Source: Cytophagaceae bacterium
GTDB lineage: Bacteria > Bacteroidota > Bacteroidia > Cytophagales > Cytophagaceae
NCBI GenBank assembly: GCA_025454925.1
Contig: JALONM010000017.1
Location: forward strand, 1 to 52,752
Reading direction: 5' to 3'
Length of the DNA stretch: 52,752 nt
Shown here: positions 1 through 52,752 of the stretch, in pieces
Numbering within the stretch: position 1 is the stretch's first letter
Layout: every line of letters starts with the position of its first letter
The notes under the pieces: generated by a model
Seen by the model: only the letters and a program-made list of their open reading frames with translations
Told to the model about the DNA's origin: nothing
The model's database searches: none
Program-made: the position numbers and the translations under genes

Positions 1-205
1 TTTTAAAAGAAGCTCCTGTTCCTAATCCATCTAGCAGGCGTGAAACACCATCTCCTGCAACAACCGATTCATTGTAGGCATTATCAATTTTTCTAAGCAA
101 ATAACCATATTGGTCAATTCCCAAAATATCCCCATTAGTAGACCTGACAATTCTATCGAAAGCATTGTTGATGGAAGACCACGTTGAAACGACGCGCAAC
201 TTTGT
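1..205 (-). other. open reading frame fragment, cut by the window edge
   Basis: A minus-strand frame runs open for about 68 codons from just after a TGA (206-208) to the window edge. It reads like protein, for example FDRIVRSTNGDILGIDQYGY, but I do not recognise the family. It has no ATG; the only usable start is a TTG near 199. It could be the 5' part of a gene continuing to the left or a remnant of a decayed gene. The second option gains a little weight because the nearby glycosyltransferase is also a pseudogene. Confidence 0.25.
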
Positions 206-251
206 TCATATGCCTTTGATTGGAGCTATGCTTAATACACATTGTTACCAC

Positions 252-1052
252 TTAAATTGACTTACTTTTCGTTAGCACAGCAAAAAACTCTACACTGCCA
301 TATTTCGTTGGAATAATTTCTTTTACTGATAATTCAATGAAATCAAGTTGATTTAATAGTTGGATAATTTCCACAAAAGAATCTGGAGTAAAATACCAGG
401 CATGCACATCTATATTTTTCCCATTAGCATTCTCATATTCCTTCAGTGCATTTCTAATTCGGTCCTTCAAATTTTGGATAGATCCATGATCGTTTCTCCA
501 ATGCCTGAATGGGCTGTCGTGTGTGGTGAGCGCCCGGTGCTCAATAACACTTTTTAAAGAATGGGCTTTTCGTTTTTCAAAATGATAATGCAATACTTCA
601 GCAATAGAGGAGACAGCAATAAAATGATCAAATGAATAACGTTTATCTGGAACTAACACATAATAGGCGCCACCATTTTCTAATAAGTTGCCAACCGATT
701 TGAGGTGATTAACTAAGTCCAGCTGATGCTCGATGGCATGGCTACTGATAATCACATCAAATTTTTCATCAATTACACCCAAATCTCCTATTGGAGATAC
801 AAAATGTATAAAAGGAGTAGCCTCAATTAATTCCTTCGACCCTATTCCAATAGCTCTTTCTTTTAATTCTTCTTGATTCAGAATATCAAAATACTTCACG
901 TTTGCACCCCTGCATACAGGTTTAAAAAAAGGACCAATTTCTAGTACACTTGCCCCGTGTGGTATTGAATTAATAAAGTCTTCTCGAGAATAAGATTTTA
1001 TTTTAAATATCCTCTTTACTTTATCTAAAATTCGTTCCAAAAGCAGATTCAT
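252..1052 (-). CDS. class I SAM-dependent methyltransferase
   Basis: This 266-residue protein has the Rossmann methyltransferase signature. Motif I is VLEIGPFF at residues 36-43, the acidic motif is in FDVIISSHAIEHQLD, and the post-motif strand is GGAYYVLVPD. The cell substrate is not evident. The SHAIEH form and position beside a GT-C glycosyltransferase pseudogene resemble methyltransferases of polysaccharide or LPS loci, which is an inference. There is no signal peptide, so it should be cytoplasmic. A TAnnTTTG element lies about 25 nt upstream of the ATG. The gene ends about 50 nt before the unassigned open frame at the left edge. Confidence 0.8.
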   Translation of the reverse strand: MNLLLERILDKVKRIFKIKSYSREDFINSIPHGASVLEIGPFFKPVCRGANVKYFDILNQEELKERAIGIGSKELIEATPFIHFVSPIGDLGVIDEKFDVIISSHAIEHQLDLVNHLKSVGNLLENGGAYYVLVPDKRYSFDHFIAVSSIAEVLHYHFEKRKAHSLKSVIEHRALTTHDSPFRHWRNDHGSIQNLKDRIRNALKEYENANGKNIDVHAWYFTPDSFVEIIQLLNQLDFIELSVKEIIPTKYGSVEFFAVLTKSKSI

Positions 1053-1077
1053 GGCAATAAAAAGTTGAATTAAAATG

Positions 1078-1085
1078 CAAAAATA
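1078..1085 (-). promoter_or_regulatory. candidate -7 promoter element (TATTTTTG)
   Basis: On the minus strand TATTTTTG matches the Bacteroidota -7 consensus TAnnTTTG, 25 nt upstream of the methyltransferase ATG. A CTG lies 19 nt further upstream, a one-base mismatch to the -33 TTG. Confidence 0.4.
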
Positions 1086-1173
1086 GATTATTATTCATAA
1101 AAAACAGAAAAACTTACAACTTGCATGTTCTGCAATTTTCCAACCATTCATTCTGGCAATTGAAGTATTTATC

Positions 1174-2586
1174 TTATAACTGGTAGATGCAATAATCTTC
1201 GTTTTCCAACACCTTGGAGTAGTTATCCAAGAAAATTTCTGTCCCGAAACTTCGCTTTAAGATGACAACAAATTTCAAACCTTTACGCTGGAGATTTTTT
1301 ACAAATGTAGGATCTTTTACTTTCTCAGAACTCTCCACCCAACCTTTACGATGAGCAAAATACATCGGGGTTGGGAACCCTTCGCTATTCATAAGTATTA
1401 AATCCGATCGTTTTGAAATTTTATCTAAGTCTCTTTCCAGGTTCATCACGCGCATTTCCCTTTCTTTTACACGAAAATCATATTCCTGACTAATCATACC
1501 TTCTATGATTACGGTAAACAAAAGCAACCACACAAGCCATGCATATTTAATCTGAGTCAATCCATATCCGGCGGTCATTGCCATTACCGGCACAAACGGT
1601 ATGACGTAATAGCTATGATGCGGGAATGTATATCCTGCTTTCAGGATTATAAATAGAAAAGTGAGTACTGACAAACCGACAACTAATAAGACAATGTACC
1701 TGTGTCTCTTGGTTGCCCAAAAAAGGCCGAGTAAAAATAAAGCAAAACCCGAAAGGTGCATGGCAGTTTCGTAAAATCTATTGAACGTTTGAGGCAAATT
1801 ATCCATTATTTCAAGGGTACCTTGTGCTATACTTTTCCCCATGAAAAAATGCCAAAAACCGTAGGTATCAACCAGGTATGGCACCCAATAAAAATACCAT
1901 ACCGCCACACCCAAAAACGCTACTGATGAAACGCTTATGAAAAGTACTTTGCGTGAAATTGGAATTTCCTTATCGAACAATAATAAGCCAATTAAAACGA
2001 GCATATAGCCTGCAGGCAACTTAGATAGTACACCTACTGTTGCCAGTAGAAAGTATAAAAATAATTGAATATACATTCTCCCTTTTCCTTGAAGAAATTG
2101 AATTCCAAAATACATAGCTGCCAAAACCAACGAACACGAGAATGAATCCGGCATAATTTTTCTTGAAAACTGAAACCAAATTGAGACGATTAATAAAATG
2201 GAAGAATAAAAGGCGGTGTGTTTATCGAAAAATTTTTGAACCAATAAATAAAAGAAATAGATACCCAAACTAGAAACGAGCAGATTAATCAATCGGCCAT
2301 TCCAATGCTGATATCCAAATACTTAAGAGCACAAATAAATTAAATAATTTAGGAAAGGAAATTCCATTCCGGTAATTCCCGATTTTTCGCCGGCAATATC
2401 CAATCTGGGATACAAAATGGAATTATCTACCTCCAGAAAATTCCTAGCCACCATGGTAACAGTTGTCTGTCACCAATTATGACTAATTTCCAATGGAGGA
2501 TTGGTTATTCCAATAAGTCTAGCTAAACAGAAAAATAAAATTCAATACCGAATATCTGATATATACTTCTTAAATTCTATTTGCAT
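1174..2586 (-). pseudogene. GT-C (family 39-like) glycosyltransferase pseudogene with three premature stops
   Basis: One frame runs 470 codons from an ATG at 2586 to a stop at 1174, interrupted by TGA (2542-2544), TGA (2470-2472) and TAA (2323-2325). The codons between the stops are clearly coding and family-like: FCLARLIGI, a first-loop PPLEIS, VARNFLE, YPRLDIAG, GMEFPFLNYLIYL, then FGYQHWNGRLINLL running into an intact 372-codon body with about nine membrane segments. The family is integral-membrane, lipid-linked sugar transferases. The first periplasmic loop, which carries the catalytic acid in GT-C enzymes, lies in the damaged part, so a product started at 2292 would be inactive. No frameshift was needed to join the pieces, suggesting recent inactivation or base-call errors. 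Confidence 0.85.
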
Positions 2587-2932
2587 TTGGTTACTTCAAT
2601 CAATGATGGTAATCTTTTCAATATCGTAAAAAATGAAACCAGAATTGCGAGTTTCTATTCAAGTTAATTCATTTTCAAAAATTACGAATAACAAATGTAA
2701 AGCTAATGATCTGAATGTTCAAACGTGGAATATTCCAGAAGAGCATCGTATATCGTACCCTATTAATATTTGCTAAAAAGTACATTTACACTAAAGTGCG
2801 GCCAATTCAAGATACCAGACTATAAATATTCTGGTGCGGGTATTCCTATAGTATTATCTATTTCACCTACCCATTTTGGGTAACTACGGAACTTTGAATT
2901 CTATTTACCTTTACATTCATAATTTTCAAACT
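2587..2932. other. AT-rich intergenic stretch
   Basis: About 350 bp between the glycosyltransferase pseudogene start and the lipoprotein ATG. I see no open frame, clear promoter element, terminator or repeat in it. Confidence 0.6.
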
Positions 2933-3340
2933 ATGAAACACAAACGTTTATTTATCTTACTCAGTGCCATCCTATTGGCAAACACCTTTTCTTGTAAGAA
3001 AAAGGAAGAGGTAGTAGCAACCGCTTCCAATAACAGTAATCAGGCTCCCACAGTGCAAGTTTCACTAACTGACCCTACGGTGATTGAAGTTGCCATGCGA
3101 AATACAAAAGGGAACCTCTATACCATATCCGCGGAGGCATCTGCCAGCGATGCCGATGGTTCTATTATAAAAGTAGAATTTTACTTGAATGAAACCAAGG
3201 TGAGCACCGATAGCATTGCGCCGTATGAGCTATCCACAAACACCACTCAAACTTCCGGCAATACGGTGTATGCCATTGCTTTCGATAATGGAGGAGCCAG
3301 CACCAAAAGTAATGTAGTTTCCAAATCTTTTACTAAGTAA
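2933..3340 (+). CDS. small lipoprotein with one bacterial Ig-like domain
   Basis: The start is placed at ATG 2933, because it gives a lipoprotein signal (MKHKRLFILLSAILLANTF then Cys20) followed directly by KKKEE; the in-frame ATG 57 nt upstream would put a non-signal segment in front. The mature 115 residues form one Big_9-type Ig-like fold, with DADGSIIKVEFYLNETKV and APYE being the characteristic stretches. Such domains usually serve as adhesive or spacer modules on the cell surface. With a single domain and no enzyme part the protein has no assignable activity. It is monocistronic and followed by a long hairpin. Confidence 0.75.
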   Translation: MKHKRLFILLSAILLANTFSCKKKEEVVATASNNSNQAPTVQVSLTDPTVIEVAMRNTKGNLYTISAEASASDADGSIIKVEFYLNETKVSTDSIAPYELSTNTTQTSGNTVYAIAFDNGGASTKSNVVSKSFTK

Positions 3341-3360
3341 AAGTACTGCTACTATGCTTT

Positions 3361-3400
3361 AGCATTCCAAAAGAACTCTGGAGAGTTCTTTTGGAATGCT
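3361..3400. terminator. perfect 19-bp hairpin with a 2-nt loop
   Basis: The arms 3361-3379 and 3382-3400 are exact reverse complements separated by GG. It lies 21 nt after the lipoprotein stop and probably ends that transcript, although no U-run follows. Pairing is long enough that it could instead act on RNA stability or be a mobile palindrome. Confidence 0.6.
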
Positions 3401-3547
3401 TATGAAAACAAGTGGGCATTCAACCCTTCAAAGCTTCCCAAAGGCTTGGGTGGAGCGTGGTTACCAATGAGGTAAGGAATTTCAAGTAAACCGGCCTTTC
3501 TCAACAGAAGCGTAGGACACGACGGAGAAATTAGGGTTGAAAAATCA

Positions 3548-3576
3548 TTGAGTATGTGGAATCTATTGTACCTTTG
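3548..3576 (+). promoter_or_regulatory. candidate Bacteroidota promoter (TTG, 18-nt spacer, TACCTTTG)
   Basis: TTG at 3548-3550 and TACCTTTG at 3569-3576 match the -33/-7 consensus. The histidine kinase ATG begins only 4 nt after the -7 element, so transcription would start at or next to the A of the ATG and the mRNA would be leaderless. Confidence 0.45.
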
Positions 3577-3580
3577 AAAC

Positions 3581-4825
3581 ATGCTAGCAGTTTTCATTTC
3601 CATTAAAAATTATTTCGTAGCAGACTGGGAAAAAAAAGAAGGCCCCTATGTATTCCCTTCGGTGAGTGCCATGGTTGTATCCACTATGGTTCTATTTATT
3701 TTTTTAGTCATCTATAACAGCTTCTACGCTATCTACTTTTCTAAAGGTGGATTTGATATCTACTATTTTGGCGAATGTGGGTTATTGGTGCTTGGGTTAT
3801 TTTTCATCAAATATACAGGCAAGAAAAAAACAGCTTCTTTCATTCTCATTTTGAGCGGTTACACCACGAACTTACTGGGCATACTATCGCATGGAGGACT
3901 CTTTTCCATAGACCTTTTCTGGTTGGTATTCACATCCACAGTAAGTTTTCTATTTAATGGAGTGGCCGCAGGCATGGTGATAAGCTTTGCCAATATCGCC
4001 GCTGTCATCTTCATTTATTACAACAACCATGGCAGTCCGGAAAATGGATTGTATGAGATGAATACATTTATCTCTCTGCAACTTTTATACATTGCATTGC
4101 TTACCTTCTTTGTAAAACATTTGATTCAATCCAATAAAGAAATCAAGAAAATGAACGAAGAGCGGCTGGAGGAGCTAACAACGCTCGTAGATGAAAAAAC
4201 CAGGGAAAATATGGGCATACGCAGTCAGGTAGTGCGCGATTTTCATGACCTGATGGGAAATAAACTGGCTACTATTTCTTCCCTTTCCCAGATGTTGTAT
4301 GTACGAGATGATTACAGTGAAGAAGAATTTGAAAAGCAACTTAAACATATCAATAAAATCAGTAAAGAAATTTATGATAGCACGAAAGATTTTATCTGGT
4401 CCTTACAACTTGACCAGAATAATCTGATGTACCTTTACAGCTATATAAAAGAATTTGCTGAAAAGCTATTCCAATTCAGTGCCATTGAATTTATCAGTGA
4501 ACCGATTGATGAAGCCAGTGAAAAAATTACTTTGAGTCAATACCAATGCAGCCAGTTGATGCTGATATTAAAAGAAGCGTTTACAAATGTATTGGTACAT
4601 TCGGAGGCGTCCAGCGTTGCGTTGTCCTTGCAGCGTAAACAATCCGAGTACTTAATTTGTATTGAGGATAATGGTAAAGGGTTTGAAGAAACTTCTTTAT
4701 CACGCATTAATGGCATCAAAAATATGAAAGCAAGGGCAGAAGCGCTTTCGGTAAAATTACAGATATCATCCAAAAGTCACCAGGGGACTAGCATTGTATT
4801 GTATATTCCTTCTCATCACCATTAA
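3581..4825 (+). CDS. membrane sensor histidine kinase (HisKA_3/NarL-type)
   Basis: The 414-residue protein has five or six membrane segments in residues 30-180, then a short coiled coil (about 183-215) and a HisKA_3 dimerisation domain. The phospho-acceptor is His222 in DFHDLMGNKLA. The HATPase_c domain has the N box at KEAFTNVLVHS (Asn336), G1 at EDNGKGFEE and G2 at GIKNMKARAEAL. It has no PAS or periplasmic sensor domain, so the stimulus is probably sensed in the membrane part. The response regulator starts 5 nt after its stop, so the two are co-transcribed partners. The start at 3581 fits the promoter only if the mRNA is leaderless; otherwise the next ATG (residue 31) is the alternative. 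Confidence 0.9.
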   Translation: MLAVFISIKNYFVADWEKKEGPYVFPSVSAMVVSTMVLFIFLVIYNSFYAIYFSKGGFDIYYFGECGLLVLGLFFIKYTGKKKTASFILILSGYTTNLLGILSHGGLFSIDLFWLVFTSTVSFLFNGVAAGMVISFANIAAVIFIYYNNHGSPENGLYEMNTFISLQLLYIALLTFFVKHLIQSNKEIKKMNEERLEELTTLVDEKTRENMGIRSQVVRDFHDLMGNKLATISSLSQMLYVRDDYSEEEFEKQLKHINKISKEIYDSTKDFIWSLQLDQNNLMYLYSYIKEFAEKLFQFSAIEFISEPIDEASEKITLSQYQCSQLMLILKEAFTNVLVHSEASSVALSLQRKQSEYLICIEDNGKGFEETSLSRINGIKNMKARAEALSVKLQISSKSHQGTSIVLYIPSHHH

Positions 4826-4830
4826 GAGGC

Positions 4831-5451
4831 ATGAAAAAAGTAGTCATCGTAGAAGATAATTTACAATTAAGTAATTCTCTGCAATTTGCTATTAGCTCTA
4901 CAGGCCGATACCAGGTGGTAGGTACATTTAATACTGGTGAAGAGACTTGCTCTGTTATTAAACAACTCATGCCGGATATCATCATTATGGATATTCAATT
5001 GAGTGGAAAAATGAATGGTATAGAATGCACACAGCGCATCAACAATCTATTTCCTAAGATTGACATACTCATGCTTACCGTTTTTGAAGATAATGATCAG
5101 GTATTTGATGCCTTGAAAGCAGGTGCCTCCGGATATATTACCAAAAATGCCTCCATGGAAGAAATAATTGAGGCTATGAATCAAGCCTTGCTGGGAGGTG
5201 CACCTATGAGTTTCAACATAGCCCGAATGGTATTAAAATCATTCAGCAAGAAATACGATTCTCCACTTTCAGACAAAGAGAATAAAGTATTGAATATTCT
5301 TGCTAATGGTGGCAGCTATAAAACAGCCGCCAATCAACTCAATCTTTCTGTTGATACCATCAAATACCATATTAAAAACATCTATGACAAACTCCACGTT
5401 TCGAACAAGGAGGACGCTATTGAGACGGCCCGCAAAAGAAGATGGATCTAA
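4831..5451 (+). CDS. NarL/FixJ-family response regulator
   Basis: The 206-residue regulator has an N-terminal receiver domain with acidic pair Glu8-Asp9, phosphorylated Asp54 (IIMDIQLSG), the switch Thr in MLTVF and Lys in ITKNAS. The C-terminal LuxR-type helix-turn-helix spans about residues 140-204 (LSDKENKVLNILANG and LSVDTIKYHIKNIYDKL). It is the evident partner of the HisKA_3 kinase just upstream, with an AAGAGG stretch as a weak ribosome site in the 5-nt gap. Targets are unknown; the convergent gene cluster downstream does not by itself identify them. Confidence 0.92.
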   Translation: MKKVVIVEDNLQLSNSLQFAISSTGRYQVVGTFNTGEETCSVIKQLMPDIIIMDIQLSGKMNGIECTQRINNLFPKIDILMLTVFEDNDQVFDALKAGASGYITKNASMEEIIEAMNQALLGGAPMSFNIARMVLKSFSKKYDSPLSDKENKVLNILANGGSYKTAANQLNLSVDTIKYHIKNIYDKLHVSNKEDAIETARKRRWI

Positions 5452-5505
5452 ACGAGTGGTTCAATTCCTCTCCCTCCCGTTGATGGCATTGCAAGCTCGG
5501 CCAAG

Positions 5506-7575
5506 CTACTTCACCAGGTAAATGTTTCCGGAAAGTACTTGCTCGTTTTTACCTTTTAGAATAAGCTGATAGCGGTAACTTCCACCCACTCTATTACCTC
5601 CATTCCAGGAATTATCGTATGCTGAATTTTCAAAAATCAACGTTCCCCAGCGATCAAATATTTTCAACTCCATGGAATATCCAGGCGGACAATTCACTTC
5701 AAAGAAATCATTTTCACCATCTCCATTGGCACTGACGAAATTATACACTTGCGTCTGGCACGTTTCATCTTCCAGCACCTCAAGTTTCCAAAGAGTGTCG
5801 GCTGCGAGAATTCCAGAGGATGCCGGAGCTGAAATGCGCAGGGTAATTGGCGATGTTCCCTGCACGGTAAGCATTGTATCTTGTAAGGTAGCTTCGCCGG
5901 AAAGCAAGACATACGTTTGTCTGTTGCCCGCACTGGAATAGGCCGTCAGGTTGATGTCTTTGGAATGGCAGGTCAGCGGAGGGATCACGGGAAGTTGAAT
6001 GTATTGATTGCTTAGCACCGGACTGCACACCATCGATACCGAAGAAGGATCGGATGCATCAAGGGCATAGGAAGTGCCTAATCGTCCATGTACTCCATCC
6101 CGGCTGCTGTATACTACCTGCCCATTGGTCTCATTCAATTTCCAATACCCAAGCAAGGAAGCTGGTGGTGAAGTAATAGCGTTGGATTGATTTTGAGAAA
6201 TTTCGAGTGCCGTCCGTTCTACATTCCAAAGTCGCAGCTCACTTATTTCTCCTTTGAAATGATTGGTGCCAATGGAATACCCGGCGTCATGTCCGATTCG
6301 CAGAGCGCCCGTGGAAGCAATGGAATTTCCAGGCGTTACCACTGATCTCGACGTCACCAATTCCCCATCTACGTAAAACCTCAAACTTGTGCCGTTATTA
6401 GTAAGCGCTACATGGTGACATTTATCATCTCTAAAGTCTGGACAATCGGAACAAGGATAATTTATTCCTTCTATATTAGCCCACAGCTTGCCGCTTTCCC
6501 AGGGAGCTGTTCCAGTGTGCACAAACAAAATTATGCCTGTGTTATGATCGGTCCGGTTTGAAAATAAGGCTGGATACAGCTGGGTATTGGAAGCACTTAC
6601 TTTTATCCTCGCTTCCACTGTAAATGCGCCGGTGCCAATAGAATTAAAGTTCGATGCTCCGGGTATTTCAATAAAATCGTCGACGCCATCCATCGATCGT
6701 CTGTAAGCATCATTATTTACCGGATCGTCCAGGGCAGTGCAGGAACTGAGCCATGCAGGTTCTGAAACATCTCCCGAAACAATATCCCCCAGGATTCCGG
6801 CACTTCCTCCGCTCAGCTGGCTGGCTATTGTCTGACCTGTTCCTTCTGAGCACTTCCAATATCCTATCAAAGAGGAAGGTGCAGGTATAACCAAGATGTT
6901 TTGTAAGGCTGCAATTTCGGTGGCACTTCTCGCCACATTCCATAGTCTTACCTCTCCGATTTCTCCATTAAAATGATTGGTGCCCAACGTATATGCTACA
7001 TCATGTCCAAGACGAATATTTCCGGTAGAAAAAATATTATCACCACCAGCATCTACAGGGCGATTGGTGACTTCCACTCCATCCACATAAAAAATGATAG
7101 AAGTTTCGGTTTTTACTACTGCGATGTGATGACAATTGTTATCTCTTAAATCCGGACAATTGGAGCATGGATAATTGTAGCCTTCCATGTTTAACCAAAT
7201 TTTGCCTCGTTGAAATGGCTCCGTCCCCGTGTGCAGAAAAATAACAACTCCAGAGGAATGACTGGTGCGGTTAGAAAATAATATGGGATACAATTCCGCA
7301 TTGGTGGAGCTTGCTTTTACACGCATTTCTATCGTAAAATTCCCAGTTCCTATGGCATTAAAATTTACCAGCCTGGGAATCTCAACATAGTCGTTGATAC
7401 CGTCAAAACGCAAACTAAAATTATCTGCAACAGCCAGAGGTGAAAAAGCAAAAACAAACAACCACCAAAGCTTAGTGAGCTTTACTAAAAGGGAATCTTT
7501 AATTCTTGCAATACTTAAAATTCGATCTAAATCATTCGCATGCACAACACGCCTGTTGCTAGCCATGGATATCAT
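5506..7575 (-). CDS. secreted tandem LamG-domain protein with T9SS type B sorting domain
   Basis: This 689-residue protein starts at one of two close ATGs (7575 or 7566), with an unusually long N-terminal tail before a hydrophobic signal (about residues 34-50, ending AVA). Two concanavalin-like LamG domains occupy about 55-250 and 297-500. They are close copies of each other: both contain a Y/F-VEIP or IEIP start, an NYPCS-CPD-RD-CHH segment, a FYVDG-V strand and LGTNHF or IGTNHF with GEI-E-RLWNV. Residues 604-689 form a CHU_C/gliding-type C-terminal domain (FVSANGDGENDFF, LKIFDRWG, NSWNGG), the type B T9SS signal. It is likely exported and bound at or released from the surface. The ligand is unknown, and no catalytic domain is present. 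Confidence 0.88.
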   Translation of the reverse strand: MISMASNRRVVHANDLDRILSIARIKDSLLVKLTKLWWLFVFAFSPLAVADNFSLRFDGINDYVEIPRLVNFNAIGTGNFTIEMRVKASSTNAELYPILFSNRTSHSSGVVIFLHTGTEPFQRGKIWLNMEGYNYPCSNCPDLRDNNCHHIAVVKTETSIIFYVDGVEVTNRPVDAGGDNIFSTGNIRLGHDVAYTLGTNHFNGEIGEVRLWNVARSATEIAALQNILVIPAPSSLIGYWKCSEGTGQTIASQLSGGSAGILGDIVSGDVSEPAWLSSCTALDDPVNNDAYRRSMDGVDDFIEIPGASNFNSIGTGAFTVEARIKVSASNTQLYPALFSNRTDHNTGIILFVHTGTAPWESGKLWANIEGINYPCSDCPDFRDDKCHHVALTNNGTSLRFYVDGELVTSRSVVTPGNSIASTGALRIGHDAGYSIGTNHFKGEISELRLWNVERTALEISQNQSNAITSPPASLLGYWKLNETNGQVVYSSRDGVHGRLGTSYALDASDPSSVSMVCSPVLSNQYIQLPVIPPLTCHSKDINLTAYSSAGNRQTYVLLSGEATLQDTMLTVQGTSPITLRISAPASSGILAADTLWKLEVLEDETCQTQVYNFVSANGDGENDFFEVNCPPGYSMELKIFDRWGTLIFENSAYDNSWNGGNRVGGSYRYQLILKGKNEQVLSGNIYLVK

Positions 7576-7738
7576 AATGGTGATGTTTAGGAACCATCAA
7601 TTTACACAATTAGAAAGCTTGGATCTAGGTTTGGGAGAAAAAATCCCAAACATTCTTTCTTTAAATCAATTTAAGAACAAGAAATCTCTCGCAGGATAAT
7701 CCCAGCAGGAAAGAACCATTGCTAATCCTTAGTGTAAA

Positions 7739-9649
7739 CTATCGGAAGCGGCTTTGATTTTCTATAAACTGGAACATGGCTTCAATTTCGCAATCTTCAA
7801 ATGCTGGAAATGCTGTCATTTCGGTGTTATTATATTTTTCGTACAATGCCATAGCATAAGGATCACCAGTACGAATTAATTGTTGGGAATTCCTCACCCA
7901 ACGGGAGAACATTATTGTACTCATTCTTCTGCCCACAAATGCTAAATCCGGGCCTACCCAATCGTTGCCAATTCTATGACACGCTAAACAATTTCCTTCA
8001 AACAATTCTTTGCCACGAATCGCATTTGCTTCTGAGGAACAACATGGGCAATAAAATGCTACGGATTTCAATTCTTGCATCATCCCTTCCATTCTGTGAT
8101 TTTCCTCAACCTTAGCATTCTGCTTTTTTATGCTTGAGCGCAGGCTCATATCCTGAGTAATTTTATTGAAAGCTTTGTAGGTTCGCTGAAATGAAAGTTC
8201 TTTGTTGAGATCCTCTTGTGAGATGGGATTCAACGCCAGATCAAGATGAATAGAATCACTTCCATAAAAATCCTTGGATCCGAAATACAACTGCTCAGCC
8301 TTTTTGGCAATCACTATTCCTCTAATCAACATTCCAGACTTATATTGAAATGAAAAATCATTTCTATGTAGATCTTCTTCGTTATGGGCAGCCCAAATAC
8401 TTTTAATTTCAGGAAGCACCAAATAGTAGTACACTTGATCATAAGCTTCCTGCCTTTTGACAGTATAATTCATCTTGACTGAGGTATAACAAGTCCCAAT
8501 AGCATACCAACCCAATTTTTCGAGTCGATACTCTCTTCGTGCTATCAACATCTGATCGTATTCCTGTTGAAGGGCCTTTAGCTTTTCTTCGTCCCGCTTT
8601 ACAGAAACTTGATAAGCATTCTCCAAAGAACGGATTTGATTCTCCAAGTTAGCTTTCTTCCGTTTGATCGTTTCATAGTACTTTGAGGCTGAAATTCTTT
8701 TTTCTACTCTACCTAACTTCTGAGCAGCAAAGGAATTGAACACCTCCTTTTCGCATGAATTTGCTAACACCGCTGCCATAGAATCGATTTTCCATAAGGG
8801 CATATCAAGATTTTTTAAATATACCTCCAAAATCTCTGCATGGCCCATTTTATGAATAGCCTGGACCCTACTTTCAAATTCTTTGGTAGCCACTAAGGTA
8901 TTTTCAAACTTTGAATCTTTTAATGCCTTTATCAAGGCTGGATTGGCGCCACAATTTCTTTGATGGTAGTAAATGACATCATCACTTCCCTCAGAAACAT
9001 AATCTGTGTGATAGTACCGAGCAGACAAACTATAATATAAGCTATCTCGAAGTTCGGTGGTAAGGCTATCGTATCCGAGAAATGGCAAGTACTTTTCTAT
9101 AGTAGATTCTAATCCAACCGGAACAAAAGATAATTCGGAAAGAGGCACTGTAGTTAAATACTTTTCAGATTCAACTTTATTCTTCCAACGAAATTTCCCA
9201 TTTTCCAACTCACCATTGACCATTGTCTGACTTGATGTTCCGAAATACGAAAGTGATTTCCCGCTGCGCAATCGAACATTTTGATTTTTGTATTGGGCAG
9301 AAATTTGCACCACCTCTTCCAAACCAATTTGCTCCTGATCGTTCAATTCACTGGTAAAGCCATTGAGTAAGATTTGCGAAGAATTTCCTAATACATTAAA
9401 TTTCAATTGAATGTCTCCACGTATCAAATTTCCTTCCTCATCTTCAAACGTATTTGCAGGAATAATTAAAGTACTGCCGCTGGGGTCTGTCAGAATGGAT
9501 TCTTCAGATGCATCTACGGTATAAATTTGATCTTTCGATTGCAATTCCGGCAACAACTTGGAAAGTATTCCATGTCCATCGGCAACCTCTTTAGGATTAG
9601 AACAACCAATTAGAAAAACAGCAGCTAGAAGAGAAAATAGTTGTTTCAT
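7739..9649 (-). CDS. large lipoprotein with C-terminal cytochrome c domain
   Basis: A 636-residue protein with a lipoprotein signal (lipobox ending in Cys16, FLIGCSNP). The N-terminal part (about 45-150) has the GSTLIIPANTFEDEEGN beta-rich module typical of Bacteroidota surface proteins. A charged coiled coil lies near 325-370. The last 90 residues are a mono-heme cytochrome c domain with CLACH at 554-558 and a likely axial Met611 (TEMTAFP). Shortly before it is an extra cysteine cluster, FYCPCC. The protein should be membrane-anchored with the heme domain in the periplasm or at the surface, acting in electron transfer. What the long N-terminal region does is not recognisable. The combination is unusual; the TonB receptor lies upstream across a repeat-bearing gap. 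Confidence 0.8.
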   Translation of the reverse strand: MKQLFSLLAAVFLIGCSNPKEVADGHGILSKLLPELQSKDQIYTVDASEESILTDPSGSTLIIPANTFEDEEGNLIRGDIQLKFNVLGNSSQILLNGFTSELNDQEQIGLEEVVQISAQYKNQNVRLRSGKSLSYFGTSSQTMVNGELENGKFRWKNKVESEKYLTTVPLSELSFVPVGLESTIEKYLPFLGYDSLTTELRDSLYYSLSARYYHTDYVSEGSDDVIYYHQRNCGANPALIKALKDSKFENTLVATKEFESRVQAIHKMGHAEILEVYLKNLDMPLWKIDSMAAVLANSCEKEVFNSFAAQKLGRVEKRISASKYYETIKRKKANLENQIRSLENAYQVSVKRDEEKLKALQQEYDQMLIARREYRLEKLGWYAIGTCYTSVKMNYTVKRQEAYDQVYYYLVLPEIKSIWAAHNEEDLHRNDFSFQYKSGMLIRGIVIAKKAEQLYFGSKDFYGSDSIHLDLALNPISQEDLNKELSFQRTYKAFNKITQDMSLRSSIKKQNAKVEENHRMEGMMQELKSVAFYCPCCSSEANAIRGKELFEGNCLACHRIGNDWVGPDLAFVGRRMSTIMFSRWVRNSQQLIRTGDPYAMALYEKYNNTEMTAFPAFEDCEIEAMFQFIENQSRFR

Positions 9650-9938
9650 ATGTATGTAGGGTCAACATTCGCCTTGATTCATCTAAGATCAACGTATAAC
9701 AATTGAAAGATGAATACCTAAATAAGTAACGATATGGCTTCAATTTATTTCCATGTTTCAAAAATTCCACCCATAAACACGCTTCTATTTAACCAACTCT
9801 GTTAATCGCATTTACTTCGTGTTCCTATTTATCACCATTAAACCCAAAATCCAAGAAGTTGATAGCATTTTGTACTGCAGCTCATTCTTCAGCCACTACA
9901 TTTCCAGTATTTAGAATTCAAACTCAAGTCTTTATATT

Positions 9939-10061
9939 GGGCGTGTCCCTTGTGGTGGCGCTAGGAGCGCCACATCACTGCGGGCCGGGCTATCGCTGCA
10001 AGCCATGGTGGCGGCGCCTGTAGCGCCACCATGGGCTTTACACTCTATCCCTCACGCAAAA
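9939..10061 (+). repeat. modular GC-rich dispersed repeat, copy A
   Basis: It starts GGGCGTGTCCC and ends CTCTATCCCTCACGC, with the core GGGCCGGGCTATCGCT between two hairpins. Hairpin 1 has 8-bp arms (GTGGCGCT and its complement). Hairpin 2 has 10-bp arms (CATGGTGGCG and its complement). The same boundary and core blocks recur at 22441-22560 (inverted) and 51769-51838. Confidence 0.75.
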
Positions 10062-10069
10062 CCAGCCCT

Positions 10070-10111
10070 GGATCTACGATCCATAAGTTTTATCCATTGT
10101 GCGCTTCGGTT
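10070..10111 (+). repeat. second dispersed repeat family, copy 1
   Basis: This 42-bp stretch matches 33574-33615 at 36 of 42 positions, including the GATC-containing palindrome at the start and TGTGCGCTTCG versus AGTGCGCTTCG near the end. Both copies sit in intergenic DNA. Confidence 0.6.
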
Positions 10112-10148
10112 AAAAATCTGTCGCTAATTCTTGCCATTTGTATTTCTT

Positions 10149-12518
10149 TTAAAAATTAACTTTATATCCCAGGTAAGGGAAAATTCCAAGCTGATATTCC
10201 GTCCGTACTTCTCCTTTTTCGGAATCCCAGAATTCTGTTAAAACATTCTGACGATTGCTTACATTATCCGCGGCAATAAAAAAGTTATGAGAAGCCTTTG
10301 CCCGATTTACGTTATACGAAATTTTAATGTCGGTTCTAAAATACGCTTTCACCTTCTGGTCATAGGCTTCGTTATACCTCAACCGTTGTTCTCCCGCTGC
10401 CTTTGAGGCAGCCACATCCACCGGAATAATTCGACGTCCTCCGGAATGTGTCATTTTAATATCCAAGGAAATGGTTCTTCTGTTTTCCTTGTCCAGGTGA
10501 AATTCTTTTCCAGCCAGGCCGTTTACCACATGCCCCAGGTCAAAGGCCGTGCGACGCCATTGCTGATCATTTCCCTGATATTCCGAACGGAATACTGAAA
10601 CTGTAGACAGGAAATAATAATCTTTATTAAAAAACCGTTCCAGCGTAACTTCTGCTCCGTAATTTCTCCCCAGACCCTTGTTCACCAAACTATCAATAGG
10701 GCTAACCGTATAGGAAGCTCCCGTATTGATGACAGAATAAATTTGCTCCCGCGAACCTGAATTTTCACTTACAGGAACCCGATATAAATATTGGTAATAG
10801 GCTTCAGCTTTTAATCGGAGTTGGGAAGTTAGTGCTCTTTTGTATCCAGCCACCACATGCAGGCTGCGCATCAAGTCCAATCGTTGATTAGGAGCCAGGT
10901 ATTGCTTACTCTTCTCATCGTACACTTTGTATTGATACATAAATAATGGCAACGTTTGACTGTGCATACCCGAAGAAAGACTCCAGGTAGTTTTGTCGTT
11001 GGCCTGAAAAACGATTCCTAATCTAGGTTCCAGCGTACTCGACTTTGACAATGCAAAATATTGACTGTATAATCCGGCGTTCATCTCTACTTTCTCCGAA
11101 ATTTTTTCATTCCAATGTACATACGCTTGTGTAAGCCAAGAATGTCCCTGATTGTCCCAACCTACATGCGACAGACTATCGTCTTCACTGTAATATTGCT
11201 CATAATTTTTATAAAATAGACGCCGGGCGGTAATTCCAGTTCTCAAAGTGCGTCGAGCATTGAATTTGTGGGTCACTACATATTGAAAAAGGTGATGCCC
11301 TTCGGCATTGCGCAAATCTTCTACTTCCAGCAATGACTTATCGGTATAATCGGCATTCTCCAGATAATTAATGGCCGCTCCTGAAAAAGAATACGACAGC
11401 TTTGCTTTGGTTTTCATTCCAACTCTATGTTCATGGCTTATGCCTGCTGCTGCCATATCGGAAGTAAACCTGGAGCTGTAGCCCGATACAGGACGTATAA
11501 TGGTATCGGCCTGCGGATAAGTGAGGTCAATTTTACTTTTCCCTCCGATTCCCCACACCGTAAATGTTCCCATTTTATTGGTAGGAATATGTATTTTAAA
11601 GTTAACATCGTGGTATTGAGGTATGCCGTTCGCTCCGATAGAAACTCCCAATTTTTCCAAAGCCCCGAACGTAAAAAACCGGTAGCTCACTACATAGGAA
11701 GCCTTGGATTTTTTTGTAAATGGCCCTTCCGTAAGGTACTCCAAGCCACTCAAGCCAATTTGAATAGTATTTTCTCTCTTGTTATTATTACCCTTTCGAA
11801 GTCTCACATCAAAAACAGCCGCCGTGCGGTTTCCGTACTCAGCAGGGAAAGCACCGGTTAGAAAATCTGAATTGGCTAATAAATTGTTATTAAGGACAGC
11901 GAACGCACCTCCTGAATTTCCAGTAAACGTGAAATGGTTCGGATTGTAAATGTCCACTCCTTCCATACGCCATAAAACACCTATAGGAGAATTTCCGCGA
12001 ACAATAATATCATTTCGTTGATCTCCTGCTCCACCCACACCAGCATACGAAGAAGCCATGCGGCTAGGGTCGTTTCTCGAACCGGCAAAACGGTTCACGT
12101 CTTCCGCTCTTAATACCTGAACGCTGTTGGTTATAAGTGCATTCTGGGCCTGATTCTTATCGCGCTTTCCAAGCACCGACACTTCTTTCATTACTTTAAA
12201 ATTTTCTTCCATAAAAATTTCGAGTACCGATTCTTTCCCCGACTCGACCTGAATGCTGAGTGTTCCGCTTTTATATCCTTCTTTAGAATATTGAATTTCC
12301 TGCCGGCCAATGGCAACCTGAGGAAGAATAAAAATCCCATTGGTATCACTCACCGTTTCGAGAGTTTGGGTTGCGTTGCGAAGTACCATCCTCACGCCCA
12401 TGAGCGGAGTGGAAATATCTTTGTCTACTACCGTTCCTCGCACTGTTTGACTAAGTTGCTGCGCCATAGTACCCTGTGCGATTAGAAAAAAGAATATGCA
12501 GGTAAATGCTTGTTTCAT
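10149..12518 (-). CDS. TonB-dependent outer-membrane receptor
   Basis: The 789-residue protein has a signal peptide (MKQAFTCIFFFLIAQGTMAQ), an N-terminal carboxypeptidase-regulatory-like domain (about 26-105: VRGTVVDKDISTPLMGVRM and the DTNGIFILP strand), a plug domain (about 118-240: RNDIIVRGNSPIGVLWRMEG) and a beta-barrel ending in aromatic F. No SusD gene is nearby, so a glycan-import pair is not indicated. The substrate is unknown. The plug stretch GNSPIGVLWRMEGVDIYNPNH is typical of the CarboxypepD_reg-like receptor group of Bacteroidota, members of which often lack an assigned ligand. It is monocistronic or co-transcribed with the cytochrome lipoprotein across a long gap. Confidence 0.9.
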   Translation of the reverse strand: MKQAFTCIFFFLIAQGTMAQQLSQTVRGTVVDKDISTPLMGVRMVLRNATQTLETVSDTNGIFILPQVAIGRQEIQYSKEGYKSGTLSIQVESGKESVLEIFMEENFKVMKEVSVLGKRDKNQAQNALITNSVQVLRAEDVNRFAGSRNDPSRMASSYAGVGGAGDQRNDIIVRGNSPIGVLWRMEGVDIYNPNHFTFTGNSGGAFAVLNNNLLANSDFLTGAFPAEYGNRTAAVFDVRLRKGNNNKRENTIQIGLSGLEYLTEGPFTKKSKASYVVSYRFFTFGALEKLGVSIGANGIPQYHDVNFKIHIPTNKMGTFTVWGIGGKSKIDLTYPQADTIIRPVSGYSSRFTSDMAAAGISHEHRVGMKTKAKLSYSFSGAAINYLENADYTDKSLLEVEDLRNAEGHHLFQYVVTHKFNARRTLRTGITARRLFYKNYEQYYSEDDSLSHVGWDNQGHSWLTQAYVHWNEKISEKVEMNAGLYSQYFALSKSSTLEPRLGIVFQANDKTTWSLSSGMHSQTLPLFMYQYKVYDEKSKQYLAPNQRLDLMRSLHVVAGYKRALTSQLRLKAEAYYQYLYRVPVSENSGSREQIYSVINTGASYTVSPIDSLVNKGLGRNYGAEVTLERFFNKDYYFLSTVSVFRSEYQGNDQQWRRTAFDLGHVVNGLAGKEFHLDKENRRTISLDIKMTHSGGRRIIPVDVAASKAAGEQRLRYNEAYDQKVKAYFRTDIKISYNVNRAKASHNFFIAADNVSNRQNVLTEFWDSEKGEVRTEYQLGIFPYLGYKVNF

Positions 12519-12686
12519 AAGTTCCTTATCATTTGATAGTATGACAGAATAAAAGCATTATACCCCCATGAACTTTTCATTCCAGGGAAAGTTTTTTAGA
12601 CATCCACCTTGATTTTGTTTCCTTTTGAAACTCTTTAGGATCCGTTTTACTTGTTTTTTTTCTAATTTTTACCAATTTTCATACTT

Positions 12687-13649
12687 ATGAAAAATCTCTA
12701 CTACTCTCTTTTTTGGCTGGTAATTCTTTCTGTTACGAATGGCCAAACGCCTCAACAGATCAGCTTATCCATCGATCATCCCAGTTATTGCGTTCCTTTC
12801 ATGGATCCCCCTCCTGAATACCTGGAATTAAGCAATCTGGAATCTGGCAGATCATATCGAGTATTTATTGAATCAGAAATGATTGAAGAATTTGAGGCCG
12901 GCTCTACTAGCTATCAGGTAGATCTTATCATTCCCATACTTTCCAATGAATTGCTTGACCAAGGTTTTGAAACCATTTATAAAAATTGGTGTGCTCAAAA
13001 TTCGTACGACATCCATGTGCAGGCTCTCAACGACGATGAAATAAACTGGACCGATATGCTGGACAGAGATACCTTGAAAATTTCCAATCCATATGTACCA
13101 GGGAATTTTTGCAGAGTCACCTCTTCTGCTCCTGTCTGCTCTACCGGCACCTACCAATTCACGTTTCATCAGGTGAGTGCAGGAGAGAGATTCTCGTTTC
13201 TCAAAACTTCCTACGTTGGCTCCGGCTCCGATATTGTAATATCGGTTATGATGGATACAGTGGCTCTTAACAGTGTATCGTTTCCCAACATGCTCTATGT
13301 GGTGCGTAATTCTGATTGCGGAAATTGTGGTTATATGGGAAAAACCACTTTCCCACAAAAAATATTTGATGTCAACTGCACAGACCTTGAATTAAGTACC
13401 GACGATGCTCAATCGACTCAACGCATCCTTCTATATCCATCCATAGTCAATTCCGATTTGTATTGGAAGAATAATGTAGGCATTGGTCAAGTAACCGTTT
13501 CAGATGTTTTGGGGCGTGTACTCTTACAAATTCCATTGCAAACGTCCGAAGGAAAGATAAGTCTTGCAGACTGGAAACCGGATATCTACGTGGTAAGGAT
13601 GGTACTGTCGGACGGCAGTTCGCAAACAACCCGAATCTTTAAACAATAA
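12687..13649 (+). CDS. secreted protein with T9SS type A sorting domain
   Basis: A 320-residue protein with a signal peptide (MKNLYYSLFWLVILSVTNG, cleaved before QTPQ). The N-terminal 230 residues are cysteine-containing and beta-rich and match no family I recognise. The last 75 residues form a type A T9SS sorting domain: LLYPSIVNSDLYW, VTVSDVLGRVLLQ and the closing IYVVRMVLSDGSSQTTRIFKQ. It should be exported and anchored to, or shed from, the surface. A strong bidirectional terminator follows. Confidence 0.8.
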   Translation: MKNLYYSLFWLVILSVTNGQTPQQISLSIDHPSYCVPFMDPPPEYLELSNLESGRSYRVFIESEMIEEFEAGSTSYQVDLIIPILSNELLDQGFETIYKNWCAQNSYDIHVQALNDDEINWTDMLDRDTLKISNPYVPGNFCRVTSSAPVCSTGTYQFTFHQVSAGERFSFLKTSYVGSGSDIVISVMMDTVALNSVSFPNMLYVVRNSDCGNCGYMGKTTFPQKIFDVNCTDLELSTDDAQSTQRILLYPSIVNSDLYWKNNVGIGQVTVSDVLGRVLLQIPLQTSEGKISLADWKPDIYVVRMVLSDGSSQTTRIFKQ

Positions 13650-13724
13650 AAGTAATTCTCATTTTTAGTAGCTGGTAGTCTGAATAGATTTGTTCTTGAA
13701 AAGACGTTCATTTTACTCCATTCA

Positions 13725-13761
13725 AAAACTAGTCCTGCCTATAAAAGGCAGGACTAGTTTT
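13725..13761. terminator. bidirectional intrinsic terminator
   Basis: A perfect 16-bp stem (13725-13740 with 13746-13761, AAAACTAGTCCTGCCT and its complement) has a 5-nt loop. It lies between the convergent T9SS cargo gene and hemS. A T-run flanks it on each strand, so it can serve both. Confidence 0.85.
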
Positions 13762-13763
13762 TT

Positions 13764-14801
13764 TTAAATGCCATTTAGCAAGGTACTCCACGTTTCTAAT
13801 TCCGGTTTGCCTGGTTTTCTTTTTCCAAAAATCAATGCAATATTTTCTCCGGCTTTGTTGTACGCTTCCAACGAATGCACCAATCCGTCGCGGGTAGGCT
13901 TGCATACTATCCAACATTGGTGAAGTGCGTCTTCACGTAGGTGAAGATTTAATTCAGGATCTAAAATATTGTACCAGGGTGCCGTTTCTTTCAACTGGTA
14001 AATGGAGCCGGTATGAATTTGAATACATGCGTGATTTCCAACAAAAATCATGATTTCCAGTTGTTGAGCCACCGCACCTTGTAGTACCGTGCGTAGCGAG
14101 GTAGCAGGCACCAATCGGGCAAATCCATCGGGGGCTAGTCGCAAGGCCTGCGTACGGCTTAGTTGAAACCGTTTCAGCAATCCAAAAAAATCATGAGTAT
14201 CCTGGAGTGCTCTCCATTCTTTTTGAAATGCAGGCACATCAATTTCTTTGTCGGGACGCTCGGGTGTTGGTTGAATTTTTTCGGAGCAGATTTCCAGTAG
14301 CTCCGTTTGTATGGGTGCTTTAAACCTGTCAATGAATTGGTAAAAGTAGGATTCGTTGCTTCTTTCTGTCAAAAAAACCTTATGGACCGCAGTTCCTGTT
14401 TCATCAAAAAATTGTATACTTTGCCGGGCACCTTCTTTCACCGCGAAAACAAATTTCCAGGTATTTAAAAACATACGGAGATCAATATCCGGACCTAATA
14501 CCAAACCGTTGTTCCCGGAAAACGATATCTGTTCGTAAATGCCTTTTCTCTCCAATACGGCCTCGTTGTTGCGTGTTAAGGCCATTACATAACCCAGGGA
14601 AGGCAACTGTGCCAACATTTCTTTGATGTCTCCTTCAAGTCGCCAGGTGTTGCTTCCCATTTGGGTCGCCAGCAATTCAGCCTCGGTGGTTTGAAGTTGC
14701 AGAGCAGCTTCACGAATGCGTAGAGAAGGATGTTCCAGTTTAAACTGATCCCAACGTTCTCGTAATGTGTTTGGTGTTTTTGTATTCATATTGGTAACCA
14801 T
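13764..14801 (-). CDS. hemS: HemS/HmuS-family cytoplasmic heme-binding or degrading protein
   Basis: The 345-residue protein is the two-lobed HemS/ChuS type. The second lobe carries QDTHDFFGLLKRF, in which His203 corresponds to the proximal heme ligand of Yersinia HemS. It continues with VGNHACIQIHTG and the NLHLREDALHQ-W-V-KPTRDG block typical of the family. These proteins accept heme delivered by the ABC importer and sequester or degrade it. It is not the large CobN-like protein called HmuS in Porphyromonas. It is the last gene of the operon, 21 nt after hmuV, and a bidirectional terminator follows. Start may be 14801 or the ATG at 14789. Confidence 0.9.
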   Translation of the reverse strand: MVTNMNTKTPNTLRERWDQFKLEHPSLRIREAALQLQTTEAELLATQMGSNTWRLEGDIKEMLAQLPSLGYVMALTRNNEAVLERKGIYEQISFSGNNGLVLGPDIDLRMFLNTWKFVFAVKEGARQSIQFFDETGTAVHKVFLTERSNESYFYQFIDRFKAPIQTELLEICSEKIQPTPERPDKEIDVPAFQKEWRALQDTHDFFGLLKRFQLSRTQALRLAPDGFARLVPATSLRTVLQGAVAQQLEIMIFVGNHACIQIHTGSIYQLKETAPWYNILDPELNLHLREDALHQCWIVCKPTRDGLVHSLEAYNKAGENIALIFGKRKPGKPELETWSTLLNGI

Positions 14802-14822
14802 AAAATCTAAGGTTTAATTATT

Positions 14823-15617
14823 TTATTTTGTTTGCATTGAAAAAACGAAATGTGGTTTTCCTTCTATACTTGAAAAGCTTACTTGGCCGGGTATGGAAAA
14901 TACTTCCTCCCACAATGCCGCAGATGCCACGAGGGATGTTGGTCCTTGCGCCCTCACGCTTCCAGCTTTCAGTACTAACAAATAATCGGAACATTGCATC
15001 GCCAGATTAATGTCGTGTAAAATAGCCAGCACCGACAATCCACGTTGACACAGTTCATTCAACATTTGAACCATTCGGTATTGCTGATGAAGATCCAGGC
15101 TGGAAGCAGGCTCATCGAGGAATAATATTTTTCCCGTAAGATCTTCTTCGGCCACTCCCAATTGAGCCAATACACGCGCCAATTGGACTCTTTGTTGCTC
15201 CCCTCCCGAAAGGGAAGAATAGTTTCTGTTTTTCAGACGCCATACATCTGCACGCTGCATGGCATTCTGAATATGCCATTGACGTTGAGCTTTGGTATCC
15301 GATTGACGAAACGCAAATCGTCCCATCTCCACCACTTGCACTGCACTATAAGGAACTTCAGAAAGTATTTGTTGAGATAGTACGGCCCTTGTTTGTGCCA
15401 ATGGCAAAACATTCCATCGTGGCAAGGGAATTCCTTGGATATAAATTTCGCCGGTATAACCATTCAATTCTCCGGAAGCACACTTCAATACCGTGGATTT
15501 ACCGTCACCATTAGGGCCTAACAAAGCAGTAAAGGAGCCCGGTGGCATGGAAAAGGAAACAGACTGGATAAGAAATTTATTATCCTTTCGATAGGAAATT
15601 GATTGACATTCGATCAT
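14823..15617 (-). CDS. hmuV: heme ABC transporter ATP-binding protein HmuV
   Basis: I place the start at ATG 15617 (264 residues), because it forms an ATGA overlap with the hmuU stop; the longer open frame runs into hmuU and is not family-like. Walker A is GPNGDGKST (Asp at the usual variable position), the signature is LSGGEQQRVQLAR, Walker B ILFLDEPASSLDL and the switch His is in ILHDINLA. This is the ATPase of the type II importer that brings heme through the inner membrane. It pairs with HmuU and HmuT encoded immediately upstream. Confidence 0.93.
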   Translation of the reverse strand: MIECQSISYRKDNKFLIQSVSFSMPPGSFTALLGPNGDGKSTVLKCASGELNGYTGEIYIQGIPLPRWNVLPLAQTRAVLSQQILSEVPYSAVQVVEMGRFAFRQSDTKAQRQWHIQNAMQRADVWRLKNRNYSSLSGGEQQRVQLARVLAQLGVAEEDLTGKILFLDEPASSLDLHQQYRMVQMLNELCQRGLSVLAILHDINLAMQCSDYLLVLKAGSVRAQGPTSLVASAALWEEVFSIPGQVSFSSIEGKPHFVFSMQTK

Positions 15618-16705
15618 ATCGGTTGAAAGGATTTTTTTAATTTCAATAAGATCCAAATAAGCACTGGGGTACCAAGTAAGGACGTGATGATTCCAATGGG
15701 CAATTCGGCAGGAACCACAAGGGTGCGGGCCAAGGCATCGGCGAAGGTCAGTAATGCAGCCCCTGCCACAACCGAACAAGGCAATAACCAACGATTATCG
15801 GAACCAAGCACATGGCGCAGTACGTGCGGCACTGCCAGGCCTACAAATCCAATTATTCCCGAAACAGAAACACAGGCTCCTATACAGGCCGTAGTAAGCA
15901 GTAATACTGATTTTTTTAGTCGCTGTGTATTCACGCCACTGGCTCTTGCATTGGCCTCTCCCAAGGCATACAGGTTAAGTTCGGTCGCTTTCATGGGCAA
16001 TAACAGGCAGGGAAGAACGACGAAGGGAGTTAAAGCCAGCAGCGAGGGCCAGGTGGCTCCTCCTACACTACCCAACATCCAAAAGGTGATGTTTCGCAAT
16101 CGCTCATCGTCGGCATAAAAGATCAGCAAGCCAGTCAGGGAACCAGCCAAGGCATTGATGGATATTCCAGCCAATAAAATCATGGAGGTTTGTATTTGTC
16201 CTTTCTGTTGAGAAAGTGCATACACGGCACTACCTGAAATAAAAGCACCTGCAAAAGCTATAAACGACAAGCTATATGGCTCCAACCAGGCATAAAAGAA
16301 ATTACCTGAAGGCAAGCACCCGGCGAGCAGTATGCCAGCTGCTGCGAATAAGGAAGCTCCTGAAGAAATACCTATAAACGATGGATCGGCGAGAGGATTC
16401 CTAAACAAGGATTGTAATGCTACCCCACATACCGACAAGCCCGCTCCAATCAGCATCGACATGCCCACGCGGGGCAAGCGTATCTGCAGCAGTACCTCTT
16501 TCAGTACTTGGTCTGCCTGAGATTTTGTGGAACTCAAAAAGAATTCTTTTAGTAATTGCCACTGAAAAGAAACCGGAATGGACATGGCTCCAATTTCCAA
16601 CGAAAACAGACAAGACAGCAGCAGCAGGATCAACAACATCCCTGCAATGCCTGCATGTTTCCTACTTTCGAGGAAGGTATCCGCTGCGTTCGATTTCTTA
16701 ATCAT
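15614..16705 (-). CDS. hmuU: heme ABC transporter permease HmuU (FecCD family)
   Basis: The 363-residue protein has about ten membrane segments and FecCD hallmarks: RLPRVGMSMLIGAGLSVCG, QSLFRNPLADPSFIGISSGA, GIIGFVGLAVPHVLRH and the C-terminal PAELPIGIITSLLGTPVLIWIL. It is the homodimeric permease for heme uptake from the periplasm. It overlaps hmuT by 4 nt upstream and hmuV by 4 nt downstream, which points to translational coupling of the three importer genes. Confidence 0.93.
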   Translation of the reverse strand: MIKKSNAADTFLESRKHAGIAGMLLILLLLSCLFSLEIGAMSIPVSFQWQLLKEFFLSSTKSQADQVLKEVLLQIRLPRVGMSMLIGAGLSVCGVALQSLFRNPLADPSFIGISSGASLFAAAGILLAGCLPSGNFFYAWLEPYSLSFIAFAGAFISGSAVYALSQQKGQIQTSMILLAGISINALAGSLTGLLIFYADDERLRNITFWMLGSVGGATWPSLLALTPFVVLPCLLLPMKATELNLYALGEANARASGVNTQRLKKSVLLLTTACIGACVSVSGIIGFVGLAVPHVLRHVLGSDNRWLLPCSVVAGAALLTFADALARTLVVPAELPIGIITSLLGTPVLIWILLKLKKSFQPI

Positions 16706-17559
16706 TTTTCTGAAAGGTTTCCTTGTGATGCTTTTACCACCAGCTCCCGAAGCGCTTTGCCGAGTCTTGGACCAAATCCGGTAAGCAATTGTCCATCCAT
16801 AGAAATAATTTTTTTGTTTTTCCCAGCCTTTGTTAAGGGTATACCTTGGATCGCAAGGACACCGTTTATTCCGCCTAAGCTTTCCAGACCTGAGTCAAAG
16901 AGCAATATTACGTCGGGGTTGGCAGCCACCAGTGCTTCGGTATTCAGGGGCTTAAAATCGGCATAGTTTTGAATCGCATTGGTGCATCCGGCTAGTTCAA
17001 TCATATCGTGGACGGCTGTACCGGTGCCAGAAGCCAATAAGGTGCCCGCGCCTCGCGCATATAGAAATAAAATGCGCAAAGGTACCGATGGTTTCTTCAG
17101 GTATTTCAGATCTTTTTCTAATTGTTGCACCAACACTTCTCCCTGGGCTTTCCTATCTAAATCTCCAGCTATGCTGCGTATCAAGGTCTTTGTTTCTTCA
17201 ACGTTTGTAGGACGTTTGTACAACCGGAGTTCCAGGCTGCCCAGCTGCTTTTTCATACTCTCCGACAAATCAGATTCATAGCCCAGCAGAAGCGTAGGAC
17301 GCAAGGATAAAATTCCTTCCGCAGAAAAACTTCTGGGGTGACCAATACTGGCAATGGACTTTACTTCCTCAGGATAGGTGCTCGTTACATCGACTCCTAC
17401 CAATCGATCGTTATGTCCAAGAGCGCAAATGATTTCCGTAGCAGTGCCATTGGCCGAAACAATACGTTGTGTATGCAGATGATTAAAAGAACAAAAGAGT
17501 ATGATCAGCGAAAGGCATAGCAGAAGCCTGAAACTATTCGCCTGGATGATTTTTTTCAT
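16702..17559 (-). CDS. hmuT: periplasmic heme-binding protein HmuT
   Basis: The ATG at 17559 gives a 285-residue protein with an N-terminal signal (LLLCLSLIILFCSF); the longer frame begins inside hmuY. The fold is a class III substrate-binding protein with NGTATEIICALGHNDRLVGVD at the start, SAEGILSLRPTLLL and ALVAANPDVILL. Relatives usually have a heme-ligating Tyr in a GYxRxLSAEG segment; this protein has GHPRSFSAEG, so His74 stands where Tyr is expected. Tyr167 (YARG) and His184 are other possible ligands. It overlaps hmuU by an ATGA. Function follows firmly from context and fold; the ligand change is my comparison from memory. Confidence 0.9.
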   Translation of the reverse strand: MKKIIQANSFRLLLCLSLIILFCSFNHLHTQRIVSANGTATEIICALGHNDRLVGVDVTSTYPEEVKSIASIGHPRSFSAEGILSLRPTLLLGYESDLSESMKKQLGSLELRLYKRPTNVEETKTLIRSIAGDLDRKAQGEVLVQQLEKDLKYLKKPSVPLRILFLYARGAGTLLASGTGTAVHDMIELAGCTNAIQNYADFKPLNTEALVAANPDVILLFDSGLESLGGINGVLAIQGIPLTKAGKNKKIISMDGQLLTGFGPRLGKALRELVVKASQGNLSEK

Positions 17560-17569
17560 ACTATATGCG

Positions 17570-18169
17570 TTAAAATCTACCTTGGTTGTCGGACAATACA
17601 TATCGGAAGGAGTAATACCTTGAAACACTGGAAGCTGTTGGTGCACTTGGCATATCCTTGTAATAACTTAAAATCTCAAGTTTGGCATACGTTGTAGTTC
17701 CCCATTTCAGCAGTAACATTTTTCCTGGAATTGGGATGATTAGATGGCTTGGAGGGCCGCTATAGGTATACCATCCTTTGCCACTTCCTGGAGGAATGGC
17801 TGGCGAAGCGCCGTCACTCCGAAATTCAAGTTCTGGCAGGTTGATCAGTTCATCGTATAATCCTGTATATACTGCAGCAGCGACCGAACCAGGACCACTT
17901 GTACCACCATTTACAAGAATGGAAGTTCCTTTCAATGCCAAATGCCAGTTTGAAGTTGCAGAATCGCTGCGTGCTATGGTATCGCCGGTAAGGAGATTGA
18001 AGAAGGTATACCTATTCTTATTTGCTGCGTCAGCATCAAGATTTTTGATGACTACGGATTGCTTAGCAGGCACTATATCGGCCTCCTCCTCTGTTTTCTT
18101 TTTGCAAGCGGTGCATAATGTGGAAATGGCCATGCCAATCCACAGGGAATAGTAGATTTTATTTTTCAT
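17570..18169 (-). CDS. hmuY: HmuY-family heme-binding lipoprotein
   Basis: A 199-residue lipoprotein (lipobox LCTAC, Cys22) with a mature HmuY domain. Recognisable parts are SNWHLALKGTSILVNGGTSGPG, GWYTYSGP, HLIIPIPGKMLLLK and TYAKLEILSYYKDM near the end. HmuY of Porphyromonas gingivalis is a surface or secreted hemophore that takes heme from host proteins and hands it to the receptor HmuR. Which residues bind heme here cannot be told without alignment. The start overlaps the end of hmuR by 11 nt, and hmuT starts 10 nt after its stop. Confidence 0.9.
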   Translation of the reverse strand: MKNKIYYSLWIGMAISTLCTACKKKTEEEADIVPAKQSVVIKNLDADAANKNRYTFFNLLTGDTIARSDSATSNWHLALKGTSILVNGGTSGPGSVAAAVYTGLYDELINLPELEFRSDGASPAIPPGSGKGWYTYSGPPSHLIIPIPGKMLLLKWGTTTYAKLEILSYYKDMPSAPTASSVSRYYSFRYVLSDNQGRF

Positions 18170-20486
18170 AGTTTTTAGATTTAGACCATAGCTGGGAAGA
18201 AAGACTCAGGAAATAAATTCTGCCAGGCAGGTTGGGAAGAAATTCTGCCGAGGTAACATTTAAAATATTTTCAATTCCGGCCTGCACCATCGCATGGCGT
18301 CCCATTTTTTTTCCGGCAGTAAGATTCCATATCCAATATCCTTGAACGTATTCTTCATCCTGATCGAGTATGAGATTTCCATTGGTATCGGCAACTCCAA
18401 ATCGACTCCTGTACATCCCTCTTAGGTGAACATCGGATTTCATTTTGGTGAATGTATAGGAACCTTTTAATTGGAGCATGTGTCTGGATCGATTAAACAA
18501 ACCTCCGTATTGGCTGGCTTCCAGACGATAGATGCGAAAGGTTTTGGGATCTCGGGTGTAGTAGCGACCGGCTCGGATATCGCGAAGCACTTCACGATCT
18601 TTGGCCTCCATCCATTGATAGCCTGCAGAAATTTTTATACGTTCGTTGATCTGCCAGGAACCTTCTGCTTCCAACCCCTGGGTGAATACCTGAGAAAGAT
18701 TCAAATAGGAATACACCAATTGTCCATTGCTTTTTATGGCAACCGGCGTACTGGAAATCAGATGTTGAAGTTCATTTCTAAAAAAGGACAGAGTGGTTTT
18801 TGCTTTTTTATGCCATTGCGATTCCAAGGAAATCTGAAGGGAATAAGACCGCTCCGCTTGCAATCTATTAAACTCTGAAAGAGGAAGAAATGTCTGAGTA
18901 ACGATTCCCTGATTCATCCATTGATCCAGTTGAGCGGCAGCTACCTCGGATCCCAGCACTGAATATCCTTCTGTAGTATTTGAAAAATGGAGGTAGAGTT
19001 GCCTGAAATCTGGAGCTTTAAAACCTCTCCCGGTAGAAATTTTGAGCGCTTGCATGTCGTTCAGATTCCACTTGATTGAAATTTTCGGATTCCACTGATG
19101 TCCATACACGCTGTGCAAATCGGCCCGCATGCCCGAAGAAAATTTTACTTTTCTCGAAAATGCCCATTCCATATTGCTGAACAAAAATACACTACCCATC
19201 CTTTTGGAAGACACATATCGAGAGGATGATACTCCTTCCCAGGTATATCCGGCACCACTTACCCATTCGTGACCTGCTGCAAACTTTTGCTGGTATTGCA
19301 CTTCCGGCCGAAGCAAGGGTTGACGAAACCAGGAATTTTCGATCGGCTGCAAACTGGATGGATCCGACAAGACCGAAGAGGCACGGTACTGCATTCCATA
19401 CCAGCGGAAACTAAGTTTATGTCTTCGTGTTAAGGAATGATCGAGTGAAACTGAAAGAGATGCGTCGTAAAATTTACTATGATCATTTACAATGGTTCCT
19501 GATCCGCCGGTTTGCATCTGCCATTGTGCCTGCTGAAATTGAGCGGCATGACGGCTAAACATATGCAAGGATGTTTTCTTGTTTACTTTCCAGGAAGTCG
19601 TTGCCTGGGCTGTATATTGCTGATGGGGAGGAACCACTTTAATGGTGGATTCGCCCAGGTAATATCCGGAAGTGCGGAAGGCATCTACAAAAAGAGACGA
19701 GGCAATATTTTTACCAGCATAACTGATAGAAGCATTCGCCAGTGCGGAACCATTACTTCCGTAGCGCAATAAGGCTTCTCCTTTCTGACTATTTTTTTTC
19801 GGCTCTTCGGTAATAATATTAATTACTCCTGCCATAGCTTCGCTCCCATACAAACACGAAGCCGGACCTTTGGTGATTTCGATCTGCCGAATATTTCCTA
19901 CGGCTATTCTATTCAAATCAAATGTTCCAGCCGTCCTTCCGATTAATGGTTGTCCGTTTAATAAAATCAGCGTGTATTCCGAACTTAATCCTTGCAATTG
20001 AAGGGAGGCTCCATGATCGCTGACGACAGCAAGCCCTGTTTGTTCTCGCAACACGTCCGACAATCGAGTAGCGCCCATTTGCTTAATTTGTTCTGAGGTG
20101 ATGACGGTGACAGGCACACTCAGATCTTCAACCTTCCGGGGAGTACGTGTTGCAGTCACCACCACTTCGCGCATCCAACTTGCCGATTTCGACACTTCAA
20201 GGAGTAAAAATGTATCGGCAGTAACCGGAATGTTTATACACATGGAATCGAGCGTAGGACCGCTGATGCATAACTGATAATTGCCGACTTTTAACTTTGA
20301 AAATGTAAATGACCCGTCGTGCTTTACCCTTACAGTATCGTGTTGAAGTAGAAAAGCTTTTGTATTTGTAAAGGAAAATATGTCTTCTCCCCAAAGCTTT
20401 CCTTCAAGCACCAAAGCCTGAGATTTAGCCATGGTAGCAAACAAAAGAAGAACTATTCCATACACAAGAATTTTATTAACCTTCAT
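18159..20486 (-). CDS. hmuR: TonB-dependent heme receptor HmuR
   Basis: The 775-residue protein has a signal peptide (to about residue 22), a short carboxypeptidase-regulatory-like domain (25-100), a plug (about 118-230: TRTPRKVEDLSVPVTVIT, LNGQPLIGR, GPASCLYGSEAMAGVINII) and a barrel. The heme-receptor box occurs as FKAPDFRQLYLHFSN at 489-503, the form seen in Bacteroidota HmuR rather than the FRAP-NPNL form of proteobacteria. It imports heme across the outer membrane with TonB energy and is the first gene of the six-gene operon. The -7 element just 4 nt before its ATG suggests a leaderless mRNA. No clear Fur-box-like site is visible. Confidence 0.92.
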   Translation of the reverse strand: MKVNKILVYGIVLLLFATMAKSQALVLEGKLWGEDIFSFTNTKAFLLQHDTVRVKHDGSFTFSKLKVGNYQLCISGPTLDSMCINIPVTADTFLLLEVSKSASWMREVVVTATRTPRKVEDLSVPVTVITSEQIKQMGATRLSDVLREQTGLAVVSDHGASLQLQGLSSEYTLILLNGQPLIGRTAGTFDLNRIAVGNIRQIEITKGPASCLYGSEAMAGVINIITEEPKKNSQKGEALLRYGSNGSALANASISYAGKNIASSLFVDAFRTSGYYLGESTIKVVPPHQQYTAQATTSWKVNKKTSLHMFSRHAAQFQQAQWQMQTGGSGTIVNDHSKFYDASLSVSLDHSLTRRHKLSFRWYGMQYRASSVLSDPSSLQPIENSWFRQPLLRPEVQYQQKFAAGHEWVSGAGYTWEGVSSSRYVSSKRMGSVFLFSNMEWAFSRKVKFSSGMRADLHSVYGHQWNPKISIKWNLNDMQALKISTGRGFKAPDFRQLYLHFSNTTEGYSVLGSEVAAAQLDQWMNQGIVTQTFLPLSEFNRLQAERSYSLQISLESQWHKKAKTTLSFFRNELQHLISSTPVAIKSNGQLVYSYLNLSQVFTQGLEAEGSWQINERIKISAGYQWMEAKDREVLRDIRAGRYYTRDPKTFRIYRLEASQYGGLFNRSRHMLQLKGSYTFTKMKSDVHLRGMYRSRFGVADTNGNLILDQDEEYVQGYWIWNLTAGKKMGRHAMVQAGIENILNVTSAEFLPNLPGRIYFLSLSSQLWSKSKNYEK

Positions 20487-20490
20487 GACA

Positions 20491-20498
20491 CAAACCTA
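20491..20498 (-). promoter_or_regulatory. candidate -7 promoter element of the heme operon (TAGGTTTG)
   Basis: TAGGTTTG on the minus strand matches TAnnTTTG and ends 4 nt before the hmuR ATG. No -33 TTG is found at the usual spacing (the nearest TTG is 15 nt upstream), as would fit an activated promoter. Confidence 0.4.
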
Positions 20499-20733
20499 TA
20501 AACAATTGTATTTCAAGTAAATACTAACTTTCGGGTGTTTTTAATCCTTATAATTCAGGAGAAAAAGGTGCATTTGTGTGGAGGAACGTACTAAAAAAGT
20601 ATGAGTGCTTTTACTGAAAAGGGATTAGAGCCAAAATTCTAATTTACAGATTATTACCAGTTTATTTAGAATAATTATAAATAACTTGGAGGGCTGATTT
20701 AAAAGTTGCACTTTTGCTTATATACACGGAAGT

Positions 20734-21366
20734 ATGCGATTTTATGTTGTAGACGATATGGTGCTGATTCGGGAAGGGCTTAAGCATGTGCTAAAAGAAA
20801 TTCCTGGTGCTGAACTATGCGGAGAAAGTGACTCATTAGAAAAAATTTCGGAGGCACTACTGCACTATAAAGCGGATATTTTATTGCTGGACATGAACCT
20901 CTGCGAAGTTCCTCTTAAAAGTTTTATTCAACAATTAAAAGCCACAGTGCCTGCTATTAAAGTGGTTGTATGGTCTGCCTGTGCCTGCGAACTTCCGATA
21001 TTGGCGGCCATACATTCCGGAATACATGGCTATATACAAAAGAAAAAATTATCGCGAGATGAATTGTTGAATGCGATGAGAAGCCTTCTGCAAGGAAAGG
21101 AATATTTTTCTCAGGAAATACTTCGGATTTTGGTGGGGAATTATTCCAATGAAGGCATACATCGTTTCAGGTTTTCACAGCGTGAACAAGAAATTCTGCC
21201 TTACCTGACTTCGGGAAAAACCAACGAGCAAATTGCACAGGTACTTTTTCTAAGTGAAAATACGGTGGCCACGCACCGAAGGAATATTATGCGCAAGATT
21301 GGTGTAAATAAAACTACTGAGTTAATTCTGTGGGCGAGGGAACATAACTTTCAAGTTCAACCGTAA
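20734..21366 (+). CDS. orphan NarL/FixJ-family response regulator
   Basis: A 210-residue regulator with a receiver domain (Asp7-Asp8, phospho-acceptor Asp53 in LLLDMN, Ser in VVWSACA, Lys within IQKKK) and a C-terminal LuxR helix-turn-helix (FSQREQEILPYLTSGK, LSENTVATHRRNIMRKIG). No histidine kinase gene is adjacent. It is divergent from hmuR with 247 bp between the starts, so it may control the heme operon, but nothing in the sequence proves this. It is a different protein from the regulator at 4831. Confidence 0.9.
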   Translation: MRFYVVDDMVLIREGLKHVLKEIPGAELCGESDSLEKISEALLHYKADILLLDMNLCEVPLKSFIQQLKATVPAIKVVVWSACACELPILAAIHSGIHGYIQKKKLSRDELLNAMRSLLQGKEYFSQEILRILVGNYSNEGIHRFRFSQREQEILPYLTSGKTNEQIAQVLFLSENTVATHRRNIMRKIGVNKTTELILWAREHNFQVQP

Positions 21367-21524
21367 CGGCTGTGCATGCTCGTTCATAGCGTTAATAGGT
21401 GCTTCATAACCACCCAGGAGCGTCTCAATCCTCGAAGGAAATCCTTGTATTTCCGTTATTTAACCTGATTATTTTTTAGAAATAGAGATTCTAGACTAAT
21501 TTCGTATCTATAATATTGGAAGTG

Positions 21525-22400
21525 ATGAAAGTCAGTGGTTTTACCTTTATACGAAACGCCCTCACCTACGATTATCCGATCGTGGAGGCCATTCAATCTA
21601 TATTGCCTATCTGCGATGAGTTTGTAGTGGCGGTGGGGAATTCTGAGGATGAGACGCTGCAGCTGATTCGATCGATCCCTTCCGATAAAATTAAAATCAT
21701 CGAAACGGTTTGGGACGATAGCCAACGAGTGGGAGGCAAAGTATTGGCCATAGAAACCGATAAGGCATTTGCGGCTATTGCAGCAGATTCAGACTGGGCA
21801 TTTTATATTCAGGGTGATGAAGTAGTGCATGAAAAATACCTGCCTGTGATTCGTGAAGCCATGGAAAAAAATGTGCGTGACACATCGATTGATGGTTTAT
21901 TATTTCACTATTTACACTTTTATGGTTCGTATGATTACGTAGGTGTTTCTTCTAATTGGTATAAAAACGAAATCCGCGTCATTCGAAATAATAAAAAAAT
22001 TTATTCTTATCGTGATGCCCAGGGTTTTAGAAAAGAAGATAATCAGAAATTACGGGTTCGATCGATCGATGCATGGATGTATCATTACGGATGGGTGAAA
22101 GATCCGCGATCGATGCAAAAAAAACAATTGAATTTTAACAAGTACTGGCACGACGACGAATGGGTGGATAAGCACGTTGCGAAGTCGGACGCATTTAAAT
22201 ACGAAGAAAAAATGACTGCGCTGGAACGCTTTCAAGGAAGCCATCCTACGGTAATGTTGCCGCGCATTCATGCCTTAAATTGGACCTTTGACCTAGAAAT
22301 TGCGATGAATAAAAAGTCCATCAAAGATCATTTTAAATCGTTGTTGTTTAGATTTTTTGGAATTGATCTTTCTTACAAGAATTACATAAAGGTGAAATAA
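21525..22400 (+). CDS. family 2 glycosyltransferase
   Basis: I use the ATG at 21525 (291 residues); a TTG nine bases upstream is unlikely. The N-terminal GT-A fold shows SGFTFIRNALTYDYPIVEAI, CDEFVVAVGNSEDET and DWAFYIQGDEVVHEKY, with the acidic GDE in the position of the metal-binding DXD-like motif. It resembles cytoplasmic sugar transferases of the WaaE or glycan-assembly kind. There is no signal or membrane anchor, although a basic amphipathic C terminus (DHFKSLLFRFFG) might associate with the membrane. Donor and acceptor are unknown. It stands alone, followed by a repeat-bearing gap. Confidence 0.85.
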   Translation: MKVSGFTFIRNALTYDYPIVEAIQSILPICDEFVVAVGNSEDETLQLIRSIPSDKIKIIETVWDDSQRVGGKVLAIETDKAFAAIAADSDWAFYIQGDEVVHEKYLPVIREAMEKNVRDTSIDGLLFHYLHFYGSYDYVGVSSNWYKNEIRVIRNNKKIYSYRDAQGFRKEDNQKLRVRSIDAWMYHYGWVKDPRSMQKKQLNFNKYWHDDEWVDKHVAKSDAFKYEEKMTALERFQGSHPTVMLPRIHALNWTFDLEIAMNKKSIKDHFKSLLFRFFGIDLSYKNYIKVK

Positions 22401-22852
22401 CGGTTGTTTGGGTATGCGATGGAGCACAGCTTGCGTCCGCGCGTGAGGGACAGAGCAGAAAGCCCGCAGTGGTGGCGCCGGCGCTGCAGGCGGCACCGCG
22501 AGGACTTGCCGCGATGGCCCGACCCAAGTGGCGCCTTAGGCGACATGCCGGGACACGCCCAAAGCAACTAGAAAACGGGGAAATGCTCATGAGAGGGAAG
22601 CGTGACAAGATGATCGGTTACAGATTGTATTTTTTATCGGAAAATGTAATTCCGAGCGCCGCATGCCTGTTGGCAATAGGAAATTAAGAAGAAGTAACGG
22701 GTACAACCGTCGGATAGGATCGTGGAAGGATCTATCTCATTTTAAATTAAAATTTGAAGGCCTCAAATGGCGAATGAAAAAAGATGGATTGACCTCGCAA
22801 TTCAATTTTAATTAGTAAATTTCCCTTCCATGCGCTGTTGCTTTTCAGATTT
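22401..22852. other. intergenic region with an inverted repeat-family copy
   Basis: About 450 bp. A GC-rich repeat occupies 22441-22560. The remainder is AT-rich with no recognisable promoter element or gene. The open frames that cross the repeat are compositional artefacts. Confidence 0.65.
22441..22560 (-). repeat. modular GC-rich dispersed repeat, copy B
   Basis: Read on the minus strand it starts GGGCGTGTCCC (22550-22560), has the core GGGTCGGGCCATCGC and ends GCTCTGTCCCTCACGC (from 22441). The blocks are the same as in copies A and C, with divergent hairpin segments between. Confidence 0.7.
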
Positions 22853-25800
22853 ATGAAGTGTTTGATATTCCCACCGGTATTCATTTCCTGGCCTTCTTAT
22901 GGCAGGTTATATTCCTGTTTTGCCATTTTTTTTATATCGACTCTACTTGCCGGATTTTCCTTAGTGGCAAGGCCCATGGGCCCATTGAAAAAAAACAAAA
23001 AGAAGAAGCACAACCATGCGAATCCGGCATTGATTTTAGCAGACCGGCATTTTGCCCAGCAGGATTATTATTCTGCAGCGCATGAATATGCGAAGGTGGT
23101 AAAACACGACAGCAGTCATGCCTACGCGATGTATAACCTGGCGGAGTGTTATCGATTGTATTATGATTTTAGCAAGGCGGAAGGTGTTTACAAAAAAGTG
23201 GCCGAGCGTTTTCGAAGCACGTATCCGTATGCGCGCTTTTGGTACGCCACGATGCTGAAAGACAATGCTCATTATGCCAGCGCCATCAAGGAATACAAAC
23301 GCTACATCAAAGAGCACACGGACATTGGACTGGAAGCTGAATTGCACCGCCAGCGTGCCTTGCTGGAAATAAAGGGTTGCGAGGAAGCCATTGCAACGTC
23401 GAGCAGTGAAGATCCTTCGTATTTATTTGAGTGTTTGCCCAAGCCTGTAAACAGCAACCAGCATGAGTATGCGTCGATACCGGTAGCGAATGATACGATG
23501 ATTTATATTTCTTCGTCGCGCAAAGGTGGTAAAGGGAAAGATCATTCACTGGGAGGATCGCTGTGTGATTTGTATCGTTTCAAAAAAACCGGTACGCACG
23601 GTTGGTCGGCGATGCACCATGGGCATGACGATTTTAATCAATTGAATACTCCGTTCAATGAAAGCTCCGGGTCGTTTACCGCAGACCACAAAAAATTTTA
23701 TTATACCCGATGCGACGAAAAAATAACAGCCGATAATTTCGAGCAATATAATTGTGCGATTTATGTCAGCGAATTTGTAAACGGCAAATGGTCGGAAGGC
23801 TTGCGTCTGAACGACAACATTAATTTACCAGGCGAGTGGAACAGCCAGCCTTGCATTTCGCCCGACGGCACTACGCTAGTGTTTGTATCGAAGCGTCCAG
23901 GCGGCATGGGTATGCACGATCTCTGGTATTCGAATAGTTTGGGCGATGATAAATGGGGCCCTGCTGCGAACCTGAGCGAGGTAAATACTTTGTTTGTGGA
24001 AATGTCACCGTACTTTGCACCGGACCAAAAAGTACTTTTCTTTTCTTCCAACGGACATGGGGGAAGAGGGGCTATGGACATTTTTATGGTTCGAATTGAT
24101 TCCTTGAATAATATTATTAACCTGGGAGTTCCGTTTAACTCTCACCGCGATGATTTCTTTTTCCGCCTGGGCGATCGCCGGGGATATTTAACGTCCAACA
24201 GAGAAGGCGGTCATGGTTACGATGATATTTACAGCTTCCATATTCCCGACCGTCAATCGTTTGTATGGAGCAAGGATAGTTCGCTGGTGCCTGCTGAAAT
24301 AAAGGCGGAAATAGCACGGAGACTGAAAGAAAAAGCGGACACTTCGGTTATTCTGGAAGCCGCAGATCAGGAAATCATGGAGCTCCGCACGATAGAACTT
24401 TGCTCTATATCGAAAGACTCGCTGATGAACCGCGTAGAAGGAGCCGAGGTAAGTGGATGGGTTCTGAATAGGGAAAACAAACCTGTACTGCAAGGAATTT
24501 ATGTAGTGAAAGATGAATTCGGAAATACGCTGCAAGAAGTACCTGTTGAGGATGGTAGTTGTGATTTATTTATACGGAAAACGGGTTTGAAATCGTATTC
24601 GGTTTTTTATATGACGATGGCATCAGCGAAAGATTCGTTTATAGCAAAACTAAAAATCGATTACCGGAAGAAGCCTGTAGTAGATCATTTGGATGTAAAA
24701 AGCAGTCAATCGTTGATAACGGTGATTGAGCCTAGTGAGGAATACAATAGCATTTCGGTAGAGGGAACACTTCAATTTGATGACAACAAATTACCTGCCG
24801 GCGGATGTATTGTATTGATTGCCGACGATGGATCAACGATAAAGACTACGAAAACCGGCGCTGATGGGAAATTCAGATTCGTAAGTTTACCCGCTAATAA
24901 AACGTATCAGGTTATTCTTCAGCAATCTCCGCACGACCAGTTGCACCCTATTCATGCCCGTGATGTGGAAGTAAAAGGATCTTCGCAAGCAGTGAGCCGA
25001 AATAATTTTGAAAATATTTATTTTGATTTTGATAAATACGAGTTAAGGCCTGAAGCCAGAAAAACGTTGGATGAATTGGTACGGTACTGGCAAAAAAATC
25101 CTGGAATTCAAATCGAACTTTCTGCGAACACGGATAGCTATGGCTCTTTGACGTATAACAAAATGCTGGCCGGTAAGCGCGGAGAACAGGCGATGAACTA
25201 TTTGCTGGAAAAGGGTGTACCAACTTCTGCCCTGATGGTCAATGCGCAAGGAGAATCTAATTTTGTTGCGGAAAATACTAGTGAAGCCGGAAGACAGCTC
25301 AACCGGCGTGTGGAGTTTTACATTCGCGGTGGAAAGAATTATGAAACAGATTTTGTTACCACAATCACGCCTCCAGATAAAACGATCTATGCACTGGCCA
25401 GTGAATACAACATGTCGGTGGAAGAATTAAAATCGGCGAATGGCCTTACCGGGGATGAACTGAAAGCCTATGCACCGCTGCGTGTGAAGCGCTATCCGCA
25501 GGATGTGGCGATACACCACGACCTTGCCAACGATTATGTAACGGATACATCTCAGTTTACAGAAGACCAGAAAATTGTTTTCAAAAAGCAGCAAGCAGAA
25601 AATGCTTCGTTGCAGCAAGATCCTGAGTTTTTAAAACTTGCCGACAGCACCATGGTGCGACAACCTGAAAAGTTTTGGGATCCTTCCTTTGAATATTACA
25701 CGGTACAAGCTGGCAATACGTTGTTTCAAATAGCGCAATTGTATGGCATCCCGGAAATTGAACTGGCGAAACAGAATATGTTAAGTTCTCCATTGGCATT

Positions 25801-25990
25801 GAAGGAAAAACAAGTGCTTCAAATCAATCTGCAGAAAAGAGTAAAATCTGTTGGATACCTGGTGCGGGAAGGAGATACGCTGGAAGGCATTGCCCTTCAA
25901 TATGGATTGGATCTGCAGAAACTTAAATCGCTAAATCGCCTGGAGGGATACGTGCTGCAAAAAGGCATGCTTCTGATTTTTCCCCACTAG
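22853..25990 (+). CDS. PorE-like TPR/PD40/OmpA protein with LysM repeats
   Basis: I use the ATG at 22853 (1045 residues). After a long N-terminal leader with a hydrophobic segment (about 22-39) come TPR-like helices (55-170), a PD40/WD40-like propeller (200-465, with SPDGTTLVFVSKRPGG and PYFAPDQKVLFFSSNG repeats), a linker, a regulatory beta domain (635-695) and an OmpA peptidoglycan-binding domain (715-825: IYFDFDKYELRPEARKTL, NRRVEF). Three LysM-like segments follow at about 840-880, 947-995 and 1001-1045. TPR-propeller-beta-OmpA is the order of PorE, which ties the T9SS to peptidoglycan; added C-terminal LysM repeats are not usual there. Likely role: envelope anchoring, perhaps T9SS. It is monocistronic. 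Confidence 0.85.
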   Translation: MKCLIFPPVFISWPSYGRLYSCFAIFFISTLLAGFSLVARPMGPLKKNKKKKHNHANPALILADRHFAQQDYYSAAHEYAKVVKHDSSHAYAMYNLAECYRLYYDFSKAEGVYKKVAERFRSTYPYARFWYATMLKDNAHYASAIKEYKRYIKEHTDIGLEAELHRQRALLEIKGCEEAIATSSSEDPSYLFECLPKPVNSNQHEYASIPVANDTMIYISSSRKGGKGKDHSLGGSLCDLYRFKKTGTHGWSAMHHGHDDFNQLNTPFNESSGSFTADHKKFYYTRCDEKITADNFEQYNCAIYVSEFVNGKWSEGLRLNDNINLPGEWNSQPCISPDGTTLVFVSKRPGGMGMHDLWYSNSLGDDKWGPAANLSEVNTLFVEMSPYFAPDQKVLFFSSNGHGGRGAMDIFMVRIDSLNNIINLGVPFNSHRDDFFFRLGDRRGYLTSNREGGHGYDDIYSFHIPDRQSFVWSKDSSLVPAEIKAEIARRLKEKADTSVILEAADQEIMELRTIELCSISKDSLMNRVEGAEVSGWVLNRENKPVLQGIYVVKDEFGNTLQEVPVEDGSCDLFIRKTGLKSYSVFYMTMASAKDSFIAKLKIDYRKKPVVDHLDVKSSQSLITVIEPSEEYNSISVEGTLQFDDNKLPAGGCIVLIADDGSTIKTTKTGADGKFRFVSLPANKTYQVILQQSPHDQLHPIHARDVEVKGSSQAVSRNNFENIYFDFDKYELRPEARKTLDELVRYWQKNPGIQIELSANTDSYGSLTYNKMLAGKRGEQAMNYLLEKGVPTSALMVNAQGESNFVAENTSEAGRQLNRRVEFYIRGGKNYETDFVTTITPPDKTIYALASEYNMSVEELKSANGLTGDELKAYAPLRVKRYPQDVAIHHDLANDYVTDTSQFTEDQKIVFKKQQAENASLQQDPEFLKLADSTMVRQPEKFWDPSFEYYTVQAGNTLFQIAQLYGIPEIELAKQNMLSSPLALKEKQVLQINLQKRVKSVGYLVREGDTLEGIALQYGLDLQKLKSLNRLEGYVLQKGMLLIFPH

Positions 25991-26027
25991 TAGGATTTTT
26001 TTGTTTACCTACTCTTCCAAACTAAAA

Positions 26028-26057
26028 GCGGTAAGGCATTTTGCAACACCTTACCGC
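26028..26057. terminator. candidate hairpin terminator
   Basis: GCGGTAAGG (26028-26036) pairs with CCTTACCGC (26049-26057) across a 12-nt loop, between the convergent OmpA and FKBP genes. The nearest T-run is 13 nt beyond, so the call is tentative. Confidence 0.45.
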
Positions 26058-26154
26058 AGGACTCTATTCTTTTTTGGTTTACCTATTCGTGAGCGTCAAG
26101 CTCCAAGGTTGATAAAACCAACCAACCTGCGAATCATGAGCAGGCCGGATACCA

Positions 26155-26982
26155 TTACTTAACTCCTAGCAATTGCACTTCAAAGATAAGAATGGAATTG
26201 GGAGGAATGGATGCTCCGGCTCCTCTCTCGCCATAACCCATGTAAGAGGGGATCAGAAGAATGGCTTTTTCACCAGGCAATAATTCAGCGATTCCAGTGT
26301 CCCAACCTTGAATTACCTGACCCTGGCCTAGCGTGAATGAGAAAGGTGTTCCTCTATCGAGTGAGCTGTCGAATTTCTGTCCATTCAGAAGTTTACCAGT
26401 GTAATGCACTTCAACATTTTGACCTGGCTTAGGGTTGCTTCCACTGCCTGGAGATTGACTGACGATGTACATACCCGAAGCAAGCTTGCGTGCCTGATAA
26501 TTATTGGCTTTGATAAATTTCTGTAGCTCCAGGTCTTCTTTGCCTTTCATTTCTTCGGCGCGCTTTTTTAGCAAGGCTTGATATTCTGCTTCTGTTTGCA
26601 CGGATATCATTTTGATCCGGAAGAAAACCTTGGAACCAGCAGGAATAAAGGCTGGGCGATTGGGCATTCCTAAGGAGTCGGAAGGGACCTCAAAAATCAT
26701 ACTGTCGCCGGCCGACATAAGTTGCAATCCATCTTCCAGACTGCCGCGAAAAGTTTTTTGTAATTTAAACTCCACCGGATCTTTTCCAGTGCTGCCATTG
26801 ATAAGAGAATCTTTAAAATTGCGGAATTGAAAATGCACGGTCACGATGTCTCCTACTTGAGCGGTGCGACCAGGGCTATCTTTCAGCACTTTATATTTTA
26901 CACCGCTAGGGCTGGTGAGCCATTTCTGAGCAAATGCCGATGCAACCATCAGAAGCAACATCAGCGTGATTACTTTTTTCAT
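26155..26982 (-). CDS. FKBP-type peptidyl-prolyl isomerase (two-domain, secreted)
   Basis: A 275-residue protein with a signal peptide (ending SAFAQ). Residues 22-135 form a degenerate FKBP-like domain (VGDIVTVHFQFRNFKDSL, PSDSLGMP). Residues 175-275 form a canonical FKBP domain with VEVHYTGKLLNGQKFDSS, GQVIQGWDTGIAELLPGEKA and PSYMGYGERGAGASIPPNS, so it keeps the Tyr, Phe, Asp and Trp active-site positions. It should catalyse proline isomerisation in periplasmic or surface protein folding. It is the last of three FKBP genes in a row and lies 46 nt after the 419-residue paralogue, which shares its N-terminal domain. Confidence 0.9.
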   Translation of the reverse strand: MKKVITLMLLLMVASAFAQKWLTSPSGVKYKVLKDSPGRTAQVGDIVTVHFQFRNFKDSLINGSTGKDPVEFKLQKTFRGSLEDGLQLMSAGDSMIFEVPSDSLGMPNRPAFIPAGSKVFFRIKMISVQTEAEYQALLKKRAEEMKGKEDLELQKFIKANNYQARKLASGMYIVSQSPGSGSNPKPGQNVEVHYTGKLLNGQKFDSSLDRGTPFSFTLGQGQVIQGWDTGIAELLPGEKAILLIPSYMGYGERGAGASIPPNSILIFEVQLLGVK

Positions 26983-27028
26983 AAGTAGATTAATTTTCTT
27001 TTGCTAACCATTTTAACATGTACCGATC

Positions 27029-28288
27029 TTATTCGGCCACCTCAATATCGAATATCAACACAGCGTTGGGCGGAATAGCCTCGCCGGCACCATCAGGGCC
27101 ATAGCCCAATGAGGAAGGAATGAAGAAGGTAGCTTTTTCACCACGTTTCAGTTCCAACAAAGCCAGGTGCCAACCCGCAATTACCGGAGACACCCCTACG
27201 ATTACAGGAAATGCTTGTTTGTATTCCCCGGTGCGTTGATTAAAGTTAGAATCAAATTCTGTACCATCCAGCAATCTGCCGGCATAATAGGTTTGAACAG
27301 AATCACCTTCCTGTAATCGAGCGCCCTCAGTGGATTTCCGAATGTAGTAATAAATTCCATCGACGGTTCTTTTGGCAAGCAAGTTGTTCGACTTTAAATA
27401 ATTGACAATTTGCATGGTGTCTTGTCCTAGCTGCATGGACTCCTGCTGCACTTCAAGTTGCTTGCGTTCTTCGTACAAACGTTTTAAAACTGCTACCGAG
27501 TCGCGTCCGATTACTTCCTTTACTTGAATTTTAAATAAGGTTTTGCTTTCCTTGGAAAGTCCACCCGGCGAAGGTTGTTTAAATACATTTTTATATAGCG
27601 AATCGGAAGCCATGCGCACGAGCAAACTATCTCCTTTGCTTGCGAGCAACAGAGGCTCAAAAAAGGAATAATTGGGCAATGTGTCTGGTATCAGCAATTG
27701 AATAGGCTGTCCTTGATTACTTTCATCGCTGTCAAAATGATCAACTTCGTTGTCATACTTCAAAATAACGGCTACCATTCCACCACGTTGTATGAGTGAA
27801 GTAGTTTTATCGTCTTTCAAAAACCAATATTCTAAACCGCTAGGAAGTTTTTTGAATTTTTTATGAGGTTTGGCGGGCTTAACTTTTTTGGCTTGAGCAG
27901 GAGCCCTTACCAATTCTACCAATTTAATTCTGAAAAATACTGGAGTACCTTCGGGTATGAATGGAGGCCGTTCTGGAAAGCCCAGGGAATCGGAAGGAAC
28001 CTGAAAGATCATACTATCGCCCACCGACATCAAGGTAAGTCCTTCTTCAAGGCTTCCCGTAAATGTCTTCTCAATCTTCATTTCCAGCAAATCTTTGCCT
28101 TGGTTGGAAGAGAGTAAAGAGTCTTTATAGTTGAGAAAATCAAAATATAATTTTACATCATCGCCGTACTTTGCGGGTTTACCTTTTACGTCTTTGAATA
28201 TCCGGTATTTTAATCCGGTCTTTGTCGTTTTCCAATTTTGAGCGCCCAAGCTAAGTGCGGCCAATAAGAAGAGTGTTCTAATAATCAT
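27029..28288 (-). CDS. FKBP-type isomerase, three-domain fusion
   Basis: This 419-residue protein combines the parts of its two neighbours. Residues 17-135 match the N-terminal domain of the 275-residue FKBP (KTTKTGLKYRIF, PSDSLGFPERPPFIPEG). Residues 145-419 match the 298-residue FKBP (SDSLYKNVFKQPSPGGLSKESKTLF, YYAGRLLDGTEFDSNF, GYGPDGAGEAIPPNAVLIFDIEV). The final FKBP domain has the HLALLELKRGEKA loop; the usual Trp is kept (GWH). The signal peptide is short (LFLLAALSLGAQ). Periplasmic folding is the likely role. A strong minus-strand terminator sits upstream, so it may depend on read-through or a promoter of its own. Confidence 0.88.
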   Translation of the reverse strand: MIIRTLFLLAALSLGAQNWKTTKTGLKYRIFKDVKGKPAKYGDDVKLYFDFLNYKDSLLSSNQGKDLLEMKIEKTFTGSLEEGLTLMSVGDSMIFQVPSDSLGFPERPPFIPEGTPVFFRIKLVELVRAPAQAKKVKPAKPHKKFKKLPSGLEYWFLKDDKTTSLIQRGGMVAVILKYDNEVDHFDSDESNQGQPIQLLIPDTLPNYSFFEPLLLASKGDSLLVRMASDSLYKNVFKQPSPGGLSKESKTLFKIQVKEVIGRDSVAVLKRLYEERKQLEVQQESMQLGQDTMQIVNYLKSNNLLAKRTVDGIYYYIRKSTEGARLQEGDSVQTYYAGRLLDGTEFDSNFNQRTGEYKQAFPVIVGVSPVIAGWHLALLELKRGEKATFFIPSSLGYGPDGAGEAIPPNAVLIFDIEVAE

Positions 28289-28296
28289 AGTGAACT

Positions 28297-28329
28297 AAAA
28301 AAAACAGCCGGGCAATTCGACCCGGCTGT
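28297..28329 (-). terminator. intrinsic terminator between two FKBP genes
   Basis: ACAGCCGGG (28304-28312) pairs with CCCGGCTGT (28321-28329) around an 8-nt loop, and read on the minus strand a run of seven T follows. It directly follows the 298-residue FKBP gene and would stop or attenuate transcription into the 419-residue one. Confidence 0.8.
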
Positions 28330-28343
28330 GTGAAAATATAAAC

Positions 28344-29240
28344 TTATGGTTTTACTTCAATATCAAAAACCAGAATAGAGTTTGGCGGAATTCTGTCGCC
28401 AGCACCCTGGTCGGCATAGCCAAGCATGGAAGGAATGTATACGGTTGCTTTTTCACCTTTTTTCATTGCCATCAGTGCCGAATGCCAACCACGAATTACA
28501 CCTGTAACACCTACTACTACAGGGAAAGGATCTTTGTATTCTTTTTTTGCTGCATCAAAATTGGCATCAAATTGCGTTCCGTCTAACAAACGCCCAGCAT
28601 AGTAGGTATTGGCAGTATCTCCAGGCTGAAGTGTAAGTCCGTCTTGCTTTTTAGTGATGTTATAATAAACACCATCCGCTGTTTTGGATGCTTTAATCTT
28701 TTTCTTTTTTAAATATTCTACAATTGCGGTGGTATCCATCTGAAATTGCAATTGTCTTTTCAATTGTTCCTGTTGTTGTTTGGCCATGTATTCGGCACGG
28801 AGCTTCGAAACGGAATCTTTAGAAATGACATTTACGATACGGATTTCAAACAAGGTTTTGCTTCCTTCGTCGAGACCTTTAGGAGCAGGTTGTCCCATTA
28901 CGTTTTTGTATAAGGAATCAGAGCTCATTTTAATGTGTACACTGTCGCCTTTAGTAAGCAACAACAACACTTCCTGAAAAACGTGCGGCGTAGTAATAGA
29001 ATCCGGAATCATCAACTGTATTGGCATTCCTCGATTTACTTTGCTGCTGATAAATGTATCGGCTTCGTTGTAGTAGTTCAGGTTTAATTCAACCATTCCA
29101 CCGGCTTCTACTTTGGCGCTGTCTTTATCTTCAATCACTTTGTACTCTACTCCACTTTCAGTTTTCTTAAAACCACAGGAAGCAAGCACTACCGTTCCGG
29201 TAAATAAGGCCCGGAAAGCCCATTGTTTAATTGTATTCAT
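28344..29240 (-). CDS. FKBP-type isomerase lipoprotein (GldI-like)
   Basis: A 298-residue lipoprotein (lipobox VLASC, Cys22). An N-terminal degenerate FKBP-like half (about 30-140) is followed by a charged helical linker rich in Gln and Lys (MAKQQQEQLKRQLQ) and a canonical FKBP domain at 185-298 (YYAGRLLDGTQFDANF, GVIRGWHSALMAMKKGEKA, GYADQGAGDRIPPNSILVFDIEV). GldI, a gliding-motility lipoprotein of flavobacteria, has this type and lies in a similar neighbourhood of a DHH phosphoesterase and ndk, as I recall. It starts 17 nt after the DHH gene, so the two are one operon. Confidence 0.88.
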   Translation of the reverse strand: MNTIKQWAFRALFTGTVVLASCGFKKTESGVEYKVIEDKDSAKVEAGGMVELNLNYYNEADTFISSKVNRGMPIQLMIPDSITTPHVFQEVLLLLTKGDSVHIKMSSDSLYKNVMGQPAPKGLDEGSKTLFEIRIVNVISKDSVSKLRAEYMAKQQQEQLKRQLQFQMDTTAIVEYLKKKKIKASKTADGVYYNITKKQDGLTLQPGDTANTYYAGRLLDGTQFDANFDAAKKEYKDPFPVVVGVTGVIRGWHSALMAMKKGEKATVYIPSMLGYADQGAGDRIPPNSILVFDIEVKP

Positions 29241-29257
29241 GAGTTGGATTATGTACG

Positions 29258-30274
29258 TTATTTGGCGTTAAAATCTAATTGCTGGCTGTATGTGCGGAGA
29301 ATCTCAATAAATCGTTTTTCAGTATCGGCAAGGTTATCGGAAGATCTGCCTCCTGAAGCATTTTTATGTCCGCCGCCCTGAAAATGATTGCGGGCAAATT
29401 CACTCACGTTAAATTCTCCCTTTGACCTGAAAGATAATTTGACTCCATCTTTACGTTCAATGATTACCGTGGCCATATTGATCCCGCTTATGGACAAAGC
29501 ATAATTGACGAAGCCTTCGGTATCTCCGGTCTTAGTATCGAATTTGGTAAGCTCATCGTCGGAAAGACACATGTATGCTGCGTGCATATCGCTTAGTACG
29601 ACTAACTTTTTATCGAGCACGTAACCTAAAAATCTCAATCGTATTTCGGAATTATTATCAAAAATTAATTGATGAATGCGTGAGGTATTAACACCAATGT
29701 CCATCAATTGAGCAGCAATTAAATGAACCTTTTTGTTGGTGCTTGGATGTCGGAAACTTCCGGTATCGGTCATAATTCCGGCGTACAAACATTCTCCGAT
29801 AGGGACATCCAAGAGTTTAGAATCGCCTAAGGCTTCAATCAGTTCAAAGATCAACTGGGCCGTAGCAGCAGCAGAGGTATCGGAGAACGTAATATGTGCA
29901 AAAGGATGCGGTTGCAAATGATGGTCGATGAGGACTTTGGTAGCCTGAGATCGGCTTACACTATCGCACATCTGATTCAGCCTGGCGAGGTCGTTGAAAT
30001 CGAGGCAATAAATAACAGTAGCTTCTTGAATAAGAGCGTCCGCCTGTTCTCTTTTTTCCTCGTAATTGATTACCTGATCCTGGCCATTCATCCAATTGAG
30101 GAAGAAAGGATAATCGGATGGGGCAATTACGTGAGTTGTATGTCCCTTTTTCTTCAAGTACATGGCCCAAGCCAATGCTGAACCTAAGGCATCAGCATCG
30201 GGTTTATGATGCATGGTTACCACGGCAGTGGAGGGCTGGTTTACTAATTTGCTCAACGCTTCAAGGCCTGACAT
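29258..30274 (-). CDS. DHH-family phosphoesterase (NrnA-like)
   Basis: The 338-residue cytoplasmic protein has DHH/DHHA1 domains. Metal-binding motifs are HKPDADALGSALA, YCLDFNDLARL, VLIDHHLQPHPFA (the DHH motif) and GIMTDTGSFRH. The DHHA1 part ends with FQGGGHKNASGG, which binds the nucleotide phosphate. NrnA-type enzymes degrade short RNA oligonucleotides and dephosphorylate pAp. It is the first gene of the minus-strand operon with the FKBP lipoprotein and is divergent from ndk. Confidence 0.92.
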   Translation of the reverse strand: MSGLEALSKLVNQPSTAVVTMHHKPDADALGSALAWAMYLKKKGHTTHVIAPSDYPFFLNWMNGQDQVINYEEKREQADALIQEATVIYCLDFNDLARLNQMCDSVSRSQATKVLIDHHLQPHPFAHITFSDTSAAATAQLIFELIEALGDSKLLDVPIGECLYAGIMTDTGSFRHPSTNKKVHLIAAQLMDIGVNTSRIHQLIFDNNSEIRLRFLGYVLDKKLVVLSDMHAAYMCLSDDELTKFDTKTGDTEGFVNYALSISGINMATVIIERKDGVKLSFRSKGEFNVSEFARNHFQGGGHKNASGGRSSDNLADTEKRFIEILRTYSQQLDFNAK

Positions 30275-30448
30275 TCCGGAGTTCTTTTAATTGCTGCGTA
30301 AAATTGCCTAAAAGCTTTCACATTACAAATTTTAAAGTCGGAATTGCACTTAAGAAATGGCTTTATTCTTATTGAGGGATTAGTGCGGCCAGCATGGTAT
30401 AATATGAGCGGTTTTTTCTTACCTTGCATACAATACATTTTTTACGAT

Positions 30449-30868
30449 ATGGCAGGAAATAGAACTTTTTCAATGATTAAGCCCGACGCAGTGCTGGACG
30501 GGCACAGTGGTTCGATTTTAAAAATGATCGAGCAGGCGGGTTTTCGCATAGTAGCGATGAAATTAACCAAATTAAGTCCGGAAAGAGCAGGTCAGTTTTA
30601 TGAAGTCCATAAAGAAAAACCCTTTTACGATGGACTTAAAGAGATCATGTCAAAAAGTCAAATCGTAGCCCTGGTGTTGGAAAAAGAGAATGCAGTGGCA
30701 GATTTCCGTAAGTTAATTGGTTCCACTAACCCTGCCAACGCCGAAGAAGGCACCATTCGCAAGTTGTACGCCCGGTCATTGGAGAGCAATGCCATTCATG
30801 GGTCTGACTCGGACGAAAATGCCTTGTTGGAATCCAGGTTTTTCTTTTCCAGAACGGAAGAATATTAA
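30449..30868 (+). CDS. ndk: nucleoside diphosphate kinase
   Basis: I place the start at ATG 30449, giving the standard 139-residue NDK; the longer frame adds a non-conserved leader. The sequence contains RTFSMIKPDAV at the start, the catalytic His117 in NAIHGSDSDENA and the family ending SRFFFSRTEEY. It transfers the gamma phosphate between nucleoside triphosphates and diphosphates in the cytoplasm, via a phosphohistidine. It is monocistronic and divergent from the DHH phosphoesterase gene; the ends with the next gene are separated by a terminator. Confidence 0.97.
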   Translation: MAGNRTFSMIKPDAVLDGHSGSILKMIEQAGFRIVAMKLTKLSPERAGQFYEVHKEKPFYDGLKEIMSKSQIVALVLEKENAVADFRKLIGSTNPANAEEGTIRKLYARSLESNAIHGSDSDENALLESRFFFSRTEEY

Positions 30869-31005
30869 GCCGGATTTTCAAATATAAACTCAGGGCACAA
30901 TAGAGAACGTTGATGGATCATTGGATCCTTAGCACGAAGACTGGGTAAAAGCAAAGAAAAGGGAAAGGGCTTGAATTTAAGATCCACGATTCAACCAATA
31001 AAAAT

Positions 31006-31035
31006 AAAAAAGGCGAAGTAAACTTCGCCTTTTTT
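31006..31035. terminator. bidirectional intrinsic terminator
   Basis: A 14-bp stem (AAAAAGGCGAAGT side and its complement) with a 2-nt loop, flanked by A and T runs, lies between convergent ndk and the T9SS cargo gene and can end both transcripts. Confidence 0.88.
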
Positions 31036-31064
31036 ATTGAAACAAAACCGTATGAATCTATTAA

Positions 31065-31967
31065 TTACTTCTTCATTAGAAGTTCAGTTTTAGCAACAGC
31101 ACCGTTTACATAGTAAGTAACGTTGTAAACACCAGCGTTAAGTGCTTCTGTAGAGAAGGTAGTATTCAATGTAGAATAGTTACCATCAGCAACCGTCATT
31201 ACTTCTTTACCCATTACGTCAGAAAGAACTACTTTAAGAGCAGAAGCTGACTTAAGCTCTAAAGAGATGCTAGCTTCAGAAGTAGCAGGGTTAGGGAATA
31301 ATTTAGAGGAAGCGATAGAAGAAGCTGAAGCAGTAGAAGTTAACTGGGCAGAACCGATTGAAACGCTTCCTAATTCAGCTGAAGCAGCACCAGTCCCACC
31401 ATTAGCAGTTTTAACAAATACAAACTCAATTTTACCTATTTTTGCAGCAAGAGTACTTGTTAGAAAGTTTATTCCATCTGGATTGTCTGCAACTATTTTT
31501 GAGAATTGATTCATAGCAACATCCATAGTAGTCATGGCAGTACTAGAATTTCCACTCAAATCAAATTCATACCCATAAATATCGGCATCCTCTGTTCCAT
31601 TAGTTATTGTAGTAAATTGAACTTTAATTTTAGTTCCCGTGGTTTTTACATCCATAAAGAACTTATCTGTAGCAAAATTGTCTGCAGTATACCCAAAAGC
31701 TTGTTTGTCACCATTTGCAGCATAAGAGCCATTTCCAAACCCGCTAATATAATAAGCTGCATTACCAGCTGTTCCAGAAAACGAAATGTTATAAGGAAAA
31801 GCGGTGGCTGTGTCGACGGTAAAACCTACAGTAGCGGCGTTTCCAAATAAATACGCGTTACCTGCACCAGTGAAGCCAGTACCATCATAAGCATGCCAAA
31901 TCTTAAATTGAGCATTTGAAACCAAAGTCGTGGCAACAAGTGTTAACCCTAGTAAAACTTTTTTCAT
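31065..31967 (-). CDS. secreted protein with T9SS type A sorting domain (cargo A)
   Basis: A 300-residue protein with a signal peptide (MKKVLLGLTLVATTLVSNAQ). The middle about 200 residues are rich in Gly, Thr, Asn and Ala and beta-rich, with no family I recognise. Residues from about 220 form a type A sorting domain: KLFPNPATSEASISLEL, VVLSDVMGKEVM and the ending GVYNVTYYVNGAVAKTELLMKK. It should be exported by the T9SS. The tail is nearly the same as that of the divergent gene at 32450, whereas the passengers differ. A good -33/-7 promoter lies upstream. Confidence 0.85.
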   Translation of the reverse strand: MKKVLLGLTLVATTLVSNAQFKIWHAYDGTGFTGAGNAYLFGNAATVGFTVDTATAFPYNISFSGTAGNAAYYISGFGNGSYAANGDKQAFGYTADNFATDKFFMDVKTTGTKIKVQFTTITNGTEDADIYGYEFDLSGNSSTAMTTMDVAMNQFSKIVADNPDGINFLTSTLAAKIGKIEFVFVKTANGGTGAASAELGSVSIGSAQLTSTASASSIASSKLFPNPATSEASISLELKSASALKVVLSDVMGKEVMTVADGNYSTLNTTFSTEALNAGVYNVTYYVNGAVAKTELLMKK

Positions 31968-32449
31968 AAATTAATTTTGTGTTTAGTTTGAAACTTTTAT
32001 TCCGATTCTATACAAATATACTTAGGTGGATAATTCCTTGCAAGATTTTTTTTGATATAACAATTTGATTTTCAGCTAAATATTAATAATATAATCCATC
32101 TGCATACCATCCCTTTTTGAACAATTACCCCTATAAATCAATTAGTTAAAACCGAAAAAAGAAAATCCTTGATATTCTTGATTACGTTTGAATACCAAAG
32201 CAACCAAATAAAAAAAATCTTCGTTATATACCATTGTGTTTGAAGCGAAATTCGATTGACTCGAAATTGATTTCAATACTTTGAAAATCAACAAACTAAA
32301 TGAATATAAATTTAAAAAACAATGTTCTTAAGGCGCACGAAAATAGCTTCAATAGTTTGATAAACAAGTCTTTAAATTAATTTTTATAGGAATTCTATTG
32401 CTCTTTAAAGTATAATTTGTTTTAAATGAACTATCAAAACTAAATAACT
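31968..32449. other. AT-rich divergent intergenic region
   Basis: This 482-bp gap separates two divergent T9SS cargo genes. It holds the promoter at 32013-32043 for the left gene. No good promoter was found for the right gene; a TACGTTTG at 32183-32190 is about 260 bp upstream of it with no -33 partner at the right spacing. I see no gene in the gap. Confidence 0.6.
32013..32043 (-). promoter_or_regulatory. promoter with -33 TTG and -7 TATATTTG
   Basis: Minus-strand TTG (32041-32043), a 20-nt spacer and TATATTTG (32013-32020) match the Bacteroidota vegetative promoter. The start of the T9SS cargo gene lies 45 nt downstream. Confidence 0.6.
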
Positions 32450-33268
32450 ATGAAAAAAACACTACTAATTATTCTTTCTTCATTGGTATTCAACGTAGTG
32501 GCTCAACATAGCCAAACATCCAATGGTTTCTCCAACGACTGTGATGAATCTTCAGGTACTGGTTTCGTATTTACAAACTATTTTCCAAGCGGTGGAGGTG
32601 GATTTGATAATGTTAAACTAGATACATTAAAGTGGTCATATGGCATTAATGCTGGCACAGTGGGATACTGGATTTTTGAATTCACAAATACAGTAGATTT
32701 ATCTTCTCCCAATAACATTGTGAATTTCAGCATGAATGCTACAGGAAGAAATGATGGAGACACAAGCCTTGTGGGTAAAATTGCCCTTGAAAGTGCCGCT
32801 AATGCCCCATTGAGTGATACTTTATTATTAAACCTGAGTCAAACTTACTCGAATTTTAACTTAAGCTTTGTCCCTTCTGGTACAAATACCTTTGCTGCTG
32901 TCAAGAAAATCGTTATTTATTTAAAGAACACGAATCCTTTCTCAGCCGTTGGTTCTCTTTCTATTACCAATCTTTTTGGAGGATCCACCGCTTCTATCAA
33001 CAAAGCGACTTTCGTTAGCTCAAGCTCTGTATTCCCTAACCCTACCTCTGAGTCTGCTAGTATTTCATTGGAATTAAAGCAATCTGCCAATGTAAAAGTA
33101 GTGTTGAACGATGTGTTGGGTAAAGAAGTAATGGTACTTCAAGAGTCAACCACAGCTCAATCGATCAATAAAAGCTTTGACGTAGCTGGTTTGGAAAAAG
33201 GCGTTTACAATGTAACGTATCTTATTGATGGTGCTCCTGCCAAAACAGAATTGTTGATGGTGAAATAA
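32450..33268 (+). CDS. secreted protein with T9SS type A sorting domain (cargo B)
   Basis: The 272-residue protein has a signal peptide (MKKTLLIILSSLVFNVVAQ). The passenger (20-190), including a GTGFVFTNYF segment, is beta-rich with no known family. The last 80 residues are a type A sorting domain (VFPNPTSESASISLEL, VVLNDVLGKEVM, GVYNVTYLIDGAPAKTELLMVK) close to that of the divergent cargo gene. A strong intrinsic terminator follows. The function of the passenger is unknown; a carbohydrate- or surface-binding role is only a guess. Confidence 0.85.
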   Translation: MKKTLLIILSSLVFNVVAQHSQTSNGFSNDCDESSGTGFVFTNYFPSGGGGFDNVKLDTLKWSYGINAGTVGYWIFEFTNTVDLSSPNNIVNFSMNATGRNDGDTSLVGKIALESAANAPLSDTLLLNLSQTYSNFNLSFVPSGTNTFAAVKKIVIYLKNTNPFSAVGSLSITNLFGGSTASINKATFVSSSSVFPNPTSESASISLELKQSANVKVVLNDVLGKEVMVLQESTTAQSINKSFDVAGLEKGVYNVTYLIDGAPAKTELLMVK

Positions 33269-33285
33269 TTGCACCTTCATTTGCA

Positions 33286-33319
33286 TAAAAAAAACCTGCC
33301 CGAAAAGCAGGTTTTTTTT
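33286..33319 (+). terminator. intrinsic terminator
   Basis: A run of A with CCTGC pairs with GCAGG and a run of eight T (33312-33319) around a 7-nt loop; it ends the T9SS cargo gene at 32450. The mirrored A/T runs could allow function in both directions. Confidence 0.88.
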
Positions 33320-33573
33320 ATGTTCAGGAAACAAAAATACTTTTAATAGACCATGATTGTTGATTTCAGTTTACCAGACTGTGCATTTGTGATTATGAAA
33401 CGAACTTATAGTTATCATGTTATATCTGAGGCGACAGAACGGTTTAACCCTAATTTTTCAATAGAAATTCTTCTATTGAAAAACGACTAATAAAATCAAG
33501 GGCTTGTGAAGGAATCGACTAAAAGAAATTCTTTTCTAAGCCCATGATTTTCTAAGTTGGGATTACCGGCCAT

Positions 33574-33615
33574 GGATCTAAGATCCATGAGCTTTCTCCA
33601 TAGTGCGCTTCGCTT
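33574..33615 (+). repeat. second dispersed repeat family, copy 2
   Basis: It matches copy 1 (10070-10111) at 36 of 42 positions. Around it are two hairpins: CATGGATCT-A-AGATCCATG at 33571-33589 and a 13-bp stem with one bulge at 33591-33629 (GCTTTCTCCATAG with its complement). Confidence 0.6.
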
Positions 33616-33633
33616 CTATGGAGAAAAGCCAGT

Positions 33634-33819
33634 TTAATTTGATAGGGGATATTTCCTACGAATCATATTGATCAGAAACTTCTTCTGTTCAGTAAAGCTT
33701 GCTGGATGAACCTGTTCAAAAAGTACCTTTAGCTCTTCAAACTTTTCTGGCTCTGCTTGTTTAAATCCAGAAGCATTTATTTTTTTTGAATTACAATATT
33801 CGTCCCAACTCATTTCCAT
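33634..33819 (-). CDS. small conserved-looking protein of 61 residues
   Basis: The 61-residue protein starts 17 nt after the sugar transporter stop on the same strand. It has an acidic-basic helical sequence (WDEYCNSKKINASGF, EKFEELKVLFEQVHP, SFTEQKKFLINMIRRKYPL), no signal peptide and no membrane segment. The position and amphipathic pattern argue for a real gene co-transcribed with the transporter. I recall similar small hypothetical proteins from Bacteroidota, but no function is known to me. Confidence 0.65.
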   Translation of the reverse strand: MEMSWDEYCNSKKINASGFKQAEPEKFEELKVLFEQVHPASFTEQKKFLINMIRRKYPLSN

Positions 33820-33836
33820 TGATCATCACCCAGGAT

Positions 33837-35177
33837 TTATTGCTTTTGAAGTTTTTGGGCTTGTGCCGATAAATAATCAGTGCTATACCCTTTGAGTGCA
33901 AAATACAGGATATATGCATAACAAGCGAGTATCAAAATAAAACTATTCTGAAAACCGATCTGGTCGCTTAGAACACCTTGCAACAATGGGATAAAAGCCC
34001 CCCCTACCACCATGGTTACCATTACGCCAGAGCCCGCACTGGTAGATTGGCCCAGGTCTTTTATTCCTAATGGGAAAATACATGGCCACATCACCGAATT
34101 AAATAAGCCTACTAACACCAGCATAAATGCTGAAAGGGGGATACTTACCACGGGAAATTCAAATCCATGGTTATAGATTAAAACGGGCAATTCCATTTTT
34201 ACTTTTTCCATCGGTCCAAGCATGCTGGCGCCTACAAGAATAAGGGCAACAAATGTAACTGCCGCCAATAATTTCTGTGAGCTTACTTTTTGTCCAATGG
34301 CACTACCCAGCAGCCTGCCAATCATGGCACTGCCCCAGTAGTACGCCACCACACTGGAGGCGTGTTTTTCGGAAAGATTAACGGATGATTTCAAATACAA
34401 AATTAGCAAACTCCCTATAGCCACTTCAGCCCCTACATAAAAGAAAATGGATAAAGCCCCCGACATTAAATGCTTAAACTTTACTAATTCCGGCAAGCTG
34501 ATTTTGCCATCTTCCTGGGAGGAAATTTTGGGTAATTTCACAAAGTATAAAACCGAAGCTATACTCAATGTCAATAAAGCTAAAACCACATAGGGACCAC
34601 GAACCGCTTCAGCCTTTTCAGTGGCCGAAACAAGCCCTTCTTTTAAAATGAACGTAGCCCCTATAATCGGACCAATAAAGGTAGCGAAAGAGTTTAATGC
34701 TCCACCCAGATTCATCCGGGAAGAAGCTGTTTCTGCAGGTCCTAAGGCCGTAATATAGGGATTGAGTGCCACTTGTAATATGGCCAAGCCAATCGCTACT
34801 ACGAATAAAGCAAACAAGAAAAAAGCATAGGAAACGATAGACGAGGCAGGCACAAATAAAAACAAGCCCAAACCCATGATTAACAATGCCAGTGAAATAC
34901 CTTTCTTATATCCAACCTTGTTTATTATAAAACCTGCAGGGAAAGACATGATTCCATAAGCAATAAAAAAACAGGATTGAACCAGCATGGCCTTCCAGTT
35001 TTCATTTTCATTAAACTGGAATAAGCTTTTTAAACTCGGAATCAATACATCGTTCATAACCGTGATGAACCCTATCATAAAGTATAAGGAAATCATCATA
35101 ATTAGTGGACCTGTATGTTTTGTTTGCTCTGCAGAATCCAACCGCACTGAATTACCATTTCCCCCTATTGAAGCCAT
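33837..35177 (-). CDS. sugar MFS transporter (FucP/GluP type)
   Basis: The 446-residue protein has about twelve membrane segments. FucP-family features are FITVMNDVLIPSLK in helix 1, FFIAYGIMSFPAGFIINKVGYKKG, the NPYITALGP loop with SRMNLGGALNSFATFIGP and the C-terminal NSVMWPCIFPLGIKDLG. Relatives import fucose, glucose or galactose with protons. The exact sugar cannot be told. A 61-residue gene follows closely on the same strand. A terminator separates it from the T9SS cargo gene upstream. Confidence 0.92.
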   Translation of the reverse strand: MASIGGNGNSVRLDSAEQTKHTGPLIMMISLYFMIGFITVMNDVLIPSLKSLFQFNENENWKAMLVQSCFFIAYGIMSFPAGFIINKVGYKKGISLALLIMGLGLFLFVPASSIVSYAFFLFALFVVAIGLAILQVALNPYITALGPAETASSRMNLGGALNSFATFIGPIIGATFILKEGLVSATEKAEAVRGPYVVLALLTLSIASVLYFVKLPKISSQEDGKISLPELVKFKHLMSGALSIFFYVGAEVAIGSLLILYLKSSVNLSEKHASSVVAYYWGSAMIGRLLGSAIGQKVSSQKLLAAVTFVALILVGASMLGPMEKVKMELPVLIYNHGFEFPVVSIPLSAFMLVLVGLFNSVMWPCIFPLGIKDLGQSTSAGSGVMVTMVVGGAFIPLLQGVLSDQIGFQNSFILILACYAYILYFALKGYSTDYLSAQAQKLQKQ

Positions 35178-35215
35178 ATTGCCTTTTATTTTTTTGCATG
35201 AAAACCATCTTTATA

Positions 35216-35244
35216 AAAAGGGCAGACGAATGGTCTGCCCTTTT
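35216..35244 (-). terminator. intrinsic terminator of the T9SS cargo gene
   Basis: AAAAGGGCAGAC (35216-35227) pairs with GTCTGCCCTTTT (35233-35244) around a 5-nt loop. On the minus strand a short T-run follows, ending transcription of the 35266 gene before the sugar transporter. Confidence 0.85.
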
Positions 35245-35265
35245 ATCACGCTAAATATATCAGAA

Positions 35266-36189
35266 TTATTTCAAAACCACCTTTTTGCTATAAGTATTTC
35301 CTTCTGCACTGATTTGAAGAAGGTAAATTCCGGATTGAAATGTTTCGGTTTGTATGGTTTCCATAGCATTGGAACTGGTCATTTGTGCCACTTCCATTCC
35401 ATTAGCGTTTAATAATTTTATTGTTTTGAGTCCTGGCTCGGAAGAAAGATCTACATGTAGATTTTCCTGAGCAGGATTCGGGAAAACAGAGAACTTAGAC
35501 CCAAACACGGCATCTTGTGAAGAGGCGGTGCTATTGGCATCGGCATGTGTACCAACAGCATCACCAACCTCAATCCAGTTAAAGATCATGGAAGCAGGAA
35601 ATGTTGTTCCTCCTGGCCATGCATAACTGATGGAGATTCCTTCTACATCAGTGAAAATTCCATTTGTAAATAACATATTGTTTTTATCCGCCTCGTTAAA
35701 AACAAAATCGTATGTATGAAAATTTCCATCTGCCGCAATGCCATTGCGCGTCTTATCTAACGTAGAAGCATAGCCACCATTTGTTCCGTTCAAATTGATC
35801 AATAAATCAGCTCCCGCCGAGGATGCTTTCACCGACACACGTACCGTGCAAGGAACCGCCAATTGAAGATGTGCGTAATCGTTTGCACCACCACAATCGT
35901 TGTTATCCATTTTCATCACGGAATAGTAATTACCGTCTGATCCAGTTCCGTTTGCATCAGATAAGGTAATATAACCGACATTGGGTCCCATAGTCCAAGA
36001 AAAACGAGAACTTCCAAAATAATCGAGAGCAGCTTCCGGCCCACAATTATTGGCTGCAGTACCATCAAAATTATAATTATAGCCTTCCTCTTCAGAGGTA
36101 GCCATGTTGTTGGATAACATTGAATGCGTTTGGCCTATGATCGAGCCCGCGAAGCTTAGGCATAGAATAGTAAGTAAAGTCTTTTTCAT
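35266..36189 (-). CDS. secreted protein with T9SS type A sorting domain (cargo C)
   Basis: I place the start at ATG 36189 (MKKTLLTILCLSFAGSIIGQ signal peptide), giving 307 residues; the longer frame has a hydrophilic leader. The passenger (20-220) looks like a jelly-roll or galactose-binding-like beta domain (FDGTAANNCGPEAALDYFGSS, HLQLAVPCTVRVSVKAS, IFNWIEVGD). The tail has KFSVFPNPAQENLHVDLS, IKLLNANGMEVAQM and GIYLLQISAEGNTYSKKVVLK, a type A sorting domain. It is predicted to be exported and may bind glycans; the latter is inference from the fold only. Confidence 0.85.
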   Translation of the reverse strand: MKKTLLTILCLSFAGSIIGQTHSMLSNNMATSEEEGYNYNFDGTAANNCGPEAALDYFGSSRFSWTMGPNVGYITLSDANGTGSDGNYYSVMKMDNNDCGGANDYAHLQLAVPCTVRVSVKASSAGADLLINLNGTNGGYASTLDKTRNGIAADGNFHTYDFVFNEADKNNMLFTNGIFTDVEGISISYAWPGGTTFPASMIFNWIEVGDAVGTHADANSTASSQDAVFGSKFSVFPNPAQENLHVDLSSEPGLKTIKLLNANGMEVAQMTSSNAMETIQTETFQSGIYLLQISAEGNTYSKKVVLK

Positions 36190-36408
36190 ATCCGTAATGT
36201 TTTGGTTTTGTTCTTTGATATAAAATACCAAATCGGTTATGAAAAGGAACTAGTCTGAACCTAAATTCGATCTAAACACCCATTCAGATTGGGTTATAAA
36301 CCCGTAAAAAATTGCTTAATAATTTCCATTCATAACGCTTCATTTTGGCTAAAAAGGCTATTTTTAGTCGTTTGATGGCATAATAATTCCATTAAAGAAT
36401 TTTTTACG

Positions 36409-37056
36409 TTATAAAGCTCTTTTGAAAGGTTTTCTACCGGTAGCCAAGCCACCCTTAAAAATCAACAAAGGAAAATATAAAAATAGTTTCAGGTCTAGCA
36501 AGAAGCTAGCTTCTTTAGCGTAGCGCACATCCCATTCGAATTGTTCTTCCCAACTAAGGTCGTTAGCCCCATGGATTTGGGCCAACCCAATAATGCCTGG
36601 CTTTACTTTATGCCTTAACTTTTGGAATTCTGAGTATTCCTCAAGGTATTCGGGCAATAATGGCCTTGGGCCGATCATACTCATCGTACCATTTAAGATT
36701 AAAAATAACTGTGGAAATTCATTCAATCTTGTTTTTCGCAGAAAACTCCCCCAAGCGGTTAATCGCTCCAGCTCAGGAGAGGTTCCCTCTTTTAGAGTTT
36801 GCAACTTTATAATTATGAAAGCTTTATCATTTAAACCGATACGTTCCTGATAATAAAAAATTTTGCCCCAAACCAGATATTGAATAAATAACAATAAGGA
36901 CCAAACCGGAATTCCAATTAAAATAAGAGTCAAAGCAATTCCTATATCAAAAATTCTTTTTGACACCCTATACCAAGGATCTCGACTCATCCAATCCGGA
37001 ATGTATTCTACTGAATGGCTAGACAATGCTTTACTTTGCGGCTTCTTCCACCGCAA
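36409..37056 (-). CDS. bacterial sugar transferase (PglC/WcaJ-like) with altered catalytic Asp
   Basis: The 215-residue protein has one membrane-embedded helix (about 38-60) and the polyprenyl-phosphate glycosyl-1-phosphate transferase fold: YYQERIG, MSMIGPRPLLPEY, KPGIIGLAQIHG and EWDVRYAKEASFLLDL. In this family the catalytic dyad is Asp-Glu in an LDExPQ stretch; here it reads RLNEFPQ, so Asn112 replaces the nucleophilic Asp. KFRTM is also altered to KLQTL. If active it would transfer a sugar-phosphate to undecaprenyl phosphate; it may instead be inactive. It overlaps the SulP gene by 26 nt; the ATG at 36990 is an alternative start. Confidence 0.8.
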   Translation of the reverse strand: MRWKKPQSKALSSHSVEYIPDWMSRDPWYRVSKRIFDIGIALTLILIGIPVWSLLLFIQYLVWGKIFYYQERIGLNDKAFIIIKLQTLKEGTSPELERLTAWGSFLRKTRLNEFPQLFLILNGTMSMIGPRPLLPEYLEEYSEFQKLRHKVKPGIIGLAQIHGANDLSWEEQFEWDVRYAKEASFLLDLKLFLYFPLLIFKGGLATGRKPFKRAL

Positions 37057-39232
37057 TATTCATAAAATTGTTCAGAAAGCGAATGGAATCCTCAATTTCT
37101 ATCGGCTCTAACAATTCCAAGCGTTTATGAATCAGCAACACATTGTTATGACTTTCGATATAATAGCCCTTCTCGCGTTCAAAAAACTGAAGCATACGGT
37201 GATTGAAAAAAGCACGTACTTCCTGTTCGTTTCTGCCTTCAAGGTAAAAATCTTTCGAAAAGTCAGGGTATTTATCAAAATTAATATCTTTTGAGCCACC
37301 AATATCCTTCAAGATATCCAGGGCTCCCGTTTTCTCCAGAATGAAATCGGGGGTTTTACAAGCCAAATCCGTTACCAGAAGAATTGTCATTCTATAATCG
37401 GTTTTGGTCATCATAGCCCCTTCTTCAATTAATATATCAGCGAAAAAGAAGTTACAGTGTTGTCCGTGCCCCATCAACATATTTTGACCATACTGGGCGC
37501 GTTGCGCAATATGAAATGGAGCAAAGCGAAACTTCAAAATGCTAGACGTGCGTCGATGATCAAAATTCAAGGCATGCTTGTTGGCCAAATCCGACAATGC
37601 TTGTTGTCGGTTATTATAAATGATTTTGGTTGGTGCAAAAATGGCATCATTCACTAATTTCCTTGCCGACAATGGATGCGTAGAATATGGAGTTAAATTT
37701 TCCAGCCCGGTAACCGCTATAAATCCTCCATGGTTGGTAAATTGATCTTCATAATCATGAATATGCTCCATAAACGTATGGTCAATCATAATAGCCTTGG
37801 AAAGATCCAGATCTACTTGCGCATTCTTAGGTATTAAATCAAATTTCTTTTTGAATGAAATAAAATTCGTAAAAACTGCGGCGTCTTCGAGTTTTACCTG
37901 ATAATGATTTTCCCCTACCTTTTCTACCGAAGTTTTTGTTTTAAACATTGTAGAAAGAGGCGCTCCAAGAAAAATGTGTTGCAGGAATTTAACCAAAATT
38001 CCGAACGCAATACCAATAAGCAGATCTGTTGCCAAGGTAACCACCATGGTAGAAAGGAAAATGACGAGTTGATCGGGGCCAATCTTTAGCGTTTTCTTGA
38101 ATTCATCTGGAGAAGCCAAGCGATATCCTGTAAAAATTAACATCGCAGCGAGTGCCGCATTTGGTATCATACGAATCAAAGGAGCCGCAAAAACGACGGC
38201 AACCAGCAGGAAAAACGCATGGAAAAAATTTGACCACGGACTTTTAGCACCGTTGTTAATATTCGCCGACGATCGCACTATTTCGCAAATCATTGGCAGT
38301 CCACCAACCAATCCTGCCAGCGTATTCCCAACACCTACAGCAACCAGGTCTTTATTCAGGTTACTTTTTCGCTTCATCGGATCCAAACCATCGATGGCCT
38401 TCGCTCCTAACAAACTTTCTATGGAACCTACCAGCAAAAACATAATAATGTATTTGATGGAAGTAAACGATGTAATCTGGCTGAAATCAGGGAATACCGA
38501 TGGTATAAAAGAGTCGGGAAGATTTACTAAAATTTCCTTATGGTCGAGGTGGTAGATACTGTTGGCAAATTCATAATCATGATCTACGTGCAGATTAAAA
38601 AATAAGCCCAGAGGAATGGCAATCATAAGCACAAGCAAGGGGCCAGGAATCAGCTTGGCATAGCGCAGTTTTATTTTTGGAAGGGTAAATAAAATTAGGA
38701 TACTAATAATGCCAATGCATGCCAATTCCGGGTTAAGGTGCGCAATGCTATGCGGTATTTCCTTAATTAACTCAATGGCCTCTTTAGATTCCGGTTTTAC
38801 TCCAAGGGCAATATGAATCTGCTTGGATGCAATGATGATTCCTATGGATGCCAGCATACCATGAATGGCTGCGCTAGGCATAAAATCCACCATGATGCCG
38901 CTTCGGAAAAGACCAAGCACGATTTGCAAAAGACCCGAAACCATAATGACCGCCAAAGCCAGCTGATATCCTGCTTCGAGATTACCCCTTCCCAATTCTT
39001 CAATACATCCCAATGCAATTACTATCAAACCAGCCGCAGGACCTTTGATGGTTAAATGAGAACCACCAATAAACGACACCATTAATCCCCCTATAATGGC
39101 GGTATAAAGACCCGCAATAGGAGGGAAACCACTTGCCTTCGAAATACCCAGGCACAAGGGCAGGGCAATCAGGAACACTAAAAACCCGGAAATCAGGTCC
39201 GACTTCCAATATTGTTTGAAATTAGAAAACAT
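37031..39232 (-). CDS. SulP-family anion transporter with STAS and extra C-terminal domain
   Basis: The 733-residue protein has a SulP membrane domain (about 10-420: LPLCLGISKASGFPPIAGLYTAIIGG, GPAAGLIVI, ESLLGAKAIDGLDPMKRKSNLNKDLVAVGVGN) and a STAS domain (about 430-512, with VDLDLSKAIMIDHTFMEHI). SulP proteins carry sulfate, bicarbonate or related anions. Beyond STAS lies an additional about 200-residue region (535-733) with FRFAPFHIAQRAQYGQNMLMGHGQHCNFFFADI and a mixed alpha/beta C terminus; most SulP proteins end soon after STAS. The sugar transferase gene overlaps its end by 26 nt. Confidence 0.88.
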   Translation of the reverse strand: MFSNFKQYWKSDLISGFLVFLIALPLCLGISKASGFPPIAGLYTAIIGGLMVSFIGGSHLTIKGPAAGLIVIALGCIEELGRGNLEAGYQLALAVIMVSGLLQIVLGLFRSGIMVDFMPSAAIHGMLASIGIIIASKQIHIALGVKPESKEAIELIKEIPHSIAHLNPELACIGIISILILFTLPKIKLRYAKLIPGPLLVLMIAIPLGLFFNLHVDHDYEFANSIYHLDHKEILVNLPDSFIPSVFPDFSQITSFTSIKYIIMFLLVGSIESLLGAKAIDGLDPMKRKSNLNKDLVAVGVGNTLAGLVGGLPMICEIVRSSANINNGAKSPWSNFFHAFFLLVAVVFAAPLIRMIPNAALAAMLIFTGYRLASPDEFKKTLKIGPDQLVIFLSTMVVTLATDLLIGIAFGILVKFLQHIFLGAPLSTMFKTKTSVEKVGENHYQVKLEDAAVFTNFISFKKKFDLIPKNAQVDLDLSKAIMIDHTFMEHIHDYEDQFTNHGGFIAVTGLENLTPYSTHPLSARKLVNDAIFAPTKIIYNNRQQALSDLANKHALNFDHRRTSSILKFRFAPFHIAQRAQYGQNMLMGHGQHCNFFFADILIEEGAMMTKTDYRMTILLVTDLACKTPDFILEKTGALDILKDIGGSKDINFDKYPDFSKDFYLEGRNEQEVRAFFNHRMLQFFEREKGYYIESHNNVLLIHKRLELLEPIEIEDSIRFLNNFMNIAVEEAAK

Positions 39233-39347
39233 AAGGTTCGTTTATATTCGAGCTTAAACCTATTCACCAAATCTGAAGTAAATCTGTTTCACAAAATAGT
39301 TTTAAATGATTTTTTTAAAAAAATTTACCTCCTGGCACAATTTTTCG

Positions 39348-39355
39348 TATATTTG
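39348..39355 (+). promoter_or_regulatory. candidate -7 promoter element (TATATTTG)
   Basis: TATATTTG matches TAnnTTTG and ends 7 nt before the miniprotein ATG, so the leader would be at most about 3 nt. No TTG is present at the -33 distance. Confidence 0.4.
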
Positions 39356-39362
39356 ATCTATT

Positions 39363-39737
39363 ATGAAATATCTACTCGCCATAACAGTCTTCTTCATTGT
39401 GCTTTGCACAGGTTGTAACGCTATGGCTCAGAGTGAATTAGCTACAGAAGACGATAAAAAAACAGAAGTTTCCTTTTCTGTTTCTCCTTCTCCTTTTGAT
39501 GATCAGGTGGTCGTAAATATCAACCACAAAAACGTCACCATTACTTCTGTCCGTATTTTTGATGCTATAATGGCCAAAGAAATCGCTAACATCGAAGTAA
39601 AAGATCCCTCTAAAAGTGGAACAACCTCCGTGGTGATTAATCTTCCTCAAGATTTAAAACCGGGGGTGTATTTTTGTGTCCTTTACAGTCACAAAAATAT
39701 TGTGGACACCAAGCGTTTGCTGAAAGCTGCTCTTTAA
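39363..39737 (+). CDS. stand-alone T9SS sorting-domain-like miniprotein
   Basis: A 124-residue protein with a signal sequence (MKYLLAITVFFIVLCTGCNAMAQ; a Cys18 lipobox-like site or a signal peptidase I site after AMA). The rest has the shape of a type A sorting domain: FSVSPSPFDDQVVVNI, ITSVRIFDAIMAKEIANI and LKPGVYFCVLYSHKNIVDTKRLLKAAL. Only about 15 residues precede it, so there is essentially no cargo. Possible roles are a T9SS client by itself, a small periplasmic partner or a relic of a longer cargo protein. Confidence 0.7.
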   Translation: MKYLLAITVFFIVLCTGCNAMAQSELATEDDKKTEVSFSVSPSPFDDQVVVNINHKNVTITSVRIFDAIMAKEIANIEVKDPSKSGTTSVVINLPQDLKPGVYFCVLYSHKNIVDTKRLLKAAL

Positions 39738-39895
39738 AAATTCTCCTTAACATGTTACCTACTGCCATCGGCTCGTTCATCTAAAGCGATTTGCCTATTT
39801 TTTACTGTGCCTATTTTTCTTAATTTCGCCGGTTAACATTTTTGACTTTATTCATAGCAGCTTAGAATAGCTTGCACTAAACACTTATTGTTCAA

Positions 39896-42800
39896 ATGAA
39901 TTACAGATTAATCAACAACGTTACCGGATGGCTGGTGTTTGCAATAGCCACTGCGGTGTATATCCTTACACTGGAACCCACCGGAAGCTTCTGGGATTGC
40001 GGTGAGTTCGTATCTACAGCCACCAACCTGATGATTCCACATCCTCCTGGAGCTCCTTTCTTTTTGCTTATCGGAAGACTTTTTTCTCTCTTTGCTGCCA
40101 GTCCTGAAACCATCGCGTACTGGGTAAACATGTCTAGCGCACTCTCCAGTTCTCTGACAGTACTTTTCTTATTCTGGTCGATCACCCTGCTGGCCAGAAA
40201 AATTGTAATTGCCGACAGTCCTGCAGGGTACTCAATTGGTCAGATCTGCGCCATCATGGGCGCTGGCGTAGTAGGTAGCTTGGCATTTGCCTTTACCGAC
40301 TCCTTCTGGTTCTCCAGCGAAGAGGCCGAAGTGTATGCCATGTCTTCATTCTTTACAGCCTTTGTGTTTTGGGCAATTTTAAAGTGGGAAAGCGTTGCCG
40401 ACGAAGCCGGTGCCGACCGTTGGATTATTCTTTTAGCTTACATGGTAGGCCTTTCCATCGGAGTTCACTTACTTAACCTGGTAGCTTTGCCTGCACTTGC
40501 ATTTGTGTATTATTTCAAAAAATACAAAGCGAACCTTACCGGTATTGCCGTTACTCTTATCATCAGCGCCATATTGATTGTGTTGGTGATGAATGGCATC
40601 ATTACCGGATTGCCATCCATGGCCAGCAAGGTTGAAGTGTTTTTTGTAAATAATCTCGGCATGGGCTTTGGTTCCGGAATCATCTTCTTCGTAGTTTGTC
40701 TAATTGCCTTGTTAACCGCCGGTATTGTTTATACCATTAAAACCAACCGTGCTTTACTGAATACGATTTTATTAAGTTTCGCCTTTATCCTGATCGGATA
40801 TTCGAGCTACGCCATCATTGTAATTCGCTCCCAGTTTGAGCCGACCATCGACATGAACGATCCGGAAAACATCATGTCTTTCGTTTCTTATCTGAAGCGT
40901 GAACAATATGGAGACCGTCCATTGCTCTATGGGCCTGTATATACCGCAGGATATCCTGAATCTTCGGAAAGAGAAAGTCCGATTTACAGAAAAGGGAAAG
41001 AGAAGTATGAAATTTTTGATTACAAAATGAAATACATCTATAACAAGCGCCACGAAATGCTTTTCCCAAGGATGTATTCTACTCAACCTTCTCATGTGGA
41101 AGCTTACAAAGAAATCATGGACATTAAAGGCGACCACAGGCCATCCTTCAGCAAAAACCTAGGCTACATGTTTTACTGGCAAATGGGTCATTTCTATTTC
41201 CGATATTTCTTCTGGAATTTTGTAAGCCGTGCAGGAAGTGACTATGGCTCAGGAGCCATTCCTGTTTCCGAATGGTTTAATAAATCAGAGCCTGTTGGCT
41301 TGGCCAAAGGCAAGGACGCAAGTGGCAAAGAAACCTACTTCGCCAATTTGGATGGAAGCATTCCTGAAATGCTCGGACGCGACAAAGCCCGCAATAATTA
41401 CTTCGCCATCCCGCTTATTCTGGGCCTGATCGGATTGTTCTATCACTTTTCCAAAGACCGCAACTACGCTATCATTAATTTGATGTTTTTCTTCTTTACA
41501 GGGTTAGCGCTCATCATTTATCTGAACCAACCTCCTATCGAACCAAGGGAACGTGATTATACCCACGTTGGTTCCTTCTACGCTTTCTCGATATGGATTG
41601 GTTTAGGAGTACTGGCATTATACGATTTGATGAATAAAGTCATGAAATCTATGCCTGCTTCCCTCCTAGCCACTTTGATAGGCTTAATCGTACCAGGAAT
41701 TTTGATGGCTGAAAACTGGGACGACCACGATCGCTCAAAGCGCTACCACTCGGTAGATTCGGCTAAAAACTTATTGAACTCCTGTGCGAAAAATGCCATT
41801 CTGTTTACCGGAGGAGACAACGACACCTATCCATTGTGGTATGCACAGGAAGTAGAAAAAGTACGCCGCGATGTAAGGGTTTGCAACCTGAGTTTACTCA
41901 ATACAGACTGGTACATTAACCAAATGCGAAGAAGATCTTATGAGTCGGACCCTTTGCCTATCAGCATTAAAGAAGAGAATTACCTATCCGGCACCAACGA
42001 CATCATTTATTATTACAACGCCCGGGGTGAAAAAGAAAGCAAATTAGCGCTAGATCTCCGCAAGTACTTGCAAGCCGTAAATAATCGAAAAGGAAGTGTA
42101 ACGCAAATGAGTGGCGGCGGTGAGGCCGTAACCATTTATCCATCTAAATTGATGCTGTTACCGGTGGATAAAAATGCTGTATTACAAAAAGGAATCATTG
42201 CCGAAAATGTTAAATCGTACGTGCAGGATACCATCCTTTGGAATATCCCAGGCAATCATTTCGACAAGAAAACACTTATTATCCTCGACATGATTGTCAA
42301 TAATAACTGGGAGCGTCCAATTTACTTCTCAACGACTCTTAGTTCGGAAGATTACCTTAACCTGAGAGAATACATGCAATTGGAAGGGCTTGCCTATCGT
42401 TTATTGCCGGTAAAAGTGCCAGGAGCCAAGTACGGCTGGATCAACAGCGATATCATGCAGAAGAATATGATGGATTTCCAATTCAGGAATCTGACCGATT
42501 CTACCATTTACTACGATGAAAATTTCTTGCGTTTCCCTGCCAATGCGCGCAATCAATATCACGCACTCGCCTCACAGCTTATTGCTGAAGGGAAAAACGA
42601 TAAAGCCAAAGAAGTGGTAAATCATTGCTTAAAAATGATGCCGGATGCTGCTGTGCCTTATGACTACTATATGCCACCCTTTATTTCTCTGTTGTATAAA
42701 TTAGGAGAAGCATCCAAGGCCGATGAAATTGCCAATACCATGACACGCCGGGCGGTACAGTCCTTGGAATACCAGCAGGCACAAGGTATATCCAGCAGTT

Positions 42801-42922
42801 CCCGCGATTATCAGATGAATTTGGCTTACCTGGATCAAATTGTAAATGCCTACCGCGAAGCCGGAAAAAATGAAGAAGCCAACCTGGTTTACCAGACGCT
42901 AATGAAATATTACAGCAGATAA
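39896..42922 (+). CDS. DUF2723-family membrane protein (GT-C type)
   Basis: The 1008-residue protein has an N-terminal DUF2723 domain with about ten or eleven membrane segments in the first 600 residues and a large soluble C-terminal part with TPR-like helices at about 860-1000. The first periplasmic loop contains FWDCGEFVSTATNL with Asp34 and Glu37, the position of the catalytic acid in GT-C glycosyltransferases, followed by PHPPGAPFF. The family is annotated in databases as glycosyltransferase family 117-like; the transferred sugar and acceptor are unknown to me. A strong terminator follows. Confidence 0.9.
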   Translation: MNYRLINNVTGWLVFAIATAVYILTLEPTGSFWDCGEFVSTATNLMIPHPPGAPFFLLIGRLFSLFAASPETIAYWVNMSSALSSSLTVLFLFWSITLLARKIVIADSPAGYSIGQICAIMGAGVVGSLAFAFTDSFWFSSEEAEVYAMSSFFTAFVFWAILKWESVADEAGADRWIILLAYMVGLSIGVHLLNLVALPALAFVYYFKKYKANLTGIAVTLIISAILIVLVMNGIITGLPSMASKVEVFFVNNLGMGFGSGIIFFVVCLIALLTAGIVYTIKTNRALLNTILLSFAFILIGYSSYAIIVIRSQFEPTIDMNDPENIMSFVSYLKREQYGDRPLLYGPVYTAGYPESSERESPIYRKGKEKYEIFDYKMKYIYNKRHEMLFPRMYSTQPSHVEAYKEIMDIKGDHRPSFSKNLGYMFYWQMGHFYFRYFFWNFVSRAGSDYGSGAIPVSEWFNKSEPVGLAKGKDASGKETYFANLDGSIPEMLGRDKARNNYFAIPLILGLIGLFYHFSKDRNYAIINLMFFFFTGLALIIYLNQPPIEPRERDYTHVGSFYAFSIWIGLGVLALYDLMNKVMKSMPASLLATLIGLIVPGILMAENWDDHDRSKRYHSVDSAKNLLNSCAKNAILFTGGDNDTYPLWYAQEVEKVRRDVRVCNLSLLNTDWYINQMRRRSYESDPLPISIKEENYLSGTNDIIYYYNARGEKESKLALDLRKYLQAVNNRKGSVTQMSGGGEAVTIYPSKLMLLPVDKNAVLQKGIIAENVKSYVQDTILWNIPGNHFDKKTLIILDMIVNNNWERPIYFSTTLSSEDYLNLREYMQLEGLAYRLLPVKVPGAKYGWINSDIMQKNMMDFQFRNLTDSTIYYDENFLRFPANARNQYHALASQLIAEGKNDKAKEVVNHCLKMMPDAAVPYDYYMPPFISLLYKLGEASKADEIANTMTRRAVQSLEYQQAQGISSSSRDYQMNLAYLDQIVNAYREAGKNEEANLVYQTLMKYYSR

Positions 42923-42944
42923 AAGCCTGCTGAATAGAATAAGG

Positions 42945-42980
42945 CAAGTACTCATCCTCAGGGTGAGTACTTGTTTTTTT
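42945..42980 (+). terminator. intrinsic terminator
   Basis: A 13-bp stem with one G-T pair (42945-42957 with 42961-42973) and a 3-nt loop is followed by seven T. It lies between the DUF2723 gene and rlmB. Confidence 0.9.
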
Positions 42981-43025
42981 ACCCTGTATAGTTTTCCTGA
43001 AGACTTTAGTGAATTGAACAACATC

Positions 43026-43766
43026 ATGGAACGTAAAGAACATATGGTATTCGGTCTGCATCCTGTTCTGGAATGCATCAAGGCTGGCAAAGAAGTGGAC
43101 AGAATCCTTATCAGCAAAGATATACAGGTAAGTCAGCTGGCTGAAATCTTAAAAACCTGTAAACTCCGGAATATTCCGGTGCAAAAAGTTCCAATAGAAA
43201 AACTACACCGGCTGACAAAAAAAAACCACCAGGGCATTATCGCTTTCTTATCTGAAATTGAATACGCTTCCCTCGACAATATTATCAGGCAATGTTTTGA
43301 ACAAGGTGAAACACCAATGGTTTTAATGCTCGACCGCATCACGGACGTCCGCAATTTCGGAGCCATTGCACGTTCCGCCGAATGCATGGGTGTTCATGCC
43401 ATTGTTATACCGGCCAAAGGAGCCGCTCAAATCAACAGCGACGCTATGAAAACTTCGGCAGGAGCCTTGCAGCACATTCCAGTGTGCCGCGAAAATAATT
43501 TGCGCGAAACAGCCAGATACCTTCAGCAATGCGGACTTTCCCTGGTTGCTTGCACCGAAAAAGCAAATGTAGCCTTGGATGCTTGCGACTTTACCAGTCC
43601 GGTTTGTATTCTTATGGGCTCTGAAGAAGATGGAATTAATTCCGAACTATTAAAAATTGCCGATCACCTGGTATTAATTCCAATGACCGGAAAAATTGAA
43701 TCTCTGAACGTGTCTGTATCCGCAGGAATTATTTTATACGAAGCTTCCAGACAACGCAGAGTATAA
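43026..43766 (+). CDS. rlmB: 23S rRNA 2'-O-ribose methyltransferase RlmB (SpoU family)
   Basis: ATG 43026 is chosen because MERKEHMVFGLHPVLE is the family start; the upstream frame extends into the terminator. The 246-residue protein has the substrate-binding N domain (1-75) and a SpoU knotted methyltransferase domain: LDRITDVRNFGAIARSAE, ILMGSEEDGI and SLNVSVSAGIILYE, with conserved Arg and Asn residues of the catalytic pocket. Members methylate the 2'-O of G2251 in 23S rRNA; in some species the substrate is another guanosine. It is likely housekeeping and monocistronic. Confidence 0.93.
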   Translation: MERKEHMVFGLHPVLECIKAGKEVDRILISKDIQVSQLAEILKTCKLRNIPVQKVPIEKLHRLTKKNHQGIIAFLSEIEYASLDNIIRQCFEQGETPMVLMLDRITDVRNFGAIARSAECMGVHAIVIPAKGAAQINSDAMKTSAGALQHIPVCRENNLRETARYLQQCGLSLVACTEKANVALDACDFTSPVCILMGSEEDGINSELLKIADHLVLIPMTGKIESLNVSVSAGIILYEASRQRRV

Positions 43767-44011
43767 TTCTTGCTACAGAATATAGCATCATTTCTATAAA
43801 GATTATGGCTTTTTCGTAGTCTTTTATAAAATTATTTTTACTTTAGTCCCGTCGTGCAGCCATTGCTTGCAGCAAGCCCGATTCATGATTCTGAAAGTTC
43901 CGAAAATACTTTGCAGACTCTATCTGAATCTGGCTCTGGAAGAGGAAAACAGGCGATTTGAGTTTTTCCGGCGCTATTTATTTTTAGAAATTCGTAATTA
44001 TAAAAACAGGT

Positions 44012-45310
44012 ATGAATAAATTTCTCGTAGTGTTTTTTCTATGGTTGCTCACTTGTACAAAGCTGCACGCCGGCATTAAAGATTCGGTGGGTGTAAACAA
44101 AGTGAATGATAAATTACACATTTTGTATCTGGTGGAACCAGGAGAAACCATTTATGGTATATCAACCAAGTACGGCATCCCTGTTTCGGATTTATTAGAA
44201 ATCAATCCCGAGTTGGAAAATGGACTGAAGGTGGGGCAAATCATCCAGATCCCCTACCGGCCGGAGTTAAAAGCCAAAACGGCCGATGAAAATGCCATTG
44301 TACACAAAGTTCAATCGGGCGAAACCCTTTACAGCATCGCACGCAAATACAACACTTCCGTCAACGAATTGATGCGTATGAATAATATGCAGCTCAAAGC
44401 CGGCATGGACCTGGTAGTGGGTTATAAAGACAAACCCAAAGATCATAGCCAAACGCCTTCCACGCCGCCTTCCCGCATCGAAAATCCCGCGAAAATGCCT
44501 GCCGACAGCGTTGTAAAAGATGCCCCCAAAGAAATAAAAGTTCCAGACCCGAATTTGTATCCCTTCGATCCAGAGCGCAAGCAGGTGTTGGTGATACCCT
44601 TCGATCCATACCTCTATTTTTCAGATTGCGATGCTGAAATCGCGGCCAAATCGAACATGGCCATGCCGAAAGTGCGCCAGGTATTTCGTAGACGTTTAAA
44701 CGCCCTACTCACCACTTCAGGATATGAAATGATACATTTGCTGGGCGGAAAAACCAAAGATTCTACCAGCGACCTGAATAAAATTTACAGTTCTGTCACC
44801 TATGGTTACCAGGATGTTTTATACAATCCGGAAAACCCACGAAACGCGGAATTTATGGCAGCGGAACAGGCTCAAAGAGCATCCCAGGGAAATAAAACAA
44901 GCATGAAAGATTGGTTGGAGAAACAAAAAGACAAACTGCAAAACGGCGCCAATGCCACCAAATATGAGACTCCTGAAGACCATGGTGAGTACTTCGGAGT
45001 GAGAGTGAAAGATCCTTCTTTCTGGACTTACTTTCAAAATAAATACAGCGTTGATTACTATATTTTTATTAATCAGTTTGAAGTAAAAACCAATTATGAA
45101 AACTGCCTGGACAGGGCAGCTTTAAATTACGAGCGTACCTTTACAACGCACTATTCCATTTTCGATGCCAATGGAAAACAAATCGCCGGTAACAAGTTTA
45201 AAACGCGCTACAATTCCAATAGCAACCACGTCTTTACTATTGTTGGAGAAAATATGCCGAAAGTGGTAGACAGAATATTGTCGGATTTACCTCCTCCTAC
45301 CAAAAACTAA
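44012..45310 (+). CDS. secreted protein with two LysM domains
   Basis: A 432-residue protein with a signal peptide (MNKFLVVFFLWLLTCTKLHA). LysM 1 spans about 37-84 (LYLVEPGETIYGISTKYGI) and LysM 2 about 95-138 (VHKVQSGETLYSIARKYNT), which bind peptidoglycan glycan chains. A Pro-rich linker follows, then a C-terminal domain (about 180-432) with VLVIPFDPYLYFSDCDAEI and FRRRLNALLTT. I do not recognise that domain. Likely a periplasmic, peptidoglycan-bound protein. It ends before a long perfect hairpin. Confidence 0.85.
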   Translation: MNKFLVVFFLWLLTCTKLHAGIKDSVGVNKVNDKLHILYLVEPGETIYGISTKYGIPVSDLLEINPELENGLKVGQIIQIPYRPELKAKTADENAIVHKVQSGETLYSIARKYNTSVNELMRMNNMQLKAGMDLVVGYKDKPKDHSQTPSTPPSRIENPAKMPADSVVKDAPKEIKVPDPNLYPFDPERKQVLVIPFDPYLYFSDCDAEIAAKSNMAMPKVRQVFRRRLNALLTTSGYEMIHLLGGKTKDSTSDLNKIYSSVTYGYQDVLYNPENPRNAEFMAAEQAQRASQGNKTSMKDWLEKQKDKLQNGANATKYETPEDHGEYFGVRVKDPSFWTYFQNKYSVDYYIFINQFEVKTNYENCLDRAALNYERTFTTHYSIFDANGKQIAGNKFKTRYNSNSNHVFTIVGENMPKVVDRILSDLPPPTKN

Positions 45311-45324
45311 TACCTGTCAACTTT

Positions 45325-45375
45325 GTATATAGCAAACATCCCGGGTATCACCTACCCGGGATGTTTGCTATATAC
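45325..45375. terminator. perfect 23-bp hairpin with 5-nt loop
   Basis: The arms 45325-45347 and 45353-45375 are exact complements around TCACC. It begins 14 nt after the LysM gene stop. No T-run follows on the plus strand, so it might be a terminator or an RNA-processing or stability element. Confidence 0.6.
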
Positions 45376-45530
45376 GGCCAGAAACTGGCTTCTAAGGTTC
45401 ATCGACACGAGAGGAGGTCCATACATTTAGAAAGTTCATGGATCGAAGAGGCATGGACGGGAAAGCAGTCGAATACATGAGCAGTGTATTACCAAGTCAG
45501 GAACCCAACTCCCAAGGAAATTACAGGCCA

Positions 45531-46232
45531 TTACCTTGCCAACGCTGCAGCCACAAGTCCAACTTGCTCCGCCCCTGAGGCAAACAAAGGCTGACAGCAA
45601 GCCTCTACAGTAGACCCAGTGGTTACGACATCGTCTATCAGCAAAATCCGGGTGCCAACGGGTAGCTGCGATTCACAGCGGAAAGCATGAGTGCTGTTTA
45701 TCCAACGTTGCCAGCGCCCAAGTTTGGTTTGCGTCCCCTTTGCTTCCTCTTTTACAAGCATCGGCACCACCGGAATCCCTGTTACTTCGCCAATACCTTG
45801 CGCGATCATATCACTTTGATTGTAGCCTCTCTGGCGCAGGCGGCTTTTATGTACCGGTACAGGAACAAGAGCGTTGAATTCCAGATGGATCATACGTTTG
45901 CGCAATTCATGGCCAATCCAATTGCCCAACAGTACGCCCGCCCCTGAGCGACCCTCGTATTTCAATGCATGTAAAATCGGTTGCAATACCCCTCCTTTCC
46001 TGAACCAGGTATAATACATGCCATGTGAAAGCAATAATCGCCCCTTCAAACGATCCATTAATTCATTTTCTTGCGGAGCATTAAAACTACTCGAAACATC
46101 TATGCGAACCCGGCAATGAGAGCATATTTCTGGCTCGCCTTTTACCAGCGTTCGAGAACATCCCACACACAAGCGAGGAAGCCATAAATCGACAAAATCG
46201 CTCCAGCATTCACTTAGATCTAGTTGCATCAT
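45531..46232 (-). CDS. ComF-family phosphoribosyltransferase-like protein
   Basis: The 233-residue protein has an N-terminal zinc-finger-like set of four cysteines (Cys22, Cys25, Cys37, Cys40 in LCVGC and CSHC) and a phosphoribosyltransferase fold: ALVPVPVHKSRLRQRGYNQS and the PRPP-loop ILLIDDVVTTGST. ComF proteins take part in DNA uptake in naturally competent bacteria (ComFC); in Bacteroidota the role is undetermined. The start may be the first or second Met. The next minus-strand gene upstream, the YiiX-like amidase, ends about 118 nt before it. Confidence 0.92.
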   Translation of the reverse strand: MMQLDLSECWSDFVDLWLPRLCVGCSRTLVKGEPEICSHCRVRIDVSSSFNAPQENELMDRLKGRLLLSHGMYYTWFRKGGVLQPILHALKYEGRSGAGVLLGNWIGHELRKRMIHLEFNALVPVPVHKSRLRQRGYNQSDMIAQGIGEVTGIPVVPMLVKEEAKGTQTKLGRWQRWINSTHAFRCESQLPVGTRILLIDDVVTTGSTVEACCQPLFASGAEQVGLVAAALAR

Positions 46233-46350
46233 CGAAAGATTGTACCTTGTAAGTTAAAAAGTACTGGTTGATCGGAAGGACCCACAGTCAACCAGTGGAA
46301 CTAACCATTAGACCTCAAATAGAAACTTTCGTTTCATCCGGGGGGTGCCA

Positions 46351-46989
46351 TCAAGGATTCATCGTTACCACTTCTCTTAAAAGTTCACTTTCCATAATGG
46401 CTACCGGCGTAATCACTTTTGATTCATATGGGATGTTTTTACCGTACCGTTCCTTCAATTTGAAAGCAACAACAGGATGCGATAAATCGAGGTCCCTGAT
46501 TTTTTGCAGTTCGCCTACTTCCAGTCCGCAACATCGCTGGTATATTTTCCAAACCAATTCCGAACAATACAAGCGATCGTTGCCCCAACCAAAATACAAG
46601 TCATATGACTTACCCAGATTTTTTTGCTGGTATTCCGCTAAACAGGAGCCTCCTGCAAAAGTTCCTTTTTTCAGGCGTTTCACCACGTAGGATTGATTGT
46701 CTCCACGTTCGATAAACGCTTGCAAGGGAGTTAAACAAACAGGTTGTACAGCCTCCAAAACCATCCAGTTGTTATTCTTCCGAACCAGGAGACCAACATG
46801 GTTCCACTCCGAGTGCGTGGCCAACTGAATTGCCATACCCTGACCAGAAGAAGTAGACTGAAAGATTATATCCCCTTCTCTGAAACCCTCATCCGTGAAA
46901 GCTTCTGGCGATTGGGCCATGGCCCTTTTCCCAACCCAAAACCCTGTAGCACCCAGCAGCAGAATTCCTAGCACGATCCATTTTTGCAT
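46351..46989 (-). CDS. YiiX-like permuted papain-fold (C92) enzyme
   Basis: I use the ATG at 46989 (212 residues); the longer frame has a non-conserved leader. After a membrane segment (about 4-20) comes a YaeF/YiiX-type permuted NlpC/P60 domain: GDIIFQSTSSGQ, EWNHVGLLV with catalytic His64 and LYCSELVWKIY with catalytic Cys142, and Glu79 as a further candidate. Family members cleave peptide or amide bonds, perhaps in cell wall or lipoproteins. The protein should be anchored in the inner membrane facing the periplasm. Confidence 0.85.
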   Translation of the reverse strand: MQKWIVLGILLLGATGFWVGKRAMAQSPEAFTDEGFREGDIIFQSTSSGQGMAIQLATHSEWNHVGLLVRKNNNWMVLEAVQPVCLTPLQAFIERGDNQSYVVKRLKKGTFAGGSCLAEYQQKNLGKSYDLYFGWGNDRLYCSELVWKIYQRCCGLEVGELQKIRDLDLSHPVVAFKLKERYGKNIPYESKVITPVAIMESELLREVVTMNP

Positions 46990-47768
46990 ACACAACTTTT
47001 GTTTTGTCCCATCAATAACGTGCAAGTAATGCTTCCTTGCCAGATTGAATGAGCAAAGTTGGGACGTGACTGGGTTAATCGAAAACCTGACTTAGTTTGA
47101 AAATGTGATCTTGCGCTTAAAGTGCGAAGAAAACTACAGTAAAGGCTGCTCTCTGCGCTGTATCGAACGGAAGCGGCAATATTGGAAGCATGCGTCCACC
47201 AGAAAAGACGATGTCTTGATCCTCCGGCAATGACATAGTCAATGCTTACCGTTGAATACATCCTACTTCCCCATATTCTATTCGGAGATTTACTCAAGAA
47301 TCACCCTACTGTATTCATGAAGGTAGGCTTGTTGAGCAGTACTTTAATGCAGTACCTGTGGTTCTGAATGCCGCCATTGACCAACCTTTTCGCGAAACAG
47401 TGATGCGTGTTGAAGAAGAAAGATGGAGCGAAGCGCAGCGATTATGTCGCTTCTGAAAAAAAATGTTGAAAATTTTTTTCAAGGTTCCAATCACAAGCAT
47501 ACGGAAGCGTTTATTGCCAAATCGAAATGAAATAAAACCGCTACATCCCAGCATTTACAAGGCATTTGAAAGTATGTAACTTTAATTCCGATTATCCGTT
47601 AAGGAAAGCGGATGCATACTTTTCAGGCTACAAGTGGTGTTCAGAGCATCTAAAATCAAAGAGGGGTGATAGCGAGAATTTGGAACTTATTGAAAAAAAT
47701 TCTATAATTGAAAGACTTTTAAAATTAAATTTTAACTAGTTCAAACTTAATTACAAAAGGAGGATCAC
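46990..47768. other. intergenic region with possible gene decay
   Basis: About 780 bp. One plus frame (47256-47579) reads as protein-like through one TGA (47454-47456): EGRLVEQYFNAVPVVLNAAI, then PNRNEIKPLHPSIYKAFESM. Another frame is protein-like near 47102-47230. There is no good start, so this may be a decayed gene or chance. The last 70 bp are AT-rich and lead to the strong ribosome binding site of the histone-like gene. Confidence 0.35.
47757..47763 (+). promoter_or_regulatory. perfect Shine-Dalgarno AAGGAGG
   Basis: AAGGAGG ends 5 nt before the ATG of the histone-like gene. No other start in the window has more than a weak purine match, as expected in Bacteroidota, so this site is exceptional. 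Confidence 0.8.
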
Positions 47769-48164
47769 ATGGCAACAGCAAAAAAGCCAACCAAAAAAGC
47801 AGCCGCTAAAAAACCTGCTGCTAAGAAAAAAGTAGCCGCTAAAAAAGCTGCTCCTAAAAAGAAAGTAGCTGCTAAGAAGCCTGCTGCTAAGAAAAAAGTA
47901 GCCGCTAAGAAAGCTGCTCCTAAAAAGAAAGTAGCTGCTAAGAAGCCTGCTGCTAAGAAAAAAGTAGCTGCTAAAAAAGCTGCTCCTAAGAAGAAAGTAG
48001 CTGCTAAGAAGCCTGCTGCTAAGAAAGCTGCTGCTAAGAAGCCTGCTGCTAAGAAAGCTGCTGCTAAGAAGCCTGCCGCTAAGAAGAAAGCTTCTCCTAA
48101 GAAGAAAGCCGCTGAATCTTCTAGCGAATCATCTTCTACCTTTGTAAGCTCTCTTCTTTCTTAA
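47769..48164 (+). CDS. histone H1-like Lys/Ala/Pro-rich DNA-binding protein
   Basis: The 131-residue protein is almost only Lys, Ala, Pro and Val. After 20 residues, a 22-residue unit (KVAAKKAAPKKKVAAKKPAA and KK) occurs three times at 21-86, then a 10-residue unit AAAKKPAAKK twice (87-106), then KASPKKKA and a short acidic-Ser tail (ESSSESSST). It resembles eukaryotic H1 tails and bacterial H1-like proteins such as Hc1 and AlgP, so nonspecific DNA or RNA binding and nucleoid compaction are likely. The 66-nt repeats (47829-48026) are prone to length change. The perfect Shine-Dalgarno upstream is unique in this window. A terminator follows at 48184. Confidence 0.92.
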   Translation: MATAKKPTKKAAAKKPAAKKKVAAKKAAPKKKVAAKKPAAKKKVAAKKAAPKKKVAAKKPAAKKKVAAKKAAPKKKVAAKKPAAKKAAAKKPAAKKAAAKKPAAKKKASPKKKAAESSSESSSTFVSSLLS

Positions 48165-48183
48165 TTAGAGCTTCCGATTATTT

Positions 48184-48216
48184 AAAAAAACACGGGAAAA
48201 ATCCCGTGTTTTTTTT
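48184..48216 (+). terminator. intrinsic terminator
   Basis: AAAACACGGG pairs with CCCGTGTTTT around a 6-nt loop, extended by A and T runs (T-run to 48216). It ends the histone-like transcript 19 nt after its stop. Confidence 0.9.
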
Positions 48217-48230
48217 ATTTTAGAGGAATT

Positions 48231-49055
48231 ATGCGCAATACAATCCTCTTTATATCACTCCTTTCCTGCATTTTTTCCGCATGCCTGGCACAAAACAATT
48301 CCAGTATTGCTAATGCCTCTGTTGTTCGTGTAACCGAAGCCAGTGCATTTGTCAACAGCCTTCGTTCGGAATTTTGCATCAGCACCAAACTACGGGCACA
48401 TACCGAAATCACCCACAATACCCAACAAAATTACCAGCTGTTCAACGAATCCTATCAAATATACATTCAAGGAGGATTGGACGTAAATCCAGGTGGACCG
48501 TGGCTGTTGGGAAGCTCCTTCCGGTTTAGTCGCAATTTCAACAATAACCTGGCCTTGCTCAGCAAAGGATATGTAGCCCATACGGGTAAGTTAGGGTCTA
48601 TGTACTTGCACAAAGAATTCAGCGGAGAGCTTTTTAGCTATAGCAGAAACGGCAGCAACAAACCTCCGGCACAGGCCCGTCTGGGACTAGGTGGAAGCTT
48701 GGGGAAGCATTGGAAGGAATGGAATACACCCATCTATGTACAAACCTCTTTTAAAGTATATTTGAATCAATTTTTTGATAGCACATTTCAATTCATCTAT
48801 AAACAGCGTTTTATTGACCAAACCCGCTTTACCGTGGAAGCGGGAATTAAGCCGACACGATGGCTTTGGGTGTCCCCCTTCATCATGGTGGATACACGCT
48901 ATTATTACAGGCTGGGCTTATTCGACATAAATGGAAATTCAGTAGTTTCCGAAGCACGCGTCAACGAACGCTTTCCAGTGTTGGGAATAAAAATTACAGG
49001 CGTAGTATTCCCAGGCAAACAAGAAAACTACCATCCAGGTTTACCATTGCGATAA
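48231..49055 (+). CDS. secreted protein of unknown function
   Basis: The 274-residue protein has a signal peptide (MRNTILFISLLSCIFSACLA, cleaved before QNNSS). The rest is rich in alternating hydrophobic and aromatic residues (YVQTSFKVYLNQFFDSTFQF, MVDTRYYYRLGLFDINGNS), as in a small outer-membrane beta-barrel or beta-sandwich. I do not recognise a family. It starts 15 nt after the terminator of the histone-like gene; the GGGP-synthase gene starts 35 nt after its stop, so those two could be one operon. Confidence 0.8.
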   Translation: MRNTILFISLLSCIFSACLAQNNSSIANASVVRVTEASAFVNSLRSEFCISTKLRAHTEITHNTQQNYQLFNESYQIYIQGGLDVNPGGPWLLGSSFRFSRNFNNNLALLSKGYVAHTGKLGSMYLHKEFSGELFSYSRNGSNKPPAQARLGLGGSLGKHWKEWNTPIYVQTSFKVYLNQFFDSTFQFIYKQRFIDQTRFTVEAGIKPTRWLWVSPFIMVDTRYYYRLGLFDINGNSVVSEARVNERFPVLGIKITGVVFPGKQENYHPGLPLR

Positions 49056-49090
49056 CAAAACGAATGTAGTATAGCATTCAGAATCCCCTT

Positions 49091-49831
49091 ATGTCAGAGA
49101 TACTTGCTACCATGATCCGGAACAAACAAGAAGGCAAAAAGTCTTTTGCCGTATTGCTGGATCCTGACAAACTAGATGCAGCAACCTGTTTGGCAACCGT
49201 ACAACGTGGTATCGATGCCGGAATAGATTATTTTTTTGTTGGAGGAAGCCTCCTGGTTAAAGATGTACTCGAGGCAACCCTACATACCATTAAGCAGCAT
49301 TGTCAGATTCCGGTGGTACTTTTTCCGGGGAGCACCATGCAAATCAGCCGCCATGCCGACGCCTTATTATTCCTGTCGCTCATCAGCGGACGCAATGCCG
49401 ATGCCCTCATCGGACAGCATGTAATAGCGGCTCCCTATTTAAAACAAAGCGGACTGGAAGTCATTTCCACCGGATATATGCTTGTCGATTGCGGCAAACC
49501 TACCACCGTAAGTTATATTTCCAATACCACACCCATCCCCTATGATAAACCTGAAATAGCCGCTTGCACAGGACTTGCCGGAGAGATGCTTGGGTTGAAA
49601 GTAATATACCTGGACGGAGGAAGCGGAGCTGCACAGCATATTTCAGAAGACATGATCCGGGCGGTATCTTCCTATACTTCCGTTCCCCTTATTGTAGGGG
49701 GAGGCATCAACACTACCGAAAAGATTGAAAAGGTGCTGAAGGCAGGGGCCGATATCGTCGTAATCGGAAACGGGATAGAAAAAGATCCTGGCTTGATTCA
49801 GAAAGCCAGTAAAACCATTCATAACCGCTAA
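49091..49831 (+). CDS. geranylgeranylglyceryl-phosphate synthase family protein (group II)
   Basis: The 246-residue protein is a TIM-barrel prenylglyceryl-phosphate synthase. Hallmarks are FAVLLDPDK, YFFVGGSLLV, VVLFPGSTMQIS, LLFLSLISGRNADALIGQH, VISTGYMLVDCGK, GLKVIYLDGGSGA and PLIVGGGINT with VVIGNGIEKD at the end. It joins a prenyl diphosphate to sn-glycerol-1-phosphate, the first step of archaeal ether lipids; bacterial homologues exist in Bacteroidota and Firmicutes (PcrB), where the product's role is less clear. The source of glycerol-1-phosphate is not encoded in this window. Confidence 0.93.
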   Translation: MSEILATMIRNKQEGKKSFAVLLDPDKLDAATCLATVQRGIDAGIDYFFVGGSLLVKDVLEATLHTIKQHCQIPVVLFPGSTMQISRHADALLFLSLISGRNADALIGQHVIAAPYLKQSGLEVISTGYMLVDCGKPTTVSYISNTTPIPYDKPEIAACTGLAGEMLGLKVIYLDGGSGAAQHISEDMIRAVSSYTSVPLIVGGGINTTEKIEKVLKAGADIVVIGNGIEKDPGLIQKASKTIHNR

Positions 49832-49884
49832 CTCCAGCGGAAAACGCTGCCTTATCCAATGAAACACACCTTCAGCTGCTGCTG

Positions 49885-50733
49885 CTATGCTGGCGAGCAG
49901 TCAGACGTATGCATGGCCAATAAGGGAATATTAGTGAGCATAGACATTTCACAGGTTTTGCTGGGCTGAAAAATCTTCTGAATAAAATTGCGTTTGTGGC
50001 TTACCATCACCAATAAGTCCGCTTTCCGGAAATTGGCAAAATCGCGGATACCATGTACCACCGAGGTGGAATCCAGCAAATGAAAAGACGTATTCGAAAA
50101 TGTTTTTACTGGCTCAAGCCCGTCAAAAACCTGAAGTTGCCGCACAGGCATGGGTATCGATTGTTCTTCCAAAATATGCAATACCGATAAATGAGCATCG
50201 AAAAAACGAGCCAGTTGGGTCACGAAATCCAACTGTTCCGTATGCGTTTGAATAAGGTCACTGGCATAAATAATTTCATTGGGCTTCTGATACATATAGC
50301 CAGGAGGTACCACTAAAACCGGGCATTCCAGTGCCGCTATAACATCCGAAGTAGTACTTCCTCCGATCAGCCGTTCCAAGCCTTTCGCACCATTGGTATG
50401 CATGACAATAAAGTCTGCCTGTTCTGATTTTACCAGTGCCAGCAATTCCTCATACACAAATCCATTCTTTAAAACACTTCGTACCTTCAGTTCCGGAAAA
50501 CGCTGAGCCAGCATTTCCTTCAATTCATCCAATTGAATGCCTCCCTCCCATTTGGTATAACCAGGTATATGCTCCCCGTTAATACAATCCGTATCAAATA
50601 TATTTTTATCCTCGAGGTGATAGGCATGAAAAAGCAGCAACTCTGCGCCGTAGCCCTTAGCCAGCGTGGCGGCATAATGTATGGCTTGCTTGGAGAATAC
50701 ACCAAAATCAGTTGGAACAATAATTTTATTCAT
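49885..50733 (-). CDS. tandem universal stress protein (USP) 2
   Basis: I use the ATG at 50733 (MNKIIVPTDFGVFSKQAIHYA), 282 residues. Two USP domains lie in tandem: the first ends with HTNGAKGLERLIGGSTTSDVIAALECPVLVVPPG, which has the G2xG9xGST nucleotide-binding pattern, and the second lacks a clear copy of it. Such proteins bind ATP or act in stress responses. It follows its paralogue by 29 nt on the same strand, so they form one operon. Confidence 0.9.
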   Translation of the reverse strand: MNKIIVPTDFGVFSKQAIHYAATLAKGYGAELLLFHAYHLEDKNIFDTDCINGEHIPGYTKWEGGIQLDELKEMLAQRFPELKVRSVLKNGFVYEELLALVKSEQADFIVMHTNGAKGLERLIGGSTTSDVIAALECPVLVVPPGYMYQKPNEIIYASDLIQTHTEQLDFVTQLARFFDAHLSVLHILEEQSIPMPVRQLQVFDGLEPVKTFSNTSFHLLDSTSVVHGIRDFANFRKADLLVMVSHKRNFIQKIFQPSKTCEMSMLTNIPLLAMHTSDCSPA

Positions 50734-50762
50734 ACGACATTCGTTACAGGATCCGGAAGGTA

Positions 50763-51602
50763 TTACGAGGCTTTGGCGGGCTGTTGCTTGCATACCAACA
50801 CAGGCAATTTGGCATGGTACAGAAAGGTGCCGGTAAAGGATGGATTATTTACTTTTTCAAACGCGGAACGAAAACGATTTTCCATCACCACCAATTGAGC
50901 TTTGTGTTGCTGGCAATACCGGTTCAATCCATTCAACAAATCATCGCTGTGCTGTATTTCAAAGGCCAAACGATGGTAGCCGGTATTATTACTGATGTTT
51001 TTAAATCGTCCAAACAGCGTATCCGAATTCTTATCACCCGTATCGTTTACAAAAGTAACGAGTCGCAAGTGTGCCTTAAACTCATTGGCAAACTCTATAG
51101 CCGCCGGATTAATCGCTACTTGCTGATCGAGTTCAAGCGCATATACAATTTCATGAATTTCCTCATACTCACAGCTATCCGGAATCACCAACACCGGGCA
51201 TTCCGCCTCTTGCACCATGTAGCGCAAAATACTGCTGTAATGAGGATGGTCGCTGGTAAGCTGACCTTCTACCGAAAGCACAACCAGGTCAATCTGATAG
51301 TGCCGTATCACGTCATTAAGATTTTGTGCCACCGTTCCTTCCCGCACAAGGAACTCATAGTTAATGCCGCCCTCCGGATCCTCACGTTTTAAATCCAAAC
51401 ACAGTCGGAACAAGGCTTCCCTGCATTGCGAATCGCTATATTCATACAAGGCTGGATGCAAGCCACGTTTGGTATCGCACACCGTTTTGTATGTATGCAT
51501 AAATATCAGCGTAGCCGACTGTCGGCGTGCCAGTTGATTGGCAAAGCGAATACCACGCTGTGCCTTTTCACTTAAATCCGTTAAACAGAGAATTTTTTTC
51601 AT
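50763..51602 (-). CDS. tandem universal stress protein (USP) 1
   Basis: I use the ATG at 51602 (MKKILCLTDLSEKAQRGIRFANQLA), 279 residues; the longer frame begins in non-conserved sequence. It has the same two-USP architecture as the downstream gene, with VVLSVEGQLTSDHPHYSSILRYM and ECPVLVIPD in domain 1 and LPVLVCKQQ at the C terminus; its G2xG9xG site is degenerate. Presumably a cytoplasmic stress protein; its signal is unknown. Confidence 0.9.
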   Translation of the reverse strand: MKKILCLTDLSEKAQRGIRFANQLARRQSATLIFMHTYKTVCDTKRGLHPALYEYSDSQCREALFRLCLDLKREDPEGGINYEFLVREGTVAQNLNDVIRHYQIDLVVLSVEGQLTSDHPHYSSILRYMVQEAECPVLVIPDSCEYEEIHEIVYALELDQQVAINPAAIEFANEFKAHLRLVTFVNDTGDKNSDTLFGRFKNISNNTGYHRLAFEIQHSDDLLNGLNRYCQQHKAQLVVMENRFRSAFEKVNNPSFTGTFLYHAKLPVLVCKQQPAKAS

Positions 51603-52015
51603 ATCAGTCCCGAGTTGGTATTCCAATATTGGAGCCTGAGCACATTCCTTTATCTCAATAAAAGGCATCACCCAGAAATCAAAATACACGCTTTATTAGA
51701 ACAATCCAGATGATATAAGCATGCCTAAGTCATGACATTGATCAGTATTACAAGAGATTTTTATAGGTGGGCGTGCCCCTGCGGGTCGGGCTATCGCTAG
51801 GCGCCTGCGGCGCCAATCGCTCTATCCCTCACGCAAAAGGAAATGAAATGCAGCTAAACGATTCGCGCCATAAATGAAGGCAGTGTAGCCCGACGCTGGC
51901 CAGCGTCCGCTGGTAGCAAAGTAAATAGTATAATAGCTTGGATGGTACTTGAAAGGAGTGCGGCGCACAACGTAAATGATGCCTTCCAAAAAAATCCTCC
52001 CTTACAAGTTTCCCT
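51603..52015. other. intergenic region carrying repeat copy C
   Basis: About 410 bp between the USP operon start and the GtrA gene end. The first 165 bp are AT-rich with no clear promoter element, then the GC-rich repeat at 51769-51838. Nothing else is recognisable. Confidence 0.65.
51769..51838 (+). repeat. modular GC-rich dispersed repeat, copy C (short form)
   Basis: It starts GGGCGTGCCCC, has the core GCGGGTCGGGCTATCGCT and a single hairpin (GGCGCC-TGC-GGCGCC) and ends GCTCTATCCCTCACGC with AAAA. The first hairpin of copy A is missing. Confidence 0.75.
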
Positions 52016-52411
52016 TTACTTGCCTTTAAACACCCAAAACTTCTGGCCAATAAAATTCAATACCGTGCTGGTTCCGGTAGCACAAAGGAATGCAAAAAGT
52101 GTTGCCTTGGGGAAAATGGATAAAACGATTTTGTTGATGGTGACATTGGCTACCAGTGAAAAGGAGTAGAGCAGTATAAATTTCCCGGCCTCTTTATATG
52201 ATTTTTCTTTGACGCCGAAGGTCCAGTATTTGTTCAACAAAAATGCTAACAAGGTTCCGCAAACGAACGAAATTCCTTTGGCCGAGTTGGTCGACAGTAT
52301 CGCATCCAGAAGGGCGTAAACGCCCAGATCCACGCTTACTGCCGAGCAGCCTGTAACGATGAATCGGAACAGTTCTTTTTGGGGGTATGATTGACCTTTT
52401 TCCATTGACAT
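52016..52411 (-). CDS. GtrA-family membrane protein
   Basis: The 131-residue protein has four membrane segments and GtrA features: ELFRFIVTGCSAVSVDLGVYALL, FLLNKYWTFG and NFIGQKFWVFK at the C terminus. GtrA proteins are thought to flip or move lipid-linked sugars for O-antigen or polysaccharide glycosylation. No glycosyltransferase is adjacent here. The start could be the first or third codon Met (52411 or 52405). Confidence 0.92.
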   Translation of the reverse strand: MSMEKGQSYPQKELFRFIVTGCSAVSVDLGVYALLDAILSTNSAKGISFVCGTLLAFLLNKYWTFGVKEKSYKEAGKFILLYSFSLVANVTINKIVLSIFPKATLFAFLCATGTSTVLNFIGQKFWVFKGK

Positions 52412-52688
52412 GAGTTACTCCATATTTTACTACAGCAACGTAGCGTATGCCGCTTTTGCTTGGGATCGATATATAATTTAATTCTACCAATTTAAAAAAC
52501 TTCTGTCAAAACGATGTGTTGAACCGGCTTATATCTAAACAGTTTGAAATTATTACCGCCGTCGGTGGGGCAGATATTGCCACGGCGAACGTTAGACTTG
52601 ACAACCCTGGGTCAGCAACTTTTGGGATTCCGGGTTGAAACTATTCTCATTTATCGAGTCTTCCTTTAGAAGCTATAATCATCTTCTA

Positions 52689-52752
52689 TGGAAATTGTTA
52701 ATCCCATGTACGATGCCTCTTTCAAATATTTGGTAGAGGATCCAGAATGCGC
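52689..52752 (+). CDS. start of an Rpn/PD-(D/E)XK-nuclease-like gene, cut by the window edge
   Basis: ATG 52689 opens a frame reading MEIVNPMYDASFKYLVEDPEC before the window ends. This start closely resembles that of Bacteroidota proteins annotated as Rpn-family recombination-promoting nuclease or PD-(D/E)XK nuclease transposase (NPxYDxxFKYLxED). Only 21 codons are visible, so the domain itself and its integrity cannot be judged. It may signal a mobile-element edge to the right. Confidence 0.55.

Follow-up and report, generated by a model that had tools for sequence, protein, structure and literature searches.

The 52,752-nucleotide stretch of a Cytophagaceae genome analysed here (hereafter the window) raises the question of why a gene for a histone H1-like protein should begin behind a strong Shine-Dalgarno (SD) sequence in a bacterium that makes little use of such signals. 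An earlier note on this DNA had described AAGGAGG, a 5-nt spacer and ATG ahead of the gene, and this arrangement is exactly as described: on the forward strand, AAGGAGG occupies 47757-47763, the spacer ATCAC lies at 47764-47768 and the ATG begins at 47769. AAGGAGG forms the end of AAAAGGAGG (47755-47763), within which the eight bases of AAAGGAGG (47756-47763) are complementary to 16S CCUCCUUU. The same eight bases are found in two related genomes, G003 and G008, while the spacer is ATCAC in the window genome (G000) and G008 and AACAC in G003. The gene itself (47769-48164, stop included, forward strand) encodes 131 amino acids, of which 50 are Lys and 44 are Ala, giving a pI of 11.2 and a net charge of +48, with a Ser-rich C-terminus. 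PF07382 (HC2) matches this protein at E 1.2e-7 and 32.5 bits, short of its gathering cut-off of 40 bits, and scores 25.2 bits with the G003 orthologue, while the G008 orthologue has no match at E 0.01. NF038053, with which the window and G008 proteins were scanned, gives E 1e-12 and 48.8 bits for the former (cut-off 80 bits) and 22.0 bits for the latter, and the best NCBIfam model is hist_H1_lk_Burk. By sequence, the protein therefore resembles Hc2 and the Burkholderiales H1-like proteins, below every curated cut-off.

SD usage in the window genome was surveyed at 386 ORF starts in 533 kb, made up of the window (41 ORFs) and 24 stretches of 20 kb (345 ORFs). Start errors are likely in this survey because the leftmost ATG was taken for each ORF of at least 100 amino acids. 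AGGAGG or AAGGAG was found at -20 to -4 in one of the 41 window ORFs, the H1-like gene, and in none of the 345 elsewhere, as against one of 386 mock windows, which upholds the claim that the other starts lack such a match. Looser SD 5-mers precede 11 of the 386 starts and occur in 10 of 386 mock windows, and the mean pairing energy with the 16S tail is -2.65 at starts, compared with -3.36 and -2.79 in mock windows at -60 to -42 and -40 to -22, respectively. The H1-like start ranks second of the 386 by duplex energy, behind L384 (-13.2, gapped). As 6-mers, 5-mers and mean pairing energies are all at mock level, SDs are not in general use in this genome; across the rest of the sampled starts their use is near zero. 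This agrees with the 0.1-2% given in excerpts of PMC10783764 for three example Cytophagia from a group in which SDs are scarce and CCUCC is conserved.

Within the window, AAGGAGG as such is no more frequent than expected, with 5 copies against 5.7. Across the 4.52-Mb genome, 70 places fit AAGGAGG-N3-9-ATG, compared with 134 for the reversed pattern. After the 49 places that open fewer than 40 codons were left out of individual inspection, reading identified plausible starts at 8 of the 70, including the H1-like gene. With one of 386 surveyed starts carrying a 6-mer, strong SDs are not common in this genome; had they been common, the idea would have been refuted on the terms set by the earlier note. 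The other seven plausible starts belong to a 4Fe-4S ferredoxin-like protein, MoeA and five more; for five of the eight proteins, the first 60 residues matched no Pfam family. Two of the eight SDs, those of MoeA and L222, are contained in the 3' end of a preceding ORF, and that of L029 becomes part of its own ORF when translation is taken to begin at an ATG further upstream. AAGGAGG also precedes the small ORFs L002 (the 4Fe-4S protein, 115 aa), L239 (97 aa) and L029 (68 aa), none of which was recovered by BLASTP against the AAGGAGG sites of G003 and G008. The pattern overlooks SDs such as CAGGAGGTGA of G003 rpsR.

The same inspection of the related genomes gave 28 AAGGAGG-N4-8-ATG sites in G003 (99% complete), 10 of them opening at least 45 codons, among which the H1-like gene was in our judgement the only plausible start. 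In G008 (69% complete) there are 44 such sites, 15 opening at least 45 codons; here, besides the H1-like gene, L321, L323 and a cluster on contig C658 were judged plausible starts. BLASTP among the AAGGAGG lists of the three genomes returned two shared pairs, L221/L303 and L307/L330, both within longer ORFs, which leaves the H1-like gene as the only shared site judged to be a start. BLASTP does not return the H1-like gene itself, whose product is low in complexity. The C658 cluster (4000-6500, L338) packs five AAGGAGG-N4-8-ATG sites with small ORFs into 1.2 kb and looks like a mobile element that has retained SDs in an SD-scarce host.

Orthologues were sought by a protein search over 59 genomes, which matched 13 (both counts including the window genome), followed by an SD-blind pattern over 19 genomes of the family. 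The H1-like gene was found in 3 of these 19, G000, G003 and G008, which represent three genera; a fourth pattern match, in G017, is an unrelated protein. The remaining protein-search loci that could be read encode either the tail of topoisomerase I or a different KA-rich protein. Seven of them (L036-L039, L042, L045 and L046) are KA-rich with other N-termini and no SD and were treated as non-orthologous, while L047 and L049 were left out as no KA-rich ORF was read there. At L035, L041, L043, L044 and L048 (G016, G053, G001, G010 and G006), the search had matched the KA-rich C-terminal tail of DNA topoisomerase I, with Pfam Topoisom_bac detected in 5/5. G000, G003 and G008 (at 69% completeness) each have a single protein-search match, the stand-alone H1-like gene, so the stand-alone gene and the KA-rich topoisomerase tail are possibly complementary in distribution. 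A MATAKK pattern, blind to orthologues with a different N-terminus, matched in 27 of 390 genomes of the order and revealed no KA-rich copy beyond these three. Across the phylum, AAAGGAGG followed by MAx0-3KK was matched in 42 of 395 genomes; among the 30 loci read (L347-L376), one is the window gene and the other 29 include nothing H1-like, while the remaining matches, some of them MAKK, may include H1-like genes. Nineteen of the loci encode what we take to be an FKBP-like protein, outside the class.

None of the three orthologues found lacks the SD; orthologues without it were the second circumstance that, according to the earlier note, would have refuted its proposal. All begin AAAGGAGGA(T/A)CAC-ATGGCAACAGCAAAAAAGCC, with AAAGGAGG unchanged at identical spacing, and 33 of 34 columns are identical from -14 to +20. 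The perfect runs of at least six columns in the three-way alignment are ATTTGGAACTTA (12/12), ATTGAA (6/6), AAAAGGAGGA and CACATGGCAACAGCAAAAAAGCC; the first two are the promoter-like boxes, the third is the SD and the fourth the start. In the SD block (-15 to -1), 13/15 columns are identical, compared with 6/38 above the promoter (Fisher p 2.5e-6). The contrast with the AT-rich leader (-45 to -16; 12/30 columns identical, or 12/20 with gapped columns dropped) is weak, because there are three sequences and the outcome depends on gap counting: p is 0.004 or 0.014 with gaps counted as differences, and 0.13 or 0.17, not significant, with gapped columns dropped. Codons are identical in 5/6 early columns with identical amino acids, compared with 18/54 later ones (p 0.027), and other constraints, such as A-rich early codons, may account for part of the conservation at the start.

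The promoter-like boxes, kept in all three genera, are a -33-like TTTG (47679-47682) and, after a 20-nt spacer, a -7-like TATAATTG (47703-47710), both on the forward strand. They were judged against TTTG/TAnnTTTG, which we take to be the consensus; the -7 box is one mismatch away from it, and an exact search for this consensus did not return the site at 47679-47710. Transcription would start near 47715-47718, giving a leader of about 50 nt that includes an AT-rich portion at 47715-47754. Leader folding is no better than that of shuffled sequences in any of the three orthologues (z 0.14 in the window, -0.63 and 0.31), so secondary structure was rejected as a factor. Downstream on the same strand, ACACGGGAAAAATCCCGTGT followed by a T run (48190-48216) forms a predicted intrinsic terminator with a fold of -19.3 kcal/mol (z -4.8), and inspection revealed a hairpin and T run 3' of the G003 and G008 genes as well. 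With a promoter-like pair, a short leader and its own terminator, the H1-like gene looks like a single-gene unit. An upstream LysA-like decarboxylase is common to G003 and G008 (61% identical, with Pfam decarboxylase domains in G008), and a downstream secreted protein is common to G008 and the window genome (31% identical). In the window, the position of the LysA-like gene is taken by about 650 bases (47025-47678), which represent a rearrangement just above the H1-like promoter; two minus-strand ORFs tested there had no Pfam family match.

The 16S tail used for pairing, GGCTGGATCACCTCCTTTCT, was taken from G011, a member of the same family, as the 16S of the window genome is truncated at a contig end; AAAGGAGG complements eight contiguous bases of it. 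Searches for the tail matched one of 19 family genomes, even though two of the others, G005 and G012, are single contigs: neither has a GGCTGGANCACCTCCTTT match, although a 16S must exist, so the 3' end is masked or different. ViennaRNA duplex energies, which allow bulges and are distinct from the free_scan values of PMC9976891, are -13.0 kcal/mol for the window H1-like start and -12.2 and -13.0 kcal/mol for the other two orthologues. The corresponding values for rpsR are -10.3 in the window genome and -17.6 in G003, the latter stronger than for the H1-like gene, while rpsU of the window genome reaches -2.3 kcal/mol.

The earlier note had drawn a parallel with Flavobacterium johnsoniae, in which the bS21 gene rpsU carries a strong SD read by ribosomes that lack bS21, and had predicted a small class of SD genes including rpsU. 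As regards rpsU, that prediction failed in this family: none of 18 rpsU starts has even GGAGG. Of the 20 rpsU loci, this count omits the fragment L193 and also L192, an additional G005 copy that was read separately and has no SD either. G005 thus carries two bS21 genes (L176 and L192), neither with an SD. As rpsU has no SD, the published bS21 autoregulation is absent in this family. The proposed link to bS21 fared better in its other part, since Tyr54, the residue that occludes the anti-SD and the sole pocket residue compared, is kept in 18/18 bS21 read, which suggests that anti-SD occlusion probably holds in the family. bS18 forms another wall of the anti-SD pocket, and its gene, rpsR, is preceded by AGGAGG in 11/18 family genomes, GGAGG only in 3/18 and neither in 4/18; these sites sit at the coding end of rpsF, so they may be coding. 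According to excerpts of PMC9976891, Tyr54 of F. johnsoniae bS21 stacks on A1534, and Cytophagales have SDs on rpsU and/or rpsR, which the pattern in this family fits.

Taken together, we lean towards the H1-like site being a real, functional SD kept by selection in an SD-scarce Bacteroidota family. AAAGGAGG would pair in the cell with CCUCCUUU of the 16S and recruit ribosomes to a short mRNA that carries one gene, for an H1/Hc2-like nucleoid protein. If normal ribosomes hide the 16S tail against bS21, bS18 and bS6, as is most likely, this mRNA would, by analogy with F. johnsoniae, be best read by 30S subunits that leave the tail exposed because bS18/bS21 is missing or has yet to bind, and would be grouped with rpsR and not with rpsU; output of the histone-like protein would then follow the state of ribosome assembly. 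That H1-like translation depends on ribosome composition is nevertheless a tentative proposal. Within it, bS18 appears a more likely sensor than bS21, because in this family rpsU has no SD and rpsR often has one. Somewhat more speculative still is the fullest version, in which the histone-like gene, and not rpsU, is the family's conserved intergenic strong-SD gene, its mRNA is preferred by 30S subunits whose anti-SD is exposed for want of bS18 or bS21, and coating of the chromosome is set by ribosome assembly state. Several points weaken the main reading: there are only three orthologues, the helix of 8 bp is shorter than the 9-13 bp reported for rpsU SDs in excerpts of PMC9976891, rpsU has no SD, about seven other AAGGAGG starts in the window genome are plausible, and G003 rpsR and L384 pair more strongly.

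A chance match would be in keeping with the chance frequency of AAGGAGG in the window and with the one mock window that has a 6-mer, and a single site could indeed be accidental; its presence at identical spacing in 3/3 orthologues from three genera makes chance highly improbable. The main rivals of the favoured reading are a plain strength signal and a relic of horizontal transfer. Ordinary ribosomes of the family might simply use an 8-bp SD on a gene that needs high output, with no role for ribosome composition, a less probable but serious possibility. The promoter-like boxes, unstructured leader and terminator would suit such a gene, as would the mixed functions of the genes at plausible AAGGAGG starts. 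Other abundant proteins might then be expected to have SDs, yet the 6-mer is missing from all 345 sampled starts outside the window, and in F. johnsoniae, according to excerpts of PMC9976891, a strong SD gives somewhat lower output in the wild type and higher output when bS21 is mutated or depleted.

It is unlikely, though not negligibly so, that the gene arrived from an SD-using bacterium together with a ribosome-binding site that now has little effect and is merely retained. Genes with AAGGAGG and a MATAKK start are common in Burkholderiales: AAGGAGG-N4-7-ATGGCNACNGCNAARAAR occurs in at least 118 stretches of public genomes, in a scan that required the SD. Among the 80 loci listed, a KA-rich protein starts at 60 and a C-terminal ...MFEMTKL... 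domain, presumably SWIB, is present at 53, and the titles are mostly Burkholderiales (Oxalobacteraceae), with no Bacteroidota. The best NCBIfam model points the same way, but the ...MFEMTKL... C-terminal domain is absent from the window protein. The Bacteroidota-like promoter and shared flanks, with the LysA-like gene and the secreted protein each common to two genera, argue for long residence; together with the unchanged AAAGGAGG in all three genera, they favour an SD that has been maintained since then because it is used.

A functional SD on the H1-like gene would differ from what has been described. Excerpts of PMC9976891 limit SD control in Flavobacteriales to rpsU and place SDs on ribosomal genes in other Bacteroidia orders; a non-ribosomal strong-SD gene kept in three genera would point to targets other than ribosomal genes for ribosomes whose anti-SD is exposed, and the H1-like gene would offer a natural reporter of this. 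Retention of the SD in three genera also suggests that production of the H1-like protein may be controlled unusually. Literature searches pairing SD or Cytophagales/bS21 topics with histone H1-like proteins or the nucleoid returned no paper on an SD-bearing H1-like gene. The main texts of PMC9976891, PMC6847099 and PMC10783764 do not contain the word "histone"; the Jha 2021 survey may list this gene. As a protein, the product is like chlamydial Hc2 and the Burkholderiales H1-like proteins (PF07382, NF038052 and NF038053) in being Lys/Ala-rich, repeated and basic, and unlike them in scoring below all curated cut-offs, in its Ser-rich C-terminus and in its SD-scarce lineage.

The closest parallel in gene control, as described in excerpts of McNutt 2023 (PMC9976891), is F. 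johnsoniae rpsU, likewise a gene transcribed alone, with a short leader and a strong SD, in a Bacteroidia genome where SDs are scarce. The H1-like gene shares the strong, properly spaced SD (8 bp, spacer 5, -13.0 kcal/mol with the G011 tail), and its family shares the occluding Tyr54 of bS21 (18/18; no other pocket residue was compared). It departs from that gene in being non-ribosomal, in pairing over 8 contiguous bp instead of an extended 9-13 bp, and in coming from a genome and family whose own rpsU has no SD (-2.3 kcal/mol; GGAGG in 0/18). The other counterpart is rpsR, for which excerpts of PMC9976891, citing Jha 2021, report SDs in Bacteroidales, Cytophagales and Sphingobacteriales. AGGAGG precedes rpsR in 11/18 genomes of this family, and the SD in the window genome is strong and non-extended. 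The two differ in setting: the rpsR site lies in the coding end of rpsF within an operon, whereas the SD of the H1-like gene lies in an intergenic leader with promoter-like boxes of its own.
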